Assembly: GCF_001953875.1 (NCBI RefSeq)
Contig: NZ_MQUR01000011.1
Coordinates: 14,919-78,918 of the forward strand
Direction of reading: 5' to 3'
Origin: Streptomyces amritsarensis
GTDB taxonomy: Bacteria > Actinomycetota > Actinomycetes > Streptomycetales > Streptomycetaceae
Length of the DNA stretch: 64,000 bases
Shown: positions 1 through 64,000 of the stretch, piece by piece
Position numbering within the stretch: position 1 is the first letter of the stretch
Layout: every line of letters starts with the position of its first letter
Made by a program: the position numbers and the translations under genes
Notes under the pieces: model-generated
What the model was told of the DNA's origin: nothing
The model's database searches: none
What the model saw: the letters and a program-made list of their open reading frames with translations, nothing else

Positions 1-38
1 GCGCCTGGAACTTCTGGCAGGCCAACCACTGGTACTAA
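1..38 (+). CDS. C-terminal end of an unidentified protein (5' part outside window)
   Basis: In frame 3 the first bases read AWNFWQANHWY followed by TAA at 36-38. The aromatic-rich tail looks like real protein rather than noise, and a strong terminator follows about 50 bp later. Too little is present to name the family. Confidence 0.45.
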   Translation, partial: AWNFWQANHWY

Positions 39-91
39 GCCGCCGGCGGGCAGCAGCAGCACCCGCAGGAGCGGGAGCAGCGAGACATACG

Positions 92-136
92 AAGGCCCCG
101 GCGGCCGACCTCCCCAGGTCCGGCCGCCGGGGCCTT
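92..136. terminator. bidirectional terminator hairpin
   Basis: The 16-base arm at 92-107 is exactly complementary to 121-136, with a short inner stem. It sits between the gene ending at 38 and the convergent thiolase gene ending at 198, so it can stop transcription from both sides. Confidence 0.8.
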
Positions 137-197
137 CTGCATCCCATCCCACGGGATCGCGGGCGCTGTGCGCGCGGGGGTGTGCGCGCGGGCGCTG

Positions 198-1446
<1,249 letters not shown>

Positions 1447-1608
1447 TATCCGCAGTCTTATGACCTGGAGCCCGGCACGCAAGGGTCTTGCACGTGCCCT
1501 GCACGGATTCCACACGCAACAGTTGGCGCGCCGACCCTTGTCACTTCTGGAACTCGTTACTACCTTCAAGCCAACTTCTGATGGTCCGTCAGACTTTGGA
1601 GTTGCCCG

Positions 1609-2853
1609 ATGTCCTGCCCCGCGCTCCCCGACGGCTTCGACGCCACCGACCCCGACCTCCTCCAGAGCCGGGTCCCCTACCCGGAGTTCGCACGGCTGCG
1701 GCAGACCGCTCCCGTGTGGTGGTGCCCGCAGCGGCGGGGAGTCACCGGTTTCGACGACGAGGGCTACTGGGCAGTGACCCGGCACGCGGACGTCAAGTAC
1801 GTCTCCACGCACCCCGAACTGTTCTCCTCGACCACCAACACCGCGATCATCCGCTTCAACGAGCACATCCAGCGCGATGCGATCGACGCCCAGCGGCTGA
1901 TCATGCTGAACATGGATCCGCCGGAGCACTCCCGCGTCCGCCAGATCGTGCAGCGCGGTTTCACCCCTCGGGCCATCCGGGGACTGGAGGCGGCCCTGCG
2001 CGACCGGGCCCGAAGGATCGTCGAGGAGGCGTCGGCGGCAGCGGCGGACGGGAGCTTCGACTTCGTGACGCAGGTGGCGTGCGAACTCCCGCTGCAGGCC
2101 ATCGCCGAACTGATCGGCGTACCGCAGAAGGACCGCTCCAAGATCTTCGACTGGTCGAACAAGATGATCGCCTACGACGACCCCGAGTACGCGATCACGG
2201 CCGAGGTCGGCTCCAACGCCGCCATGGAGCTCATCGGCTACGCGATGAACCTCTCGGCACAGCGCAAGGAGTGCCCGGCCCAGGACATCGTCACCCAGCT
2301 GGTGGCCGCCGAGGGCCAGGGCAACCTCGGCTCCGACGAGTTCGGCTTCTTCGTGCTGCTGCTGGCGGTCGCCGGCAACGAGACCACGCGCAACGCCATC
2401 AGCCACGGCATGCACGCCTTCCTGACGCACCCCGAGCAGTGGGAGCTCTACAAGGCGACCCGGCCGTCCACCGCCGCCGAGGAGATCGTCCGCTGGGCCA
2501 CCCCGGTGGTGTCCTTCCAGCGCACCGCCACCCAGGACACCGAGCTCGGCGGCCAGAAGATCAAGGCGGGAGACCGGGTGGGGATGTTCTACTCCTCCGC
2601 CAACCACGACCCCGAGGTCTTCGAGAACCCGGACGTCTTCGACATCACCCGCGACCCGAACCCGCACCTGGGCTTCGGCGGCGGCGGTCCGCACTTCTGC
2701 CTCGGCAAGTCCCTGGCCGTCATGGAGATCGACCTGATCTTCAACGCCCTGGCCGACGCGCTGCCCGACCTGCGGCTGGCCGGCGAGGGCCCCCGGCGGC
2801 TGCGGGCCGCCTGGCTCAACGGCATCAAGGAGCTCCGGGTCAGCCACGGCTGA
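1609..2853 (+). CDS. cyp125: cytochrome P450, CYP125-like steroid C26/27-monooxygenase
   Basis: Soluble P450 of 414 residues. Visible motifs are the oxygen-activating I-helix AVAGNETTRN, the K-helix EIVR, and the heme loop FGGGGPHFCLGK with the cysteine ligand at residue 364. From memory the protein matches Mycobacterium CYP125 over long stretches (CELPLQAIAELIGVPQ, EEIVRWATPVVSFQRTA, WLNGIKE), so terminal oxidation of a sterol side chain is the best prediction. GGAG lies 8 bases before the ATG. Its divergent partner is the FadA5-like thiolase. No ferredoxin or reductase gene is adjacent, so electrons must come from elsewhere. Confidence 0.9.
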   Translation: MSCPALPDGFDATDPDLLQSRVPYPEFARLRQTAPVWWCPQRRGVTGFDDEGYWAVTRHADVKYVSTHPELFSSTTNTAIIRFNEHIQRDAIDAQRLIMLNMDPPEHSRVRQIVQRGFTPRAIRGLEAALRDRARRIVEEASAAAADGSFDFVTQVACELPLQAIAELIGVPQKDRSKIFDWSNKMIAYDDPEYAITAEVGSNAAMELIGYAMNLSAQRKECPAQDIVTQLVAAEGQGNLGSDEFGFFVLLLAVAGNETTRNAISHGMHAFLTHPEQWELYKATRPSTAAEEIVRWATPVVSFQRTATQDTELGGQKIKAGDRVGMFYSSANHDPEVFENPDVFDITRDPNPHLGFGGGGPHFCLGKSLAVMEIDLIFNALADALPDLRLAGEGPRRLRAAWLNGIKELRVSHG

Positions 2854-2864
2854 CCCGTGACCCA

Positions 2865-2907
2865 GGACGGCAGGGGCCGCTCCTCCCACGCCCGGCCCCT
2901 GCCGTCC
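2865..2907. terminator. terminator of the P450 gene
   Basis: Perfect 15-bp stem (2865-2879 with 2893-2907) starting 12 bp after the P450 stop codon. Confidence 0.75.
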
Positions 2908-2984
2908 GCTGGTCGCTTTCGGACCCGCCGTTCGAGTGGCGGGCCCACCCGAACGGGGTGATCCTTACTCACAGCGGCGATCCA

Positions 2985-3029
2985 GCCGAAGGGGCGCCGG
3001 GGCGATGTGCGCCCCGGCGCCCCTTCGGC
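2985..3029. terminator. second strong hairpin
   Basis: Perfect 20-bp stem, 2985-3004 with 3010-3029, and a 5-base loop. It lies in the gap between the P450 gene and the convergent GT87/PAP2 gene and probably acts as a backup or bidirectional terminator. Confidence 0.7.
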
Positions 3030-3408
3030 CCGCACGGTCCGCGGCGGGACGCAGAACCTGCCGTCGTGCGTGCCGGGCCTTCGGGCCCCGGCGGTGGCGG
3101 TGGGCCGGCCCGCGTGCGGGGCGGCGCCCTCTCAGCACACGGTGGGGTGCACGACGTGACCGGCCGGATCACGGCGTGCACGGAACCGCACCGTGGTACG
3201 GGCGGCGCCGGCCCGGAGCAGCGGCGTCACGGACGAGCCGAGCGCCGCGTCGGGCAGATGGCCGGGAAACCGCCGTGCACCGCGGCCCTGCCGCCGCCGG
3301 CGGTCGCCCGGCGGGTCGCCCGGCGGGTCGGGCACGAGGGCCCGGGGCCGTTGCGGACACTGCCGCGCGGGCGGCGCGGCGGGAGCCGACGGGGTCGCGT
3401 GCCCGGAG
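3030..3408. other. gap with no convincing gene
   Basis: GC-rich spacer between convergent genes. Short open frames on both strands have Arg/Pro/Ala-rich translations typical of non-coding frames. A minus-strand frame of 67 codons (3132-3335) ends in a plausible-looking tail but has no recognisable domain or ribosome site. I see no promoter or RNA here. Confidence 0.5.
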
Positions 3409-5478
3409 TCAGGGGCGCGCCCCTGCGACGGGCTCGGCCGCCGCAGCCGCGGTGGCGTCGGCCGCCGAGGCCCGTTCCGCGCCGTCTCCGCTCTGCTGCA
3501 CCGGAAGGTCCGCCTGGAGGCCGCGCGGCCCGGACAGGACGTGGACGAGCCCGAAGCCGGCGGTCACGACGACCGCACCGCCGACCGCGTCCAGCACCCA
3601 GTGGTTGGCGGTGGCGACGATCGCGCACACCGTGATCAGCGGGTGCAGCGCCCCCAGCAGCTTCTGCCAGCCCTTCGGGGCCAGCACCACGATCACGATC
3701 CCGCACCACAGCGACCAGCCGAAGTGCAGCGAGGGCATCGCCGCGTACTGGTTGGAGATCGCGGTCATAGCCCCGTACGACGGGTTGGCCAGGTCCTGCG
3801 GACCGTGCACGGTGTCGACGAAGCCGAGGCCGGGCATCAGCCGCGGCGGGGCGAGCGGGTAGAGCCAGAAGCCGGCGAGGGCGAGGACGGTGGCCAGGCC
3901 CAGGGAGGCCCGGGCCCAGCGGTAGTCGCCGGGGCGCCGCCAGTACAGGACAGCCAGGATCGCCAGCGGGACCACGAAGTGGAAGGAGGTGTAGTAGAAG
4001 TTGAAGAAGGCCTCCAGCCAGGGCGTGTCCACCACTGCGTGGTTGACGGCGTGCTCGATGTCGAGTCCCAGTGCCTTCTCGATCCCGAGGATCTGGCTGC
4101 CGTTGCCCTCGGCGAGGGAGCGGCTGGCGGGGGCGGCCGCCCGGATGTGGGAGTAGATCGAGTAGCCGACCCGTATCAGCAGGAGTTCCAGCAGCAGGTT
4201 CGGGCGGGACAGCACGCGCCGCCAGAACGGCAGCAGCGGCACCCAGGACCAGCGGGCCGCCGCAGGCCGGCCGTAGGCGGTGGGTACGGGGTCGCGCCAG
4301 TACGGGGACGAGCGCGGCAGGAACGGCACCGCGCAGGCCGCCGCCACCGCGGTGAGCAGCAGCACGTTGTCCCGTACGGGCGCCAGGGCGGTCAGGTTCG
4401 GCAGCAGTACCGCGCTCGGCAGGGTCATGGCGAGGACCACGGCCACCGGCCACACGCGCCGGTCGGCGGCGCGCCGGCCCACCCTGCCGGCGACGGCGAG
4501 CAGCACCCACAGCAGCTGGTGGCGCCAGCCGGTCGGGGACACGGCGACGGCCACGCAGCCAGTGACGGCGACGGCGAGCAGCAGTTGGCCGTCGCGGGCG
4601 TAGCGGACCGCGCGGCGCAGGCCGAACCAGGCGATGGCGCCCGCGAGGGCGGCGTAGAGCAGGACCTCGGCCGGTCCGGTCAGGCCGAGGCGCAGCAGCG
4701 CGCCGTGCACGGACTGGTTGGCGAGGCCGTCGGGGGCACCGCCGAGGCCGGAGCCGCCCAGGTGGTGCACCCAGTACGTCCAGGAGTCGCGCGGCAGGGC
4801 CGCCCACGACAGGGCGGTGGCCGCGGCGAAGGCCACGGCGGCGGTCCGGGCGGCGGGGCGGCGGCCGGTCAGCCACAGCAGCGGGGCGAAGAGCAGCAGT
4901 GCCGGCTGGAGTGCGGCGGCGAGGCCGACGAGGAAGCCGGCGGGCCGGTCGCCGGGCACCCGGAAGGCGGCGAGGAGGACCAGCAGGACGGGGACGACGG
5001 CGGTCCGGCCTGGTGAGGCGGCCTCGCGGACGGGCAGCGAGACCATCATCAGGGCGGTGAGGACGGGCGCGGCGAGCAGCGCGGTGCGCCGCGGCACGGG
5101 GTCGGGCAGGCCGCGGGCGGCGACGAGTCCGATCGCGGCGACGAACAGCAGCGTCACGCAGGTCCAGGCGACCTCCAGCGAGGGGGCCGCCAGGCCCGCG
5201 AGCGGCTTGAGGACCAACCCGGCGAAGGGGGTGCCGGCGAACTGCCCGATGTCGTAGACCGACCCGGCGGCTGCGCCGCCCGGGCCGGGGAGGCCGCCGG
5301 GGAGGTGGAAGCCGCCCAGCCACTCGGCCGGCGGCACGCGCAGCACCGCGACGGCCTGTCTGACGGCGAGGGCGCCGGCCAGCGCCCACAGGAGGAGCCG
5401 CACCGCGCCGAGCCTGCTGTTGCCGCCTATGACCCCGGCATGTCCGTTCGCTGTGCTGTGCTCCGCCGCGTTCGCCAC
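3409..5478 (-). CDS. bifunctional GT87 glycosyltransferase / PAP2-type phosphotransferase membrane protein
   Basis: Polytopic membrane protein of 689 residues. The first about 380 residues have the hydrophobic helices and the early loop of GT87 polyprenol-phosphate-mannose-dependent transferases. After a cytoplasmic linker with WRDPVPTAYG, the last about 270 residues form an AUR1/PAP2-like domain, with signatures PLAPPRLMP, AMPSLHFGW and the later NHWVLDA histidine/aspartate. Such fusions are common in actinobacteria and are thought to act on lipid-linked sugars or inositol phospholipids; the exact reaction is unknown. It ends in an Ala-rich tail. The gene is divergent from the MhuD-like gene, with about 105 bp between starts. 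Confidence 0.8.
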   Translation of the reverse strand: MANAAEHSTANGHAGVIGGNSRLGAVRLLLWALAGALAVRQAVAVLRVPPAEWLGGFHLPGGLPGPGGAAAGSVYDIGQFAGTPFAGLVLKPLAGLAAPSLEVAWTCVTLLFVAAIGLVAARGLPDPVPRRTALLAAPVLTALMMVSLPVREAASPGRTAVVPVLLVLLAAFRVPGDRPAGFLVGLAAALQPALLLFAPLLWLTGRRPAARTAAVAFAAATALSWAALPRDSWTYWVHHLGGSGLGGAPDGLANQSVHGALLRLGLTGPAEVLLYAALAGAIAWFGLRRAVRYARDGQLLLAVAVTGCVAVAVSPTGWRHQLLWVLLAVAGRVGRRAADRRVWPVAVVLAMTLPSAVLLPNLTALAPVRDNVLLLTAVAAACAVPFLPRSSPYWRDPVPTAYGRPAAARWSWVPLLPFWRRVLSRPNLLLELLLIRVGYSIYSHIRAAAPASRSLAEGNGSQILGIEKALGLDIEHAVNHAVVDTPWLEAFFNFYYTSFHFVVPLAILAVLYWRRPGDYRWARASLGLATVLALAGFWLYPLAPPRLMPGLGFVDTVHGPQDLANPSYGAMTAISNQYAAMPSLHFGWSLWCGIVIVVLAPKGWQKLLGALHPLITVCAIVATANHWVLDAVGGAVVVTAGFGLVHVLSGPRGLQADLPVQQSGDGAERASAADATAAAAAEPVAGARP

Positions 5479-5585
5479 GCCTCGCCGGCCTCCCGCCCTG
5501 TTGACCGCAACCCCGACTCCGCCTGGCTGCCGCGCTCCGATACCGGCACGACGATATCCCCCGCAGGATCCCTAGGATGGCTTCC

Positions 5586-5933
5586 ATGAGCATCGTGAAG
5601 ATCAACGCACTGACGGTTCCCGCCGAACAGCGGGAGGTCCTGGAGCGGCGCTTCGCCTCGCGGGCGGGGGCGGTGGAGAGCTCGGACGGCTTCGAGTGGT
5701 TCGAGCTGCTGCGCCCCGTGGAGGGCACCGACCAGTACCTGGTGTACACGCGGTGGCGTTCGGAGGAGGACTTCCAGGCGTGGATGGAGGGGCCGATGAA
5801 GGCCGCTCACCAGGGCGGCGGCGAGGGCGGCGCGGACGGTGCGGGCGGCGCGGAGCGGCCGAAGCCGGCGGCCTCGGCTTCGACGGTGTGGTCGTTCGAG
5901 GTCGTGCAGCAGGCGGCGCCGAAGAAGGGTTGA
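5586..5933 (+). CDS. MhuD-like heme-degrading monooxygenase (ABM fold)
   Basis: Small ferredoxin-like-fold protein of 115 residues from this start. It resembles mycobacterial MhuD: MSIVKINALTVPA with the catalytic Asn, ELLRPVEGTDQY, then FQAWMEGP with the conserved Trp and AAH supplying the heme-ligand His. It would open the heme ring to release iron. An ATG at 5577 is also possible; 5586 is preferred because MSIVK aligns with MhuD and AGGA precedes it by 8 bases. A Gly/Ala-rich insert follows the histidine (about residues 79-97), making it longer than MhuD, and may alter the C-terminal strand. No iron-regulator box was recognised upstream. Confidence 0.75.
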   Translation: MSIVKINALTVPAEQREVLERRFASRAGAVESSDGFEWFELLRPVEGTDQYLVYTRWRSEEDFQAWMEGPMKAAHQGGGEGGADGAGGAERPKPAASASTVWSFEVVQQAAPKKG

Positions 5934-5939
5934 TCCGTC

Positions 5940-5979
5940 AGCGCTCGGACCCCGGGTGGTGTCCCGGGGTCCGAGCGCT
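5940..5979. terminator. terminator after the MhuD-like gene
   Basis: Perfect 17-bp stem, 5940-5956 with 5963-5979, with a 6-base loop, just after the stop at 5933. Confidence 0.8.
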
Positions 5980-5994
5980 CGGGGTCGGGTCGGC

Positions 5995-6018
5995 GGATCG
6001 GTGGATCGGTGGATCGGT
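5995..6018. repeat. three tandem copies of GGATCGGT
   Basis: Three exact 8-bp units lie in the convergent spacer, followed by further G/C-rich near repeats up to 6120. It looks like replication slippage with no evident function. Confidence 0.7.
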
Positions 6019-6124
6019 CGGGTGAGTCGGACCGGCCGGAGGGGCCGCAGGGGCCGGATCGGCCGGGCCGATTCGAGGCGGGTCGGGCGCAGACCAGGGG
6101 CGGGTCGGACGGATCAGGGGCGGG

Positions 6125-6520
6125 TCAGCTCCAGAAGGCGTCTTCCTCGTCGATGTCCGCGGTGCACTGGTCGATGTCAGTGATCTTGTGGCCGACGATG
6201 GTGAAGAAGAGGCCTTCGCGGATCTCGATGCCGCGGTCGCCGCGGTCACCACGCGCCGTGTGGAAGCTCATCACGTGCCCCCGCCCGTCCGCGAGCACCG
6301 ATTCCAGGTGCACCTGGAAGGTGCCCTTCGTCTCCTCTCCGAGGCGGCGGTAGAAGTCGAGGACGTGCTCGCGGCCCTTGTGGTGTCCGGACATGGGGTT
6401 GTTGCCGGGCACGTGGTGGATGACGTCGGCGGTCATGAGCGCGCCCAGCGCCTCCATGTCGCCCTTGCCGAAGGCCTCGTAGCCGCGGCGGATCAGGGCA
6501 CAGTCCGGATGCTCTGCCAT
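6125..6520 (-). CDS. NTF2/SnoaL-like protein
   Basis: A 131-residue cone-fold protein: N-terminal helices (LIRRGYEAFGKGDMEALGA), then TADVIHHVPGNNPMSG and the hydrophobic strands DFYRRLGEETKGTFQVHL and GLFFTIVGHKITDIDQC. SnoaL-like proteins include polyketide cyclases, isomerases and hydrolases; the substrate cannot be inferred. GGAGGG stands about 12 bases before the ATG. It is divergent from the GNAT gene with a 107-bp lower-GC spacer that must hold both promoters. Confidence 0.75.
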   Translation of the reverse strand: MAEHPDCALIRRGYEAFGKGDMEALGALMTADVIHHVPGNNPMSGHHKGREHVLDFYRRLGEETKGTFQVHLESVLADGRGHVMSFHTARGDRGDRGIEIREGLFFTIVGHKITDIDQCTADIDEEDAFWS

Positions 6521-6627
6521 GGCGTTTCACACCCTCCGGGTAGGCAGAATCGTCGTTGTTCCTATCATCAGCCCGCCTATGTGGATATTCCACGCGGGAG
6601 CCCGTGCGGTAACTCCACAATGACGCC

Positions 6628-7188
6628 ATGACCACTCACGGCGAACACCCCACACCTCCGTCCACTCCGACTCCCCCTCCCACTCCCACTCCCACTCCCA
6701 CGGTCACCATGGCGTGGGCCGTGTCCCCGGAACCGTTCACGACGGGCGACGCGGTCCGGCTGCGCCGCGCCTACTACGCCGAGGTCGCCGGCCGGTACTG
6801 GAAACGCGGGGTCACCGAGGCCGAGATCGACCAGGGGCTGCTGGATTTCCCGGACGACGGGCTGGTACCGCCGGCGGGGCAGTTCGTCGTCGGCCGTCTC
6901 GGCGGCGAGGCACTCGCGTGCGGCGGGGTCCGGCTGCTCGACCCGGTGACGGCCGAGCTCACCCGGGTGTATGTCGACCGGCGTGCCCGCGGTACCGGTG
7001 GCGGGGCGGCCCTGCTCCGGGCCCTGGAGGCGCAGAGCCGTGCGTGGGGCGCCGAGCGGGTCCGGCTGGACACCCGGTCGGATCTCGTGGAGGCGCGCGC
7101 GTTGTATGCGCGTCACGGCTATGCCGAGATACCGGCGTACAACTCCGGCCCGTATGCGGAGCACTGGTTCGAGAAGCGCCTGGTCTGA
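6628..7188 (+). CDS. GNAT family N-acetyltransferase with a Pro/Thr-rich N-terminus
   Basis: 186 residues. The acetyl-CoA loop is RVYVDRRARGTGGGAAL (around residue 112), followed by the late helices DLVEARALYARHGYAEIP and the C-terminal HWFEKRLV strand. Acyl acceptor unknown. Residues 9-26 are a low-complexity Pro/Thr tract encoded by a CCACTC-type microsatellite (about 6661-6703). The ATG at 6628 has no good ribosome site, and a second ATG at 6709 after the tract would still give a full GNAT domain, so the start is uncertain. Confidence 0.75.
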   Translation: MTTHGEHPTPPSTPTPPPTPTPTPTVTMAWAVSPEPFTTGDAVRLRRAYYAEVAGRYWKRGVTEAEIDQGLLDFPDDGLVPPAGQFVVGRLGGEALACGGVRLLDPVTAELTRVYVDRRARGTGGGAALLRALEAQSRAWGAERVRLDTRSDLVEARALYARHGYAEIPAYNSGPYAEHWFEKRLV

Positions 7189-7236
7189 CCGTCCGGCGGA
7201 CGTCCGCGGCGGGCGGGGGCGGACGGCGGCGGGCGG

Positions 7237-9306
7237 CTAGGGCGCGGCGTGGTCGCGTCGCGGTTCGGCGTCGTAGGGCTCTTCGGAGTCCGATCCGCAG
7301 AGCTCCGTGTTGATCTCCTCGACGAGCTTGACCAGGTCGGTCGGCCGGTCGGGCCCCCACCAGTCGCCGAGCAGTTCGGCGAGCGACTCCTGCCGGGCCG
7401 CGCTGAGCTTCGCGGCGGCCGCGCTGCCCTGCTCGGTCAGCACCAGCGGCAGCCCCTCCCGGACGGCGAGGCCGCGCTCCTCGACCTGGCGGGCGGCGTC
7501 CGTGATGACCTTCAGCGGTACGTTGACGCGCTCGGCGAGCAGTGCCGGTTCCGCCGAGCCGTATTTGTTGATCCGCAGCAGCAGCCAGCTGGAGGCGGGC
7601 AGCAGGTCGTAGCCGGCCTTCTCGGTGATCTTCTCGTAGACGTGGCGTCGGCCCTCGCGGGTGCCGAGGACGGACAGGGCGCGGGCGACCTCGTCGTGGG
7701 AGGAGCGCTGGACGGGGTTGGAGGCCAGGGTCTCGGTCACGTCGGGTGCGGTGACGGAGGCGCGGAGCTTGTCCTCCTTCAGGAAGCAGGCGAGGACGAA
7801 GGCGATCAGGACGACGGGCACGGCGTAGAGGAAGACGTCGGTGATGGCGGTGGCGTACGCGTCGAGCACGCGGGGGCGGAGGTCCGCGGGGAGTGCGCCG
7901 ATGGCGCGGGGGTCCGCCTCGAGCTGGGGGATGCCCGCGTCGGCGGGCAGGGCCACCCCGGCCAGGGAGGCGGCCAGTTTGTCGTCGAGCTGGTTGGTGA
8001 AGACCGTGCCGAAGATGGCGACGCCGAAGGACGCGCCGATGGAGCGGAAGAAGGTGGCACCGGAGGTGGCGACGCCGAGGTCGGCGTAGCTGACGGCGTT
8101 CTGCACGACGAGGACGAGGACCTGCATGACCAGGCCGAGTCCGGCGCCGAAGACGAAGAAGTAGACGCTCATCTCCCAGGTGGAGCTGGTGCGGTGCAGC
8201 TGGTGTAGGAGGAGCAGGCCCAGGGCGGTGACGGCGGTGCCGGCGATCGGGAAGACCTTCCAGCGGCCGGTGCGGCTGACGACCTGCCCGGAGGCGGTGG
8301 AGGAGATCAGCATGCCGATGACCATCGGCAGCATGTGGACGCCGGACATGGTCGGTGAGACGCCCTGGACGATTTGGAGGAAGGTCGGCAGGTAGACCAT
8401 CGCCCCGAACATCGCGAAGCCGACGACGAAGCTGATCGCCGAGCAGAGGGAGAAGGTGCGGATGCGGAAGAGCTTCAGGGGCAGGACGGGTTCGGCGGCC
8501 TTGCGCTCGACGAGCAGGAAGGCGGCGAGCAGCACGACACCGAGGACGGCGACGCCGATGATCCGGGCCGAGCCCCAGCCCCAGGTGGCGCCGAGGGAGG
8601 CGACGAGGACGAGGCAGGTGGCGACGCATGCGATGAGGAAGGTGCCGAGGTAGTCGATGGTGTGCTTCGAGGGGCGTGCCGGGATGTGGAGGGCTGCGGC
8701 GATGACGACGAGGGCGACGAGACCGATGGGGAGGTTGATGTAGAAGACCCAGCGCCAGGAGAGGTTGTCGACGAACACGCCGCCGAGGAGGGGGCCCAGC
8801 ACGCTGGTCGCGCCGAAGACGCCGCCGAAGAGACCCTGGTAGCGGCCTCGTTCACGGGGCGGGACGATGTCGCCGACGATCGCCATCGACAGCACGATCA
8901 GTCCGCCGCCGCCCAGGCCCTGGAGGGCGCGGAAGCCGATGAGCTGGGGCATGTCCTGGGCGAGTCCGCACAGCGCCGACCCGATCAGGAAGAGGACGAT
9001 GGCGTACTGGAAGAGCTTCTTGCGGCCGTACTGGTCGCCGAGTTTGCCCCACAGGGGTGTGGCCGCGGTGGCGGCGAGCATGTAGGCGGTGACGACCCAG
9101 GACAGGTGGGCCATGCCGCCGAGGTCGCTGACGATGGTCGGCAGGGCGGTGGAGACGATGGTCTGGTCGAGCGCCGCGATCAGCAGGCCCAGGAGCAGGG
9201 CGCCGATGGGGACGAGTACCTCGCGGGAGTCGTGCTCGCCCGAGGGGTCGGGCTTGTGCGGGCCGGGAACGGGGTCCGCGGCACCTTTGGTCGCATCCTG
9301 AGCCAT
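7237..9306 (-). CDS. MFS drug exporter (DHA2/EmrB type) with C-terminal MarR-like domain
   Basis: 689 residues from the ATG at 9306, which is preceded by GGAGGA 7 bases upstream; this start is preferred over an ATG 33 bp earlier. The first about 520 residues are a 14-helix exporter with ALDQTIVSTALPTI, GKLGDQYGRKK and the antiporter motif GPLLGG. The last about 150 residues are soluble and read like a winged-helix MarR domain: SSWLLLRI, ALLAERVNVP, VEERGLAVREG, LVLTEQG. The substrate is unknown, but the family exports hydrophobic cations and antibiotics. A cytoplasmic regulator-like domain on the pump is unusual and could sense substrate or bind DNA; that is inference. Confidence 0.85.
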   Translation of the reverse strand: MAQDATKGAADPVPGPHKPDPSGEHDSREVLVPIGALLLGLLIAALDQTIVSTALPTIVSDLGGMAHLSWVVTAYMLAATAATPLWGKLGDQYGRKKLFQYAIVLFLIGSALCGLAQDMPQLIGFRALQGLGGGGLIVLSMAIVGDIVPPRERGRYQGLFGGVFGATSVLGPLLGGVFVDNLSWRWVFYINLPIGLVALVVIAAALHIPARPSKHTIDYLGTFLIACVATCLVLVASLGATWGWGSARIIGVAVLGVVLLAAFLLVERKAAEPVLPLKLFRIRTFSLCSAISFVVGFAMFGAMVYLPTFLQIVQGVSPTMSGVHMLPMVIGMLISSTASGQVVSRTGRWKVFPIAGTAVTALGLLLLHQLHRTSSTWEMSVYFFVFGAGLGLVMQVLVLVVQNAVSYADLGVATSGATFFRSIGASFGVAIFGTVFTNQLDDKLAASLAGVALPADAGIPQLEADPRAIGALPADLRPRVLDAYATAITDVFLYAVPVVLIAFVLACFLKEDKLRASVTAPDVTETLASNPVQRSSHDEVARALSVLGTREGRRHVYEKITEKAGYDLLPASSWLLLRINKYGSAEPALLAERVNVPLKVITDAARQVEERGLAVREGLPLVLTEQGSAAAAKLSAARQESLAELLGDWWGPDRPTDLVKLVEEINTELCGSDSEEPYDAEPRRDHAAP

Positions 9307-9434
9307 CGATTCCTCCTCCGGCCGGATCAACATTTCCATCCTGAGCGGTGTGTCCGGTTATGGCCTCTCGGACGGTTGGGAGGGGCGCGGAGGGTCTGCA
9401 TAATCGCAGGCAATGGCCAGGGAGGGAGTCCCCA

Positions 9435-10394
9435 GTGAACGGTGAGCACTGTCCGAATTGCGACGCCGCCGGCGCCGCCTGCGGGTGTGCACCGGGTGTG
9501 GCTTTCAACCCTCTGCGCATCCGTCCGTACGTGACGTTGTCCGATCCCGGTGAGCTTGCCGCCGAGGCCGCGCCGCCGTTCCCGCAGCCGGTGGCCGGAG
9601 CGGTGTCCCCGCCGGAGGCCTCGGCGCGGCCGCTGCGCGCGCAGGACGACACCCCGGCGTACGGGATGCCCGTGGCGCCCGCCGCCGGGCAGTGGCAGGA
9701 CGGCCCGTGGCAGGCGGGGTCGGCGCCTGCGCCGCACCCGGCGGACACGGTCCAGCTCCACGCGGTCCCGGCGGCGGTCACCGCACCCGGCGCAGGAGGC
9801 GGCGGGGGCGGGGGCCCGGAGGAGCGGTCCGGTTCCGCTGCCCGCCGGCGGCGGCTGGCCGTGCTGGCCGGAGCCGCGGCGGCGGTGGCCCTCAGCGGGA
9901 CGGCCGTGGCGGTGTGGGTACTGCCCGCCTCCCCTGAGAGCGATACGACGCTGCTGGACGCGAAGGTTTCGGCGCCTGCGGTGAGCGCGGCTCCGGTCGT
10001 GCCGTCGGGCAGCCCGAGTGGGGTCAGCGCGTCGCCGTCGGCTTCCGCGTCGCCGAGCGCCTCGAAGTCGGCGTCGCCGTCCGCGTCCCCGTCGCCGAGC
10101 GCGTCCCGTTCCGCTTCGTCCGCGCCCCCGTCGCCGAGCGCGTCGCCGGGCGTGAGCCGTTCCGCCAGCCCGACGCCCGCGCAGGCCCCGGTCCTGCGTT
10201 ACGGGGATTCGGGTCCGGAGGTGGAGAAGCTCCAGCGGCTGCTGGCGGCAGAGGGCCTGTACCGGGGCAGGTTCCACGGAAGGTTCGACTCGCGGGTCGA
10301 GGACGCACTGTCGACGTTCCAGTTCTACAACGGGATCGACGACCAGGAGTGGGGCGTCTACGGGCCCCTCACCCGCAAGGCGCTGGAGGGGTAG
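9435..10394 (+). CDS. membrane-anchored peptidoglycan-binding protein with zinc-ribbon-like N-terminus
   Basis: 319 residues from the GTG at 9435 (GGGAG about 6 bases upstream). Order of parts: a CPNCDAAGAACGC cysteine cluster at the N-terminus, a Pro/Ala-rich cytoplasmic stretch, RRRR and one membrane helix (about residues 145-165), a long Ser/Pro/Ala repeat spacer (about 190-250) and a C-terminal PG_binding_1 domain with LRYGDSGPEVEKLQRLLAAE and FDSRVEDALSTFQ. The design suggests a cytoplasmic sensor or scaffold with a wall-binding foot. The spacer DNA (10020-10170) is itself repetitive, with TCGCCGAGCGCGTC-like units. Confidence 0.8.
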   Translation: MNGEHCPNCDAAGAACGCAPGVAFNPLRIRPYVTLSDPGELAAEAAPPFPQPVAGAVSPPEASARPLRAQDDTPAYGMPVAPAAGQWQDGPWQAGSAPAPHPADTVQLHAVPAAVTAPGAGGGGGGGPEERSGSAARRRRLAVLAGAAAAVALSGTAVAVWVLPASPESDTTLLDAKVSAPAVSAAPVVPSGSPSGVSASPSASASPSASKSASPSASPSPSASRSASSAPPSPSASPGVSRSASPTPAQAPVLRYGDSGPEVEKLQRLLAAEGLYRGRFHGRFDSRVEDALSTFQFYNGIDDQEWGVYGPLTRKALEG

Positions 10395-10486
10395 CCCGGC
10401 ACGGGGAGAGGGGCGTCGGACGTCGGGGCGACGGGGGTCACATGTCCGCGAGTGGCGCAGTCGGCCCCACGTTTTGTATCGTGATG

Positions 10487-10539
10487 GAACAAAGTGGTTC
10501 CGTCCTCACTCCCTGACCGGTGGACGGAACCACTTGTTC
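10487..10539. promoter_or_regulatory. long inverted repeat in the leader of the HAD gene
   Basis: Bases 10492-10505 are exactly complementary to 10522-10535, and the stem extends to about 18 bp with one bulged A (to 10487 and 10539). A T-rich run (TTCTCTTTT) follows. The arms also contain three GGAAC/GGTTCC elements. It could be a terminator, an attenuator or a repressor site. The start codon of the HAD gene is 30 bp downstream. Confidence 0.6.
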
Positions 10540-10568
10540 TCTTTTCCCGCCCGTCTGGAGCCCCGTCG

Positions 10569-11276
10569 ATGCCGGCCAGCACCACCACGACCACCGCACC
10601 CGTAGCCCTCACCGCCAAGGCCCTGCTCCTTGACATGGACGGCACGATCGTCAACTCCGACGCGGTGGTCGAACGCTGCTGGCGCGACTGGGCCCTCTCC
10701 CACGGGCTGGACCCGCAGGAAGCCCTGAAGGTGGTCCACGGCCGCCAGGGCTACGCCACCATGGCCGTGCTCCTGCCGGACCGCCCCATGGAGATCAACC
10801 TCGCCGAGAACGCGGAGATGCTGGCCCGGGAGACGGCCGACACCGACGGCGTGGTCCCGGTCGCGGGGGCGCCGGACTTCATGGCCGCGATCGGCGGTCT
10901 GCCGCACGCCCTGGTCACGTCCGCCGACGCCGCGCTGGCCACCGCCCGGATGACGGCCGCCGCGCTCCCGATGCCCGTGGTGCGGGTCACGGCCGAGTCC
11001 GTCGGAGCCAGCAAGCCGGACCCCGAGGGCTTCCTCAAGGGCGCCGCCGCGCTGGGCATGGACCCGGCCGACTGCATCGTCTTCGAGGACTCGGCCGCGG
11101 GCATAGCCGCCGGCCGGGCGGCGGGCATGCGCGTGATCGGCGTGGGCCCCCGCGCCGCCGCGCACGGCCCGACGGTGCACGTCCCGGACCTGACGTCCCT
11201 CGACGTCACGGCCGAGGCCGACGGCTCGATCCGCATCACCGTGCGGCCGCGGCCCCAGGACGCACCCGCGCAGTAG
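10569..11276 (+). CDS. HAD family sugar-phosphatase-like hydrolase
   Basis: 235 residues from the ATG at 10569, with CTGGAG 8 bases upstream. All HAD motifs are present: LLLDMDGTIVNSD (nucleophile and acid Asp), VTSA (motif II), KPDPEGF (Lys) and VFEDSAAGI (metal-binding acids). The small helical cap after motif I is of the subclass that contains phosphoglycolate and sugar phosphatases. The protein is cytoplasmic. A large hairpin lies in its leader, so expression may be conditional. Substrate unknown. Confidence 0.85.
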   Translation: MPASTTTTTAPVALTAKALLLDMDGTIVNSDAVVERCWRDWALSHGLDPQEALKVVHGRQGYATMAVLLPDRPMEINLAENAEMLARETADTDGVVPVAGAPDFMAAIGGLPHALVTSADAALATARMTAAALPMPVVRVTAESVGASKPDPEGFLKGAAALGMDPADCIVFEDSAAGIAAGRAAGMRVIGVGPRAAAHGPTVHVPDLTSLDVTAEADGSIRITVRPRPQDAPAQ

Positions 11277-11542
11277 GGCCGGCCCCGCAGCCGGCGGGCC
11301 TTCGGGGCGCGCGTCCCGGAGCCCACTCCGCCGCCACCTCCCCGCGCACCTCGGAGCGGAGGCGCCGGAGTCCACACGGCGGGGCCCGATATCTGTCCGC
11401 CGCGGGGCAGGCCGCTGGAGACGGCCGCCGGCCGGGCGCGCGGAGACCGCTGCGCTGTTCGAGATGGTTCCTGATCACGCCGGGCAGGGTGTTCCCGCCG
11501 GCCCCTGCGTTGCGCCGGGCCGAGCCGGGCCGGGCCGGCGGC

Positions 11543-12160
11543 CTACTGCCCCACGCGCCCGTCGATGCGTTCCCGCAGGAAGTCCGCGTGCCCGTTGTGG
11601 CGGGCGTACTCCTCGATCATGTGGACCAGCACCTCGCGGAGCTCCATCGGCTCGCCGCCGCAGTCGCCCGTGACGTCCATGCCGGGGGCCTGGGCGACGA
11701 GCTGTTCCGCGAAGGCGACCTCGGCCCGCCAGGTCGCCCACGCGTCCGCGACCAGTTCCGGGTCGGCCGCCGCGCCGGTGAACTCCCCGGCGGGTTCCTC
11801 CTGCGAGCGGTAGTGCCTGCGTACGTCCTGGCCCGCCATGACCTGCCGGAACCAGTACTGCTCGACACCCGCGAGGTGGCGCAGGAGTCCCAGCAGGGAC
11901 AGGTCGGACGGCTCCACGGAGCGCCGCGCGAGGGCCTCCGCGTCGAGGCCCTGGCACTTGAGCTCCAGCGTCAGCCGCTGGTCGGTGAGATACCCGGTGA
12001 GCACGTCCCGCTCGCCGCGGAAGCCCCCGTCGGCGCGCGGGTCCGCGTCGGGGTCGACGAACATGTTGGACCAGCCGAAACGGCGGTCCGGGGCGGGCTC
12101 GGGGCCGGAGCCGGCGCCCGGGGAGGGGCCGGGGCCGGTGGAGGGGGTCGAGTCGATCAC
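11543..12160 (-). CDS. DinB-like (DUF664) protein
   Basis: 205 residues. After a Pro/Gly-rich N-terminal extension (about residues 5-27) comes a four-helix DinB fold with LLGLLRHLAGVEQYWF, and near the end HMIEEYARHNGHADFLRERIDG; the three histidines are the probable metal ligands. Related actinobacterial proteins act as mycothiol-dependent S-transferases or isomerases, so a thiol-transfer role is possible. It starts with GTG. The extension is encoded by a G/C repeat and may not be translated if an internal start is used. Confidence 0.8.
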   Translation of the reverse strand: MIDSTPSTGPGPSPGAGSGPEPAPDRRFGWSNMFVDPDADPRADGGFRGERDVLTGYLTDQRLTLELKCQGLDAEALARRSVEPSDLSLLGLLRHLAGVEQYWFRQVMAGQDVRRHYRSQEEPAGEFTGAAADPELVADAWATWRAEVAFAEQLVAQAPGMDVTGDCGGEPMELREVLVHMIEEYARHNGHADFLRERIDGRVGQ

Positions 12161-12332
12161 GCGCAGAGCGTGCCGCCCGGACGCGCCGTCCGCAACGGAG
12201 TTTCCGCCTCCGGACCCCGGCGGCCGGCCACGCCCTCCCCCGCCGCCTGCCGCGGCCCGCTCACGCCTCGCAGCCGGCCCAGCCCGACCGGGCGGCCCGG
12301 CCCGTCCGGCCCGCCCGAGCGGCCCAGGCGGC

Positions 12333-12914
12333 TCAGCCCGCGACGGCCTCGTACAGCGAGAACACGGCCAGCGCCGCCATCACGGCGGCCGCGATCTTGG
12401 TGATGAGTCGCAGCGGTACGTACTTCATGAGGGTGCGGCCGCCCAGGATGCCGATACCGGCGACCGCCCACAGCGCCAGCACCGCGCCGATGCCGACCGA
12501 GACGGGGTCGTCGTACCGTGCCGCCAGGTTGGCGGTCATGATCTGGGTCAGGTCTCCGAATTCCGCCACCAGGATCAGCATGAAGCCGGCTCCCGAGACC
12601 TTCCAGAAGGACTGGTCGGCGGGCGGCTTGATCTCCTCGTCGCCGTCGTTCTTCTTCAGCAGCAGCATGGCCGCGCCCAGGAGGAAGAGGATGCCGACGA
12701 CGGCCTGGACGAGGCGGTGCGGGAGCAGGGTGAGCACGCTGCCGGCGGCGATGGCGAGCGCGACGTGCACGGCGAAGGCGGCGGCGACGCCCGCGAAGAC
12801 GTAGGAGGCGCGGTAGCGCGTGCCGAGCATCAGGCCGGCGAGGGCCGTCTTGTCGGGGAGTTCGGCAAGGAAGACGACGCCGAAGGCGATCGCCGTGATG
12901 CTGAAGCTGAACAC
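12333..12914 (-). CDS. TMEM165/GDT1 (UPF0016) family Mn2+/Ca2+ transporter
   Basis: 193 residues and six or seven membrane helices arranged as two inverted repeats. Each repeat carries the family signature E-x-x-D-K/x-T: AELPDKTALAG near the N-terminus and AEFGDLTQIM in the second half. Relatives in plants, yeast and bacteria move Mn2+ or Ca2+ in exchange for protons; in bacteria the role is mainly manganese export. A short acidic loop (KKNDGDEE) separates the halves. The upstream leader contains a yybP-ykoY type manganese riboswitch, which independently supports a Mn2+ role. Confidence 0.9.
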   Translation of the reverse strand: MFSFSITAIAFGVVFLAELPDKTALAGLMLGTRYRASYVFAGVAAAFAVHVALAIAAGSVLTLLPHRLVQAVVGILFLLGAAMLLLKKNDGDEEIKPPADQSFWKVSGAGFMLILVAEFGDLTQIMTANLAARYDDPVSVGIGAVLALWAVAGIGILGGRTLMKYVPLRLITKIAAAVMAALAVFSLYEAVAG

Positions 12915-13050
12915 GGGGGTGGAACCTCAATCGGTCGGGCAGGACGCCATCGGTACCGAGAGACCTGGGATGTGTCAGGGGTCGCTTCGGCTCGGCGGCG
13001 CCCTGGCGTGCGCGTGCGCGTACGGAACGCGCCCACGACGGGACAGGACA

Positions 13051-13170
13051 CTGCGGCCGAAGGTCTCGCTGGCCTGCCGCTGCTGCTGTGCGGCCTGCCT
13101 CCGGGCGCCGGCTGGGTGACCCAGCAGTATGTCGACGGTCCGGCGAAGAGCTACTCCCCTTCTGCTCCGA
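13051..13170 (-). ncRNA. yybP-ykoY (manganese) riboswitch
   Basis: Read on the minus strand, the leader contains AAGGGGAGTAGC (13150-13161), then GACCGTCGACATACTGC and, across a paired region, GCGAGACCTTCGGC (about 13055-13069). GGGGAGUAG and GAGACC are the two conserved loop elements that meet to bind Mn2+ in this class. The aptamer ends about 137 bases upstream of the GDT1-family gene, leaving room for an expression platform. Class and downstream gene agree well. I could not fold it or score it against the Rfam model. Confidence 0.8.
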
Positions 13171-13438
13171 ACAGAGTACGCGACGCCGACGACCGGCCGG
13201 AATGGGCCTTTGGTCCTGCCCTGTACCGCCCTGCCCCCCGCCCCGCTCCCGCACCCGCCTCCCCACGACTGCGGAATCTCAACTTCCATTTAAATCCGGG
13301 GCCTTGCGTGGCTTGATGTGACGTGCTCATGTCGCCACGCTGTCACCTGGCGCCCATCCCCTCGCAACCCGAGGGCGCCAGCATGGCCACGCCCCGCCGG
13401 GGCGAATCGGCCTGACCCCCCGCACCCAGGGAGCCCCC

Positions 13439-14092
13439 ATGGCACTCACACCCCACGTCTACGCGCGTCGCCTTGGCGTGCTCGCGTCAGTGGCCTCGCT
13501 CGCCGCGCTCACCTCCCTCCTGAACGCCCCGACCGCCCAGGCCGCCCCTCCCACCCCGATCAGCGCCTCGGCCGCCCGCGCTTACCTGGCCACGGTCACC
13601 CCGAAGACAGAAGGATCCACCAGCGGGTACAGCCGCGACCTCTTCCCGCACTGGAGCACCGTCTCCGGCACCTGCAACACCCGCGAGACCGTGCTCAAGC
13701 GGGACGGGGTGAACGTCGTCCAGGACTCCGCCTGCGCCGCGGTGAGCGGCAGCTGGTACTCGGAGTACGACGGCGCCACCTGGACGGCCGCCTCCGACAT
13801 CGACATCGACCATGTCGTCCCGCTCGCCGAGGCCTGGCGTTCCGGCGCCTCCTCCTGGACCACGTCCAAGCGCCAGCAGTTCGCCAACGACCTCACCCGC
13901 CCGCAGCTCATCGCGGTCACCGACAACGTCAACCAGGCCAAGGGCGACCTCGACCCCGGCAAGTGGCTGCCGCCGCGGACGGCCTACCGCTGTACGTACG
14001 CGCGCATGTGGGTCGGCGTGAAGCAGTACTGGGGCCTGAGCATGGACTCGGGCGAGAAGACTGCCCTGGTCAACGTGCTGAACGGCTGCTGA
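13439..14092 (+). CDS. secreted HNH endonuclease (DUF1524/GmrSD-type)
   Basis: 217 residues. A signal peptide covers about 1-36 and ends at AQA-A. The mature protein carries the HNH core DIDIDHVVPLAEAW (Asp-His-Val-Val-Pro-Leu), a supporting NDLTRPQLIAVTDNVNQAKGD with the conserved Asn, and the tail PPRTAYRCTYARMW. Extracellular Streptomyces nucleases of this kind degrade DNA during development or phosphate starvation. Two cysteine pairs fit an exported protein. The leader has a perfect 9-bp hairpin (13347-13355 with 13373-13381) and an unusual AT-rich ATTTAAAT at about 13290. Confidence 0.85.
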   Translation: MALTPHVYARRLGVLASVASLAALTSLLNAPTAQAAPPTPISASAARAYLATVTPKTEGSTSGYSRDLFPHWSTVSGTCNTRETVLKRDGVNVVQDSACAAVSGSWYSEYDGATWTAASDIDIDHVVPLAEAWRSGASSWTTSKRQQFANDLTRPQLIAVTDNVNQAKGDLDPGKWLPPRTAYRCTYARMWVGVKQYWGLSMDSGEKTALVNVLNGC

Positions 14093-14119
14093 CCGACCTG
14101 ACCGGCGGCTGACCGGGCG

Positions 14120-14159
14120 CCGACCGGCGACGGGCGGGCGTCGGCCCGTCGCCGGTCGG
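14120..14159. terminator. terminator after the nuclease gene
   Basis: Perfect 16-bp stem, 14120-14135 with 14144-14159, loop of 8, located 28 bp after the stop codon. Confidence 0.75.
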
Positions 14160-14278
14160 ACCGGCCGCCGGCGCGCCCCGCCCGCCCCACCGGTCGATCT
14201 TTCCCCCGCCAGGGGGAGGCGTGGCTCCCCCTCTCCGTCGTACCGTGATCGAAGGGGCTAAGGAGGAGGGGGAGTTGC

Positions 14279-15943
14279 ATGGCCGGATTGCGTCTGGGGC
14301 CGCTGCTGCGCCACGTCGACTGGGAGACGGGCGGATCGGCCACCGTATGGGTGGAGGCGGACCGCCCGTGCACGGCCGAAGTGCGGTGCACGGGCGGGGC
14401 CGGCGGCAGCGCGCGGACCTTCCAGATAGCCGGCCACCACTATGCGCTGGTGCCGGTGACCGGGCTGACCCCGGGCACCACGACGCCGTATGAGGTGCTG
14501 CTCGACGGCCGGCAGGTGTGGCCGCTGCCCGACAGCGGCTTCCCGCCGAGCACGATCACCACTCCGGCCGTGGCGGGACCGGGCCGGCCCGGGCGCGGAC
14601 CCGGGCTGCGCATCACCTTCGGCTCCTGCCGGCAGGCCGCGCCCCCCGCCGGCCGGCGGGGGCCGCACGGGCCGGACGCGCTCGACACCCTCGCGGCGCG
14701 GCTGGCCGCCGACCCGGAGGCGGAGCGGCCGGACCTCCTGCTCCTGCTCGGCGACCAGGTGTACGCGGACGCCCTGTCGCGGGAGACCAGGCAGTGGCTG
14801 GCCGCCCGACGGGATCTGCGGGAGGCGCCCGGCGCCCAGGTCGCGGACTACGAGGAGTACACCCGGCTCTACTACGAGTCGTGGCTCGACCCGGAGATCC
14901 GCTGGCTGCTGTCGACAGTGCCGAGCCTGCACATGTTCGACGACCACGACGTCATCGACGACTGGAACACGAGCGCGGCGTGGCTCGCGGAGATGCGGGC
15001 GACCCCGTGGTGGCGGGAGCGCGTCCTCAGCGGTTTGATGTCGTACTGGGTGTACCAGCACCTGGGCAATCTCTCGGCCGCCGAGCTGGCGGCGGACGAA
15101 CTGTACGCAGCGGTCCGCGAGGACCCCGACGGCACGGACGCGCTACGGGCCTTCGCGTCCGCGGCGGACGCCGATCCGGCCACGGTGCGCTGGAGCTACC
15201 GGCGGGACTTCGGGCGGACCCGGTTGCTGATGGTGGACACGCGGGCCGCCCGGGTACTGGCCGAGGACGGGCGGGCCATGCTCGATCCGGCGGAGCAGCA
15301 GTGGCTGCGGGACAACGCCCTCGCCGGACACGGGGGCTACGACCACCTGCTGATCGGGTCCTCGCTGCCCTGGCTGATGCCGCCGCTGATCCATGACGCG
15401 GAGACGTGGAATGCGGCGCTGTGCCGCGGGGAGCGCGGGCCGCGGTGGGCTCGCATCGGCGAGGACCTGCGGCGGCGCAGCGATCTGGAGCACTGGGCGG
15501 CGTTCCCGGCGTCGTTCGCGGCGCTGACGGATCTGATCGAGGAGGTGGGTACGGGGCCCCGGGCGCCTGCGACGGTGTGCGTGCTGTCGGGGGACGTGCA
15601 CCACGCGTATGTGGCCGAGCCTCGAATACCCAGTACGGCGCGGGTGTTCCAGCTGACGTGCTCGCCCGTTCACAATTCCATTCACACCGTGGTCAAGTGG
15701 GGGTTCCGGCTGGGCTGGTCGCGGACGGGCCGGTGGCTGGGACGCGGCTTCTCCCTGCACGGGCGGACGGGGCGGCCGCCGCTGAACTGGCGGCGTACGG
15801 GGGGTCCCTGGTTCGGGAACCAGCTGATGACGCTGGCGTTGTCCGGGCGGACGGCGCGGCTGCGACTGGACCAGGCGCGCAAGAAGCGTGGGCGGGCCGG
15901 GTTGGTGACGGTGCTGGACCGGGAGCTGACGGCGGCGCAATAG
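14279..15943 (+). CDS. PhoD-like metallophosphatase
   Basis: 554 residues. An N-terminal fibronectin-like domain (about 1-95) leads into the PhoD catalytic domain: FGSCRQ, LLLLGDQVYAD, MFDDHDVIDDW and SGDVHHAY supply the metal ligands, and NQL near the C-terminus is typical. Unlike classical PhoD there is no Tat signal peptide, so this is probably a cytoplasmic phosphodiesterase or phosphatase. A strong AAGGAGGAGG lies about 8 bases before the ATG. The protein also has an Arg/Trp-rich C-terminal region (about 470-510) that could touch membranes. Confidence 0.85.
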   Translation: MAGLRLGPLLRHVDWETGGSATVWVEADRPCTAEVRCTGGAGGSARTFQIAGHHYALVPVTGLTPGTTTPYEVLLDGRQVWPLPDSGFPPSTITTPAVAGPGRPGRGPGLRITFGSCRQAAPPAGRRGPHGPDALDTLAARLAADPEAERPDLLLLLGDQVYADALSRETRQWLAARRDLREAPGAQVADYEEYTRLYYESWLDPEIRWLLSTVPSLHMFDDHDVIDDWNTSAAWLAEMRATPWWRERVLSGLMSYWVYQHLGNLSAAELAADELYAAVREDPDGTDALRAFASAADADPATVRWSYRRDFGRTRLLMVDTRAARVLAEDGRAMLDPAEQQWLRDNALAGHGGYDHLLIGSSLPWLMPPLIHDAETWNAALCRGERGPRWARIGEDLRRRSDLEHWAAFPASFAALTDLIEEVGTGPRAPATVCVLSGDVHHAYVAEPRIPSTARVFQLTCSPVHNSIHTVVKWGFRLGWSRTGRWLGRGFSLHGRTGRPPLNWRRTGGPWFGNQLMTLALSGRTARLRLDQARKKRGRAGLVTVLDRELTAAQ

Positions 15944-16080
15944 CGGCGTGTGCCGGGGCACGGCGCCGGTGGCCCGCCGGCCGCCGGCACGGCCGCCGGG
16001 CCGGGGGCGTGACTCCGGGGGCGGCGCGGCCGGGACCTGGGCCGGTCAGGCAGGGGCGGGGGGCGACACCGCTGTGGTGT

Positions 16081-16114
16081 GCGCTCCCGCCCCGGGCACC
16101 CGGGGCGGGAGCGC
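16081..16114. terminator. terminator hairpin between PhoD-like and DedA genes
   Basis: Arms 16081-16096 and 16099-16114 are complementary over 16 bp with a minimal loop. A TACGCT -10-like box follows at 16120, so the DedA gene likely has its own promoter. Confidence 0.7.
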
Positions 16115-16213
16115 CGGGCGTACGCTGTATGGCTGTCAGCCGCCCCTGCCGCTCCCCCGCGACGTCGCGGCGCTTCATGCCGCAGCACGTCAACCGGACT
16201 GGGGAGTCCCGCT

Positions 16214-16855
16214 TTGTTTGAGACTCTGGGGTCGCTGACCGCGAGCCCATGGATCTACGCCCTGGTGGCGGTGTCCATCCTGCTCGACGTCTTCCTTCCG
16301 GTGCTGCCGAGCGGAGTCCTGGTGATCACCGCCGCGGCGGCGGCCGCCGCCGCCGGAGCGGCGGGACCGGTGCAGGTTCCGGGGCCCGAGCAGGTACCGG
16401 ACATCCTGCTGCTGCTGGTGATCGCGACGACGGCGTCGGTGCTGGGCGACATGGCCGCGTACCGGCTGGGCCGGCGCGGCGGAGCCCGGCTGGACCGGGC
16501 CATCGCCCGCTCCCGTCGGCTCACGCGTGCCCAGGAACGCCTGGGCACGGCCCTCGCGCGCGGTGGCGGCGCCCTCGTGGTGATCGCCCGCTTCGCGCCG
16601 GCGGGCCGCTCGGTGGTGTCCCTCGGCGCGGGCAAGACCCAGCGCAAGGTCGCGGAGTTCCTGCCCTGGTCGGTCCTGGCGGGCATGGCGTGGGCCGGCT
16701 ACAGCGTGGCCCTCGGCTACTTCGGCACCCAGTGGCTGGGTACGCAGTGGCTCGGGACCGCGGTGTCGATCGTCGCCCTGTTCGCCGCGGGCGCCCTCGC
16801 GGCCTTCCTCGTACGCCGCCCGCCCTCGGCTCCGACCGCGACCCCCGCGGCGTAG
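16214..16855 (+). CDS. DedA/SNARE-associated family membrane protein
   Basis: 213 residues from the TTG at 16214, chosen because GGGGAG is 7 bases upstream and MFETLGSLTASPWIY is a normal DedA N-terminus; the frame opens further upstream but gives Arg-rich nonsense. Hydrophobic segments and the motif RFAPAGRSVVSLGAGKT (arginines around residue 120) match DedA proteins, which flip polyprenyl phosphate or phospholipid carriers. A short tandem duplication encodes GTQWLGTQWLGT near the fourth helix. Confidence 0.8.
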   Translation: MFETLGSLTASPWIYALVAVSILLDVFLPVLPSGVLVITAAAAAAAAGAAGPVQVPGPEQVPDILLLLVIATTASVLGDMAAYRLGRRGGARLDRAIARSRRLTRAQERLGTALARGGGALVVIARFAPAGRSVVSLGAGKTQRKVAEFLPWSVLAGMAWAGYSVALGYFGTQWLGTQWLGTAVSIVALFAAGALAAFLVRRPPSAPTATPAA

Positions 16856-17046
16856 GGGCGTCCGCGGGGTCAGGGGGCGGCGGGCCCTGCGGGCTCCCCC
16901 GGGCGGAGCAGTGCCTCACCCGTTCACCCGGCCCCGATCGCAGCCGGCGGGCATCGCTCCTAGCGTCCGGAGAACGGTGCGCAACCGAATCGGCGTCACA
17001 TCCGTGGCCTGGCCGCGCCGTTTCGAGGAGCCGAGGAGTTCTCTCC

Positions 17047-17580
17047 ATGCCCGCCACGCCGCTCGCCCAGCCGCCGGCCACCGCACCCCGCTCGCGGTCC
17101 GCCGCTCCGCGCCGTCTGATGACCGCCGCGGCCGCCACCCTCGTCATCGCCGCCGCCACACCCGCCACGCTCGCCCACGCCGCGTCGCCCTCTGCCGGCG
17201 TCTCGCCCACCACGGTCGCCCCGGGCGGCCGGGTCGCCCTGAACGTCGAGGGGTGCGGCACCAAGGTCGCCCGGGTCACGTCGACCGCGTTCAACGAGGT
17301 ACGGCTCACCCCCGGGAATCTGGAGGCCACCAACCTGTTCGGCAGCGCCACCGTCTTCTCCAACGCCCTCCCCGGCGCGCACCGCGTCACCTTCGAGTGC
17401 GGCGGCCCGGGCGGCCAGAGCGTCACCGTCTCCCTCCAGGTCACCCCCGGCGCCGCGCGCGGCGGAACGGGCGGCAGCGTCGGCTCGATGAGCACGACCC
17501 AGATCGCCGTCGGCGCAGCCCTCGCCGTCACCGCGCTGGCCGGAGGGGTGTGGGTGCTGCGCCGGCGCGCGGCTGCGTAG
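17047..17580 (+). CDS. secreted, C-terminally membrane-anchored protein of unknown function
   Basis: 177 residues from the ATG at 17047 (GAGGAG about 8 bases upstream). Signal peptide about 1-46 ending HAA-S. The body (about 50-135) is a small beta-rich domain with SPTTVAPGGRVALNVEGC and two cysteines (CGTKV, FECGG), like the Ig-like wall proteins of Streptomyces. A Gly/Ser linker, a membrane helix (IAVGAALAVTALAGGVWVL) and RRRAAA end it, like a tail anchor without an LPXTG motif. A TAGCGT -10-like box lies about 80 bp upstream. Function unknown. Confidence 0.8.
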   Translation: MPATPLAQPPATAPRSRSAAPRRLMTAAAATLVIAAATPATLAHAASPSAGVSPTTVAPGGRVALNVEGCGTKVARVTSTAFNEVRLTPGNLEATNLFGSATVFSNALPGAHRVTFECGGPGGQSVTVSLQVTPGAARGGTGGSVGSMSTTQIAVGAALAVTALAGGVWVLRRRAAA

Positions 17581-17614
17581 GCCGGCCCCGGCCGGTCCTG
17601 GCCGGGGCGGGGGA

Positions 17615-17839
17615 TCACGCGGAGGCGGTCTGCCCCCGTACGTGCACCCCGTCGAGCAGGGCCGCGGTGGCCTCGGCGACGGCGTCCACCGCCGCGTCGA
17701 AGACCTCGCGGTTGTGCGCGGCGGGCACCCGGAAGCCGGACACCTTCCGTACGTACTGCAAGGCGGCGGCCCGGATCTCCTCCTCGGTCGCCTTCTCGGG
17801 GATGGCGGGCGGACGCAGGGTCTTAATCGATCGGCACAT
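17615..17839 (-). CDS. DUF2277 family small protein
   Basis: 74 residues with the whole family signature: MCRSIKTLRPP at the start, EEIRAAALQYVRKVSGFR in the middle and a final amphipathic helix. The family is widespread in actinobacteria and has no known activity. It is downstream of, and co-directional with, the TRADD-associated-type membrane protein gene, 16 bp apart, so the two probably share a transcript. Confidence 0.85.
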   Translation of the reverse strand: MCRSIKTLRPPAIPEKATEEEIRAAALQYVRKVSGFRVPAAHNREVFDAAVDAVAEATAALLDGVHVRGQTASA

Positions 17840-17855
17840 GTCTCCACTATCCCGC

Positions 17856-18512
17856 TCACCGGGGCAGTTCGGCCCCGGAAAGCTTCATGATCAGACCGGC
17901 CTGGAGGCGGGCCCTCAGCTCCGGGTCGTCGACGGTTTCCAGCAGTCCGATGGCCTGCTGGGTGGTCTCGGCGGCCCGGCGGTCGTCGCGCAGTGCGGCG
18001 GTCTGGTCGGCCATGTGCTGGAGTGCGATGTCGGCCCGGCGGTGGAAGAGCTGCCCGATGAGGGTCGTGACCAGGCCCGTCGCGCTGGTGACGATGCCGA
18101 GGTACAGCTCCCCGCCGGTTTCGGCCTTCCGGACGGCGAGGCCGATGCCGAGGAGCAGGATCGCCGCGCCCGCGCCGGCGAAGCGCTGGCTCGTCCCGAA
18201 GCTGCTGCGCGCCTGCGTGAGCCCGTAGGCGTAGTACTCCACGAGGATCGGGGTGAAGTCGTCCCGCCGGTCGCCGAGTTCCGCCTGCGGGTGCGGGGTC
18301 CGGATGCCTCCGACGTCCTCGAACTTCCGGGGCCCGACGACGGCGGTGGCCGGTCCGGCGGTTTCGGTGCCGAGATGGGCGAGCAGCCGCTCCCGCTCCT
18401 CGTTCCTCCTGCGCTCGAAGCCGCCGCCGAGGGAGCGTTCCGTGATCGCCACTACCAGCACCGCCGCGACCACCGCCGCAGCCACCGCACCCCATGCGAG
18501 CCAGTCGCCCAT
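17856..18512 (-). CDS. two-helix membrane protein resembling the TRADD-N-associated 2TM domain
   Basis: 218 residues. One helix at about 8-25, a charged cytoplasmic stretch, then a conserved-looking block from about 90: YYAYGLTQARSSFGTSQRFA leading into two membrane helices (GAGAAILLLGIGLAV and YLGIVTSATGLVTTLIGQLF) and a helical tail HRRADIALQHMADQTA. This pattern recalls the 2TM domain found with TRADD-N-like and other conflict-system domains; I cannot verify it by search. No effector domain is present. What it does is unknown; a membrane sensor or pore partner is conceivable. Confidence 0.7.
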   Translation of the reverse strand: MGDWLAWGAVAAAVVAAVLVVAITERSLGGGFERRRNEERERLLAHLGTETAGPATAVVGPRKFEDVGGIRTPHPQAELGDRRDDFTPILVEYYAYGLTQARSSFGTSQRFAGAGAAILLLGIGLAVRKAETGGELYLGIVTSATGLVTTLIGQLFHRRADIALQHMADQTAALRDDRRAAETTQQAIGLLETVDDPELRARLQAGLIMKLSGAELPR

Positions 18513-18636
18513 CCTCCGACGATCCCATGCCGGGGTGCGGCGGCCAAGAGTGCGGAGCGGCGCTGATGCGGGCGCCCCCGCCCGCGCCTAGACTGGCGGC
18601 GTCATGAAGGTCACCGAGAGTAGGGAGACTGTCACC

Positions 18637-18711
18637 ATGGCCAAGCGAGGCAACAAGAAGCGGGCCCGCAAGAAGAAGAAGGCCAACCACGGCAAGCGCC
18701 CCAACGCCTGA
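18637..18711 (+). CDS. 50S ribosomal protein bL37 (24 residues)
   Basis: Tiny basic protein: MAKRGNKKRARKKKKANH then GKRPNA. It closely resembles the 24-residue bL37 seen in mycobacterial ribosome structures and annotated in many actinobacteria. AGGGAG lies 10 bases before this ATG; an in-frame ATG at 18604 would add 11 residues that do not fit the family. A strong terminator follows 9 bp after the stop. In the cell it would bind 23S rRNA. Confidence 0.85.
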   Translation: MAKRGNKKRARKKKKANHGKRPNA

Positions 18712-18720
18712 GCCGACCGA

Positions 18721-18752
18721 AAGACCTCCGGCCCCACGGGGCCGGAGGTCTT
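18721..18752 (+). terminator. terminator of the bL37 gene
   Basis: 15-bp perfect stem, 18721-18735 with 18738-18752, immediately after the stop codon. Confidence 0.85.
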
Positions 18753-18871
18753 CGCATGTCGGACGCCTGCGCGACCGTCAGGTCGGGGTGTGACGCCCCG
18801 TCGGCCACCTGATCCGCCGCCGCGGCCGTCAGGCTCCGGTCTTCACTTCCCGCGCCCGGGCACGCGGGGTG

Positions 18872-20191
18872 TCACGGCCGGCCGAGCGCCCGATAAGTCC
18901 ATCCGGCCTGACGCCACTGCGCGGGATCCAGCGCTCCACGGCCGTCGACGACACGTGGGACGGCGACCACATCGCGAAGCGACTGCGGATCCAGGTTGCG
19001 GAACTCCTCCCATTCCGTCAGCAGAAGGACGAGATGCGCTCCCTGCAGGGCGTCCTGCGGGCTCTGGGCATAGCCGAGGCTCGGGAAGGACTTGCGCGCG
19101 TTGTCCATGGCCTGGGGGTCGTAGACCGTGACGTCACCCCCCATCAGCTGGATGCGGCCTGCCACGTTGAGCGCCGGCGAGTCCCTCACGTCGTCGGAGT
19201 CGGGTTTGAACGCGGCCCCGAGCACGGCAATCCTGCGGCCCAGGAACTGCCCGCCGCACTGCTCCCGCGCCAGTTCGACGGTACGCGTACGGCGGCGCAT
19301 GTTGATGGAGTCCACCTCTTGGAGGAAGGCGAGCTCCTGGTCGACACCGAGTTCTCCGGCCCGGGCCATGAATGCGCGAATGTCCTTGGGCAGGCAGCCG
19401 CCGCCGAATCCGACTCCTGGGCGCAGGAAGCGGCCGCCGATGCGTTCGTCGTGGGAGAGCGCCTCGGCAAGCGTGCCGACGTCGGCTCCGGCGGCCTCAC
19501 AGACCTCTGCCATGGCGTTGATGAAGGAGATCTTGGTGGCCAGGAAGGCGTTGGCGGACGTCTTGACCAGTTCTGCGGTCGGGAAGTCGGTGACGACGAC
19601 CGGGACCCCCTTGTCGGTCACCGGCCGATAGACCTCTTCGAGGGTCGTTCGTGACGTGTCGGAGCGGACACCGAAGACCAGCCGGTCGGGACTCAGGGTG
19701 TCTTCGATCGCGAAGCCTTCGCGTAGGAACTCGGGGTTCCAGGCCAGTTCGGCGAGTTCGCCGACCGGTGCGAGTTCAGACAGCCGATCGGCGAGGCGTG
19801 ACGCCGTGCCCACCGGCACGGTCGACTTGCCCACCACCAGGCACGGCCGCCTGAGATGGGGCGCGAGTTGCTCGATCACCGCGTCGACCTGGTGCACGTC
19901 CGCGGCATAGCCGTTCTTGACCTGCGGTGTTCCGACGCAGGAGAAGTGCACGTCGCCGAATGCGGCCGCTTCCTCGTAGGACGTGGTGAACCGCAGGCGG
20001 CCGCCGGCCACATGCTTGGCGAGGAGAACCTCCAGACCGGGCTCGTAGAAGGGTGCCCGGCCGGCCTGTAGCGCCGCGACCTTCTCCGGGTCGACGTCGA
20101 CCCCGAGTACCTCGTGCCCGATCTCGGCCATGCAGGCCGCGTGTGTGGCACCGAGGTAGCCGGTGCCTATTACTGTGACGCGGAAAGGCAC
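18872..20191 (-). CDS. UDP-glucose 6-dehydrogenase
   Basis: 439 residues. N-terminal NAD fold with IGTGYLGATHAACMAEIGH, central helices with the catalytic Lys region and KISFINAMAEVCE, the active-site cysteine in GFGGGCLPKD (about residue 265), and the C-terminal UDP-binding fold LGAAFKPDSDDVRDSPA. It oxidises UDP-glucose to UDP-glucuronate using two NAD+. It is divergent from a hyaluronan-synthase-like glycosyltransferase, which suggests that UDP-glucuronate feeds a polysaccharide made by that enzyme. Confidence 0.92.
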   Translation of the reverse strand: MPFRVTVIGTGYLGATHAACMAEIGHEVLGVDVDPEKVAALQAGRAPFYEPGLEVLLAKHVAGGRLRFTTSYEEAAAFGDVHFSCVGTPQVKNGYAADVHQVDAVIEQLAPHLRRPCLVVGKSTVPVGTASRLADRLSELAPVGELAELAWNPEFLREGFAIEDTLSPDRLVFGVRSDTSRTTLEEVYRPVTDKGVPVVVTDFPTAELVKTSANAFLATKISFINAMAEVCEAAGADVGTLAEALSHDERIGGRFLRPGVGFGGGCLPKDIRAFMARAGELGVDQELAFLQEVDSINMRRRTRTVELAREQCGGQFLGRRIAVLGAAFKPDSDDVRDSPALNVAGRIQLMGGDVTVYDPQAMDNARKSFPSLGYAQSPQDALQGAHLVLLLTEWEEFRNLDPQSLRDVVAVPRVVDGRGALDPAQWRQAGWTYRALGRP

Positions 20192-20499
20192 GCCGCCCCC
20201 TCGGTCAGCCGCCCCGTGTGCGGTTGTTTCGCTGTTTGGATCAACACCTTAAACCCGCAAAAGACTCACGAATTCACCAGATGACCTACAGCGGCAACCC
20301 GGCAATGGTTGTATCGGATCGGGCATCTTTTCGACATCAGTCCCAGAACGATTCGGACTCACAGTCGAGACCATTGATACGTAATGACCGAATTGAGACA
20401 GTCCGGAGACTCGTAAGGTCCCCTAGCTTGATCGAGCCTTGAGAGTTTGCTCGACAGAGCCGTCACGTTCTCTTCACTCGCTCTACACAGACGGGACAT
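20192..20499. promoter_or_regulatory. divergent control region of the polysaccharide locus
   Basis: A 308-bp spacer with clearly lower GC than its surroundings. It contains a perfect TCGAGC...GCTCGA inverted repeat (20432-20437 and 20449-20454, 11-base spacing) and a CATTGATACGTAATG near-palindrome at about 20373. No clear -35/-10 pair was assigned. Both flanking genes must be driven from here. Confidence 0.5.
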
Positions 20500-21870
20500 G
20501 TGGCCGTCGCGCGCGCCCTGCGCCTGATGGCCCGGTTCCGGGGATGGCACATGCTCGCGTTCCTGCTTGAGATCAGAGAATGGTGGAATCACGGGAGTGT
20601 CTACCCGTTCGCCGTTTTCATGACCATGATCTGGGCACTCTGGGTGCTTCGTATCCTGCTGGCCCGCCGCTACAAGCCCTGGACCCGGGCCTATCACGCC
20701 TCCACCTCCGTCATCATCCCGGTGGTCGACGAGCCGGAGGACCTGTTCCGGTCCGTTCTCCGGCGCATCATCGACCAGCAGCCGACGGAGATCATCGTGG
20801 TGATCAACGGTCGGCGGAATCCCGAGTTGGAACGGATCTGCAACGACGTCGGCGTGATGTGGCTCTGGACCGAGATCCCCGGCAAGCGCAATGCCCTGCG
20901 CGTCGGCCTGGAACACGCCACGGGTGAGATCGCGGTGCTCGTCGACTCGGACACCATCTGGACCAAGGACACCCTGACCGAGCTGATCAAGCCGTTCCGC
21001 AACCGCCGCGTCGGCGGCGTCACCACCCGCCAGCGCATCCTGGACCCCGGCCGTTCCGTCCTGACACGCTGGGCGGACTGGCTGGAGAGCGTCCGGTGCC
21101 AGTACTCGATGCCCGCCATGAGCGTCGTGGGCACCGTCGGCTGCCTGCCCGGCCGCACCATCGCGTTCCGCAAGCACATACTCGACACGTGCATGGAGGA
21201 CTTCCTCAACGAGAAGTTCCTGGGAGTCTTCCTCGAGGTGAGCGACGACCGGACCCTGACGAACTACACGCTCAAGGCCGGCTACAAGTGCGTCTACCAG
21301 TCCACGTCTCTCGTGTACACCGACGCACCCCTGGAACTGAAGAAGCTGGCGAAGCAGCAGTACCGCTGGGCGCGCGGTTCGCAGTACAACACGATGCGCA
21401 TGTTCTGGTGGATGCTCCGCCACGCCAAGATCCTCTGGCTCTTCTACATGGCCGACATCCTCGTCCCGTTCGTGCTGCTCGGCACGTTCGCGTCGTGGGG
21501 CGTCTCCGCCTTCCAGCGCGACAAGCCCGGCATCTACAACGAGCTGCCGCTACCCGAGGTGACCTGGCACGCCCTGGTCTTCATACTGGCGCTCGCGGCC
21601 GTCATGTCCATCCTCTCCATGGCGGTCAGGTTCGGCAGGCACTTCGCCTACCGCCCTCAGGACATGCTCTTCCTCCCGGTCTTCATGCTGATCAACACGC
21701 TCCTCCTGCTGCCCGTACGACTGCTGGGGTTCTTCCGTATGGCGCACAACGCCAGCTGGGGCACGCGCGCCGACAGCTTCGCCGGTGAGCGAACCCGCAG
21801 CCCCCTGGTCGTCATCCCCTACCTCCTCGGCGGAGCCCTGCTGTTCGGATCGGTGATGATGAGTGTCTAG
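20500..21870 (+). CDS. processive GT2 glycosyltransferase, hyaluronan/NodC-like synthase
   Basis: 456 residues from a GTG; in-frame ATGs at 20527 and 20551 are alternatives. One N-terminal helix (about 35-52), a GT2 domain (about 65-330) with SVIIPVVDEPED, the metal-binding VLVDSDT, VGCLPGR, the acid motif DDRTLTN, and QQYRWARGS (QxxRW), then three or four C-terminal helices. These motifs mark processive synthases that make and extrude a polymer through the inner membrane; hyaluronan synthase and NodC are the nearest by pattern. The adjacent UDP-glucose dehydrogenase suggests a uronic-acid polymer. It overlaps the next gene by 8 bp, so the two are co-translated. Confidence 0.85.
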   Translation: MAVARALRLMARFRGWHMLAFLLEIREWWNHGSVYPFAVFMTMIWALWVLRILLARRYKPWTRAYHASTSVIIPVVDEPEDLFRSVLRRIIDQQPTEIIVVINGRRNPELERICNDVGVMWLWTEIPGKRNALRVGLEHATGEIAVLVDSDTIWTKDTLTELIKPFRNRRVGGVTTRQRILDPGRSVLTRWADWLESVRCQYSMPAMSVVGTVGCLPGRTIAFRKHILDTCMEDFLNEKFLGVFLEVSDDRTLTNYTLKAGYKCVYQSTSLVYTDAPLELKKLAKQQYRWARGSQYNTMRMFWWMLRHAKILWLFYMADILVPFVLLGTFASWGVSAFQRDKPGIYNELPLPEVTWHALVFILALAAVMSILSMAVRFGRHFAYRPQDMLFLPVFMLINTLLLLPVRLLGFFRMAHNASWGTRADSFAGERTRSPLVVIPYLLGGALLFGSVMMSV

Positions 21871-22999
21871 GGCCAGGGTCAGCAGTCGGCGCCGCAGGCG
21901 CCTGCGCTGGTGGAACCGCGGTACCGGCATCCGGCTTCGCCTGTGGATGGCGTTCAACCTGGTGCTGCTCTGCGGGCTCAGCTACGGCGTCTACCTGCTG
22001 GTGCAGTCCAACGCGACGCCCGCCTTCGCGGGTTTCGGACAGCAGGAGAACAAGCCGGGCCTCACCGAACGACTCAAGCCGGGCTCCGTCGACAAACCGA
22101 TACCGACGCGCGCGGACTTCCTCGCGCCGAAGGGCAAGCACTTCGGCGTCAGCACCTTCGAGGCACCGTGGTCCACCTCGGAGCTCGACAAGGTGGCCAC
22201 CGCAGCCGGCACCCGCCCCACCATGGTCGAGTACTTCGTCAAGTGGACGGAGGACTTCAGGCCCGAGGCGGTCGACGCCTCCTACCGGCAGGGCATGCTG
22301 CCCGTGCTCTCCTGGGAGCCCTGGGCGGGCCCCAAGGCGGGGACGGACCAGCCCGCGTACTCCCTCGCGTCCATCGCGGCGGGCAAGCACGATGCGTACA
22401 TCAGCCGTTTCGCCCAAGGTGTCAGTGATCACAAGTGGCCCGTCGCCCTGCGCTTCGCCCATGAGATGAACGGCAACTGGTATCCCTGGTCCGAACAGCG
22501 CAGCGGCAACAAGCCGGGCGACTACGTCAAGGCGTGGCAGCACATCCACGGGCTCTTCAAGGCGGCCGGGGCGGAGAACGTCATCTGGGTGTGGAGCCCG
22601 AACATCCTGCGCCCCGTACCGAAGGTGGGCCTCCAGGCCCTGTACCCCGGTAAGGAGTACGTCGACTGGGTCGGTCTCGTCGGCTACGCGGCAGAGGAGA
22701 CCAATGCGGCCCAGGTGTTCGATCCCACCCTGGAAGCCCTGCGCAGGTTCGCCGCCCACCCGGTGCTCATCACCGAGACCGGGGCCCGGCCGGGCCCCCT
22801 CAAGGCCGCCTGGACCGCCGACTTCTTCACCTGGCTCGACAAGGTGCCGGACGTCATCGGGTTCATCTGGTTCGAGCGCAGTGAGAGCGAAGGCGGCGGC
22901 GCCGACTGGCGCTTCACCACCGACCCGGCGACGACCCAGTCCTTCAGGACGGGACTCAGCGGAATCGACCTCGTGTCGGCCGCCGGGCAGTCCGGCTGA
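21863..22999 (+). CDS. membrane-anchored GH26-like endo-beta-glycanase
   Basis: 378 residues from a GTG that overlaps the synthase stop. An Arg-rich start and one signal-anchor helix (about 28-48) put the catalytic domain outside. GH26 hallmarks: GKHFGVSTFEAPW at the barrel start, RFAHEMNGNWYPW with the acid/base Glu, WVWSPN, and ITETGARPG with the nucleophile Glu, ending IGFIWFERSE. GH26 enzymes cut beta-mannan or mixed-linkage glucan. A hydrolase coupled to a synthase is the usual plan of synthase-dependent exopolysaccharide systems, where it trims or releases the polymer. Confidence 0.88.
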   Translation: MSRARVSSRRRRRLRWWNRGTGIRLRLWMAFNLVLLCGLSYGVYLLVQSNATPAFAGFGQQENKPGLTERLKPGSVDKPIPTRADFLAPKGKHFGVSTFEAPWSTSELDKVATAAGTRPTMVEYFVKWTEDFRPEAVDASYRQGMLPVLSWEPWAGPKAGTDQPAYSLASIAAGKHDAYISRFAQGVSDHKWPVALRFAHEMNGNWYPWSEQRSGNKPGDYVKAWQHIHGLFKAAGAENVIWVWSPNILRPVPKVGLQALYPGKEYVDWVGLVGYAAEETNAAQVFDPTLEALRRFAAHPVLITETGARPGPLKAAWTADFFTWLDKVPDVIGFIWFERSESEGGGADWRFTTDPATTQSFRTGLSGIDLVSAAGQSG

Positions 23000-23043
23000 C
23001 TCGTTCCCCGCCGGCCCGGGAGGGTGCCGAACCCCTGGCGGGT

Positions 23044-23094
23044 GCCCGGCCGTTCGCCGTGCTGCTCGGCGACAACCTGATCGACGCGCCCTCC
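23044..23094 (+). pseudogene. possible galU (UTP-glucose-1-phosphate uridylyltransferase) fragment
   Basis: One frame reads RPFAVLLGDNLIDAP, almost identical to the GalU active-site strand (EPFAVLLGDDLID in typical GalU). The flanking translation has no further similarity, and no start or RBS is evident. Since GalU makes the substrate of the nearby UDP-glucose dehydrogenase, this may be a relic of a former gene in the locus; chance resemblance is possible. Confidence 0.35.
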
Positions 23095-23319
23095 CGGCGC
23101 GTCGGCGGACGTGCTGCCGTAGGCCCGCAAGAGGCCGGCGACCACGGTGACGTCCCGTACGTGACCTGTGCCGGTCAGCTGAATCTCTCCGCCCGGCGCA
23201 CGGTGCGCGGCGCAGGATGCCCCGTTACACGGGGGGCGGGAGGACGCGGCGGTCGGACCGGCAACCGCGGACGGCCTCGGACCTCGGACCCGTGCGCTCC
23301 GGGCACACAGACCTGACGC

Positions 23320-24441
23320 TCAGCCCGACGCCATCGGTTCGCCGCTCGGAGCGTCCGCAAGCTCCAGGCCGGCGAGCCCGCCGCGGAAGGCGTTCTGCGT
23401 CTCGGCGGTCTCCGCGAACCGCCAGTCCTGCTTGCCCCCCTGCTCGATGTTCCGTTCGAACCACACGAAGCCGATCACGTCGGGGCGCCCCCGCAGCCAG
23501 GTGAAGAAGTCCGCGATCCACAGGGCCTTGTCGTCACCGGGCCGAGCGCCGGTCTCCGCGATCAGGACAGGCCTCCCGGTGAACGCCTGTATCTCATTCA
23601 GAGCCGGTTCGAAGACGTCGGCGGCGCGCGTCTCGTGCTTGCTGTAGCCGCTCAGGCCGATGATGTCGACGTACCTGTCGCCCGGGTACAGCGGCTGCAG
23701 GCGGACCTTCTCCACCGTCCGCAGAATGTTCGGGCTCCACTGCCAGGCCACGTTGCGCACGCCGACCTCGGTGAAGATGTCGTGGACGTGGCGCCAGGCC
23801 TCCACGTACTCGCCGGCGCTGTTGCCGTTGCGCCGCTCCGCCCACGGGAACCACGTGCCGTTCATCTCGTGCGCGAACCGCAGTATCACCGGCCGGCCGT
23901 GTGCCTTCACGTGGTGGGCGAACCGCCTGATGTAGGCGTCGTGGCGGCCGTTGGAGATCTCCGCCAGCGCGTACTGCGGCTGCTCGGTCCCGGCCGCCAC
24001 CGAACCCCAGGGCTCCCACGTCAGCAGCGGGACAGCGCCTTGCTGGTACGTCGCGTCGACGGCCTCCGGGCGGTAGTCCTCGGTCCACTTCGCGAAGTAC
24101 TCCAGCAGGTTCGGCCGCCCGCCCGCCCGCTGCGCCACGTTGTCCGTCTCCTGGGGCGACCACGGCGTCTTGAGCGTGCTGACGCCGAAGTACTTGCCCC
24201 GCGCCGGGATCAGTCGCTGAGCCACAGGGGAGACGGCCGGCGCTGTCGGGCTGGGAGGGGTCGCGATCTGCTCCGGAGCACTTCCGCGCGCAACCGGGCT
24301 CTCCACCGGCCGTTCGGGGGCACCCGCGCCGGAACAGCCCGTCAGGACCGCCGACAGGGCCAGCAGCACCGCCGCAAACGCCCGGCGGCACGACCGGCCG
24401 GCCGCGGGGCCGGCGAAGTCGGCTTGATCGCAGGTGGACAC
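23320..24441 (-). CDS. GH26-like glycanase lipoprotein
   Basis: 373 residues. Lipoprotein signal with LSAVLTGC (cysteine about residue 36), a Pro/Ser spacer and a GH26-like barrel paralogous to the hydrolase ending at 22999: GKYFGVSTLKTPW, RFAHEMNGTWFPW (acid/base Glu), WQWSPN, IAETGARPGD (nucleophile Glu), IGFVWFERN. It would sit on the outer face of the membrane. The two GH26 genes are convergent with 320 bp between them. A perfect 13-bp palindrome lies just upstream of its GTG start and could be its operator. Confidence 0.88.
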   Translation of the reverse strand: MSTCDQADFAGPAAGRSCRRAFAAVLLALSAVLTGCSGAGAPERPVESPVARGSAPEQIATPPSPTAPAVSPVAQRLIPARGKYFGVSTLKTPWSPQETDNVAQRAGGRPNLLEYFAKWTEDYRPEAVDATYQQGAVPLLTWEPWGSVAAGTEQPQYALAEISNGRHDAYIRRFAHHVKAHGRPVILRFAHEMNGTWFPWAERRNGNSAGEYVEAWRHVHDIFTEVGVRNVAWQWSPNILRTVEKVRLQPLYPGDRYVDIIGLSGYSKHETRAADVFEPALNEIQAFTGRPVLIAETGARPGDDKALWIADFFTWLRGRPDVIGFVWFERNIEQGGKQDWRFAETAETQNAFRGGLAGLELADAPSGEPMASG

Positions 24442-24449
24442 ACGAGAAA

Positions 24450-24462
24450 CCTACCTGGTAGG
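24450..24462. promoter_or_regulatory. perfect palindrome CCTACCTGGTAGG upstream of the GH26 lipoprotein gene
   Basis: 6+1+6 palindrome, 8 bp before the GTG start of the minus-strand GH26 gene. Read on the minus strand it includes TAGGTT, which could be the -10 of a leaderless promoter, so a bound repressor would block transcription. Confidence 0.45.
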
Positions 24463-24627
24463 CGCAGAGCTTCGACCGGCGAGGCCACCGACCGTCCGGC
24501 AGCACCATGCCGGGCTCCCGTACGGGGTCGTTCCACCGTCTGCGCATCCCGTTCCGGCACGTCACCGGCATCCGGCGCAGCGGCTGCCAACACCTCGGCA
24601 GGATCTCCCCTTTGGCCCGCGGGGTAG

Positions 24628-24774
24628 TGGCAGATCGACGTGATGGTCGCTGACCTCGATATGGCTGAGGCCCAGGTGCTCGCCATCGGCGCGACGCTGC
24701 TGGACGGTTCGGACAAGCCGATCGGCGAAAGCGCCTCGGACTGGTCGCTGACCTGGGCACTATCCGGACGCTGA
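24628..24774 (+). pseudogene. truncated VOC (glyoxalase-fold) protein gene
   Basis: The frame after a TAG at 24625-24627 reads WQIDVMVADLDMAEAQVLAI, GATLLDGSDKPIGES, then loses similarity and stops at 24772. The first block is the typical second half of VOC/glyoxalase proteins (VMVDDLDAAEARVLALGAT), but the N-terminal half and the final metal-ligand strand (usually YADPAGHPFCL) are missing. This is a remnant about 45 codons long without a start signal. It lies in the scarred stretch next to tRNA-Val. Confidence 0.6.
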
Positions 24775-25191
24775 GGCAGCCTTCGTCGAACCACGCGCTC
24801 CGACCACGACGCACCTGTCCCGAAGTGGGACCACTGCACGGTTCGCGCCATGGTCGCTGGAGCTGAACTGCTCGCCAATGTTGTTCCACATGAAGGCGTC
24901 CTGCCAGCCCGGCTTCGCGGCAGCCCAGCCGAGCAGTGCCGTCAGGACCTTCTCCTGGGACACGGTCATGGTCTGGAAGTGCTGCTCCGCCATGCCGTCC
25001 CGGTATTCGAGCTGGTAGGTGTTGTTCTCGCGCAGCAGGACCTGGATGTACCAGTCGCCGGGCCGCTCCCCCTCCACCCGCTCGACGACCATGTGGGCGT
25101 TGCCCTGCCGCAGGTTGGCCAGCATCGTTCCGATGGCGGGCTTGGTGGCGCGCTTCACCACGTGGCCACGCTCGTTGGTCGCGATCAGCAT
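24760..25191 (-). CDS. small protein of unknown function near tRNA-Val
   Basis: 143 residues from the ATG at 25191. The body reads like a real folded protein: TMLANLRQGNAHMVVERVEG, GDWYIQVLLRENNTYQLEY, EKVLTALLGWAAAKPGW and AFMWNNIGEQF. I do not recognise the family with certainty; the aromatic pattern is somewhat like small immunity-type proteins that occur in actinobacteria, but no toxin is adjacent. The frame is open upstream to 25332 without a convincing start. The last about 30 residues look like read-through into a non-coding frame, suggesting loss of the original stop. Confidence 0.55.
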   Translation of the reverse strand: MLIATNERGHVVKRATKPAIGTMLANLRQGNAHMVVERVEGERPGDWYIQVLLRENNTYQLEYRDGMAEQHFQTMTVSQEKVLTALLGWAAAKPGWQDAFMWNNIGEQFSSSDHGANRAVVPLRDRCVVVGARGSTKAASASG

Positions 25192-25362
25192 GGCTGGATC
25201 ATCCAGCACGAGGCTGACACCGCCCTGGGAGGGCCTGACCAGGGCGGTCAAGGTTCTGCGACGCGGGGCAAAACCGTCCGCCGGGAGAAGACCCCCTACC
25301 GCCCCACAACGAATTGCAAGGTCAAAGAACAAGTTCAGGACCAGGTCCGTCCCCCGGGATGG

Positions 25363-25399
25363 AAAAAACGGGCTCCCGGAGGTTCTCCGGAAGCCCGTT
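25363..25399 (-). terminator. Rho-independent terminator of tRNA-Val
   Basis: Fifteen-base arms (25367-25381 and 25385-25399) with one mismatch, followed on the minus strand by a run of six Ts (AAAAAA at 25363-25368 on the plus strand). A genuine U-tract is uncommon in Streptomyces. It lies 25 bases past the tRNA 3' end. Confidence 0.85.
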
Positions 25400-25423
25400 C
25401 ATCAAGAAATGCCTGGTCAAGCA

Positions 25424-25498
25424 TGGTGGGCGCGGACGGTTTCGAACCGCCGACATCTGCTTTGTAAGAGCAGCGCTCTACCCCTGAGCTACGCACCC
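25424..25498 (-). tRNA. tRNA-Val(UAC)
   Basis: On the minus strand: acceptor GGGTGCG pairs with CGCGCCC (one G-U), D-arm GCTCAGGGGTAGAGC, anticodon arm CTGCT-CTTACAA-AGCAG with anticodon TAC, T-arm GGCGG-TTCGAAA-CCGTC, discriminator A, and an encoded CCA at 25424-25426. A terminator follows. Confidence 0.95.
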
Positions 25499-25602
25499 GT
25501 GGATGAGTGGACAGCCTACATGGCGGGCGCACCCCCCACGCAAACCGGTTCCCGTGGGAGAGAATGGACCGGGGCATGGCGGACACGTACGGGAGAGGGA
25601 CT

Positions 25603-26847
25603 GTGACGACGGCATCCCGGCGGTGGTTCGGTGGGCGGGACGAGAGTCGGCGGGCGGATGCGCAGGCGGCCAAGGACGCCGCCGCGGCCGCGTTCTACGA
25701 GCTGGACACGGCGCAGCGGGATCTGCGGATCTCGATCGAGACTATCGCCGCGGCGGACGGGTCGCCCGCGGCGCGGCAGGCGACCGAGGGGTTCGCCGCG
25801 CTCGGGCAGCGCATCGACCAGGTCAGCCACGTCTACATCGAGGCGGTCGACGCGCACGACCTGGACCGGGCCGAGTTGGAGGCCTCGGTGGCCACGCGCG
25901 CGCGGGACGAGCTGACGCGCGCCCGCGACGAACTCGTGCGGGTCAAGGGGGAGCTGGACCGGTTCGCGCAGAGCCTGCAGCCGTTGTTGGACAAGGCCGA
26001 GACGCAGCTCGCGCGGGTCGCGCCGGCCCGGGAGCGGGCCCGGGCCGCGCTGATCGGGGCCAGTGACGCGTTGGACGCCGTGCGGGCCAAGGGGATGCGG
26101 GCCGACGACCTGGCGGCACGACTGGCGGCGCTGGGGCCGGAACTGACCAAGCTGAACCAGGGCGCGGCCCGGCACGGGGTGCAGGAGACGGTGCAGCGTG
26201 CCGACCGGATCCTGCGCGACGCGGAGGCCATACGGGTCGAGGCGGCGCGGCTGCCCGAGCGGGCGGCGGAGATCGACCGGCGGCTGGTGAGCCTGCGGAC
26301 GCGGGCGCAGGCGTTGCGCAATCGGGCGGACCGGGTGGATCCGGTGCTGAGCGAGCTGCGGCGGCGGTTCAGTGCGGCGTGCTGGCAGGACCTCCAGCAC
26401 GTGCCGGACGAGGCGGTGCGGGACGTGTCGCGGGCCGAGGAGCGGCTGCGGGAGGCGGGCGTGGCCCGGGACGAGCAGCGCTGGGCCGATGTCGGGGCGC
26501 TGATCGAGGCGGTCCGTGGTGCGCTGGACGCGACGGACGAGGCGGTGTCGGCGGCGCAGGACCGGCTGACGCGGCTGGAGGCGGTGGCGCGGGACCCGCA
26601 GGCGGAGGTGGAGCGGACCCGGTTCGCGATCCGGGACGCGCAGCGGCTGGCAATGGCGGGCCGCACCGTGCCGGATCCGCGGCATGCGCGGCCGCTGGAC
26701 GAGGCGGTGGCGCGGGTGGGCCGGGCCTTGGAAGGGCTGGAGGGCCGCCACCCGGACTATTGGGCGTTCCTCCAGGAGATGGAGGCCGTACGGGTGTCCG
26801 TGAACCGCGTGGTGGCCGGGATCCGGGAAGAGCTCGGCCACGGTTAG
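25603..26847 (+). CDS. long coiled-coil protein of unknown function
   Basis: 414 residues from the GTG at 25603 (GAGAGGGA just upstream); an ATG at 25576 would add nine residues. After TASRRWFGGRDESRRAD the protein is almost entirely heptad-rich helix with many Arg/Glu/Ala (for example ELTRARDELVRVKGELDRFA and RAEERLREAGVARDEQRWAD) and no enzyme motif or membrane segment. Similar proteins occur across Streptomyces in this place, upstream of a DUF4383 gene. A scaffold role is likely; no specific function can be assigned. Confidence 0.8.
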   Translation: MTTASRRWFGGRDESRRADAQAAKDAAAAAFYELDTAQRDLRISIETIAAADGSPAARQATEGFAALGQRIDQVSHVYIEAVDAHDLDRAELEASVATRARDELTRARDELVRVKGELDRFAQSLQPLLDKAETQLARVAPARERARAALIGASDALDAVRAKGMRADDLAARLAALGPELTKLNQGAARHGVQETVQRADRILRDAEAIRVEAARLPERAAEIDRRLVSLRTRAQALRNRADRVDPVLSELRRRFSAACWQDLQHVPDEAVRDVSRAEERLREAGVARDEQRWADVGALIEAVRGALDATDEAVSAAQDRLTRLEAVARDPQAEVERTRFAIRDAQRLAMAGRTVPDPRHARPLDEAVARVGRALEGLEGRHPDYWAFLQEMEAVRVSVNRVVAGIREELGHG

Positions 26848-26999
26848 ACCGCCTCCGCTGCCCCGGCCCCCGCCGCCTCGGCCTCTGTGGCCGCCCATCG
26901 CCGCCCGCCCCTCGCCCGTCGTCGTCCGTCGTCGCTGGTTGTCGTGGGGCGTTCGGCGACGGATGCTGGAGGGTACGGGACGGAGCAGAGGAGGCCTCC

Positions 27000-27731
27000 A
27001 TGGCTGCCCACACCTTCCACAAGCGGCGTGCGTCCCAGGTGCCCCCGGTGTCCCACGCCCCGTATGCGCCGCATGCGGCGTACGGGTGCACCGAGCCTCA
27101 TGAGCACTACGCGCCGTACGTGGCCCACGAGCCCTACGAGCCCCGTGAGCCGCGGGACCCGCACCCGGTGGCGCGGCGCGTGCAGCGCGCCCTGCATCCG
27201 GTCAATGCCCGGCTCGACGAGCACCTGCCCACCGACCACAAGCTCAGCCAGGTGTACCGCGTCGGGGCGGGGCTGACCGGGGTGCTGCTGGTGGTCTTCG
27301 GGATCCTGGGTCTGGTCGACCGGATCGGGTTCTTCGACACGGGTGGCGACACGGTGCTCGCGCTGAACACCAACGGTGCGCTGAGCGTCCTGTCGATCTG
27401 CATCGGGGGCCTGCTCATCGTCGGGATGGTGGTGGGCGGGACCTTCGCCTCGACGCTGAACATCGTGCTGGGCGTGTTGTTCATCGCCAGCGGGTTCGTG
27501 AACCTCGCGCTGCTGGACACGGGGCTGAACTTCCTGGCCTTCAAGATCCAGAACGTGCTGTTCAGCTTCGTCGTCGGCGTGATGCTGATGTGGTTCGGGA
27601 TGTACGGGCGGGTGGGCAGCGCGCTGCCGCACGACAATCCGTACTGGCGGGCCCGCCACCCCGAGCAGGCGGCCCGGGAGGACCGGGCACGGCTGGCGCG
27701 GGCGCGGCTCGCGCGACCCGACACCGTCTAG
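27000..27731 (+). CDS. DUF4383 membrane protein with His/Tyr/Pro repeat N-terminus
   Basis: 243 residues from the ATG at 27000 (AGGAGG 5 bases upstream). Residues about 18-58 are a low-complexity tract of HAPYAPH- and HEPYEPRE-like repeats. The rest has four membrane helices with the DUF4383 pattern: YRVGAGLTGVLLVVFGILG, NTNGALSVLSICIGGLLI, NIVLGVLFIASGFVNLALL and LFSFVVGVMLMWFGMYGR, and a charged C-terminus. The family has no known role. The His-rich cytoplasmic tract could bind metal. Confidence 0.85.
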   Translation: MAAHTFHKRRASQVPPVSHAPYAPHAAYGCTEPHEHYAPYVAHEPYEPREPRDPHPVARRVQRALHPVNARLDEHLPTDHKLSQVYRVGAGLTGVLLVVFGILGLVDRIGFFDTGGDTVLALNTNGALSVLSICIGGLLIVGMVVGGTFASTLNIVLGVLFIASGFVNLALLDTGLNFLAFKIQNVLFSFVVGVMLMWFGMYGRVGSALPHDNPYWRARHPEQAAREDRARLARARLARPDTV

Positions 27732-27782
27732 GAGGTCCGGGAGTCGTAGCGCGCAGGCGGCGGGCGCGCTTAGCCTGTGCGC

Positions 27783-28001
27783 ATGCCTCGTTACGAATTC
27801 CGCTGCCGGACCTGCGACGACACCTTTGAGGTCAGCCGCCCCATGGCCGAGTCCTCCGCCCCCGCCGACTGCCCGGCCGGGCACGCCGACACCGTCAAGC
27901 TGCTGTCCGCCGTCGCCGTGGGCGGGTCGAGCAGCGCCCCCGCGGCCGCGCGTCCCATGGGCGGCGGCGGGGGCTGCTGCGGTGGTGGCGGCTGCGGCTG
28001 A
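27783..28001 (+). CDS. FmdB-type zinc-ribbon protein
   Basis: 72 residues from the ATG at 27783. MPRYEFRCRTCDDTFEV and CPAGH give the two Cys pairs of an FmdB zinc ribbon. The C-terminus is Gly-rich with three more cysteines (GGGGGCCGGGGCG). Family members are described as putative regulatory proteins, first seen next to formamidase genes; here there is no such gene. Monocistronic. Confidence 0.85.
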   Translation: MPRYEFRCRTCDDTFEVSRPMAESSAPADCPAGHADTVKLLSAVAVGGSSSAPAAARPMGGGGGCCGGGGCG

Positions 28002-28014
28002 CACCTGCGGCCAC

Positions 28015-28044
28015 GGCTACGGCTACGGCTACGGCTACGGCTAC
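28015..28044. repeat. five tandem copies of GGCTAC
   Basis: Perfect hexanucleotide repeat plus a partial sixth unit (GGCTGG), in the short convergent spacer between the FmdB gene and the O-methyltransferase gene. Probably prone to slippage. Confidence 0.85.
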
Positions 28045-28070
28045 GGCTGGACAGGCTGCAGCCCACAGCG

Positions 28071-28730
28071 CTACCGCTTGCGCGACAGCGTCAGGCCGTC
28101 CGAGATCGCCAGCAGGACGGAGTCCATGCGCGGGTCGGCCGCCACGTGGTCGTTGAAGGCGCGTACGCCCGCCGCCGAGCCGGTGGCCGACTCGTCGAGG
28201 ACGGTGCCGTGGTACAGCGTGTTGTCCGTGACGATCAGGCCGCCGGTGCGCATGCGCGGGACGAGCTCCTCCCAGTACGAGATCTGGCTCTCCTTGTCGG
28301 CATCCACGTAGGCCATGTCGATGTGGGGTTCGGCGGGCATCGCGCGCAGGGTCTCCAGGGCCGGCGCGATGCGCAGCTCGATGCGGTCGGCGACGCCGGC
28401 CTCCTCCCAGGCCTCCTTGCCGTAGGCCGTCCACTCCTCGGAGACGTCGCAGGCGATGATGCGGCCGTCGGCGGGCAGTGCCTGGGCCATCGACAGGGCC
28501 GAGAAGCCGGTGAAGGTGCCGACCTCGACGATGTGGCGGGCGCCGGTCAGCCGGACGAGGAAGGCCAGCAGCGGCCCCTGCTCCTCCGCGGACTGCATCC
28601 CGGCGACATCCGGGAACGTGGCGTACGTCCTCGCCACCAGCCCCCGCTGAACGGAGTCCAGCGGGGGGTTGTGGTCGAGCATGTACTGGTACAGCTCGTC
28701 CGTGATCTTCGTGCTGTTGCCTTTGCTCAT
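28071..28730 (-). CDS. class I SAM-dependent O-methyltransferase
   Basis: 219 residues of the caffeoyl-CoA/catechol type. SAM loop EVGTFTGFSALSMAQALP, acidic residue in IACDVSEEW, metal/substrate side DMAYVDADKES (metal Asp), and TDNTLYHG with the second metal ligand. It methylates hydroxyl groups with a divalent metal. Its ATG overlaps the stop of the HAD gene by 4 bp (ATGA), so it is the last gene of the Ter-type biosynthetic operon and may methylate that operon's product. Confidence 0.88.
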   Translation of the reverse strand: MSKGNSTKITDELYQYMLDHNPPLDSVQRGLVARTYATFPDVAGMQSAEEQGPLLAFLVRLTGARHIVEVGTFTGFSALSMAQALPADGRIIACDVSEEWTAYGKEAWEEAGVADRIELRIAPALETLRAMPAEPHIDMAYVDADKESQISYWEELVPRMRTGGLIVTDNTLYHGTVLDESATGSAAGVRAFNDHVAADPRMDSVLLAISDGLTLSRKR

Positions 28731-29557
28731 GCGTCCAGTCTGCCGAGCCGCCCGGCCTCACGGGCGAATGCGCGCACTATTTCCTCGCCGGCCAGGACAC
28801 CCGCCTCGGTGAGGGGGGTCACCGAGGGCGCCGTCCAGCGTGCGTCGGCCAGTTCGCCGTGGCCCGGGCGCCAGGCGGCGTCGGCCGCCAGCAGCAGGTC
28901 GGCGTCGAGGAGCGAGTCGCCGGCGGCCAGGGTCGTGGTCGCTCCGGTGCGGCGGGCGACCTCGCGCATGGCGGCGCTCTTGGTGAGCGGGCCGGGCACG
29001 GCGTAGATCTTCCGGCCCTGGAGGGAGACCGTCCAGCCGCGGGCGCCGGCCCACTCGGCCAGGGACTTGAGCCATTCGTCGGGAACCAGGGCGCGTTCGA
29101 CGACGAGGTACGCGAAGAGGTCCTCCGCCACCCGGGCCTTGCGCAGCCACGCCGGGTCGGCGGCGGCCAGCAGGTGGTCGTGGACCTCCTCCAGCGGGGC
29201 GCACTCCTCGGCGAGGCGGGCCGCGACCTGCCGGCGCCAGTCGCGGTCCGGCACGCCGTCGACGAGGAGCTGCCCGCCGTTGGCGCAGATCGCGTAGCGG
29301 GCCGGGCGGCCGGGGAAGCGGATGCGCTGGTACTGCTTGCGCGTGCGGGTGGTGGTGGGGACGAAGACGACGTACGGGTCCTCGGTGAGCTCCGCCAGCA
29401 GTGCCGCGGCCGTCTCCGTCATGTAGGACAGCGGCCTGCTCTCGTGGACCTCGACGCACAGCAGCCGCGGGGCCACCGGGTCGGGCATGGTCAGACCGAG
29501 GGCGGCCGTCGAGTAGATGAGCGTACGGTCGAGGTCACTGGCTACGAGGACAGTCAC
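28727..29557 (-). CDS. HAD family hydrolase of the Ter biosynthetic operon
   Basis: 276 residues from a GTG overlapping the previous stop (GTGA). Motif I SDLDRTLIYS, motif II TTTRTRKQ region, Lys TKSAAMREVARR and the final acids AAGDSLLDADLL place it in the Cof/sucrose-phosphatase-like HAD group. HAD phosphatases are regular members of the nucleoside-like metabolite branch of Ter systems, where they would dephosphorylate the product. The frame is open far upstream, but that part is the antiparallel shadow of the preceding gene. Confidence 0.87.
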   Translation of the reverse strand: MTVLVASDLDRTLIYSTAALGLTMPDPVAPRLLCVEVHESRPLSYMTETAAALLAELTEDPYVVFVPTTTRTRKQYQRIRFPGRPARYAICANGGQLLVDGVPDRDWRRQVAARLAEECAPLEEVHDHLLAAADPAWLRKARVAEDLFAYLVVERALVPDEWLKSLAEWAGARGWTVSLQGRKIYAVPGPLTKSAAMREVARRTGATTTLAAGDSLLDADLLLAADAAWRPGHGELADARWTAPSVTPLTEAGVLAGEEIVRAFAREAGRLGRLDA

Positions 29558-32130
29558 TTGGAGGCCACAGCCTTTCCGTCGGCGCCGGTGGCGCCGCGCG
29601 TGTATCGGGGGTGGATGAGCCCGACGCAGGTGTACGGCAGCCCGTCGACCTCTTCCACCGGGACGCCGCGCTGCTCGGCGAGCAGGCGTACGTGGTCCAG
29701 GTCGGCCCCGGCGCCGCGCTGTGCCAGGATCTTCCACGGCACCCGGCGCAGCAGGACGCGGGTGGTCTCGCCGACGCCTGGCTTGACGAGGTTCACGTCG
29801 TGGATGCCGTACTCCTCGCTGATCCGCTCGACGGCCGCCCAGCCCTCCCAGGTCGGCGTGCGGTCGGCCGCGAGGAGCTCCTTGACCTCCTCGTCGACGG
29901 CGTCCGCCACGTCGTCGAAGTGGGCGGCGACGGCGTCGACGAATTCGACGGAGACGTCGGCCCCGGCGAGCTCGCGGTAGAACTTCGCGCCGTGGAAGTC
30001 GGCGGGTCCGACCAGGTCGGACCTGAGAACCGTACGCGAGACGAGCCCGGAGACGGTGGAATTGAGACAGGCGGAGGGGATGAGGAAGTCCTCCCGGGTG
30101 CCGTAGGTGGGCACGCAGGAGCCGGGGTCGGCGAGGACGACGATCTCCGGGTCGAAGCCGGGGAACTCCTTCAGGGCTTCCTTCAGCTCCCGGGTGATGG
30201 CGCCCTTGCCGGTCCAGCCGTCGACGAAGACGACGTCGGCGGGGTCGTGGTGGGCGGCCAGCCAGCGCAGGGCGTTGGCGTCGATGCCGCGGCCGCGCAC
30301 GATGGAGACGGCGTAGTGCGGCAGGTCCAGGCCGTGCCGGGCGCGGGCCCAGCGGCGCATCAGGACGCCCACGGGGGTGCCGGCGCGGGCCAGGGAGACC
30401 AGGACCGGGGAGGGGGAGCGTTCGGCGAGGACGGTCTCGGTGACCGTGCCGACGGCGCGGGCCACGCGGGCGGCGGAGGCGGCCAGTGCGCTGCGGTAGA
30501 GCTCCTGGTACTGGGGCGAGGGCTGGTACTCGACGGGCAGGGACTCGGCGTAGTGCGCGCCGCCGGCCTGGATGGCCTCCTCGCGTTCCTCGGTCGGGGC
30601 CTCGAGCTGGACGCCGGAGAGGTCCTGGAGCAGCCAGCCGACGTCCTCGGGGGCGTAGGAGGAGAAGGCGGGCCCGCGCAGGGGCTCGGTCATGATCGGC
30701 TCCTGCCGGTGGTCGGGGGTGCCGGCGGGCGTGCCGGACGCGGTGGGAGGTGTCCGCGGTAGGTAGGACGGGACGACGGCCAGGACGAGGCGGCCGGTGT
30801 GCGGGGCGAGTGCCGCCAGGAGTCCGGTGTGCAGCTCGGGGGTGTCGCCGGCCGAGTCCACGACGGCGACGACGGTGTCGAAGCCGGCGGCGTCCGAGGG
30901 GCGGGCGACGTTGTAGGCGTAGCGGTCGCCGGGGCCGTCGGCGGGGGTGTCGTGGGCCGGGAAGACGAGGCGGGTCCGGATGGCGTAGCCGGGGTCGTCG
31001 ACGGCGAGCACCGGGGAGCGGGTGGTGGTGGAGAAGCGGACCTCGTCGGCCGTGCCCGTCTCCTCCAGCGCCTTGGCGAGGCGCAGCGGCACGTACATCA
31101 GCTCCTCGTTGCCGAGTACGAGGACCCGTCCGGGTGCGCTGCCGAGCGCGGCCGTGAGCCGGGCGGTGAGGTCCGGCAGGGCGGCCTCCAGGCGCCGGCG
31201 GTGCAGGGGGGTGAAGCCGTGGCGGCCGCCGTCCGGGAGGCCGTGCGGCCAGTTCAGGTCGACGCGCAGGACGGGCCGCGGGGCGCCCCCCGGTCCGGCC
31301 GCGTCCGCCGCGGAGGTCTGCTCGTACTCCTCGACCAGCTCCTGTCCCCTGGCGAGGACGCCGTCCGGGAGGGTGACCGTGCCGGAGGCGAGGGCGATGA
31401 GGTCCACCCGTGCGCCGAGCTCGGCGGCGAAGGCCGTGAGGCGGTCGCGGTCGGCCGGGGAGCGCATGTCGACGAGGGCGACGACCACGTAGCGGGAGCG
31501 GGGGTGGCGGGCGTGGAGGTCGCGGATGGTGTTGAGGACGGTGTTGCCGGTGGAGAACTCGTCGTCGACGAGGACGAGCGGCCCGTCGCCGGCGAGGAGC
31601 GCGGGGTTCTCGGGCAGCAGCAGGTGGGAGGTGGCGTGCGAGTGCGCCTCCTCGAAGCCCCCGGCCGTCGCCACGCCCGGCACGGGCCGGCGGGTGGAGT
31701 GCAGGTACGGGGCCGAGCCGAGGCCGTCGGCGACGCAGTGGCCGAGGCCGGTGGCGGTCTCGGCGTAGCCGAGGACGACGGCCGCCGCCGCGGCGTCGTC
31801 GCCGAGCAGTGCCCGCACGCGTGTGCCGAGCCCGTGTCCGGCGGCGTACACGGTGTGCGGGGACTGTGGGACGTGCTTGCCCAGTACCTGTGAGACGAGC
31901 AGGTGTGCGCGCTTGGGGTTGCGCCGCAGGGCCAGCCCGAGCAGGTCCGTCAGCCGCGGGCTCAGCCGGGGGCCCGGCCGCGGCCCGCCTTCGGAGTCGT
32001 GCAGGGCGACGCCCAGCCGGTCCGCGACCCAGGTTCCCGACCACACCTCGTCGATCGTCTTGCCCCTTCTTGTGGTCCTCGTGGTGGTCCTCGTGGTCAT
32101 CGCCGTCTGCTTCGGCACCGGCCCGTTCAC
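29554..32130 (-). CDS. fused phosphoribosyltransferase/TRSP and StiP (PRTase_1) protein
   Basis: 858 residues in one uninterrupted frame. Residues about 1-470: a phosphoribosyltransferase with the PRPP loop VLVDDEFSTGNTVLN, followed by a TRSP domain (RVLVLGNEELMYVPLRLA). Residues 480-858 equal a complete StiP/PRTase_1 family protein starting MTEPLRGPAFSSYAPEDVGW, with VFVDGWTGKGAITRELK as a second PRPP-like loop. In relatives these are normally two adjacent genes. Here no stop separates them, yet the second part retains its own ATG (30693) and AGGAG, so both a fusion and a free StiP could be made. The GTG start overlaps the previous stop by 4 bp. Predicted role: glycosidic or ribosyl transfer in making a nucleoside-like compound. 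Confidence 0.85.
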   Translation of the reverse strand: MNGPVPKQTAMTTRTTTRTTRRGKTIDEVWSGTWVADRLGVALHDSEGGPRPGPRLSPRLTDLLGLALRRNPKRAHLLVSQVLGKHVPQSPHTVYAAGHGLGTRVRALLGDDAAAAAVVLGYAETATGLGHCVADGLGSAPYLHSTRRPVPGVATAGGFEEAHSHATSHLLLPENPALLAGDGPLVLVDDEFSTGNTVLNTIRDLHARHPRSRYVVVALVDMRSPADRDRLTAFAAELGARVDLIALASGTVTLPDGVLARGQELVEEYEQTSAADAAGPGGAPRPVLRVDLNWPHGLPDGGRHGFTPLHRRRLEAALPDLTARLTAALGSAPGRVLVLGNEELMYVPLRLAKALEETGTADEVRFSTTTRSPVLAVDDPGYAIRTRLVFPAHDTPADGPGDRYAYNVARPSDAAGFDTVVAVVDSAGDTPELHTGLLAALAPHTGRLVLAVVPSYLPRTPPTASGTPAGTPDHRQEPIMTEPLRGPAFSSYAPEDVGWLLQDLSGVQLEAPTEEREEAIQAGGAHYAESLPVEYQPSPQYQELYRSALAASAARVARAVGTVTETVLAERSPSPVLVSLARAGTPVGVLMRRWARARHGLDLPHYAVSIVRGRGIDANALRWLAAHHDPADVVFVDGWTGKGAITRELKEALKEFPGFDPEIVVLADPGSCVPTYGTREDFLIPSACLNSTVSGLVSRTVLRSDLVGPADFHGAKFYRELAGADVSVEFVDAVAAHFDDVADAVDEEVKELLAADRTPTWEGWAAVERISEEYGIHDVNLVKPGVGETTRVLLRRVPWKILAQRGAGADLDHVRLLAEQRGVPVEEVDGLPYTCVGLIHPRYTRGATGADGKAVASK
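30691..30704 (-). promoter_or_regulatory. internal ribosome-binding site and start codon for the StiP part
   Basis: On the minus strand AGGAG (30700-30704) is followed after 6 bases by ATG (30693-30691), exactly where stand-alone StiP proteins begin. It would allow a separate 379-residue product from inside the fused gene. Confidence 0.65.
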
Positions 32131-33293
32131 ACCTGGAGCCCGGCCGTGAGCAGGTCGACGAAGCCGACCTGTTCCTTCGCCACACCGAAGACCTCGGCGC
32201 GCAGCATGGTGCGCTCGGCCCAGGCCCGGTGGGGCTTCACCTCATTCATTTTGTTCGTATAAGCCGATCTCATCACTCCGCCGCCGCCGCGCTCGGGCCG
32301 CAGGATGTCCTGGGCGTCGCAGAACTCCTCGTGGGAGACGACCGACAGGGCGTGCACGGGCGTGACGTGGGCGGGGTGGATGCAGGTTTTGCCGAGCAGC
32401 CCGTTGGCCCGGTCGAGCTCGATCTCGCGCAGCAGGCCGTCCAGGTCGTGCTCGATCAGCGCGGTGCGCAGTTCCTCGACGCCCTCCTCCAGGAAGGGGC
32501 TGCGGCGCAGCTGCGGCTTGAAGAGGCGCTGCTGGCTGCGGAAGTACTCCCAGACGGGGCCGGTCACGGTGAAGCCGGTGCCGTCGGCCCTGCTCAGGAC
32601 GTTGACGACGTCCGCGATGACGCCGGCGACGATCTGGACGTCGTAGGCGGTCATGTCGGGGGTGCGGCGCAGCCCGTAGGCGGAGCAGAAGTCGGTCACG
32701 CCCAGGCGCAGCGCCAGGACCCGCTCGCGGTGGCTGTTGACCGTGCGGGAGATGCCGGCGAGGGCTTCGACGCGGGTTTCGAGGTGGAGGAGCTCGGGGG
32801 TCTCCAGCACCGGCATGGCATACAGCCGGTCCCGTCCACCGGCGGCCTCCGCGTCCGCGACGGCTTCGAGGAACGGGATGCCGCGCCGCTCGTCGAACTT
32901 CGGCAGTACGAATCCGGCCAGGTGCCGCACCGAGCGGCCCAGGCGGCGCGCCAGGTCCGGTATCTGCTCGGGCGTGCGGACGCGGATGAAGAGCAGCGGG
33001 AGCTCGGCGGCGTCGCCGTCGAGGTCGGAGAACTGGCGGACGAGGTTCTCCTCGGCCCCGACGACATCGGCGTCGCTGATGGAATCCTCCAGGCAGAGGA
33101 CCATGGAGACGACTCCGCGGGCTGCCTGCTTGCGGATGTCCTCGGCCAGTGCGGGGCGGGTGGCGGGGCTGTAGAGGGTGGCTCCGAGGGCCGCCGCGAG
33201 GACGCGGGCGGGCGAGGCCCCGGTGAACTCCGCCGGTTCCTGGTGGAAGAGGTCCTTACGGACCGTGGGCGATATGTGCCCAAAGTGACGCAT
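32127..33293 (-). CDS. HpcH/HpaI aldolase / citrate-lyase-like protein of the Ter operon
   Basis: 388 residues. CitE-like TIM barrel: GATLYSPATRP near the start, VVSMVLCLEDSI (acidic metal ligand), LLFIRVRTPEQ (Arg), AMPVLETPE (Glu ligand) and GKTCIHPAHV. CitE-like lyases are the first step enzymes of the biosynthetic module described for Ter systems. First gene of the operon; it has a promoter-like sequence and a GGGGGAAG ribosome site upstream. It is divergent from a TerD-like gene. Confidence 0.87.
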   Translation of the reverse strand: MRHFGHISPTVRKDLFHQEPAEFTGASPARVLAAALGATLYSPATRPALAEDIRKQAARGVVSMVLCLEDSISDADVVGAEENLVRQFSDLDGDAAELPLLFIRVRTPEQIPDLARRLGRSVRHLAGFVLPKFDERRGIPFLEAVADAEAAGGRDRLYAMPVLETPELLHLETRVEALAGISRTVNSHRERVLALRLGVTDFCSAYGLRRTPDMTAYDVQIVAGVIADVVNVLSRADGTGFTVTGPVWEYFRSQQRLFKPQLRRSPFLEEGVEELRTALIEHDLDGLLREIELDRANGLLGKTCIHPAHVTPVHALSVVSHEEFCDAQDILRPERGGGGVMRSAYTNKMNEVKPHRAWAERTMLRAEVFGVAKEQVGFVDLLTAGLQV

Positions 33294-33334
33294 GTGCTTC
33301 CCCCGTACAACCTCGGCGGCCCAACTGGCATGGC

Positions 33335-33363
33335 CGGTAATAGTACGTACGAACGTGAGTCAA
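33335..33363 (-). promoter_or_regulatory. promoter of the Ter biosynthetic operon
   Basis: On the minus strand TTGACT (33363-33358) and TTACCG (33340-33335) are 17 bp apart. The spacer includes the palindrome GTACGTAC (33343-33350). The operon's first ATG is about 42 bp further on. Confidence 0.45.
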
Positions 33364-33478
33364 GAGTTCCTCAAGCACATGAAGTTCAGGTAACCCTCTT
33401 GCACCATGCCCAGCTCTCGCGATCGGTACAAGGCCCTACGGGGGGCCGCATTGTCCCGCTCCACCCCGGGAGGGCAGG

Positions 33479-34255
33479 ATGACGTGCATGACGCACGCGA
33501 TGCAGAAGGGCTCGAACATCCCGGTGGCCCCCGTGGCGGTCCGGGCGGTGCTGCGCTGGACCGGCGGCCCCCAGGTGCCGGACGTGGACGCCTCGGCGCT
33601 GCTGGTGGGCCCGGACGGCCGGGTGCGTTCGGACGAGGACTTCGTCTTCTACAACCAGCCCCGGCACCCCTCGGGGGCCGTCTGGCGCCTCGGCAAGAAG
33701 CAGATCGGCGACGCGATCACCGACGCCGTCCAGGCGGACCTGCGCACGGTGACCCCGAGCGTGGACCGGATCCTGGTCGTCGCCTCGGCCGAGGACGTCC
33801 CCTTCGAGCAGGTCCGCGACCTGCGGATCCTGCTCTACGACGCCACCGCGACCGGCGGCTCCGAGCCGCTGGCCTACTTCGACGTGCGGCCCGAGACCGG
33901 CGCGGAGACGGCGCTGATCTGCGGGGAGCTGTATCGCCGGGGCGACGGGTGGAAGTTCCGGGCGCTCGGCGAGGGCTACTCCGACGGCCTGGTCGGCCTG
34001 GCGACCGACCACGGGATCTCGGTCGACGAGAACGCCGCCGAGCCCGACACGGGCGCCGGCACCGGCGCCGCGGCCCCCGCGGCGGGCCCGGCCTCCGAGC
34101 AGACGGCCCTGATGACCCCGCCGACGCAGGCTCCGCCGACCGCCCAGCCCGCCTACGGGTACCCGCAGCCGGTGTCCCCGGCCCCGGTGCCGGGTCCGGG
34201 CGGCGACCCGTCCTTCCGGCTGCCGGTGCAGGGCCCGCAGTTCATCCGACGCTGA
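33479..34255 (+). CDS. divergent TerD-family protein with Pro-rich tail
   Basis: 258 residues; GGAGGGCAGG precedes the ATG. TerD fold over about 15-185: VLRWTGGPQVPDVDASALLV, EDFVFYNQP, ILLYDATA, ETALICGELYRRGDGWKFRALGEGYSDGLVGLA. The acidic calcium-binding loop seen in the two other TerD genes here (GDDE) is replaced by LGKKQIGDAITDAV, so metal binding is probably weak or lost. Residues about 190-258 are a Pro/Ala-rich tail. Likely a protein-interaction member of the Ter membrane complex. Confidence 0.85.
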   Translation: MTCMTHAMQKGSNIPVAPVAVRAVLRWTGGPQVPDVDASALLVGPDGRVRSDEDFVFYNQPRHPSGAVWRLGKKQIGDAITDAVQADLRTVTPSVDRILVVASAEDVPFEQVRDLRILLYDATATGGSEPLAYFDVRPETGAETALICGELYRRGDGWKFRALGEGYSDGLVGLATDHGISVDENAAEPDTGAGTGAAAPAAGPASEQTALMTPPTQAPPTAQPAYGYPQPVSPAPVPGPGGDPSFRLPVQGPQFIRR

Positions 34256-34363
34256 GAGCGCGGCGCCCGGCACGGAACCGGGCGCGGAACCGATTCCGGG
34301 GCCGCGGGCCCGGGGGCCTCGGGCTTCGCAGGCCCGGGCCCAGGGGCACCTGGCGGTGAGAGG

Positions 34364-34386
34364 CCCAGGCTCCGCGGGCGCCTGGG
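34364..34386. terminator. hairpin between convergent ter genes
   Basis: CCCAGGC (34364-34370) pairs with GCCTGGG (34380-34386), in a G/C-rich 194-bp spacer between the TerD-like and TerA-like genes. Weaker than other terminators here. Confidence 0.4.
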
Positions 34387-34449
34387 GGTCGGGCCGGGTG
34401 GCCGGCGGACCCCGGTGGCCCGGCGGGCCCGGGGGCTCGGCAGCTCCGG

Positions 34450-35190
34450 TCACCTCTTGGTGCTCTTGTAGCCCCGCCCCCACTGGAGCCCCCAGCCGTA
34501 CAGCCGGTCCAGCTCGGACTGGAACCCGTACACGAACTTCACCTCGCGCTTGACGACGAGCTCGCCCTTGACCTTCTCCAGGGAGACGACGGCGCAGGAG
34601 CGGGCCTGCGGGTGCCGCTCGTCCAGCGGGATCTCGATCCTGGGGCCCGTCACGGGGTAGAGGGTGACCATGGCGTGCGTCCGGTCGAAGGCCGGGGTCT
34701 GGTCGTAGATGTAGACGAAGACCAGCAGCCGCTTGATCTCGTCGGCGTGGTCGAGGTTGATGTAGAGGGTCTCCCCCGACCCCGAGCCGAACCGGTCGTC
34801 CCCGCTGAGCTTGACGTACGGCGGGTCGTTGAGGTCCCCCAGCAGGTTGCCCAGCGGCTGGACGGCGCCGCGGGTGCCGTCGGTCAGCTCGTACAGGCAG
34901 CCCATGTCGAGGTCGACGTTGACCATGCCCTGGGTGTGCGCCTGCACCATGTCCGGCTTGAACAGCTTGAACGGATGGCGGAACAGCTGGCCGCTCTGCC
35001 CGGAGCGGCCGCCGATGTCCGAGGTGCGCATGCGCCACGACAGGTTGACGCGCAGGTTGCCGTGGACGGCGCCCTGCCTGGTGAGCGACACCGTCGATTG
35101 CCGTTTGGTCAGCTCGATCGCGTTCGACGAGGCACTGCCCGACTGGAACTGCACGGCCCGGCTGCCCAAGATGCCGTCGAAGAAGCCCAT
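34450..35190 (-). CDS. TerA-like tellurium resistance protein
   Basis: 246 residues. Starts MGFFDGILGSR, then an all-beta domain with LTKRQSTVSLTRQG, LYELTDGTRGAVQPLG and SGDDRFGSGSGETLYINL, ending in a second strand block with VYIYDQTPAFDRT. This order matches actinobacterial TerA/TerF-type proteins of the TerD superfamily, which bind Ca2+ and assemble with TerC at the membrane. It is on the minus strand, downstream of the DUF475 gene but separated from it by a terminator. Confidence 0.8.
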   Translation of the reverse strand: MGFFDGILGSRAVQFQSGSASSNAIELTKRQSTVSLTRQGAVHGNLRVNLSWRMRTSDIGGRSGQSGQLFRHPFKLFKPDMVQAHTQGMVNVDLDMGCLYELTDGTRGAVQPLGNLLGDLNDPPYVKLSGDDRFGSGSGETLYINLDHADEIKRLLVFVYIYDQTPAFDRTHAMVTLYPVTGPRIEIPLDERHPQARSCAVVSLEKVKGELVVKREVKFVYGFQSELDRLYGWGLQWGRGYKSTKR

Positions 35191-35200
35191 CCCCTACCCC

Positions 35201-35236
35201 CCTGGTCCTGATCCCCTGGTCCTGATCCCCTGGTCC
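35201..35236. repeat. 14-bp direct repeats upstream of the TerA-like gene
   Basis: CCTGGTCCTGATCC occurs twice in tandem (35201-35214, 35215-35228) and is followed by a partial third copy. It lies 11-46 bp upstream of the TerA-like ATG, where it would affect the ribosome site or leader. Confidence 0.8.
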
Positions 35237-35256
35237 CCGCGAAGACCACGGAGAAC

Positions 35257-35296
35257 GGGGCGGCCCGCCGGGTCCGTGAACCCGGCGGACCGCCCC
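35257..35296 (-). terminator. terminator of the DUF475 gene
   Basis: 17-bp stem with a single mismatch (35257-35273 with 35280-35296), 31 bp after the DUF475 stop. Confidence 0.75.
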
Positions 35297-35326
35297 GCAA
35301 TGGAGCGTTCCGCATTAGCGCCGCGG

Positions 35327-36457
35327 TCATGCCTCGGCGGTGGAACCCTCCAGTTCCAGGCGCTTGTTGCGGCGCACCGAGGACCAGAAGGAGGCCGCGA
35401 TCAGCACCACGCCGATGAGGCCGGTGATGATCTCGCTGATCTCGTGCTGGATGGTGATCAGCAGGATGACGGCGAGCGCGCCGATCGCGTAGTGCGCGCC
35501 GTGCTCCAGGTAGACGTAGTCGTCCAGGGTGCCCTGGCGGACCAGGTAGACCGTGAGCGAACGGACGTACATGGCTCCGATGCCGAGGCCGAGCGCCATC
35601 CAGAAGATGTGGTTGGTGATGGCGAAGGCGCCGATGACCCCGTCGAAGGAGAACGAGGCGTCGAGGACTTCGAGGTAGAGGAAGAGGAAGAACGCGGCCT
35701 TGCCGGCCAGGCCGACGGCGGAGACGGGCTTGCCCGCGGCCTTGGCCTTCTCCTCCTCGTCGTGCTCGCGCTCCTCTTCCTCCTCCAGCTTGTCCTCGAA
35801 GTAGGAGGACAGGCCGCCGACGATCAGGTAGGTGATCAGGCCGGCGACGCCGGCGAGCAGCACGGTGGCGGACTTGTCCGCGTGCCCGGTGCTGGTGTGG
35901 GCGTTGACGGCGAAGGTCATCGCGGAGACCAGCAGCACGATGAGGGCGATGCAGACCGACAGCATGTCGACCTTGCCGAGCTTGGCCAGCGGACGCTCCA
36001 GCCAGGCGAGCCACTTGTGGTCGCGGTCCTCGAAGATGAAGTCGAGGAAGATCATCAGCAGGAACATTCCGCCGAACGCGGCGATGGCCGGGTGGGCGTC
36101 GGTGACCAGGGCCTCGTACTGCTCCGGGTGGTCCAGGGCCAGCTCGATCGCCTCGATGGGGCCGACCTTCGCGCTGATGGCGACGATCGCCACCGGGAAG
36201 ACCAGCCGCATACCGAAGACGGCGATCAGGATGCCGATCGTGAGGAAGATCTTCTGCCAGAAGGCATTCATCTTCTTCAGGATTCCGGCATTGACGACCG
36301 CGTTGTCGAAGGACAGCGAGATTTCGAGGATCGACAGGATCAGTACGATCCCGAACGCCTCCCACCCCCACTGCCACGCGGCAAAGGCGAGGCCGAGCGC
36401 CGTGATGGCGAACGACCAGCCGAAGGTTTTCAGAACCACTGGCACCTGGCACCCCAT
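35327..36457 (-). CDS. DUF475 / TerC-like integral membrane protein
   Basis: 376 residues and about nine membrane helices in two TerC-like halves. Each half has the acidic membrane motif of the family: SILEISLSFDNAVVNAGIL and LEVLDASFSFDGVIGAFAI. A highly charged loop (KLEEEEEREHDEEEKAKAA) separates them. TerC-type proteins are proposed to be the membrane anchor of TerD complexes and some export Mn2+. The first ATG has no clear ribosome site; a GTG six codons later is possible. It lies directly behind two TerD genes in the same direction. Confidence 0.87.
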   Translation of the reverse strand: MGCQVPVVLKTFGWSFAITALGLAFAAWQWGWEAFGIVLILSILEISLSFDNAVVNAGILKKMNAFWQKIFLTIGILIAVFGMRLVFPVAIVAISAKVGPIEAIELALDHPEQYEALVTDAHPAIAAFGGMFLLMIFLDFIFEDRDHKWLAWLERPLAKLGKVDMLSVCIALIVLLVSAMTFAVNAHTSTGHADKSATVLLAGVAGLITYLIVGGLSSYFEDKLEEEEEREHDEEEKAKAAGKPVSAVGLAGKAAFFLFLYLEVLDASFSFDGVIGAFAITNHIFWMALGLGIGAMYVRSLTVYLVRQGTLDDYVYLEHGAHYAIGALAVILLITIQHEISEIITGLIGVVLIAASFWSSVRRNKRLELEGSTAEA

Positions 36458-36472
36458 GCGTCTTGTACGGCT

Positions 36473-37048
36473 TTACGAAACGTTGACCCCGAAGTCTAGA
36501 GCGATGCCCCGGAGCCCCGACGCGTACCCCTGCCCCACCGCACGGAACTTCCATTCGCCGCCGTACCGGTAGACCTCACCGAAGATCATCGCGGTCTCGC
36601 TGGAGGCGTCCTCGGAAAGGTCGTAGCGGGCCAGTTCCTGGCCGTCGGCCTGGTTGACCACGCGGATGAACGCGTTGCTGACCTGGCCGAAGCTCTGCCG
36701 GCGGCTGTCCGCCTCGTGGATGGAGACCGGAAAGACGATCTTGTCCACGTTCGCCGGGACCTTGGTGAGGTCGATGATGATCGACTCGTCGTCGCCGTCG
36801 CCCTCGCCGGTGAGGTTGTCCCCCGTGTGTTCGACGGAGCCGTCGGGGCTCTTCAGGTTGTTGTAGAAGACGAAGTACTCGTCCCCCAGCACCCGGCCGC
36901 CGTTGCAGAGCAGCGCGCTGGCGTCGAGGTCGAAGTCGGCTCCCGTGGTCGAGCGCGCGTCCCATCCGAGACCGATCAGAACCCTGGTGAGGTTCGGTGC
37001 GGCCTTGGACAGGGAGACATTGCCCCCCTTGGCGAGTGTGACGCCCAT
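36473..37048 (-). CDS. TerD family protein (second of the tandem pair)
   Basis: 191 residues, complete Ter[52 protein letters not shown], and the calcium loop [14 protein letters not shown], ending [28 protein letters not shown] lies upstream of the ATG. It is about two-thirds identical to the TerD gene 160 bp upstream, a recent tandem duplication on an evolutionary scale. It is 15 bp from the DUF475 gene, probably co-transcribed with it. Confidence 0.92.
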
Positions 37049-37153
37049 GTTGTGGTCCTCCCCGGACGACGGTGTGGCGATGTGGCGGTGCTGCGGTCAA
37101 GCGGGCGGAGCTGTGGTGCGGCGGAGCAGTGGTGCCGTGGTGCGGGCGAAGCG

Positions 37154-37190
37154 CGTCCGGCGCCGTACACACAGTGCACGGCGCCGGACG
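37154..37190 (-). terminator. terminator of the upstream TerD gene
   Basis: 13-bp perfect stem (37154-37166 with 37178-37190) with an 11-base loop, 18 bp after the stop of the first TerD gene. The two TerD genes are therefore at least partly separate transcripts. Confidence 0.7.
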
Positions 37191-37208
37191 GACGAACTGC
37201 TCTCGGAC

Positions 37209-37784
37209 TCAGACGTTGACGCCGAAGTCCTGCGCGATACCGCGCAGGCCGGAGGCGTAGCCCTGGCCGATGGCGCGGAACTTCCACTCCGCGCCGTTGC
37301 GGTAGAGCTCGCCGAAGACCATGGCGGTCTCGGTCGAGGCGTCCTCGGAGAGGTCGTAGCGGGCGAGCTCGGTGTTGTCGGCCTGGTTCACCACGCGGAT
37401 GTAGGCGTTGCGGACCTGTCCGAAGCTCTGCTGGCGGGTCTCGGCCTCGTAGATCGAGACCGGGAAGACGATCTTGGCGACGTCGCCCGGGACCCCGGCG
37501 AGGTTGACCTTGATCGCCTCGTCGTCGCCCTCGCCCTCACCGGTGGTGTTGTCACCGGTGTGCTCGACCGATCCGTCGGGGCTCTTCAGGTTGTTGAAGA
37601 AGACGAAGTTCGCGTCGCTGGCGACCTTGCCCTGGTCGTTGGTCAGGATCGCGCTGGCGTCGAGGTCGAAGTCGACACCGGTGGTGGTGCGAGCGTCCCA
37701 GCCGAGACCGACGATGACCGCCGTCAGGTTAGGCGCGGCCTTGGTCAGCGAGACGTTGCCGCCCTTGCTGAGGCTGACTCCCAC
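37209..37784 (-). CDS. TerD family protein (first of the tandem pair)
   Basis: 191 residues from a GTG; GGAGGA stands 3-4 bases before it. [59 protein letters not shown] and the acidic Ca2+ loop [14 protein letters not shown] are all present, as is [20 protein letters not shown]. TerD proteins bind Ca2+ in the cytoplasm and, in Streptomyces, influence differentiation and stress tolerance. Confidence 0.93.
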
Positions 37785-37924
37785 GGGTCCTCCATAGGGT
37801 TTCTGTGTGGGGCGGTGCCCCGTCGTGCGGTTGCTACCGGATCAACGTTTCGATCCTAGTGACGGGTTCCCGCCTGTAAACGGTTTTCGCAGGGAACTGC
37901 ACGCAATGGACCGTGCGGACGCGC

Positions 37925-38383
37925 TCAGAGGCTGTCGAGCGCCTTGACGTACTCGTTCAGGTCACGCGCGTCGGGCAGTCCGTTGACGACGGTCCAGCGC
38001 ACCACGCCGTCCTTGTCGATGATGAAGGTGCCGCGGACCGCGCAGCCCTTGTCCTCGTCGAAGACGCCGTAGGCGCGCGAGGTCTCGCCGTGCGGCCAGA
38101 AGTCCGACAGCAGCGGGTACTCCAGCCCCTCCTGCTCGCCGAAGACCCGCAGGGTCGGCACGGAGTCGTTGGAGACGGCGAGGAGCTGGACGTCGTCGTT
38201 CTGGAAGCGCGGGAGCTGGTCGCGCAGCTCGCACAGCTCGCCGGTGCAGACGCCGGTGAAGGCGAACGGGTAGAAGAGCAGCACCACGGCCTTCTCCCCC
38301 CGGAAGTCGGAGAGCCGCACGGTGGCGCCGTGGTTGTCCTTGAGCTCGAAGTCCGGGGCCTTGTCGCCGACCTCGATCGCCAT
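37925..38383 (-). CDS. AhpE-type peroxiredoxin
   Basis: 152 residues from the ATG at 38383; further in-frame starts exist 9 and 54 bp upstream. Thioredoxin-fold peroxidase with [19 protein letters not shown] (peroxidatic Cys), [19 protein letters not shown] and [14 protein letters not shown], very similar in pattern to mycobacterial AhpE. A second cysteine five residues after the first (C-TGEL-C) is absent from AhpE but is spaced like the resolving cysteine of BCP peroxiredoxins, so it may form an intramolecular disulfide. Its place beside ter genes fits an oxidative-stress role. Confidence 0.9.
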
Positions 38384-38497
38384 CTCTCGCATCCCTTCGT
38401 TCCCGCATCCCCGCGTTGGGCTGTTCGGGTGAGTCACAGCCTAGATCCTGACCGGGCGTACCGGGGTCCCTGAAACGCGCGGAACGCGGGAAACGCA

Positions 38498-38537
38498 CAC
38501 ACCCCGCCGACCGGGGTCACCTGGTCGGCGGGGTGTG
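38498..38537 (-). terminator. terminator of the DUF3052 gene
   Basis: 15-bp perfect stem (38498-38512 with 38523-38537), loop of 10, 30 bp after the stop. Confidence 0.8.
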
Positions 38538-38567
38538 GAAGCGTGTCCGCTCGGCAGCGGGCGCGGC

Positions 38568-38996
38568 TCAGCGCTTGGACTTGGCGGCGGTCTTGGGCGT
38601 CACCAGCTTGGTGGCGGCCCATTCCTTGCCGACGCTGACGCTCCTGGTCTGCGAGAGGCCGGCGGTCTCGGCGGCCTCGCTGATGTCGCTGGCCTCGACG
38701 TAGCCGTCACGGCCCGTCTTGGGGGTCAGCAGCAGGATCAGTGCGCCGTCCTCGACCAGCTCGGTGGCATCGACCAGCGCGTCCGTCAGATCGCCGTCGT
38801 CCTCGCGGAACCACAGCAGAACCGCGTCGGCGACATCGTCGTACTCCTCGTCGACGAGTTCGCCGACGAGTTCCTCGACGAGGTCACGGAATTCCTGATC
38901 GACGTCGTCGTCGTAGCCGATCTCCTGGACCACCTGTTCGGACTGGAAACCCAGCCGGGCGGCCAGGCTCTCCGCGTGGTCCGCGGTCGCGCTCAC
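38568..38996 (-). CDS. DUF3052 family protein
   Basis: 142 residues from the GTG at 38996, which has AGGAGG 7 bases upstream; the frame opens further upstream but without signals. Very acidic N-terminal half (QEFRDLVEELVGELVDEEYD), a central DAVLLWFREDDGDL block and a basic AAKSKR end. The family is restricted to actinobacteria and almost always sits next to aceE, as here. Function unknown. Confidence 0.85.
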   Translation of the reverse strand: MSATADHAESLAARLGFQSEQVVQEIGYDDDVDQEFRDLVEELVGELVDEEYDDVADAVLLWFREDDGDLTDALVDATELVEDGALILLLTPKTGRDGYVEASDISEAAETAGLSQTRSVSVGKEWAATKLVTPKTAAKSKR

Positions 38997-39465
38997 GGGG
39001 TGCCTCCTGCTCATGTTCGGTGAATGTCTTCGGCGGCGCGCGTACGCGCAGCATTGGGCGTAGTCCACACGGGCGCGGCGGATCGCGCAAGTACCCGGCC
39101 GCCGAGACCGTCGAAACGGTGACGATTGCGGCCGTCTCGCCGCAACTTTCAGCGTGCCCGTGTGCACCTCTGGTGATTCATCCCACACCATTCCAGCTCA
39201 TTCGCATCGCATGAGGACTTTCCTACCTGTTTGAGGGACGAACGGCCTCCCGGGGACGGTGACCGGCCTGGGCGTAAGGTTGCGATTTGGTCGCACTTGC
39301 CACCCCGCACCGCGGAACCGGACCCGTCCGTACCGTGCCGGCTCTCCTCGCCGATCGCAGGGATTACCCAGTGGTACGGATGACGATTACGGCCGAGCGT
39401 AAGACCATGGGAGGCGGCGCCCCAGTCAGGCCTCAGCCCGACTCCCCCGACAGCGAAGGAACAGC
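38997..39465. promoter_or_regulatory. divergent control region of DUF3052 and aceE
   Basis: A 469-bp gap. The part at about 39170-39230 is less GC-rich. TAAGGT at 39275-39280 is a good -10 candidate for aceE, and the inverted repeat TGCGA-N5-TCGCA at 39281-39295 overlaps the expected transcription start, a typical repressor position. No small gene or RNA was recognised. Confidence 0.45.
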
Positions 39466-42198
39466 GTGGCTTCCGCATCCGATCGCAATCCGATCATCAT
39501 TGGCGGCCTCCCCAGTCAGGTCCCGGACTTCGATCCGGAGGAGACGCAGGAGTGGCTCGACTCCCTCGACGCAGCGGTCGACGAGCGGGGCCGGGAACGG
39601 GCCCGCTATCTCATGCTGCGGCTGATCGAGCGGGCGCGCGAGAAGCGCGTGGCCGTGCCCGAGATGCGCAGCACGGACTACGTCAACACGATCGCCACCA
39701 AGGACGAGCCCTTCTTCCCCGGCAACGAGGAGATCGAGCGCAAGGTCCTCAACGCCACCCGGTGGAACGCGGCCGTCATGGTCTCGCGCGCCCAGCGTCC
39801 CGGGATCGGCGTCGGCGGCCACATCGCCACGTTCGCCTCCTCCGCCTCCCTCTACGACGTGGGCTTCAACCACTTCTTCCGGGGCAAGGACGAGGGCGAC
39901 GGCGGCGACCAGATCTTCTTCCAGGGCCACGCCTCCCCCGGTATCTACGCCCGCGCCTACCTCCTGGACCGGCTCACGGAGCAGCAGCTCGACGCGTTCC
40001 GCCAGGAGAAGTCGAAGGCGCCGTACGGCCTCTCCAGCTATCCGCACCCGCGGCTGATGCCGGACTTCTGGGAGTTCCCGACCGTCTCGATGGGCCTCGG
40101 CCCGCTGGGGGCGATCTACCAGGCCCGGATGAACCGGTACATGGAGGCGCGCGGGATCGCGGACACCTCCAAGTCCCACGTTTGGGCGTATCTCGGCGAC
40201 GGCGAGATGGACGAGCCGGAGTCGCTCGGCCAGCTGTCGATCGCCGCCCGCGAGGGCCTGGACAACCTGACCTTCGTCGTGAACTGCAACCTGCAGCGCC
40301 TCGACGGCCCGGTCCGCGGCAACGGCAAGATCATCCAGGAGCTGGAGTCGCAGTTCCGGGGCGCCGGCTGGAACGTGATCAAGCTGATCTGGGACCGTTC
40401 CTGGGACCCGCTGCTGGCCCAGGACCGCGACGGCATCCTGGTCAACAAGATGAACTCCACGCCCGACGGGCAGTTCCAGACGTACGCCACCGAGTCGGGC
40501 GCGTACATCCGCGAGCACTTCTTCGGCGGCGACCAGCGGCTGCGCGCGATGGTCGAGAACATGACCGACTACCAGATCCAGCACCTGGGCCGCGGCGGTC
40601 ACGACCACAAGAAGGTCTACGCGGCGTACGCGGCGGCCAAGGCGCACAAGGGCCAGCCGACGGTGATCCTGGCGCAGACGGTGAAGGGCTGGACGCTCGG
40701 CCCGAACTTCGAGGGCCGCAACGCCACGCACCAGATGAAGAAGCTGACGGTCGACGACCTCAAGCGCTTCCGCGACCGGCTGCACATCCCGATCACGGAC
40801 GCGCAGCTGGAGAGCGGCGCCCCGCCGTACTACCACCCGGGCCGCAACTCGCCCGAGATCCAGTACATGCACGACCAGCGCAGTGCGCACGGCGGCTACG
40901 TGCCGACCCGTGTGGTGCGCGCCAAGCCGCTGCAGCTGCCGGACGAGAAGACCTACGCGGCCGCCAAGAAGGGCTCGGGCCACCAGTCGATCGCCACCAC
41001 GATGGCCTTCGTCCGCATCCTGAAGGACCTGATGCGGGACAAGGAGATCGGCAAGCGCTTCGTGCTGATCGCGCCCGACGAGTACCGCACCTTCGGCATG
41101 GACGCCTTCTTCCCGAGCGCCAAGATCTACAACCCGCTGGGCCAGCAGTACGAGGCGGTCGACCGCGACCTGCTGCTCGCGTACAAGGAGTCGCCGACCG
41201 GCCAGATGCTGCACGACGGCATCTCGGAGGCGGGCTGCACGGCCTCGCTGATCGCGGCGGGTTCGGCGTACGCGACGCACGGCGAGCCGCTGATCCCGGT
41301 CTACGTCTTCTACTCGATGTTCGGTTTCCAGCGCACGGGTGACCAGTTCTGGCAGATGGCCGACCAGCTCGCGCGCGGTTTCGTCCTGGGTGCGACCGCC
41401 GGACGGACCACCCTGACGGGTGAGGGCCTGCAGCACGCGGACGGTCACTCCCAGCTGCTGGCCTCGACGAACCCGGGCTGCGTGGCGTACGACCCGGCCT
41501 ACGGGTACGAGATCGCGCACATCGTCCAGGACGGCCTGCGCCGGATGTACGGCCCCGAGGCCGAGGACGTCTTCTACTACCTGACGGTCTACAACGAGCC
41601 GATCCAGCACCCGGCGGAGCCGGCGGGCGTCGACGTCGATGGCATCCTCAAGGGCATCCACCGGGTCGCGCAGGGCAGCGCGGGCAGCATCCCGGCCCAG
41701 CTGATGGCGTCCGGTGTGGCCGTGCCGTGGGCGCTGGAGGCGCAGCGGATCCTGGCCGAGGAGTGGAACGTCCGGGCGGACGTCTGGTCGGCGACCTCCT
41801 GGAACGAGCTGCGGCGCGAGGCCGTCGAGGTGGAGGAGTACAACCTGCTCCACCCGGAGGAGGAGCAGCGCGTCCCGTACGTGACGCGGAAGCTGTCGGG
41901 TGCCGAGGGGCCGTTCGTGGCGGTGTCGGACTGGATGCGGTCGGTTCCGGACCAGATCTCGCGGTGGGTGCCGGGCGCGTACACCTCGCTGGGCGCCGAC
42001 GGCTTCGGCTTCGCGGACACGCGGGGTGCGGCCCGCCGCTTCTTCCACATCGACGCCCAGTCGGTGGTGCTGGCGACGCTGACCGAGCTGGCCAAGGCGG
42101 GAAAGGTGGACCGATCGGTGCTGAAGCAGGCCGTCGACAAGTACCAGCTGCTCGACGTGGCGGCGGCGGACCCGGGCGCGGCCGGCGGCGACGCGTAG
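39466..42198 (+). CDS. aceE: pyruvate dehydrogenase E1 component, homodimeric
   Basis: 910 residues, full length for the homodimeric AceE family. GTG start with GAAGGA 5 bases upstream. Thiamine diphosphate site [20 protein letters not shown] continuing to the conserved Asn ([18 protein letters not shown]), an N-terminal TNYVNTI-like block (STDYVNTI) and C-terminal transketolase-like domain ending near [10 protein letters not shown]. It decarboxylates pyruvate and hands the acetyl group to the lipoyl E2 of the pyruvate dehydrogenase complex. E2 and E3 are not in this window. Acetyl-CoA made here feeds the fatty acid cluster 10 kb away. Confidence 0.96.
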
Positions 42199-42211
42199 TC
42201 GCCGCGTGATG

Positions 42212-42245
42212 GGCGCGGGTCCCGGCTTCGGCCGGGACCCGCGCC
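42212..42245 (+). terminator. terminator of aceE
   Basis: 15-bp perfect stem (42212-42226 with 42231-42245), TTCG tetraloop, followed by TTTT. Confidence 0.9.
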
Positions 42246-42273
42246 TTTTGACGCGTTGCCTACGATGCTCCGC

Positions 42274-43077
42274 ATGAAGGAACCCTCCCGCCAGCTGCTG
42301 TGGGAGCGGCGGACCCAGACCCCGCTGCTCGTCCTCGCCGTGGCCTTCGCCGTGGCGTACGCCGTGCCCATCGTCGTGCCGGACGCCAGCGCGCGGGTGC
42401 ACGGTGCCTGCACCTCGGTGGAGTGGATGGTGTGGGGTGCCTTCGCCGCCGACTACCTGGTGCGGCTGGCCCTCTCCGAGGAGCGCGGGCGGTTCGTGCG
42501 GACCCACTGGCTGGACCTGGCGGCCGTGGTGCTGCCGCTCGTGCAGCCGCTGCGGCTGCTGCGGCTCGTGGCCACCTTGCTGCTGGTGGGCCGGCGGGCC
42601 CGGATGGCCCCGCAGATCCAGCTGACGACGTACGTGGCCGGGTCGGTCGTCGGGCTGCTGATGTTCGGCTCGCTGGCCGTGCTGAGCGTGGAGCGGGACG
42701 CGCCCGACGGGAACATCAAGAACCTGGGCGACGCCGTGTGGTGGTCCTTCACCACGATGACGACGGTGGGGTACGGCGACCACTCCCCCACCACGGGCCT
42801 GGGCCGTTTCCTGGCGGTCGGGCTGATGCTGTCGGGGATCGCCCTGCTCGGTGTGGTGACCGCCAACATCGCCGCGTGGTTCATCTCCCGCTTCGAGCGC
42901 GACGACCAGGCGGAGCGGCTCCAGCTGGCGGCGATCGCCGAGCTCCAGGCGGAGGTACGGGCGCTGCGCGGGGAGGTCGCCCGGCTGGGCGGGGCGGCGG
43001 ACGGGACCGCCGCCCCGCCCGCCGTCGCGGGGCCCGGCGCCCCGGCGCAGCGGCCGGCTACCGCTCCCACACCTTGA
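42274..43077 (+). CDS. voltage-sensor-type potassium channel
   Basis: 267 residues from the ATG at 42274; a TACGAT -10 box ends 7 bases upstream, so translation is probably leaderless. Helices S1-S4 with a short Arg-containing S4-like helix (LRLLRLVATLLLVGRRARM), then pore helix and the K+ filter TTMTTVGYGDHSP (about residue 165), an inner helix and a cytoplasmic coiled coil (about 205-245, AERLQLAAIAELQAEVRALR) that would hold the tetramer. It overlaps the 3' end of the next, convergent gene by 20 bp. Confidence 0.9.
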   Translation: MKEPSRQLLWERRTQTPLLVLAVAFAVAYAVPIVVPDASARVHGACTSVEWMVWGAFAADYLVRLALSEERGRFVRTHWLDLAAVVLPLVQPLRLLRLVATLLLVGRRARMAPQIQLTTYVAGSVVGLLMFGSLAVLSVERDAPDGNIKNLGDAVWWSFTTMTTVGYGDHSPTTGLGRFLAVGLMLSGIALLGVVTANIAAWFISRFERDDQAERLQLAAIAELQAEVRALRGEVARLGGAADGTAAPPAVAGPGAPAQRPATAPTP

Positions 43078-43453
43078 AGGCCCGTACCTGGTAGGGGGAC
43101 TGGGGCAGCCAGACGCCGTCGCCCGGGTACGTCTGGAACTCGCCGGTCTCCGCGCACTGCGCCGACTGGTACGTGGTGACCGGGCGCCCGGTCCGGTTGA
43201 CCAGGGACTGGGCGCTGGTGCCGGCGGGCAGGGCGGTGCAGCTGTTGATGTCCAGGGTGCTCAGCTCGTGGGTCTGCCGGGTGCCCTTGAAGTCCGGTTT
43301 GGCCCACAGGCACAGCTGTCCGCTCGCGCAGGCCCCCAGGCCCGGCGGGCCCGCGGCGTGTGCCGGGCCGGTGGTGGTCGGGATGAGGGCGGCCAGGACC
43401 AGGGCGGCCGCGGCGAGGACGGTGGTGAGGCGCGGGGTTCCACACGTACGCAT
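43058..43453 (-). CDS. secreted peptidase-inhibitor I36 / crystallin-like protein
   Basis: 131 residues with a signal peptide (about 1-33, AHA-A). The mature domain has ACASGQLCLWAKPDFKG, LDINSCTALPAG, SAQSLVNRTGRPV and four cysteines, the pattern of Streptomyces small secreted inhibitors (family I36, SMPI-like beta/gamma-crystallin fold). AAGGAG lies upstream of the ATG. Its 3' end overlaps the K+ channel gene. Target protease unknown. Confidence 0.8.
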   Translation of the reverse strand: MRTCGTPRLTTVLAAAALVLAALIPTTTGPAHAAGPPGLGACASGQLCLWAKPDFKGTRQTHELSTLDINSCTALPAGTSAQSLVNRTGRPVTTYQSAQCAETGEFQTYPGDGVWLPQSPYQVRAFKVWER

Positions 43454-43846
43454 GACGGGTCAACTCCTTGTGGACAGCGGGCGCCCGGACCGCTTCCGGT
43501 GCTCCGCCGACACCACGCTGACCTGCGGTGACGGTCGGGCGGAAGAGGCGCCGGGCGGGTCCACCCTGATAGGCGACAGGCGCGGCGGAACCGTCCGGCG
43601 GGCCGTTCACCCACGCGGAGTTGACCCGTCCGGCAGCCTTCGCGGCGGGCCCCGCCCGCCCCGGCGCCGCCCCGGTGCCGCTCCTGTGGTGCTCCGGGCG
43701 GCCCGCCCGGAGCGGCCCGAACGTGTCGTCCGGGACCGGTCCGGCGCCCCTTCGCCGACGGCTCGGCACGGCTCGGCCAATCGGCCGCCGGGCCGTCGGT
43801 CACGGGTACTCTGACCGCCCACTCGGCGTCAGAAAGGAGCCCGGCG
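43454..43846. other. divergent spacer with a 14-bp inverted repeat
   Basis: 393 bp, very GC-rich, no gene seen. The 14 bases at 43454-43467 (covering the ribosome site of the I36 gene) recur exactly as an inverted copy at 43617-43630, with similar flanks. A TACTCT -10-like box at 43806-43811 may drive the TetR gene. Confidence 0.55.
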
Positions 43847-44503
43847 GTGGCGATCGACGAGCGGACGGCGCCGACCGCGCCGGTGGCCGGACTGCGTGAA
43901 CGCAAGAAGCGGCGCACCCGCGGCGCGCTGTTGCGCGCCGCGCTCGTGCTTTTCGTGTCCCGGGGGTACGAGCGCACCACCGTCGACGAGATCACCGCCG
44001 CGGTGGCCGTGTCCCAGCGGACCTTCTTCCGCTACTTCGCCAACAAGGAAGAGGTCGTCTTCGCCGTCCAGGACCTGGTGGAGTCGCACTTCGTCGCCGA
44101 GCTGCACGCCCGGCCGGCGGCCGAGGGGCCGCTCGAGGCGCTGCGCAGCGCCGTGCTCGCCGCGTGGGACACGGTCGACGACGCCCTCGGCGGGGTGGTC
44201 CCGGTCGACCTCTACATGCGCAGCTACCGGCTGATCGAGTCCACCCCGGCCCTGCTCGCGGTGCACCTGCGGCGCTCCGCGGAGCTGGAGGAGCGGATCT
44301 CGCGGCTGATCGCCGCCCGCGAGGGGCTGGACGTGGAGGCCGACCCGCGGCCCCGGGTGGCGGTCGCTGCGTTCTTCGGAGTGATGAGGGTCACGGGGCG
44401 GCTCTGGGGTCGGGGCGGCGACACGAGCGTGGAGGCGATCCGCCGGCTGACGGACGGTTACCTCGACGGCATCGGCCCAGCTCTGGCGGGGCGCTGGCAC
44501 TGA
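43847..44503 (+). CDS. TetR family regulator
   Basis: 218 residues from a GTG with AAAGGAG upstream. HTH in the first 60 residues: RTRGALLRAALVLFVSRGYE, TTVDEITAAVAVSQRTFFRYFANKEEVV. The C-terminal ligand domain includes RSYRLIESTPALLAVHLRRS. It may control itself, the I36 gene upstream or the DUF1023 hydrolase gene downstream; no operator was identified. Confidence 0.9.
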   Translation: MAIDERTAPTAPVAGLRERKKRRTRGALLRAALVLFVSRGYERTTVDEITAAVAVSQRTFFRYFANKEEVVFAVQDLVESHFVAELHARPAAEGPLEALRSAVLAAWDTVDDALGGVVPVDLYMRSYRLIESTPALLAVHLRRSAELEERISRLIAAREGLDVEADPRPRVAVAAFFGVMRVTGRLWGRGGDTSVEAIRRLTDGYLDGIGPALAGRWH

Positions 44504-44645
44504 ACCGCCACCAGGAGGCGACATTTCGGATCTTTCGCCCGGGTCTCGACGGCCGGCGGTCCGCCCCTCACGGTGTCCCACGGTCGGGCGTGAACCCCGT
44601 CACCCGGCGCGCCACGCCCGGAATCGGTCTCCTACGCTGGTCCCA

Positions 44646-45881
44646 GTGAATCTGCCCGGCCTCGCCCACACCACCGTTCCAGGCGCCGACCCGCGCCCGG
44701 CCGGCCTGCGCACCCTGCTCGCGCTGGCGGTCGTCTTCATCATGCTGGCGACCACCGGCTGGACGGCCGTGCACCGCCCCGAGGGGGGCACGCCGCTGCG
44801 CGCCGCCGCCCTCGACGCCTGGTCCAAGGCGCGGTTGGACGGCCGCCCGGTGCCGCCGGCGGACGCTCCCGTGCGGACGGTGGCCCGCTTCTTCGCCGGC
44901 CTCGACGGCGCCCAGCGGGCCCGCCTGGCCGACGGCTACCCGCTCGTCGTCGGCAACCTCGACGGGGCACCCGTCGCCACCCGCTACCGGGCCAACCGAC
45001 GCGGCCTGGAGAAGGCCCGCCTGGTCGAGGAGGCCCGCAGCCACGACGTCGCGCTGACTCCGGCCGACCGCGCCGAGGCCACCCGGCGCTCCCACCGCTT
45101 CGCCTCGCTCGCCGAACCCGGCCGGCAGATTCTCGTATTCGACCCCACCGGTGGCGGCCGGGTCGCCGAGGTCTTCGGCGACCTCGACGACGCCGAGCGG
45201 GTTTCGGTGATCGTTCCCGGCGTGGACACCGACCTCCTCACCTTCGAGCGCACCCAGCGCCGGCTGACCTCCCCGGTCGGCATGGCCGAGGCCCTGCACG
45301 AGGCCGAGCGCGCGGCCGCGCCGAAGAGCCGGACGGCGGTCATCGCCTGGGCCGGCTACACCGCGCCCACCGGGGTGGGCATGGACGCCGCCACCGGCCG
45401 GATGGCCTTCGACGGCGCCGTCCGGCTGAAGACCCTGACCGTGTCCCTGCCCGGGAACTCGAGCGTGGCGCTGTTCTGCCACAGCTACGGGTCGGTGGTG
45501 TGCGGGGTCGCCGCGCACGAGCTGCCCAGGCGGGTGACGGACGTGGTGGTGGCGGGCAGCCCCGGCATGCGGGCGGAGAACGTCGCGGGTCTGCGCACCT
45601 CGGCGCGGGTCTGGGCGACGCGCGACGAGGGCGACTGGATCGCGGACGTGCCCCACCTGGAGGTCGGCGGTGTGGGCCACGGCGCCGATCCGGTGTCCCC
45701 GGAGTTCGGCGCGCGGCTGCTGTCCTCGGCCAGGGCCAGGAGCCACACCGGCTATTTCACGCCAGGTACGGATTCGATGGCGAACTTCGCCAAGATCGGA
45801 ACCGGCGCGTTCGGTTCCGTTGTGTGCGCTACCGGCGACGACGCGTGCCGGCGCGGAATTTCCGGGACAGAGCAGGACTGA
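44646..45881 (+). CDS. DUF1023 alpha/beta hydrolase
   Basis: 411 residues, GTG start 8 bases after a TACGCT -10 box, probably leaderless. One membrane anchor helix (about 22-41), a helical region, then an alpha/beta hydrolase with VIVPGVDTDLLTFERTQ, nucleophile elbow LFCHSYGSVVCG (Ser about residue 282), acid in WIADVPHL and the His in GHGADP or RSHTGYF. The DUF1023 family is common in Streptomyces and its substrates are unknown; the catalytic domain probably faces outside. Confidence 0.87.
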   Translation: MNLPGLAHTTVPGADPRPAGLRTLLALAVVFIMLATTGWTAVHRPEGGTPLRAAALDAWSKARLDGRPVPPADAPVRTVARFFAGLDGAQRARLADGYPLVVGNLDGAPVATRYRANRRGLEKARLVEEARSHDVALTPADRAEATRRSHRFASLAEPGRQILVFDPTGGGRVAEVFGDLDDAERVSVIVPGVDTDLLTFERTQRRLTSPVGMAEALHEAERAAAPKSRTAVIAWAGYTAPTGVGMDAATGRMAFDGAVRLKTLTVSLPGNSSVALFCHSYGSVVCGVAAHELPRRVTDVVVAGSPGMRAENVAGLRTSARVWATRDEGDWIADVPHLEVGGVGHGADPVSPEFGARLLSSARARSHTGYFTPGTDSMANFAKIGTGAFGSVVCATGDDACRRGISGTEQD

Positions 45882-45956
45882 CGCGCGTAGAGGCACGGAA
45901 ATCGGCCACCGCATCGAGGGGGACGCACGGGGGTGGCGCCCTTTACCATGTGGCGC

Positions 45957-46799
45957 ATGGGTGACGTACTGGCCGGAAACCATGCCGTCTGGGAGTTCGA
46001 CTCGGACTCGGTGCTCATCCGCTTCGCACGGGGGATGCGAACGCCAAGACTGTGGCAAGCGCTGGGTTCGCGCCGGATCCCCCTGGAAGCGGTGTCCGCC
46101 GTGACCGTGACCGCCGGACGGCGGGACACGGTGGTTCTGCGTGCCGTCCCGCGCCCCGGCGCGGATCCGCTGATGGAGGCCGCCGCCGGACAGCTGAAGG
46201 AGGCGTGCGACCCCTACCGGATGGTGCTGCCGGGCGACCGGGCGACATCGGCGGCGGCGTTCGCCGCCGCCGTGCGCTCGCAGCTCGGGCCCGACGCCGC
46301 CGAGCCGGCCCCGCGCTTCCTGGTCGACGTACCGCAGCCGCCGCTCCAGCTGAAGGCGTACGACGCCCGGGTGGGCTTCGACGGCTCCTCCGTCGCCTTC
46401 CACTGGTCGCGCACCGGCGCCACCGGCACGAAGTGGAAGGCGGGCGACCAGCAGTACCCGCTGGCCGACCTCACCGGCGTCGAGTGGCGCTCCCCGGGCG
46501 GCACCGGCGGGCATCTGCGGCTGGTCCTGCGCGAGCCCCGCCAGACCCCGGCCGACCCCCGGCCGGACCACGACCTCGCTTCGGCCGTCTTCGGCGTGGG
46601 CTACGGGGCGGTCCACGAGTCGCTGCCGTTCGCCGCGGCCGTCCTCGCCGCCACGCGCAGCCGTACCCCGGTCGCCGCCGCCCGCGGCCGCTCCGGCGAC
46701 GAACGGCTGCGGCACCTGGGCGAGCTCTACTCGGCCGGCCTCCTGACCGACGGCGAATACGCCACCCTCCGGGACCGCTTCACCACCGAGCCCCGGTGA
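45957..46799 (+). CDS. DUF4429 protein with C-terminal SHOCT domain
   Basis: 280 residues from the ATG at 45957, 8 bases behind TACCAT, likely leaderless. Two copies of the DUF4429 beta-domain: NHAVWEFDSDSVLIRF...RRIPLEAVSAVTV and DARVGFDGSSVAFHWSRT...YPLADLTGVEWRSP. The final 30 residues are a SHOCT helix pair (LRHLGELYSAGLLTDGEY), a short oligomerisation motif. Possibly a membrane-surface lipid-binding or scaffold protein; function unknown. Confidence 0.85.
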   Translation: MGDVLAGNHAVWEFDSDSVLIRFARGMRTPRLWQALGSRRIPLEAVSAVTVTAGRRDTVVLRAVPRPGADPLMEAAAGQLKEACDPYRMVLPGDRATSAAAFAAAVRSQLGPDAAEPAPRFLVDVPQPPLQLKAYDARVGFDGSSVAFHWSRTGATGTKWKAGDQQYPLADLTGVEWRSPGGTGGHLRLVLREPRQTPADPRPDHDLASAVFGVGYGAVHESLPFAAAVLAATRSRTPVAAARGRSGDERLRHLGELYSAGLLTDGEYATLRDRFTTEPR

Positions 46800-46821
46800 C
46801 CAGCAGCGGCGCGGACGCCCT

Positions 46822-47840
<1,019 letters not shown>

Positions 47841-47844
<4 letters not shown>

Positions 47845-48263
47845 TGCCGTCCCTTCCCCGAGACCGTCTTCATCGCGTACGTGTCGATCTTGTAATCCAG
47901 TACGGCCAGCGCGTCCGTCAGCTCCGCCATCCGCGCCCGCACCTCGCTGCGTGTCCGTTCCAGCAGCCCGCGGCGTTCCTCGACGGTGTGCTCGCCCTCG
48001 CGGACCAGCTCGGCGTAGCGGACCATGTCGGCCACCGACATCCCCGTGGCGCGCAGCTTGCCCACGAAGCCCAGCCAGTCGAGGTCCTTGTCGGTGAAGC
48101 GGCGCTGGCCCGAGTGCGAGCGGTCCACCTGCGGCAACAGGCCGATCCGCTCGTACCAGCGCAGGGTGTGCTGGCTCAGACCGGTCCGGGCCTCCACCTC
48201 GCTGATCGTGTACCGCGTCTGCGTCAGGCCCGGGCTGTGGCTCAGGCTGTGGCTCCGGCTCAT
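47841..48263 (-). CDS. MerR family regulator
   Basis: 140 residues. Winged helix YTISEVEARTGLSQHTLRWYERIGLL and SGQRRFTDKDLDWLGFVGKL, then a dimerisation helix (ERRGLLERTRSEVRARMAEL). There are no cysteines in the effector region, so the signal is not a thiol switch within this protein. It is first gene of an operon with the aldo/keto reductase and controls its own promoter through the palindrome in the 19-bp spacer just upstream. The start codon directly follows the promoter (leaderless). Confidence 0.92.
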
Positions 48264-48269
48264 GGCCCC

Positions 48270-48300
48270 ACGCTAGAACCCTTGAGCGCACTCCAAGCAA
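48270..48300 (-). promoter_or_regulatory. MerR-type promoter with operator in a 19-bp spacer
   Basis: On the minus strand TTGCTT (48300-48295) and TAGCGT (48275-48270) are separated by exactly 19 bp, the stretched spacing that MerR activators correct. The palindromic operator CTTGGAGTGCGCTCAAG covers 48297-48281. Six bases after the -10 comes the MerR ATG. The plus-strand TAGGCT (48302-48307) for the divergent hydrolase lies next to it. Confidence 0.8.
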
Positions 48301-48314
48301 GTAGGCTCGGCCGC

Positions 48315-49160
48315 ATGGACAGCAAGGAGGCCGCGAGCGGCATGGAAACCCTGCGGATCATCGAGACCTGGCCCGTGGACACCGCCGCGGCGGCCGTCGT
48401 ACGCGCCGACGGGAGCCTCGCCGGCTCGCACGGGCCCGTCGACCACCGCTTCGCGCTGGCGTCGGTCACCAAGCCGCTCGCCGCGTACGCCGCCCTCGTG
48501 GCCCACGAGGAAGGGGCGGTCGAGCTGGACGAGCCGGCCGGGCCCGAGGGGTCGACGGTCCGTCACCTCCTCGCGCACACCAGCGGCCTGGCCTTCGACG
48601 AGCACCGTGCGATGGCCGCGCCCGGTACGCGCCGGCTGTACTCGAACGCCGGCTTCGAGGTGCTCGGCGACCACATCGCCAAGGCCACCGGGATCCCCTT
48701 CGCGGAGTACGTGCACCAGGCGGTCTTCGAGCCGCTGGGCATGACGTCGACCACCCTGGACGGCTCGCCCGCCAAGGACGGCGTCTCCACCGTCTCCGAC
48801 CTGCTGCGCTTCGCCGCCGAACTGCAGGCCCCCCGGCTGCTCGACGTCCGCACGGTCGCCGAGGCCACCTCGGTCGTCCACCCCGGGCTCAAGGGCGTCC
48901 TGCCGGGTTACGGGAGCCAGTCCCCCAACGACTGGGGCCTGGGCATGGAGATCCGCGACGGCAAGTCCCCGCACTGGACGGGCCTGACGTCCTCCCCGCG
49001 CACCTTCGGCCACTTCGGCCAGGCCGGCACGTTCCTGTGGGTGGACCCGGACGCGCGCGCCGCGTGCGTGGCGCTGACCGACCGGCCCTTCGGCCCCTGG
49101 GCGGTCGAGGCGTGGACCCCGTTCACCGACGCGGTCCTGGCCGAACTCCGCACCCGCTAG
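48315..49160 (+). CDS. serine hydrolase / class C beta-lactamase-like
   Basis: 281 residues. The catalytic ALASVTKPL gives Ser-x-x-Lys, LYSNAGFEVLG gives the Tyr-x-Asn motif and FGHFGQAG the C-terminal HxG-like motif. No signal peptide, so an intracellular esterase or peptidase is more likely than a resistance enzyme. ATG is 8 bases after TAGGCT and probably leaderless; a later ATG at 48342 behind AAGGAGG is possible. It is divergent from the merR operon and may be co-controlled. Confidence 0.85.
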   Translation: MDSKEAASGMETLRIIETWPVDTAAAAVVRADGSLAGSHGPVDHRFALASVTKPLAAYAALVAHEEGAVELDEPAGPEGSTVRHLLAHTSGLAFDEHRAMAAPGTRRLYSNAGFEVLGDHIAKATGIPFAEYVHQAVFEPLGMTSTTLDGSPAKDGVSTVSDLLRFAAELQAPRLLDVRTVAEATSVVHPGLKGVLPGYGSQSPNDWGLGMEIRDGKSPHWTGLTSSPRTFGHFGQAGTFLWVDPDARAACVALTDRPFGPWAVEAWTPFTDAVLAELRTR

Positions 49161-49196
49161 GGGTGTCCGCCGGATCGGGTCGGGCAGCTCCCGGCC

Positions 49197-49260
49197 AGTG
49201 CTGTGGCCGGAAAGGTTTGCCGGGCGTCGCGACCCGGTGAACCCTGCCGGTCACAGCACT
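49197..49260. terminator. bidirectional terminator between hydrolase and pirin genes
   Basis: 14-bp arms 49197-49210 and 49247-49260 (one G-T pair) enclose a smaller CCGGG/CCCGG stem. The distal arm reaches into the stop codon of the minus-strand pirin gene. Confidence 0.65.
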
Positions 49261-49915
49261 AGGCCGGCAGCTCCCAGATCAGCAGCTCTCCGGGGGACCC
49301 GGCGACGACCTCCAGTCCCTCCTCGGCGGTGATCCGCGCCGAGTCCCCGGGGCCCAGTTCCGCCCCGTCCAGGCGCAGGTCCCCGCGTACGACGTGCAGG
49401 TACACCCGCTCGGCGGCCGGTACGGCGACCCGCTCGCCCGCGCCGGGACGCCGTACGTGCAGGGCGGCGCCGGCCGCGGGGACCTCGTAGGGCGTGCCGT
49501 CGGGGACGCCCCGCAGCACCTCGTACGAGGGATCGCCGCCCGTGGCGAGCGGCGAGAGCCACATCTGCACGAAGCGCAGCGGCCGGTCGCCGTCGTTGCG
49601 CTCCACGTGGCGCGCCCCTGATCCGGCGCTGAGCCGCTGCACGTCCCCGGGCCCGACGAGGCTCTTCTCGCCGGTGCTGTCCTGGTGGGTGAGCTCGCCG
49701 TCGATCACCCAGGTCACGATCTCGGTGTGGCTGTGCGGGTGCTCGTCGAAGCCCGCGCCGGCCGCGAGGGTCTCCTCGTTGCAGGCCAGGACGGGGCCGA
49801 AGCGCAGGTTGTCCGGGTCGTAGAAGGACCCGAAGGAGAAGGCGTGCCGGGTGGTGATCCCGGCTGCCGGGTCCCCTCCCTCGTACCGGTCGGCGCCGCG
49901 GCGTACATCAATCAT
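49259..49915 (-). CDS. pirin family protein
   Basis: 218 residues from the ATG at 49915. Bicupin: the metal-binding N-terminal cupin has FDEHPHSHTEIVTWVIDGEL and HQDSTGE (three His and Glu), the C-terminal cupin EVVAGSPGELLIWEL. Some bacterial pirins oxidise quercetin and one Serratia pirin modulates pyruvate dehydrogenase, an interesting link given aceE in the window, but no direct evidence ties them. Monocistronic and divergent from fasR. Confidence 0.9.
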   Translation of the reverse strand: MIDVRRGADRYEGGDPAAGITTRHAFSFGSFYDPDNLRFGPVLACNEETLAAGAGFDEHPHSHTEIVTWVIDGELTHQDSTGEKSLVGPGDVQRLSAGSGARHVERNDGDRPLRFVQMWLSPLATGGDPSYEVLRGVPDGTPYEVPAAGAALHVRRPGAGERVAVPAAERVYLHVVRGDLRLDGAELGPGDSARITAEEGLEVVAGSPGELLIWELPA

Positions 49916-50007
49916 GAGGGCCACGGTAGCCCCAGCCGCGGGCCGGTGGCGGGCCCGGACACGGGACCGGACTCGGCGCAGCCTTCCCGATAAGGCAGTC
50001 TTGTCCC

Positions 50008-51225
50008 GTGCCTCAACCCGAACGTGAGCAGTCGCCCGCCACACACTCCGCGCATCCCGCTCCCGCGCATCCGCACACCGCGACGCTGCGCCGCCTGGAG
50101 AAGTCCTCCGGCCGCCTGGCGGCCAACGCGATCGCGCGCATGGACGAGACCCTGCCGTGGTACCGGGCGATGCCACCCGAGAACCGCTCGTGGATCGGGC
50201 TGGTCGCGCAGGCCGGTATCGCCGCGTTCACCGAGTGGTTCCGGCATCCGGAGACTCCGCAGGCGATCTCCACGGACGTCTTCGGCACGGCTCCGCGCGA
50301 GCTGACCCGGGCGATCACCCTGCGGCAGACCGTCGAGATGGTGCGGACCACGATCGAGGTCATGGAGACCGCGATCGAGGAGGTGGCGGCCCCCGGCGAC
50401 GAGTCGATCCTGCGTGAGGCGCTGCTGGTGTACGCGCGGGAGATCGCCTTCGCGACCGCGCAGGTGTACGCGCAGGCCGCCGAGGCGCGCGGGGCGTGGG
50501 ACGCCCGGCTGGAGTCCCTGGTCGTCAACGCGGTGCTGTCCGGGGAGGCCGACGAGGGCGCGCTGTCGCGGGCGGCGGCGCTGGGCTGGAACTCCCCGGA
50601 GCACGTGTGCGTGGTGCTCGGCACGGCGCCGGAGGGCGACAGCGAGCTCACCGTCGAGGCCATCCGGAGGGCGGCCCGCCATCACAAGCTCCAGGTCCTG
50701 ACGGGTGTGCTCGGAGACCGTCTGGTCGTCATCGCGGGCGGCAGCGACAACCCGATGCAGGTGGCGAAGTCCCTGATCGGGCCGTTCGCCGCGGGTCCGG
50801 TGGTGGCCGGACCGGTGGTCGCCGACCTGCTGAACGCCACGAAGTCGGCGCAGGCCGCGGCGGCCGGACTCAAGGCCTGTACGGCGTGGCAGGACGCTCC
50901 GCGCCCGGTCCTGGCGGATGATCTCCTGCCGGAACGCGCGATCGCCTCCGATCCGGCTGCCAGGGAACAGCTGGTGGAGGAGATCTACAGACCGCTTGAG
51001 GAGGCGGGTTCGGCACTGCTGGAGACGTTGAGTGTCTACCTGGAGCAGGCGAGCAGCCTCGAAGGGGCAGCTCGGATGCTGTTCGTGCACCCCAATACGG
51101 TGCGCTACCGGCTGCGACGTGTGACCGACGTCACCGGTTGGTCGCCGTCCGATGTCCGATCGGCGTTCACGCTGCGGATCGCCCTGATTCTGGGGCGTCT
51201 GGCCGACGGTGACAGCCAGTCCTAG
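50008..51225 (+). CDS. fasR: FasR, PucR/CdaR-type activator of fatty acid synthesis
   Basis: 405 residues from a GTG. N-terminal helical RsbRD-like part, a central GGDEF-like fold (VLGTAPEGDSELTVEAIR), and a C-terminal PucR helix-turn-helix: LSVYLEQASSLEGAARMLFV and HPNTVRYRLRRVTDVTGW. In Streptomyces coelicolor the gene directly before fabD encodes FasR, which activates the fabD-fabH-acpP-fabF operon; position and domain order agree here. The TAG stop forms part of a TAGACT -10-like box for the fab operon. Confidence 0.92.
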   Translation: MPQPEREQSPATHSAHPAPAHPHTATLRRLEKSSGRLAANAIARMDETLPWYRAMPPENRSWIGLVAQAGIAAFTEWFRHPETPQAISTDVFGTAPRELTRAITLRQTVEMVRTTIEVMETAIEEVAAPGDESILREALLVYAREIAFATAQVYAQAAEARGAWDARLESLVVNAVLSGEADEGALSRAAALGWNSPEHVCVVLGTAPEGDSELTVEAIRRAARHHKLQVLTGVLGDRLVVIAGGSDNPMQVAKSLIGPFAAGPVVAGPVVADLLNATKSAQAAAAGLKACTAWQDAPRPVLADDLLPERAIASDPAAREQLVEEIYRPLEEAGSALLETLSVYLEQASSLEGAARMLFVHPNTVRYRLRRVTDVTGWSPSDVRSAFTLRIALILGRLADGDSQS

Positions 51226-51293
51226 ACTTTTGTGGGACATCAACAATTACCCCGACGGTTCTTGGTCCCTGTCCCCACGGGCGGCAGGGACCA
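51223..51293 (+). promoter_or_regulatory. fab operon promoter and inverted repeat
   Basis: TAGACT at 51223-51228, overlapping the fasR stop, is a plausible -10. Downstream TGGTCCCTG (51263-51271) and CAGGGACCA (51285-51293) form a perfect 9-bp inverted repeat about 22 bp before the fabD start. It could be a leader hairpin or a regulator site. FasR's actual site was not verified. Confidence 0.45.
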
Positions 51294-51314
51294 TCCACAA
51301 GAGAGAGTGTGAGG

Positions 51315-52232
51315 GTGCTCGTACTCGTCGCTCCCGGCCAAGGCGCTCAGACGCCCGGCTTCTTGACTCCCTGGCTCGACCTCCCCGGCGCCGCTGACCG
51401 CGTCGCCGAGTGGTCCGACGCCATCAAGCTGGACCTTGCCCGCTACGGCACGACGGCCGACGCCGAGGAGATCCGCGACACCGCGGTCGCCCAGCCCCTG
51501 CTGGTCGCCGCCGGTCTGCTGTCCGCCTCCGCGCTGGGTTCCACCTCGGCCTTCGGCGCCGTCGCCGGCCACAGCGTCGGCGAGATCACGGCCGCGGCCA
51601 TCGCCGGCGTGCTGCCCGAGAAGGACGCGCTGTCGTTCGTCCGGACCCGCGGGCTGGGCATGGCGGAGGCCGCCGCCGTCACCGAGACGGGCATGGCCGC
51701 GGTGCTCGGCGGGGAACCCTCCGTCGTCGTCGCACACCTCGAGAAGCTCGGCCTGACCCCGGCCAACATCAACGGCGCGGGCCAGATCGTGGCCGCCGGC
51801 ACGATGGAGCAGATCGAAGCCCTCCAGGCCGACAAGCCCGAGGGTTCCATGAAGGTCGTTCCCCTCAAGGTCGCGGGCGCCTTCCACACGCACCACATGG
51901 CCCCCGCGGTCGCCGAGCTGGAGAAGGCCGCCGAGGCCCTCACCCCGGCCGACCCGGCGGTGAAGTACGTCTCGAACAAGGACGGCCTCGTCGTCGCCAC
52001 GGGCGCCGACGTCGTCGCCCGCCTGGTCGGCCAGGTCGCGAACCCGGTCCGCTGGGACCTGTGCATGGAGACGTTCGCCGAGCTGGGCGTCACGGGGATC
52101 ATCGAGCTGTCCCCCGGCGGCACCCTGACGGGTCTGGCCAAGCGCGCGCTGAAGGGCGTACCGAGCGTCGCGCTGAAGACCCCGGACGATCTCGAGAAGG
52201 CCGCGGCGCTGGTCGCCGAACTGACGGCCTGA
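51315..52232 (+). CDS. fabD: malonyl-CoA:ACP transacylase
   Basis: 305 residues. The GTG at 51315 is chosen because Streptomyces FabD begins (M)LVLVAPGQGAQ; a GTG two codons earlier is possible. PGQGAQ oxyanion loop, nucleophile GHSVGE (Ser about residue 91), catalytic His in AFHTHHM. It loads malonate onto AcpP for FabH and FabF. It is the first gene of the fab operon, 19 bp before fabH. Confidence 0.96.
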   Translation: MLVLVAPGQGAQTPGFLTPWLDLPGAADRVAEWSDAIKLDLARYGTTADAEEIRDTAVAQPLLVAAGLLSASALGSTSAFGAVAGHSVGEITAAAIAGVLPEKDALSFVRTRGLGMAEAAAVTETGMAAVLGGEPSVVVAHLEKLGLTPANINGAGQIVAAGTMEQIEALQADKPEGSMKVVPLKVAGAFHTHHMAPAVAELEKAAEALTPADPAVKYVSNKDGLVVATGADVVARLVGQVANPVRWDLCMETFAELGVTGIIELSPGGTLTGLAKRALKGVPSVALKTPDDLEKAAALVAELTA

Positions 52233-52251
52233 GAGAAGGAGCCCACACAGC

Positions 52252-53256
52252 ATGTCCAAGATCAAGCCGGCCAAGGGCTCCCCCTACGCCCGCATCCTCG
52301 GCGTCGGCGGCTACCGCCCGACCCGTGTGGTGCCCAACGAGGTCATCCTCGAGACCATCGACTCCTCCGACGAGTGGATCCGCTCCCGGTCCGGCATCGC
52401 CACCCGGCACTGGGCCTCGCCCCAGGAGACCGTCGCCGCGATGTCGGTGGAGGCCTCGGGCAAGGCGCTGGCCGACGCCGGTGTCGCCCCCGAGCAGATC
52501 GGTGCGGTGATCGTCTCCACGGTCTCGCACTTCAAGCAGACCCCGGCCGTCGCGACCGAGATCGCGCACCGGGTCGGCGCGGTCAAGCCCGCCGCCTTCG
52601 ACATCTCCGCGGGCTGTGCCGGTTTCGGCTACGGCCTGACCCTCGCCAAGGGCATGGTGGTGGAGGGGTCCGCCCAGTACGTCCTCGTCATCGGCGTGGA
52701 GCGGCTCTCGGACCTCACCGACCTGGAGGACCGCGCGACGGCCTTCCTGTTCGGCGACGGTGCCGGCGCCGTCGTCGTCGGCCCCTCGGACGAGCCGGCC
52801 ATCGGCCCCACCGTGTGGGGTTCGGAGGGCGACAAGTCCGACACGATCAAGCAGACCGTGCCGTGGGACGAGTACCTCGGCAAGGACGCCGGAGAGAAGT
52901 TCCCGGCCATCACGCAGGAGGGTCAGGCGGTCTTCCGCTGGGCCGTCTTCGAGATGGCCAAGGTGGCCCAGCAGGCGCTCGACGCCGCCGGGATCACCGC
53001 GGACGACCTGGACGTCTTCATCCCGCACCAGGCGAACATGCGGATCATCGACTCGATGGTGAAGACTCTGAAGCTGCCGGAGCACGTCACGGTCGCCCGT
53101 GACGTGGAGACGACCGGCAACACGTCGGCCGCCTCGATCCCGCTCGCCATGGAGCGGCTCCTGGCGACCGGAGCGGCGAAGAGCGGCGACACCGCGCTCG
53201 TCATCGGCTTCGGGGCGGGGCTCGTCTACGCCGCGACGGTCGTTACCCTCCCCTAG
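52252..53256 (+). CDS. fabH: beta-ketoacyl-ACP synthase III
   Basis: 334 residues; GAAGGAG upstream of the ATG. Catalytic Cys in ISAGCAGFGYG (about residue 122), His in PHQANMRI and Asn in TGNTSAAS. It starts fatty acid chains by condensing acyl-CoA starters, often branched in Streptomyces, with malonyl-ACP. Followed by a small hairpin before acpP. Confidence 0.96.
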   Translation: MSKIKPAKGSPYARILGVGGYRPTRVVPNEVILETIDSSDEWIRSRSGIATRHWASPQETVAAMSVEASGKALADAGVAPEQIGAVIVSTVSHFKQTPAVATEIAHRVGAVKPAAFDISAGCAGFGYGLTLAKGMVVEGSAQYVLVIGVERLSDLTDLEDRATAFLFGDGAGAVVVGPSDEPAIGPTVWGSEGDKSDTIKQTVPWDEYLGKDAGEKFPAITQEGQAVFRWAVFEMAKVAQQALDAAGITADDLDVFIPHQANMRIIDSMVKTLKLPEHVTVARDVETTGNTSAASIPLAMERLLATGAAKSGDTALVIGFGAGLVYAATVVTLP

Positions 53257-53258
53257 GG

Positions 53259-53276
53259 CCGGGATCCACATCCCGG
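53259..53276 (+). promoter_or_regulatory. hairpin between fabH and acpP
   Basis: CCGGGAT (53259-53265) pairs with ATCCCGG (53270-53276), loop CCAC, followed by TCTTTCT. It lies 3 bp after the fabH stop. Possible partial terminator or RNA processing site that sets acpP level apart from fabDH. Confidence 0.55.
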
Positions 53277-53311
53277 TCTTTCTACCCAGTTACCCAGAGA
53301 AGGAGCGCCAC

Positions 53312-53560
53312 ATGGCCGCCACGCAGGAAGAGATCGTCGAGGGCCTCGCCGAGATCGTCAACGAGATCGCGGGCATCCCGGTCGAGGACGTCGAGATCGG
53401 CAAGTCCTTCACCGACGACCTGGACGTCGACTCCCTGTCCATGGTCGAGGTCGTCGTCGCCGCCGAAGAGCGCTTCGACGTCAAGATCCCGGACGAGGAC
53501 GTCAAGAACCTCAAGACGGTCGGCGACGCCGCGGAATACATCCTGAAGCACCAGGCCTGA
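53312..53560 (+). CDS. acpP: acyl carrier protein
   Basis: 82 residues, strongly acidic. Phosphopantetheine attachment Ser in DLDVDSLSMVEVV (about residue 41). AGAAGGAG lies upstream of the ATG. It carries all intermediates of fatty acid synthesis and must be far more abundant than the enzymes around it. Hairpins flank the gene on both sides. Confidence 0.97.
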   Translation: MAATQEEIVEGLAEIVNEIAGIPVEDVEIGKSFTDDLDVDSLSMVEVVVAAEERFDVKIPDEDVKNLKTVGDAAEYILKHQA

Positions 53561-53577
53561 GCCTGACGAGCGTTTGT

Positions 53578-53595
53578 CGCCACCCGGCGGTGGCG
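53578..53595 (+). promoter_or_regulatory. hairpin between acpP and fabF
   Basis: CGCCACC (53578-53584) pairs with GGTGGCG (53589-53595), loop CGGC. It lies 18 bp after the acpP stop and could protect the 3' end of a processed acpP message or reduce read-through into fabF. Confidence 0.5.
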
Positions 53596-53639
53596 CCGTG
53601 ACAATTCAGCACCCTCTGAGACGTGGAGAAAGAATTCCT

Positions 53640-54905
53640 GTGAGCCCGACCAATCGCACCGTGGTCGTCACCGGTATCGGCGCAACCACTCCGCTGGGTG
53701 GCGACAGCGCTTCGACCTGGGAAGGTCTGCTCGCCGGCCGCTCCGGCGTCAAGCCCCTGGAGGGCGAGCGCTTCGCCGAACTCCCGGTACGCATCGCCGC
53801 CCCGGTCGCCGTGGACCCGAGTGAGGTCCTGCCCCGGCCGCTGGCCCGCAAGCTGGACCGCTCGGCGCAGTTCGCCGTCATCGCGGCCCGCGAGGCGTGG
53901 GCCGACGCCGGCTACACCGCTCCGGCGGGCGAGGACGAGTCCGTCGCGCCCGACCGCCTGGGCACCGTGATCGCCTCCGGTATCGGCGGTGTCACCACTC
54001 TGCTCGACCAGTACGACGTACTGAAGGAAAAGGGTGTGCGCCGGGTCTCCCCGCACACCGTCCCCATGCTCATGCCGAACGGCCCGTCGGCCAACGTCGG
54101 CCTGGAGGTCAACGCCCAGGCGGGCGTGCACACTCCGGTCAGCGCCTGCGCGTCCGGCGCCGAGGCCATCGGCTACGCCGTCGAGATGATCCGCACCGGC
54201 CGCGCCGACGTGGTCGTCGCGGGCGGCACCGAGGCCGCGATCCACCCGCTGCCGATCGCCGCCTTCGCCAACATGATGGCGATGTCGAAGAACAACGAGA
54301 GCCCCGAGACGGCCTCCCGTCCGTACGACAAGGCCCGTGACGGCTTCGTCCTGGGCGAGGGCGCGGGCGTCGTCATCCTGGAGTCCGCCGAGCACGCGGC
54401 CAAGCGCGGTGCCCGGGTGTACTGCGAGGTGCTGGGCCAGGGCCTGTCCGCGGACAGCCACCACATCGCGCAGCCCGAGCCGACCGGCCGCGGTGTCGCG
54501 GCCGCGGTGCAGAACCTGCTCGACAACACGGGTCTCGACCCGGCCGAGCTGGTCCACGTCAACGCGCACGCCACGTCCACCCCGCAGGGTGACACGGCCG
54601 AGATCAAGGCCCTGCGCAAGGTCCTGGGCGACGACCTCGACCACATCGCGATCTCCGCGACCAAGTCGATGACCGGTCACCTGCTGGGCGGCGCGGGCGG
54701 TATCGAGACCGTCGCGACGGTGCTGGCGCTGTACCACCGCCTGGCCCCGCCGACGATCAACGTCGACGCGCTCGACGACGACATCGACGCGGACATCGTG
54801 CGGGACGAGCCGCGCAAGCTGCCGGCCGACGGCCCGATCTCCGCGATCAACAACTCCTTCGGCTTCGGCGGCCACAACGTGACGCTCGCCTTCCGAAGCG
54901 TCTGA
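53640..54905 (+). CDS. fabF: beta-ketoacyl-ACP synthase II
   Basis: 421 residues from the GTG at 53640 (GGAGAAAG about 9 bases upstream); the frame is open upstream but lacks a signal. Cys in SACASGAEAIGYAVEM, His in NAHATSTPQGD and His in MTGHLLGGAGG. It elongates the growing acyl-ACP chain. Last gene of the fab operon; a strong terminator follows. Confidence 0.96.
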   Translation: MSPTNRTVVVTGIGATTPLGGDSASTWEGLLAGRSGVKPLEGERFAELPVRIAAPVAVDPSEVLPRPLARKLDRSAQFAVIAAREAWADAGYTAPAGEDESVAPDRLGTVIASGIGGVTTLLDQYDVLKEKGVRRVSPHTVPMLMPNGPSANVGLEVNAQAGVHTPVSACASGAEAIGYAVEMIRTGRADVVVAGGTEAAIHPLPIAAFANMMAMSKNNESPETASRPYDKARDGFVLGEGAGVVILESAEHAAKRGARVYCEVLGQGLSADSHHIAQPEPTGRGVAAAVQNLLDNTGLDPAELVHVNAHATSTPQGDTAEIKALRKVLGDDLDHIAISATKSMTGHLLGGAGGIETVATVLALYHRLAPPTINVDALDDDIDADIVRDEPRKLPADGPISAINNSFGFGGHNVTLAFRSV

Positions 54906-54920
54906 CATCCGCCTGCACGT

Positions 54921-54958
54921 GAAGGGCCCCGCACGGCAGTCGCCGTGCGGGGCCCTTC
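54921..54958. terminator. terminator of the fab operon
   Basis: 17-bp perfect stem, 54921-54937 with 54942-54958, tetraloop AGTC, 15 bp after the fabF stop. It also faces the convergent DUF3145 gene. Confidence 0.9.
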
Positions 54959-54983
54959 GCGTTCCATCGGGCCGTGCCGCCGG

Positions 54984-55478
54984 TCAGACCACCTGGTGGA
55001 GCCAGCGGACCGGGGCGCCCTCGCCGGCGTAGCGGAACGGCTCCAGTTCGTCGTCCCAGGGCTTGCCGAGCAGTTTGGCGATCTCCGCCTCAAGGTCGGT
55101 CTCGCCGCGCGAGGACCGGGCCAGCGCGGCGCGCAGCCGGTCCTCCGGGATCAGGATGTCGCCGTGCAGGCCGGTGACGGCGTGGAAGATGCCGAGCTCC
55201 GGTGTGGAGCTGTAGCGCTCGCCCTCGGCGGTCGGACAGGGCTCCGCGGTCACCTCGAAGCGCAGCAGGTGCCAGCCGCGCAGCGCGGAGGCGAGCTTCG
55301 AGGCGGTGCCCGCTTCGGCCTGCCAGGAGAACTCGGCTCTCCAGGTGCCGGGGGAGGCGGGCTGCCGGATCCAGTCGAGGTTCACCCGCACCCCGAGCAC
55401 GCCCGCTACGGCCCATTCCACGTGCGGGCAGAGCGCGCGCGGTGCGGAATGCACGTACAGAACTCCACGTGTCGTCAC
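54984..55478 (-). CDS. DUF3145 family protein
   Basis: 164 residues from a GTG with GGAGGT 5 bases upstream. TTRGVLYVHSAPRALCPHVEW at the start (first part), WRAEFSWQAEAGTASKLASA, a central HAVTGLHGDILIPEDRLR and GKPWDDELEPFRYAGEG near the end. The family is actinobacterial and regularly lies behind fabF in Streptomyces; function unknown. A lower-GC upstream segment with TTGCGC/TTACAT-like boxes may be its promoter. Confidence 0.88.
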   Translation of the reverse strand: MTTRGVLYVHSAPRALCPHVEWAVAGVLGVRVNLDWIRQPASPGTWRAEFSWQAEAGTASKLASALRGWHLLRFEVTAEPCPTAEGERYSSTPELGIFHAVTGLHGDILIPEDRLRAALARSSRGETDLEAEIAKLLGKPWDDELEPFRYAGEGAPVRWLHQVV

Positions 55479-55682
55479 CGGGACCTCCAGTGGTGGACGA
55501 GGTCGGGAATAAACTCCAGAAAACGGACAGTTTGTGACGTGATGTAATGTAACGGAAATTATTTGACATTGCGCAACGGGACCTGCGGCCGAAACGCCAC
55601 GGGAAAAAGCTACCGTGCGCCAGGGGTCCTGGTGTGACGTACGGTCGCTCCGAGGCCGGTAAACACAGAGCTTTCACTCAGC

Positions 55683-55723
55683 AGGACCCCCCGAACGACG
55701 TGGGGGCCACAAGGAGGGGTCCT
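55683..55723 (+). promoter_or_regulatory. hairpin overlapping the SGNH hydrolase ribosome site
   Basis: AGGACCCC (55683-55690) is complementary to GGGGTCCT (55716-55723), which overlaps the end of the AAGGAGG ribosome site. The start ATG is 4 bases further. Pairing would hide the ribosome site, so translation may be controlled. Confidence 0.4.
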
Positions 55724-55727
55724 TCCC

Positions 55728-56624
55728 ATGCGCACCACCGCTCCCCGCCGCCGCGCGCGCCGTGCTCTCGCGGGGGCGGGCGCGGCGGTCGCGCTGCTGG
55801 CCGGGACCCTGACGGGGTGCCAGTCGGGCGGGTCGGCCGACCCGGGCGAGCGCGGGGCGCAGTCGGCTCCCCGGTGGAACACGGCGCCCACCTCGATCGC
55901 GGCCGCCGGCGACTCCATCACACGTGGTTTCGACGCCTGTTCGGTCCTCGCCGACTGCCCCGAGGTCTCCTGGGCCACCGGCAGCGACCCCGCCGTCCGC
56001 TCCCTCGCGGCCCGGCTGCTCGGGGACGCCGCGGTGCCGGGGCGCAGTTGGAACTACGCGGTGACCGGCTCGCGGATGGCGGACCTGCCGGGCCAGCTGA
56101 CGGCCGCCGCCGCGCACAAGCCCGACCTGGTCACGGTGATGGTGGGGTCGAACGACGCCTGCCGGCCCACCGCTTCGGCGATGACCCCGGTGGCGGAGTT
56201 CCGCTCCGGTTTCGAGCAGGCCCTCGCGCAGCTGCGGGCCGCCTCCCCGGCCTCCCAGGTGTACGTCTCCAGCGTGCCCGACCTGCAACGGCTGTGGGAG
56301 CAGGGCAAGGACCTGCCGATGGTGCGCCAGGTCTGGAAGCTGGGTATCTGCCAGTCGATGCTCGCCGATCCGCTGTCGCTGGCCACGGGGGCCACGGCCC
56401 GGCGCGAGCAGGTGCGGGCGCGGGTGGTGGAGTACAACGAGGTGCTGCGCGAGGTCTGCGCTAAGGACGCGCTGTGCCGCTACGACGGCGGCGCGGTGTT
56501 CCGGTACCCCTTCGCGGCGGAGCAGTTGAGCCGCTGGGACTGGTTCCACCCGGGCAAGGACGGGCAGGCGCGGCTGGCGGAACTGGCGCACCGCCAGGTG
56601 ACGGCGGCCGAGCCGCCGCGTTGA
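55728..56624 (+). CDS. SGNH/GDSL hydrolase lipoprotein
   Basis: 298 residues. RRRARRALAGAG and the lipobox LTGC (Cys 31) give a twin-arginine-like or Sec lipoprotein signal. Block I AAGDSITRGF (Ser), block III VGSNDAC and block V DWFHPGKDGQ (Asp/His) form the SGNH triad. It would remove acyl or acetyl groups from lipids or wall polysaccharides outside the membrane. Three or more cysteine pairs fit an exported enzyme. Confidence 0.88.
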   Translation: MRTTAPRRRARRALAGAGAAVALLAGTLTGCQSGGSADPGERGAQSAPRWNTAPTSIAAAGDSITRGFDACSVLADCPEVSWATGSDPAVRSLAARLLGDAAVPGRSWNYAVTGSRMADLPGQLTAAAAHKPDLVTVMVGSNDACRPTASAMTPVAEFRSGFEQALAQLRAASPASQVYVSSVPDLQRLWEQGKDLPMVRQVWKLGICQSMLADPLSLATGATARREQVRARVVEYNEVLREVCAKDALCRYDGGAVFRYPFAAEQLSRWDWFHPGKDGQARLAELAHRQVTAAEPPR

Positions 56625-56710
56625 CGCCGTGTGCGCGCAGGGTCCGGGAGCGGGCGTCAGCTCCCGCCCCCGGACCGGCATTCAGGGGTGATTTCCGGCC
56701 ATACGGCGTG

Positions 56711-59188
56711 TCAGGCGATGTCGAGCGTCGCGGTCAGCCGGGTGTCGCCGTGCGCGTGGCTCACGCGGACCTCGTAGACGCCGCCGATCCGGCGCCAGCC
56801 CCGGGCCTCCTCGTCCCAGATCTCGAAGGCGCGGGCAGGGAGCGCGATCTCGGTCTCCACGCTCTCGCCGGGGCCCGCGGCGACGTTCGCGAAGCCGGCG
56901 AGCCAGCTCGCCGGACGCTCCGCGGTCGTGCTCCGCGCCCCCTCGGACGCGGTGGCCGCGGGCGCCAGGTAGACCTGGACGACCTCGCGGCCGGCCCGGG
57001 CGCCGGTGTTGGTGACGCGGACCCGTACGGCGTCCGGGGTGGCCTCCAGTGACTCGTACGCCCAGTCGGTGTAGCCCAGGCCGTGCCCGAAGGGGTAGGC
57101 GGGGACGACGCCCTGCCGCTCGTAGGCGCGGTAGCCGATGAAGAGGCCTTCGCCGTACTCCAGCCGCCCGTCGGTGGGGACGACCTCGGTGACGGGCGCG
57201 TCCGCGAGCCGGGCCGGCCAGGTGGTGGGCAGCCGGCCGCCCGGCTCCGCCCGGCCGAACAGTACGTCGGCCAGCGCGGCCCCGCCTTCCTGCCCGGGGA
57301 ACCAGGTCAGCAGGACGGCGGCGACGTCCTCGCGCCAGGGGAGCTCCACCGGGGAGCCCGCGTTGACGACGACCACGGTGTTCGGGTTGACCGCGGCGAC
57401 GGCCCGCACCAGGTCGTCCTGGCGGCCCGGGAGGGCGAGGTCGGCGCGGTCGAAGCCCTCGGACTCGACGCGTTCGGTCGTGGCGACGACCACGACGGCG
57501 GTGTCGGCGGCCCGGGCGGCCTGCACCGCCTCGGCGATCAGGTCGTCGGGGTCGCGCCGCGGACCGAGGTGGAGCAGCGAGAACATGACGGCCCGCAGCG
57601 GGAGCCCGCTCATGTCGGGGACCTGGTAGGTCAGCGACACCTCGACGGGCTCGCCCTCGGCGAGGGTGACACGGGCACGCTCGCTGGGCGCCCCGAAGAA
57701 GGCCTCGAAGGGGTCGGTCTCGTCGCCCATCCCCTGGACGCCGCTCCACAGGCGCCGTCCGCCGACCGTGAGGGAGAAGGCGCCGAGTCCGCGGGTGCCG
57801 AAGGTGTGCTCACCGCTCTCGCGCGGCACGAACGTGCCGCGGACCTCGATGCTCGCCATCGTCTCGTACGTGGCGCCCGCGGGCAGGTCGTCGCCGATCC
57901 ACTGGACCTGCCCGGTAGGCAGGCGGCCCTCGCCGAGGACGGCCCCCGAGGCGTCGCGGCACACGGCGACGAGCTCGAACCCCTTGTCGGCGGGGGTGGG
58001 CTCCTCGCAGGGGTCGGCCCCGACGGCGTAGGTCAGGGCCCCCTCGGGGAGGGCCGCGGCGAGGCCGTCGAGCGGGGAGACGATCCGTTCGGGGAAGACG
58101 GTGGCGCTGCCGCCGCCCAGTACCCGGGCGTCGCGCGCGGCGGCCCCGAGGAGGGCGATGGTGCGCCCGGCGGAGGCGTCGAGCGGCAGGAGGCCGGCCT
58201 CGTTGCGCACGAGGACGAAGCCGCGGGCGGCGAGCTCGCGGGCCAGCGCACGGCCGTCGACCGGGGCCGGCGGGGTCTCGACGGCGGCGGGGGCGCCCTC
58301 CAGGGCCCCGACGCGGGCGGCGAGGCGCAGGACGTGGCGCACGGCGTCGTCGACGGCCGCTTCGGGGACCTCTCCGGCGCGGACGGCCTCGGCGAGGGCG
58401 GGCCCGTAGACGGTGGTCGGGCCGGGCATGGCGACGTCCATGCCGCCCAGGAGGGCCCCGGCGGTGGAGCGGGCGGCCATCCAGTCGGAGACGTTGCAGC
58501 CGTCGAAGCCCCACTCGCCGCGCAGGACCTCGTTCACCAGGTACCGGTGTTCGGTCATGGTCGTGCCGTTGACCTGGTTGTAGGCGGTCATGACGCCCCA
58601 TGGGCGGGCACGGGCGACGATGGCCTCGAAGGGGGCCAGGTACAGCTCGCGCAGCGGGCGGGGGGCGATGGCGCTGTCGACGGTGAACCGGTCGGTCTCG
58701 GCGTCGTTGCCGACGAAGTGCTTGACCGTGGTGGCGACCCCGCCGTCCTGGACGCCGCTCACGTAGCCGCTGCCGATGGCGCCGGTGAGGTACGGGTCCT
58801 CGGAGTAGCACTCGAAGTGCCGGCCGCCGAGCGGGGAGCGGTGCAGGTTGACGGTGGGCGCGAGCAGGACGTGGACGCCCTTGCGGCGGGCCTCCTGGGC
58901 GAGGAGACGGCCGGCGCGGCGGGCGAGTTCCGGGTCCCAGGCGGCGGCGAGCGAGGTCGGGGAGGGCAGGGCGACGGACGGGTCGTCGGCGGTCCAGCGC
59001 ACGCCGCGCACCCCGATGGGCCCGTCGGACATGACCAGGGACCTCAGCCCGATGGCGGGGATCGCGGGCAGGGACCACATGTCCTGGCCGGCCAGCAGAA
59101 GGGTCTTGGTGTCGAGGTCGAGCTTGTCGAGCGCCGCCTCCACGGCGTCGTCCCGGATCTGATCGCGGACCTGATCGGCATCGGTCAC
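56711..59188 (-). CDS. GH3 beta-glucosidase with inserted PA14 domain
   Basis: 825 residues, no signal peptide. GH3 TIM barrel (about 20-300) with KHFVGNDAETDR and the nucleophile Asp in GCNVSDWMAA; the alpha/beta domain (about 320-660) is interrupted by a PA14-type insert (about 390-540, ATYETMASIEVRGTFVPRES). A C-terminal fibronectin-III-like domain completes it. It hydrolyses beta-glucosides imported into the cell. It is divergent from a TetR gene that is likely its regulator. Confidence 0.93.
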   Translation of the reverse strand: MTDADQVRDQIRDDAVEAALDKLDLDTKTLLLAGQDMWSLPAIPAIGLRSLVMSDGPIGVRGVRWTADDPSVALPSPTSLAAAWDPELARRAGRLLAQEARRKGVHVLLAPTVNLHRSPLGGRHFECYSEDPYLTGAIGSGYVSGVQDGGVATTVKHFVGNDAETDRFTVDSAIAPRPLRELYLAPFEAIVARARPWGVMTAYNQVNGTTMTEHRYLVNEVLRGEWGFDGCNVSDWMAARSTAGALLGGMDVAMPGPTTVYGPALAEAVRAGEVPEAAVDDAVRHVLRLAARVGALEGAPAAVETPPAPVDGRALARELAARGFVLVRNEAGLLPLDASAGRTIALLGAAARDARVLGGGSATVFPERIVSPLDGLAAALPEGALTYAVGADPCEEPTPADKGFELVAVCRDASGAVLGEGRLPTGQVQWIGDDLPAGATYETMASIEVRGTFVPRESGEHTFGTRGLGAFSLTVGGRRLWSGVQGMGDETDPFEAFFGAPSERARVTLAEGEPVEVSLTYQVPDMSGLPLRAVMFSLLHLGPRRDPDDLIAEAVQAARAADTAVVVVATTERVESEGFDRADLALPGRQDDLVRAVAAVNPNTVVVVNAGSPVELPWREDVAAVLLTWFPGQEGGAALADVLFGRAEPGGRLPTTWPARLADAPVTEVVPTDGRLEYGEGLFIGYRAYERQGVVPAYPFGHGLGYTDWAYESLEATPDAVRVRVTNTGARAGREVVQVYLAPAATASEGARSTTAERPASWLAGFANVAAGPGESVETEIALPARAFEIWDEEARGWRRIGGVYEVRVSHAHGDTRLTATLDIA

Positions 59189-59226
59189 GGCCGTGTCTCC
59201 TCGTCGAGAGCGGTGCGGTGGCGTGG

Positions 59227-59311
59227 GTGCGGCGCTGTGCGGCGCCGTGCGGCGCTGTGCGGCGCCGTGCGGCGTTGTGCGGCGCCGTGCGGCGTTGTGC
59301 GGTGCGGCGCC
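59227..59311. repeat. 10-bp tandem repeat array upstream of the GH3 gene
   Basis: Seven full copies of GTGCGGCGYY (GTGCGGCGCT, GTGCGGCGCC or GTGCGGCGTT) and a degenerate last copy. It lies 39-123 bp upstream of the GH3 ATG, within its leader. The 10-bp period is close to one DNA turn, so every copy faces the same side of the helix. Confidence 0.9.
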
Positions 59312-59357
59312 CCCATCGTGGACCCGTCGCCTGGCGATCGGTAGGGTTTGTTATCCC

Positions 59358-59373
59358 TTCGAGATATTCGAAT
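59358..59373. promoter_or_regulatory. TTCGA palindrome, candidate TetR operator
   Basis: TTCGAGATATTCGAA (59358-59372) is an inverted repeat and overlaps the perfect palindrome ATTCGAAT (59366-59373). It lies 52 bp upstream of the TetR ATG and on the promoter side of the repeat array for the GH3 gene, a suitable place to repress both. Confidence 0.5.
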
Positions 59374-59424
59374 GTCGTACGGTCCTCCTACGGTCCTGCC
59401 GACGGGAGTGGAGGAAGGGGTGCC

Positions 59425-60009
59425 ATGGCGATGGCCAGGGCGAGGAGCGAGGAGCGTCGCGGGGAGATCGTCCGCGCGGCCGTCGAGGTGATCGCGGAGC
59501 GCGGCTACCGGGGGGCGTCCCTGGGCACGGTCGCGGAGCGCGTGGGCCTGACCCAGCAGGGGCTGCTGCACTACTTCCCGACCAAGGAGGCACTGCTCGT
59601 CGCGGTGCTGGAGGAACGCGACCGGTGGGACACGGGCGGCGGCTCGCGCGCCGCGGCGGACACCTGGCGGCTGGACCTGCTGGCCTCGCTGGTGGACTAC
59701 AACGCGATGCGTCCGGGCATCGTGCAGACCTTCTCGGCGCTGCTGGGCGAGAGCGTCACCGACGGGCACCCGGCCCGGGAGTTCTTCACCGAGCGCTATG
59801 CCCAGGTCCGGGGCGAGATGGCGGCGGTACTGCGGGCCGAGTTCGGCGACCGCCTGCCCTCGGGCCTCACCCCGGAGCAGGCGGCACCGCTGCTGACGGC
59901 GGTCATGGACGGCCTCCAGTACCAATGGCTGCTGGCCCCGGAGTCCGTGGACATGCCCGCCGCCTTCCGCGCCTTCCTGACCCTGCTGCGAGGCCCGGGA
60001 GAGGGATGA
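59425..60009 (+). CDS. TetR family regulator
   Basis: 194 residues from the ATG at 59425 (GGAGGAAGG upstream). HTH RRGEIVRAAVEVIAERGYRG and VGLTQQGLLHYFPTKEALL; the ligand domain contains LLASLVDYNAMRPGIVQTF and AVMDGLQYQWLLAPE. Likely represses the divergent GH3 gene, responding to a sugar or sugar-derived signal; the operator is in the shared spacer. Its stop is directly adjacent to the stop of the convergent monooxygenase gene. Confidence 0.9.
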   Translation: MAMARARSEERRGEIVRAAVEVIAERGYRGASLGTVAERVGLTQQGLLHYFPTKEALLVAVLEERDRWDTGGGSRAAADTWRLDLLASLVDYNAMRPGIVQTFSALLGESVTDGHPAREFFTERYAQVRGEMAAVLRAEFGDRLPSGLTPEQAAPLLTAVMDGLQYQWLLAPESVDMPAAFRAFLTLLRGPGEG

Positions 60010-60333
60010 CTAGTCGATCTGGAGCTCGCCCATCCGGCTCCAACCGGTCGCGCCCTCGATGGTCGTGCTGACGATCTCGGGCGTACGGGTCACCATCGGC
60101 CGCATGGTCTCCAGCGCGGCGCCGAAGTGCTCGGAGGTGACGTGCGCTTCGGCGGCGCCGTCCTGGAAGGCCTCGACCAGCACGTAGGTGTTCGGCTCCT
60201 CAAGACTGCGCGACCACTCGAACCACAGGTTCCCGGGTTCGGCGCGGGTGGCGCGGGTGAAGGGCGCGACCTTGTCGGGCCACGCGTCGACGTATTCGGG
60301 CTTGACGGGGAATTTCACCACAATGAAGATCAC
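60010..60333 (-). CDS. ABM-fold quinol-monooxygenase-like protein
   Basis: 107 residues, single ferredoxin-like domain: MIFIVVKFPVKPEYVDAW, TRAEPGNLWFEWSRSLEEPN, YVLVEAFQDGAAEAHVTSEH. Pattern of YgiN-type antibiotic biosynthesis monooxygenases that work without cofactor on quinols. Substrate unknown. Different subgroup from the MhuD-like gene at 5.6 kb. Confidence 0.85.
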   Translation of the reverse strand: MIFIVVKFPVKPEYVDAWPDKVAPFTRATRAEPGNLWFEWSRSLEEPNTYVLVEAFQDGAAEAHVTSEHFGAALETMRPMVTRTPEIVSTTIEGATGWSRMGELQID

Positions 60334-60396
60334 ACCGGCATTTTATGCAGGCTGATCCCCGCCACGGGCCTGCTCCGGACCGCGGCCCCGGCCGGG

Positions 60397-61197
60397 TCAG
60401 GGGCGCAGGGCGGAGAGGTCCCGATCCGCGAGGTCCGGGCGCGACGCCAGCGCGGCGTGGACCGCCTCCAGGATCGGCAGCGGCGCGTGGACCGCGGCCA
60501 GCGCCACGTCCTTCGCGGCCAGGGCGACCGGGAAGTGCGAGGCGTCCGCGTACGCCCGCGCCACCGCGCCCGCCAGCGGCCCGCGGGCCAGCTGCGCACG
60601 GACCAGCTCCTCCGGCAGGCCCAAGGCCCCGCCCAGCCTCAGCGCCTCGGCCACCAGCGCCACCCCGCCCACCGCCGTGTTGATCAGCACCAGCTTCAGC
60701 GCCGCCCCGGTACCGAACGGACCGCACACGGTGACCTCGCCGAGGGCGTCGAGGACCCGCCGGACCGGTCCGGGCAGCGGGTCACCGCCCGCCAGCACCC
60801 ACAACTCCCCCGCCGCCGCCCGGTCGACGCTGCCCATCACGGGCGCGTCGGTCAGCGTCACCCCCGCCGGCAGCCGCCCGGCCAGCTCCCGTACCGCCTC
60901 CGGCCCGACCGTCGAGGTGTCGATCCAGTGGACTCCGGGGCGCAGGGCGGGCAGCACGTCCTGCGCGACGGCCCGCAGGGCGGCCGGATCGGCCAGCATG
61001 GTGACGACGAGGTCCGCGTCACGGACGGCCTCCGCGGGCGAGGCGGCGACCGTGGCCCCGGCCTGCGCGAGCGGCCGCGCCTTCTTAGGCGTCCGGTTCC
61101 ACACCGTCAGGCGGTGGCCGCGCGAGAGCAGGTGACGGGCCATCGGGGCGCCCATGCGGCCGAGGCCGAGGAATGCGATCTTCTGCACTGTGTCCAT
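60397..61197 (-). CDS. beta-hydroxyacid dehydrogenase-like NAD(P)-dependent oxidoreductase
   Basis: 266 residues from the ATG at 61197, 7 bases behind TAGCGT, probably leaderless. N-terminal NAD fold [18 protein letters not shown], substrate loop [17 protein letters not shown] (normally DAPVSGG), catalytic Lys in [12 protein letters not shown], and KDVALAAV in the C-terminal helical domain. It resembles 3-hydroxyisobutyrate and glyoxylate reductases. Divergent from a LysR gene that likely controls it. Confidence 0.88.
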
Positions 61198-61221
61198 GCC
61201 CACGACGCTAGGCTCGGGCCG

Positions 61222-61238
61222 TTCATGCGACAAGCGAA
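61222..61238. promoter_or_regulatory. LysR-type box TTC-N11-GAA
   Basis: TTCATGCGACAAGCGAA fits the T-N11-A pattern of LysR regulators and is located in the 58-bp spacer between the dehydrogenase and lysR starts. Only the outer three bases are symmetrical, so confidence is modest. Confidence 0.4.
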
Positions 61239-61255
61239 TGTCTAGCATGGCTGCC

Positions 61256-62155
61256 ATGCCGACTCCGCACAGCCTGTACGAGGTCTTCCTGCGCGTGGCC
61301 CGCCTGGCCTCCTTCACCGCCGCCGCCCGCTCCCTCGGCTACACCCAGTCCGCCGTCTCCCGGCAGATCCAGACCCTGGAGGACGAGTGGGGCGCCCCCC
61401 TCTTCGACCGCCTCCCGCGCGGCGTCCGCCTCACCGAGGCCGGCCGCGTCCTGCTCCCGCACGCCGAAGCCGTCGGCGAACGGCTGCGCAGCGCCCGCGC
61501 CGAGCTCGACGCGCTGCGCACCCTGGGCGCCGGGCGGCTGCGGATCGGCTCCTTCTCCACCGCGGACGCCGCGCTGCTGCCGCGCGCGCTGGCCGCCTTC
61601 CGGGCCCGCCATCCCGCCGTCTCGCTCACCCGTACCGAGGGTCCGTCCGCCAAGCACCTCGCCCTCCTCGCGGCCGGGGAGCTCGACCTCGCCGTCGTGG
61701 CCGACACCTCCGGGCGGCCGCCCCGGGACTGCACCCCGCACCACCTGCTCGACGAGCGGATGTACGTGGCCCTGCCGGGCGGGCACCGGCTCGCCGGACG
61801 GACCGGGCTGCGGCTGGCCGAACTGGCCGACGAGGAGTGGATCGCCGCCGGCACCCGCCCCGAGGAGACCCTCATGCACTCCGCGCTGGCGAGCGGCTTC
61901 CGCCCGCGTACGGGCTTCGTCGCCGCCGACTGGATCGCCAAGCAGGGCTTCGTCGCGGCCGGGCTCGGCGTCACCCTCGTCCCGGAGCTCGCGGCCTCCT
62001 CCGTACGGCCCGACCTCGTGCTGGTCCCGCTGCACCCGGACGACACCCCGCGCCGCGGGGTCTACGCGGCCACCCCGCGCGGGCTGGCCCCCACACCGGC
62101 CGCCGCGGCCCTGCTGGCCCTGCTGAAGGAGGCCGCGGCCGGGTTGGCATCCTGA
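61256..62155 (+). CDS. LysR family regulator
   Basis: 299 residues from the ATG at 61256, 7 bases after TAGCAT (leaderless); an ATG at 61247 lies inside that box. [23 protein letters not shown] and [14 protein letters not shown], then a periplasmic-binding-protein-like ligand domain ([19 protein letters not shown]). Divergent from the dehydrogenase gene, its most probable target. The next gene starts 5 bp after its stop. Confidence 0.92.
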
Positions 62156-62159
62156 GCCG

Positions 62160-62876
62160 GTGAAGATCGCCGCAGCACAGATGACGTGTGTCCCCGCCGA
62201 TGTCCGAGCGAACGCCGCGCAGGCCGCCGCCCTCGCCGTGACGGCCCGTGAGCAGGGCGCCGCCCTGGTGGTGTTCCCGGAGTTCACGCTCACCGGCTAC
62301 GAGCCGGCCGCCCTCGCCGCCGACCCCGGCCTGTGGACCGCCGCCGACGACCCCCGGCTGGACCCGCTGCGCGCAGCCGGGATCGCCACCGCCGTCAACG
62401 TGGCCCTGCCCGGGGAGGGCCCGCGGCCCGCCATCGCGACGGTGGTCCACGACGCGGACGGCGGGCACGTGGCGACGTACCGCAAGCAGCACCTCTTCCG
62501 GCACGAGCAGGGCCTTTTCGAGGCCGGCACGGCCGACGGGCGCTTCGAACTCCTCGGGGTCCGCTTCTCACTCGGGGTCTGCTACGACAACCACTTCCCC
62601 GGACTGCCGGGCCGGGCCGCGGCCGACGGCTGCCGGGTCCACCTGGCGAGTTCCCTGTACGGGACCGGCGACGGGATCCGCGAGCGCGCCACCGTGTACC
62701 CGGGGATCGCGCGGCGCAGCGGCCTGTACGTGGTCCTCGCCAACCACGTCGGCCCGGCGGGCCCGTGGACCGGCTGCGGCCGCTCGGCCGTGTGGGCCCC
62801 CGGCGGCGCGCTGCTCGCCGAGGCGGACGACCGCACCCCTTCGGTGGTGACCGCCGCGATCGGCCCCGCCGTCTGA
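62160..62876 (+). CDS. nitrilase-superfamily carbon-nitrogen hydrolase
   Basis: 238 residues from a GTG 5 bp after the lysR stop, so translation is coupled. Catalytic triad visible: Glu in VVFPEFTLTGYE, Lys in YRKQHLF and Cys in LGVCYDNHFPGL. It would hydrolyse an amide. Together with LysR and the dehydrogenase it may form a small catabolic unit. A terminator overlaps its stop codon. Confidence 0.88.
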   Translation: MKIAAAQMTCVPADVRANAAQAAALAVTAREQGAALVVFPEFTLTGYEPAALAADPGLWTAADDPRLDPLRAAGIATAVNVALPGEGPRPAIATVVHDADGGHVATYRKQHLFRHEQGLFEAGTADGRFELLGVRFSLGVCYDNHFPGLPGRAAADGCRVHLASSLYGTGDGIRERATVYPGIARRSGLYVVLANHVGPAGPWTGCGRSAVWAPGGALLAEADDRTPSVVTAAIGPAV

Positions 62877-62898
62877 CGGGGCAGTCGGGGCCGATCGC
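62856..62898 (+). terminator. terminator overlapping the nitrilase-family stop codon
   Basis: 13-bp perfect stem, 62856-62868 with 62886-62898; the stop codon at 62874-62876 lies in the loop. Confidence 0.7.
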
Positions 62899-62922
62899 CC
62901 CGGGTGCGTCGGGCGGGGTGCG

Positions 62923-64000
62923 TCAGGCGGGCTCGGGCACCGGTCGGCGGCGCCCCGCACGCGGGGCGTCGAGGTCCGGGAGCCGGGCGGTGTCCCGGCG
63001 GTCGGGCAGCAGGGCGGGCAGCACGACGACGACGGCCGCCACCGCGTACACGCACGTCCACAGGGCCCAGCCGCCGGGCGGGGCCCAGTGCGCCGAGGTC
63101 GCCACCCACGAACCCTTGGTGCCGACGGCGAACCGGCGCAGCGTCCAGTAGAAGGCCGACAGGTTCGCCAGCGCGAGGCCCACGACGGACAGGCCCACCA
63201 GCCGCCGCCAGGGCAAGCCGTACTCCGGGGCGCGCGTGGCGCAGACGGCCAGCGCCATCAGCGGCAGTCCGACGGCGAAGGGAAGCAGGTAGCGGCCCTG
63301 CCACACCATGCCGATGCGCTCCGCCTGCGAGGCCTGCGCGGCCACCGGCACCATCACGACGGCCACCAGCATGCCGAGCACGGCCACCACCTCGCGCGCG
63401 CGGCCGTACACGAGCGCCAGCACGACGACGGTGGCGAGCACCGCCGTCCACACCAGGTACATGAGGGCCGGCGCGGGAGTGTCCAGCCAGCCGAAGAAGC
63501 CGAGCATCTGCTTGATGTAGACCTCGGTGTTGCCGAGGGTCCTCTTCGCGGCGACGCCCGTGGTCAGCGAGTCCGGAATGTCGATCTTGGAGTTGTCCGG
63601 GTGCCGCGCCGCCCAGAGCAGCGCGCCGGCCGTCGCCAGGCCCAGCAGTACCGTCCACAGCCACAGGGCCTTGCGGCGCAGCACCTGTCCCAGCAGTCCG
63701 CGCCGCTGCGTCAGCAGCAGGCTGAAGACGACCGCACCGCCGAACCAGATCAGGCCGAGCGGCCGGATGTTGATCAGCACCAGGCCGCCGATGCCCAGCC
63801 GGGCCAGTCTGCGGTTGAGCAGCACCGGGTCGGGCGACAGGACGACCGACAGCAGGGCCGTCCACACCAGGATCCCGGCGGCGATCTCGCCGCCGCTGGG
63901 GTTGACCATGCCGGACATGTAGAGCGTCATCGGGGTGGCCGCGGCGAACACGCCGAGCATCACCGGACCTCGCCGCCGCCATTCGGCGGCCGTGACCACC
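62923..64000 (-). CDS. DUF2142-like polytopic membrane protein (start outside window)
   Basis: The last 358 or so residues of a larger protein. About eight membrane helices, with TPMTLYMSGMVNPSGGEIAA early and GRYLLPFAVGLPLMALAV in the C-terminal half; the latter resembles the GRY motif of DUF2142 and related GT-C glycosyltransferases. A periplasmic loop includes DNSKIDIPDSLTTGVAAKRT. A short basic tail ends it. It probably moves or modifies a cell-envelope sugar. The frame runs off the window end. Confidence 0.75.
   Translation of the reverse strand, partial: VVTAAEWRRRGPVMLGVFAAATPMTLYMSGMVNPSGGEIAAGILVWTALLSVVLSPDPVLLNRRLARLGIGGLVLINIRPLGLIWFGGAVVFSLLLTQRRGLLGQVLRRKALWLWTVLLGLATAGALLWAARHPDNSKIDIPDSLTTGVAAKRTLGNTEVYIKQMLGFFGWLDTPAPALMYLVWTAVLATVVVLALVYGRAREVVAVLGMLVAVVMVPVAAQASQAERIGMVWQGRYLLPFAVGLPLMALAVCATRAPEYGLPWRRLVGLSVVGLALANLSAFYWTLRRFAVGTKGSWVATSAHWAPPGGWALWTCVYAVAAVVVVLPALLPDRRDTARLPDLDAPRAGRRRPVPEPA

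Follow-up and report, generated by a model that had tools for sequence, protein, structure and literature searches.

Is an O-methyltransferase gene that lies directly behind a set of Ter biosynthetic genes the fixed last step of their pathway, or a neighbour with an expression of its own? This question is raised by a locus of Streptomyces amritsarensis, which was analysed within a window of 64,000 nucleotides (contig NZ_MQUR01000011.1, positions 14,919 to 78,918). A previous sequence-only reading had described four minus-strand open reading frames (ORFs), from 33293 to 28071, linked by three 4-bp overlaps, and both the coordinates and the overlaps were confirmed from the sequence (Table 1). 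Pfam searches returned C-C_Bond_Lyase (PF15617, E 5.7e-121) for the CitE-like ORF, PRTase_2 (5.6e-69), TRSP (2.2e-37), StiP (1.4e-107) and PELOTA_1 (1.8e-34) for the second ORF, and Methyltransf_3 (PF01596, E 2.8e-53) for the last, hereafter OMT. The third ORF, hereafter HAD, gave zero Pfam matches at 0.01, was related by phmmer to trehalose phosphatase (E 1.4e-8) and was modelled with a HAD fold (pLDDT 89.3, best Z 19.8). GC content by codon position was coding-like in the CitE, PRTase and OMT ORFs, the HAD ORF being absent from this list as it was masked by a longer open frame beginning far upstream.

Since PRTase_2, TRSP, StiP and PELOTA_1 all fall within the 858-residue ORF, this ORF holds two enzymes. 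The assignment of the first three ORFs to the Ter "nucleoside-like metabolite" module was borne out by the matching domains, the set of CitE-like lyase, PRTase_2-TRSP, StiP-PELOTA_1 and HAD being what we take to define that module. One correction applies to the earlier description: the second ORF unites two enzymes, each of which has a gene of its own in the plasmid loci of Tsukamurella and Leclercia. The single open frame was found at 118 of 120 loci of the genus, window included, and an in-frame ATG inside it could provide a putative separate start for StiP-PELOTA.

A TerC/DUF475 gene and three TerD genes, one of them divergent, stand upstream of the array, which identifies the locus as a ter locus; the features of the Ter module, namely the PF15617 lyase, PRTase_2-TRSP, StiP-PELOTA_1, HAD and adjoining TerD/TerC genes, are all present in the window. 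Between the TerC gene and the divergent TerD gene, a 246-aa ORF (34450-35190) showed a sub-threshold TerD match (0.025), and a relative of it was present in all 20 fetched loci of the family except L199. As in the window, CitE-like, PRTase and StiP genes occur together in the annotation of both plasmid loci, that of Tsukamurella and that of Leclercia. However, the Leclercia plasmid locus has an ATP-grasp gene, whereas Pfam gave no ATP-grasp match in the four ORFs of the window and none is annotated in the Tsukamurella stretch; an OMT behind HAD is a feature of the window that both of these loci lack. The product of the Ter module (Anantharaman, Iyer and Aravind 2012) is called only nucleoside-like in the available passages of three papers (PMC8115787, PMC4633105, PMC12054061), and three tellurium-resistance proteins of S. 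viridochromogenes increase upon oxidative stress according to the available part of another (PMC3912134). Among the matches listed in searches of the open-licence literature, no title dealt with an OMT gene belonging to a ter operon.

Table 1. Coordinates of the features in the window (position 1 is its first nucleotide)
Feature	Start	End	Strand	Basis or remark
CitE-like C-C bond lyase, 388 aa, first gene	32127	33293	-	PF15617
858-aa ORF, PRTase_2-TRSP followed by StiP(PRTase)-PELOTA_1 in a single open frame	29554	32130	-	Pfam
HAD-type phosphatase, 276 aa	28727	29557	-	Trehalose phosphatase match and model fold
Catechol-type O-methyltransferase (OMT), 219 aa, predicted metal site intact	28071	28730	-	PF01596
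GTGA, CitE stop and PRTase ORF start	32127	32130	-	Sequence
GTGA, StiP-PELOTA stop and HAD start	29554	29557	-	Sequence
ATGA, HAD stop and OMT start	28727	28730	-	Sequence
In-frame ATG, AGGAG 6 nt upstream	30691	30693	-	Read by hand from sequence
CAGACT hexamer, putative -10	28737	28742	-	6 nt before OMT start, inside HAD 3' end
Divergent TerD-domain gene	33479	34255	+	PF02342, 9.4e-42
TerC/DUF475 gene and two TerD genes	35327	37784	-	Domain search

On the question of the prevalence of METHYLTRANSFERASE in the genus, PELOTA_1 was found in 147 of 150 genomes, the window's own included. From 119 of these 147 genomes, 120 PELOTA loci were fetched, and CitE, the PRTase ORF and HAD were present at 119 of them. 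The exception, L083 (G023 C2), is an isolated second PELOTA_1 protein of 58% identity, with no CitE, PRTase_2 or HAD found beside it. The CitE-like lyase, the two phosphoribosyltransferase-type enzymes and the HAD protein would constitute a stable unit, corresponding to the known Ter biosynthetic module, and, following the literature, they presumably build and then dephosphorylate a nucleoside-like metabolite together.

The distribution of the OMT goes largely against the sequence-only reading, which had made it the coupled last gene of the operon: in most relatives, 97 of the 150 genomes of the genus, no orthologue was found, although the Ter module is present in nearly all of these 97. A search at 1e-50 matched 64 genomes, with an orthologue (62-100% identity, a cut chosen by us) in 53 and matches of at most 57% in the 11 others. 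The part of that reading which placed the OMT in the ter locus stood, since in 52 of the 53 orthologue-bearing genomes the gene and PELOTA_1 share a contig and are no more than about 8 kb apart, G048 being the sole genome with the two on different contigs. Among the fetched loci the OMT was present at 48 of 120, plus the window, and in 42 of these 48 it lies downstream of HAD in the same orientation, no more than 373 nt away. In the remainder, HAD and OMT are separated by 2.2-3.0 kb (L091, L095, L104 and L121) or 0.8 kb (L168), or the OMT lies 6 kb off on the other strand (L115); two-component-system-like or DedA-like genes, named by eye, occupy the interval in the first four.

Loci found via the OMT alone gave the same order: among the best 80 of 224 relatives, nearly all titled Streptomyces and some overlapping in genome with the 120-locus set, every one of the 80 has HAD upstream of the OMT in the same orientation, with a gap of -4 to 337 nt. 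An HAD-OMT gene fusion hinted at by end coordinates in L176 was rejected, a stop lying between the two. At OMT-less loci, no alternative tailoring gene was seen by eye among the clustered downstream genes in crude gene calls, from which small or rare genes could escape. The genes flanking the OMT, DUF4383-like and PspA-like as named by eye, are often conserved too. Directly behind the OMT of the window there is a tandem array of the 6-nt unit CGGCTA (27989-28048, 9.8 copies), and the RNA fold analysis of the region behind the gene returned nothing (z -0.20).

A tree was built by a quick method from CitE, StiP-PELOTA and HAD of 135 of 141 loci, six being without one of the three. OMT presence required 13 changes on this core-gene tree against a shuffled mean of 45, a clustered distribution in which the gene was gained or lost repeatedly. 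The window falls in a 12-row clade with the OMT in every row. Within this clade pN/pS was 0.23 for the OMT, 0.21 for HAD, 0.18 for CitE and 0.16 for StiP-PELOTA; the OMT value, next to that of HAD, indicates that the gene is maintained by selection there.

In other genera of the family, an OMT orthologue (at least 65% identity) was found in 24 of 66 genomes, and G456 showed a partial OMT match containing a stop. Loci were fetched for 19 of the 24 OMT-bearing genomes and for one genome without the OMT. HAD and OMT are separated by a gene on the opposite strand in 15 of the 19 OMT-bearing loci, and this gene encodes a P-loop protein that is weakly uridine-kinase-like (1.7e-4, slightly below the Pfam cut-off). 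The gap is short in L198 and L204, the two genes lie inverted and several kb away in L197, and L193 has no HAD. In another genus, L200, L201 and L202 gave no CitE match, yet TRSP, StiP-PELOTA, HAD and OMT are present. Profile searches found no PELOTA_1, StiP or PRTase_2 in G443 and G457, whose loci (L192 and L193) retain an intact OMT within the ter locus, with HAD still in L192; these two genomes, from one genus only, are the instances of an OMT without the module. Of the ten sampled genomes in which PELOTA_1 is missing, eight, three from the genus and five from the family, are also without an OMT orthologue, which favours some link between OMT and module. At the level of the class (296 genomes), OMT matches outside the genus reached at most 57% and none was less than 300 kb from a PELOTA match on the same contig, most OMT and PELOTA matches being on different contigs of draft assemblies. 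The PF15617 search in 149 genomes of the phylum gave mostly weak matches to other lyases.

The enzyme itself was then characterized by homology and structure modelling. The OMT model (pLDDT 88.5) superimposed on SafC of Myxococcus xanthus (5log) with Z 31.6 and an rmsd of 2.3 over 205 aligned residues with 46% identity, and on TrmR (5zw3) with Z 25.9. Residues D143, K146, D169 and N170 were invariant in 37 of 37 aligned sequences; from the roles known in relatives, we take D143, D169 and N170 to be the metal site and K146 to be the catalytic lysine. On domain, residues and fold, the OMT is classed as a cation-dependent catechol-type O-methyltransferase with a predicted intact metal site. SafC (5log/5lhm), of the Methyltransf_3 cation-dependent bacterial O-methyltransferases, is the closest to it but, unlike SafC, the OMT sits in a ter locus.

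These data bear on the reading first advanced for the locus, that of a methylated product. On this view the HAD phosphatase would free a hydroxyl on the Ter product and the OMT would methylate it, so that OMT-bearing species contain a methylated form. The consistent position of the gene in the ter locus and behind HAD, its purifying selection and invariant metal-site residues, and its joint absence with PELOTA_1 in eight of ten genomes are all consistent with such a tailoring step. The fold is also shared with TrmR, a tRNA 5-hydroxyuridine methyltransferase (activity named for 8k1f), which provides a known case of nucleoside O-methylation, yet TrmR acts on tRNA and is only 23% identical to the OMT. 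However, most genomes of the genus have the module without the orthologue, G443 and G457 have the OMT without StiP and PRTase_2, HAD and OMT are usually separated in other genera, and the closest experimental structures for which a substrate is named belong to plant phenylpropanoid, caffeoyl-CoA and catechol enzymes. A methylated Ter product is a possibility that we regard with considerable doubt.

The upstream region of the OMT was compared across 148 OMT loci, of which 139 were usable (six were dropped for a misaligned start, two for the opposite strand and one for lack of HAD), yielding 124 unique upstreams. A Shine-Dalgarno (SD)-like 4-mer (GGAG, GAGG, AGGA or AAGG near the start) occurred in 68 of the 124. 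Among the 56 without it, 49 carried an xAxxxT hexamer at -12 to -7, exactly 6 nt before the start, a box first spotted by eye in aligned rows and counted afterwards; at offsets 7 to 59 the next-best count was 14 of 56, and only 7 of the 68 SD-bearing upstreams had the box. These counts are not independent, because the upstreams are related by descent. The hexamers were CACACT (20), CAGACT (10), TAGAGT (5), TACGGT (5) and rarer others. Applied to the starts of the other genes, the test scored 0 of 169 unique upstreams for CitE and 0 of 71 for HAD, the latter after 127 of 219 loci had been dropped for a misaligned start.

The hexamer of the window lies within HAD coding sequence, but other loci have the box outside HAD. 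With a gap of 13 nt or more and no SD-like sequence, the box was kept in 21 of 28 upstreams, and three more (L226, L229 and L285) have it at spacing 7. In 13 window-related loci with the box outside HAD, columns -14 to -3 all showed at least 1.0 bit, compared with 3 of the 26 preceding columns. In five loci with a 19-nt gap, which are close kin, the HAD end resembles the box region at 11-15 of 22 bases, and in our reading the two segments may be copies of each other; all five have lost A2 or T6 from the hexamer at the HAD end, and all five retain both in the OMT-proximal hexamer. The box of the window, CAGACT, keeps A2 and T6 but begins with C instead of the consensus T, and is accompanied by no SD-like 4-mer; no -35 was seen in the window by eye and a general promoter scan was empty. 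In some loci with longer gaps (L127, L245, L249, L268, L279 and others), a conserved CTACAGTC stretch, which may be an ordinary -10 box, was seen by eye about 55-60 nt upstream of the OMT.

The xAxxxT box resembles published leaderless promoters, for which the available part of PMC3160421 gives TANNNT about 12 bp before the start as the mark of leaderless bacterial genes. In S. coelicolor, leaderless mRNAs arise from 21% of primary start sites, as stated in the accessible part of PMC4895711. We infer from the conservation of the element that the CAGACT box may function as a promoter element of the OMT. An independent promoter would tell against the sequence-only reading of a coupled last gene, and a promoter-like element is indeed conserved at the OMT start.

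It could be argued that the coupling is genuine, i.e., that ATGA makes OMT translation dependent on HAD and that the hexamer is merely HAD coding sequence, an arrangement that would be compatible with methylation of the Ter product. The 4-bp HAD/OMT overlap does occur in 24 of the 80 loci found via the OMT, and no kept OMT upstream with a gap below 13 contains an SD-like sequence. However, the hexamer is conserved where it is noncoding, it is broken at the HAD end and kept at the OMT in the 19-nt-gap loci, and the HAD starts, which share a 4-bp overlap with PELOTA at 78 of 120 genus loci, have no such box. Similar overlaps occur between CitE and TRSP at 36 of 120 and between HAD and OMT at 10 of 48 genus loci, and this recurrence makes each overlap by itself ordinary. 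Dependence of the OMT on HAD translation appears unlikely. Least probable of all is that the OMT is an unrelated gene kept beside the ter locus through general Streptomyces synteny, for although its flanking genes are often conserved and OMT and module each occur alone, the frequent changes in OMT presence have left just 1 of 53 orthologues off the PELOTA contig, and in G443 and G457 the gene stays in the ter locus despite the absent PRTase module.

Since most relatives lack the OMT, a few keep it without the operon and it seems to carry a promoter of its own, we somewhat favour the view that the OMT belongs to the ter locus as an optional neighbour, likely with its own leaderless promoter, and not a fixed last step of the Ter module. 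In the lineage of the window, the OMT would most likely be transcribed from a leaderless promoter whose -10 box, suggested by the conserved element, lies in the last codons of HAD, and read-through from the operon may add to this transcription. With a promoter box before the OMT, the HAD/OMT overlap may mean only that HAD terminates inside the OMT promoter; it would then be largely a by-product, the HAD frame terminating at the TGA supplied by the OMT start. As OMT and module are each found without the other, the OMT need not act on the Ter product in every species. Observations at odds with the optional-neighbour view include the tight linkage (52 of 53 and 80 of 80), which exceeds what an unrelated gene would need, though general Streptomyces synteny could explain it, the occurrence of the OMT without the module in one genus only, and the eight genomes that lack both PELOTA_1 and an OMT orthologue.

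In summary, the ter locus of Streptomyces and its family holds a real and conserved, but optional, O-methyltransferase gene that is probably transcribed separately. A further scheme, which we consider rather improbable, would have the Ter metabolite occurring plain and O-methylated across Streptomyces, with the OMT under dual control by stress read-through and by the leaderless promoter in the HAD 3' end; if so, the methylated fraction could be adjusted independently of the amount produced. The locus also suggests that in a high-GC actinomycete a 4-bp overlap need not imply translational coupling. Finally, if the OMT acts on the Ter product it would offer a chemical handle on that product, since a +14 Da pair dependent on the PRTase gene would be expected between related strains with and without the OMT.
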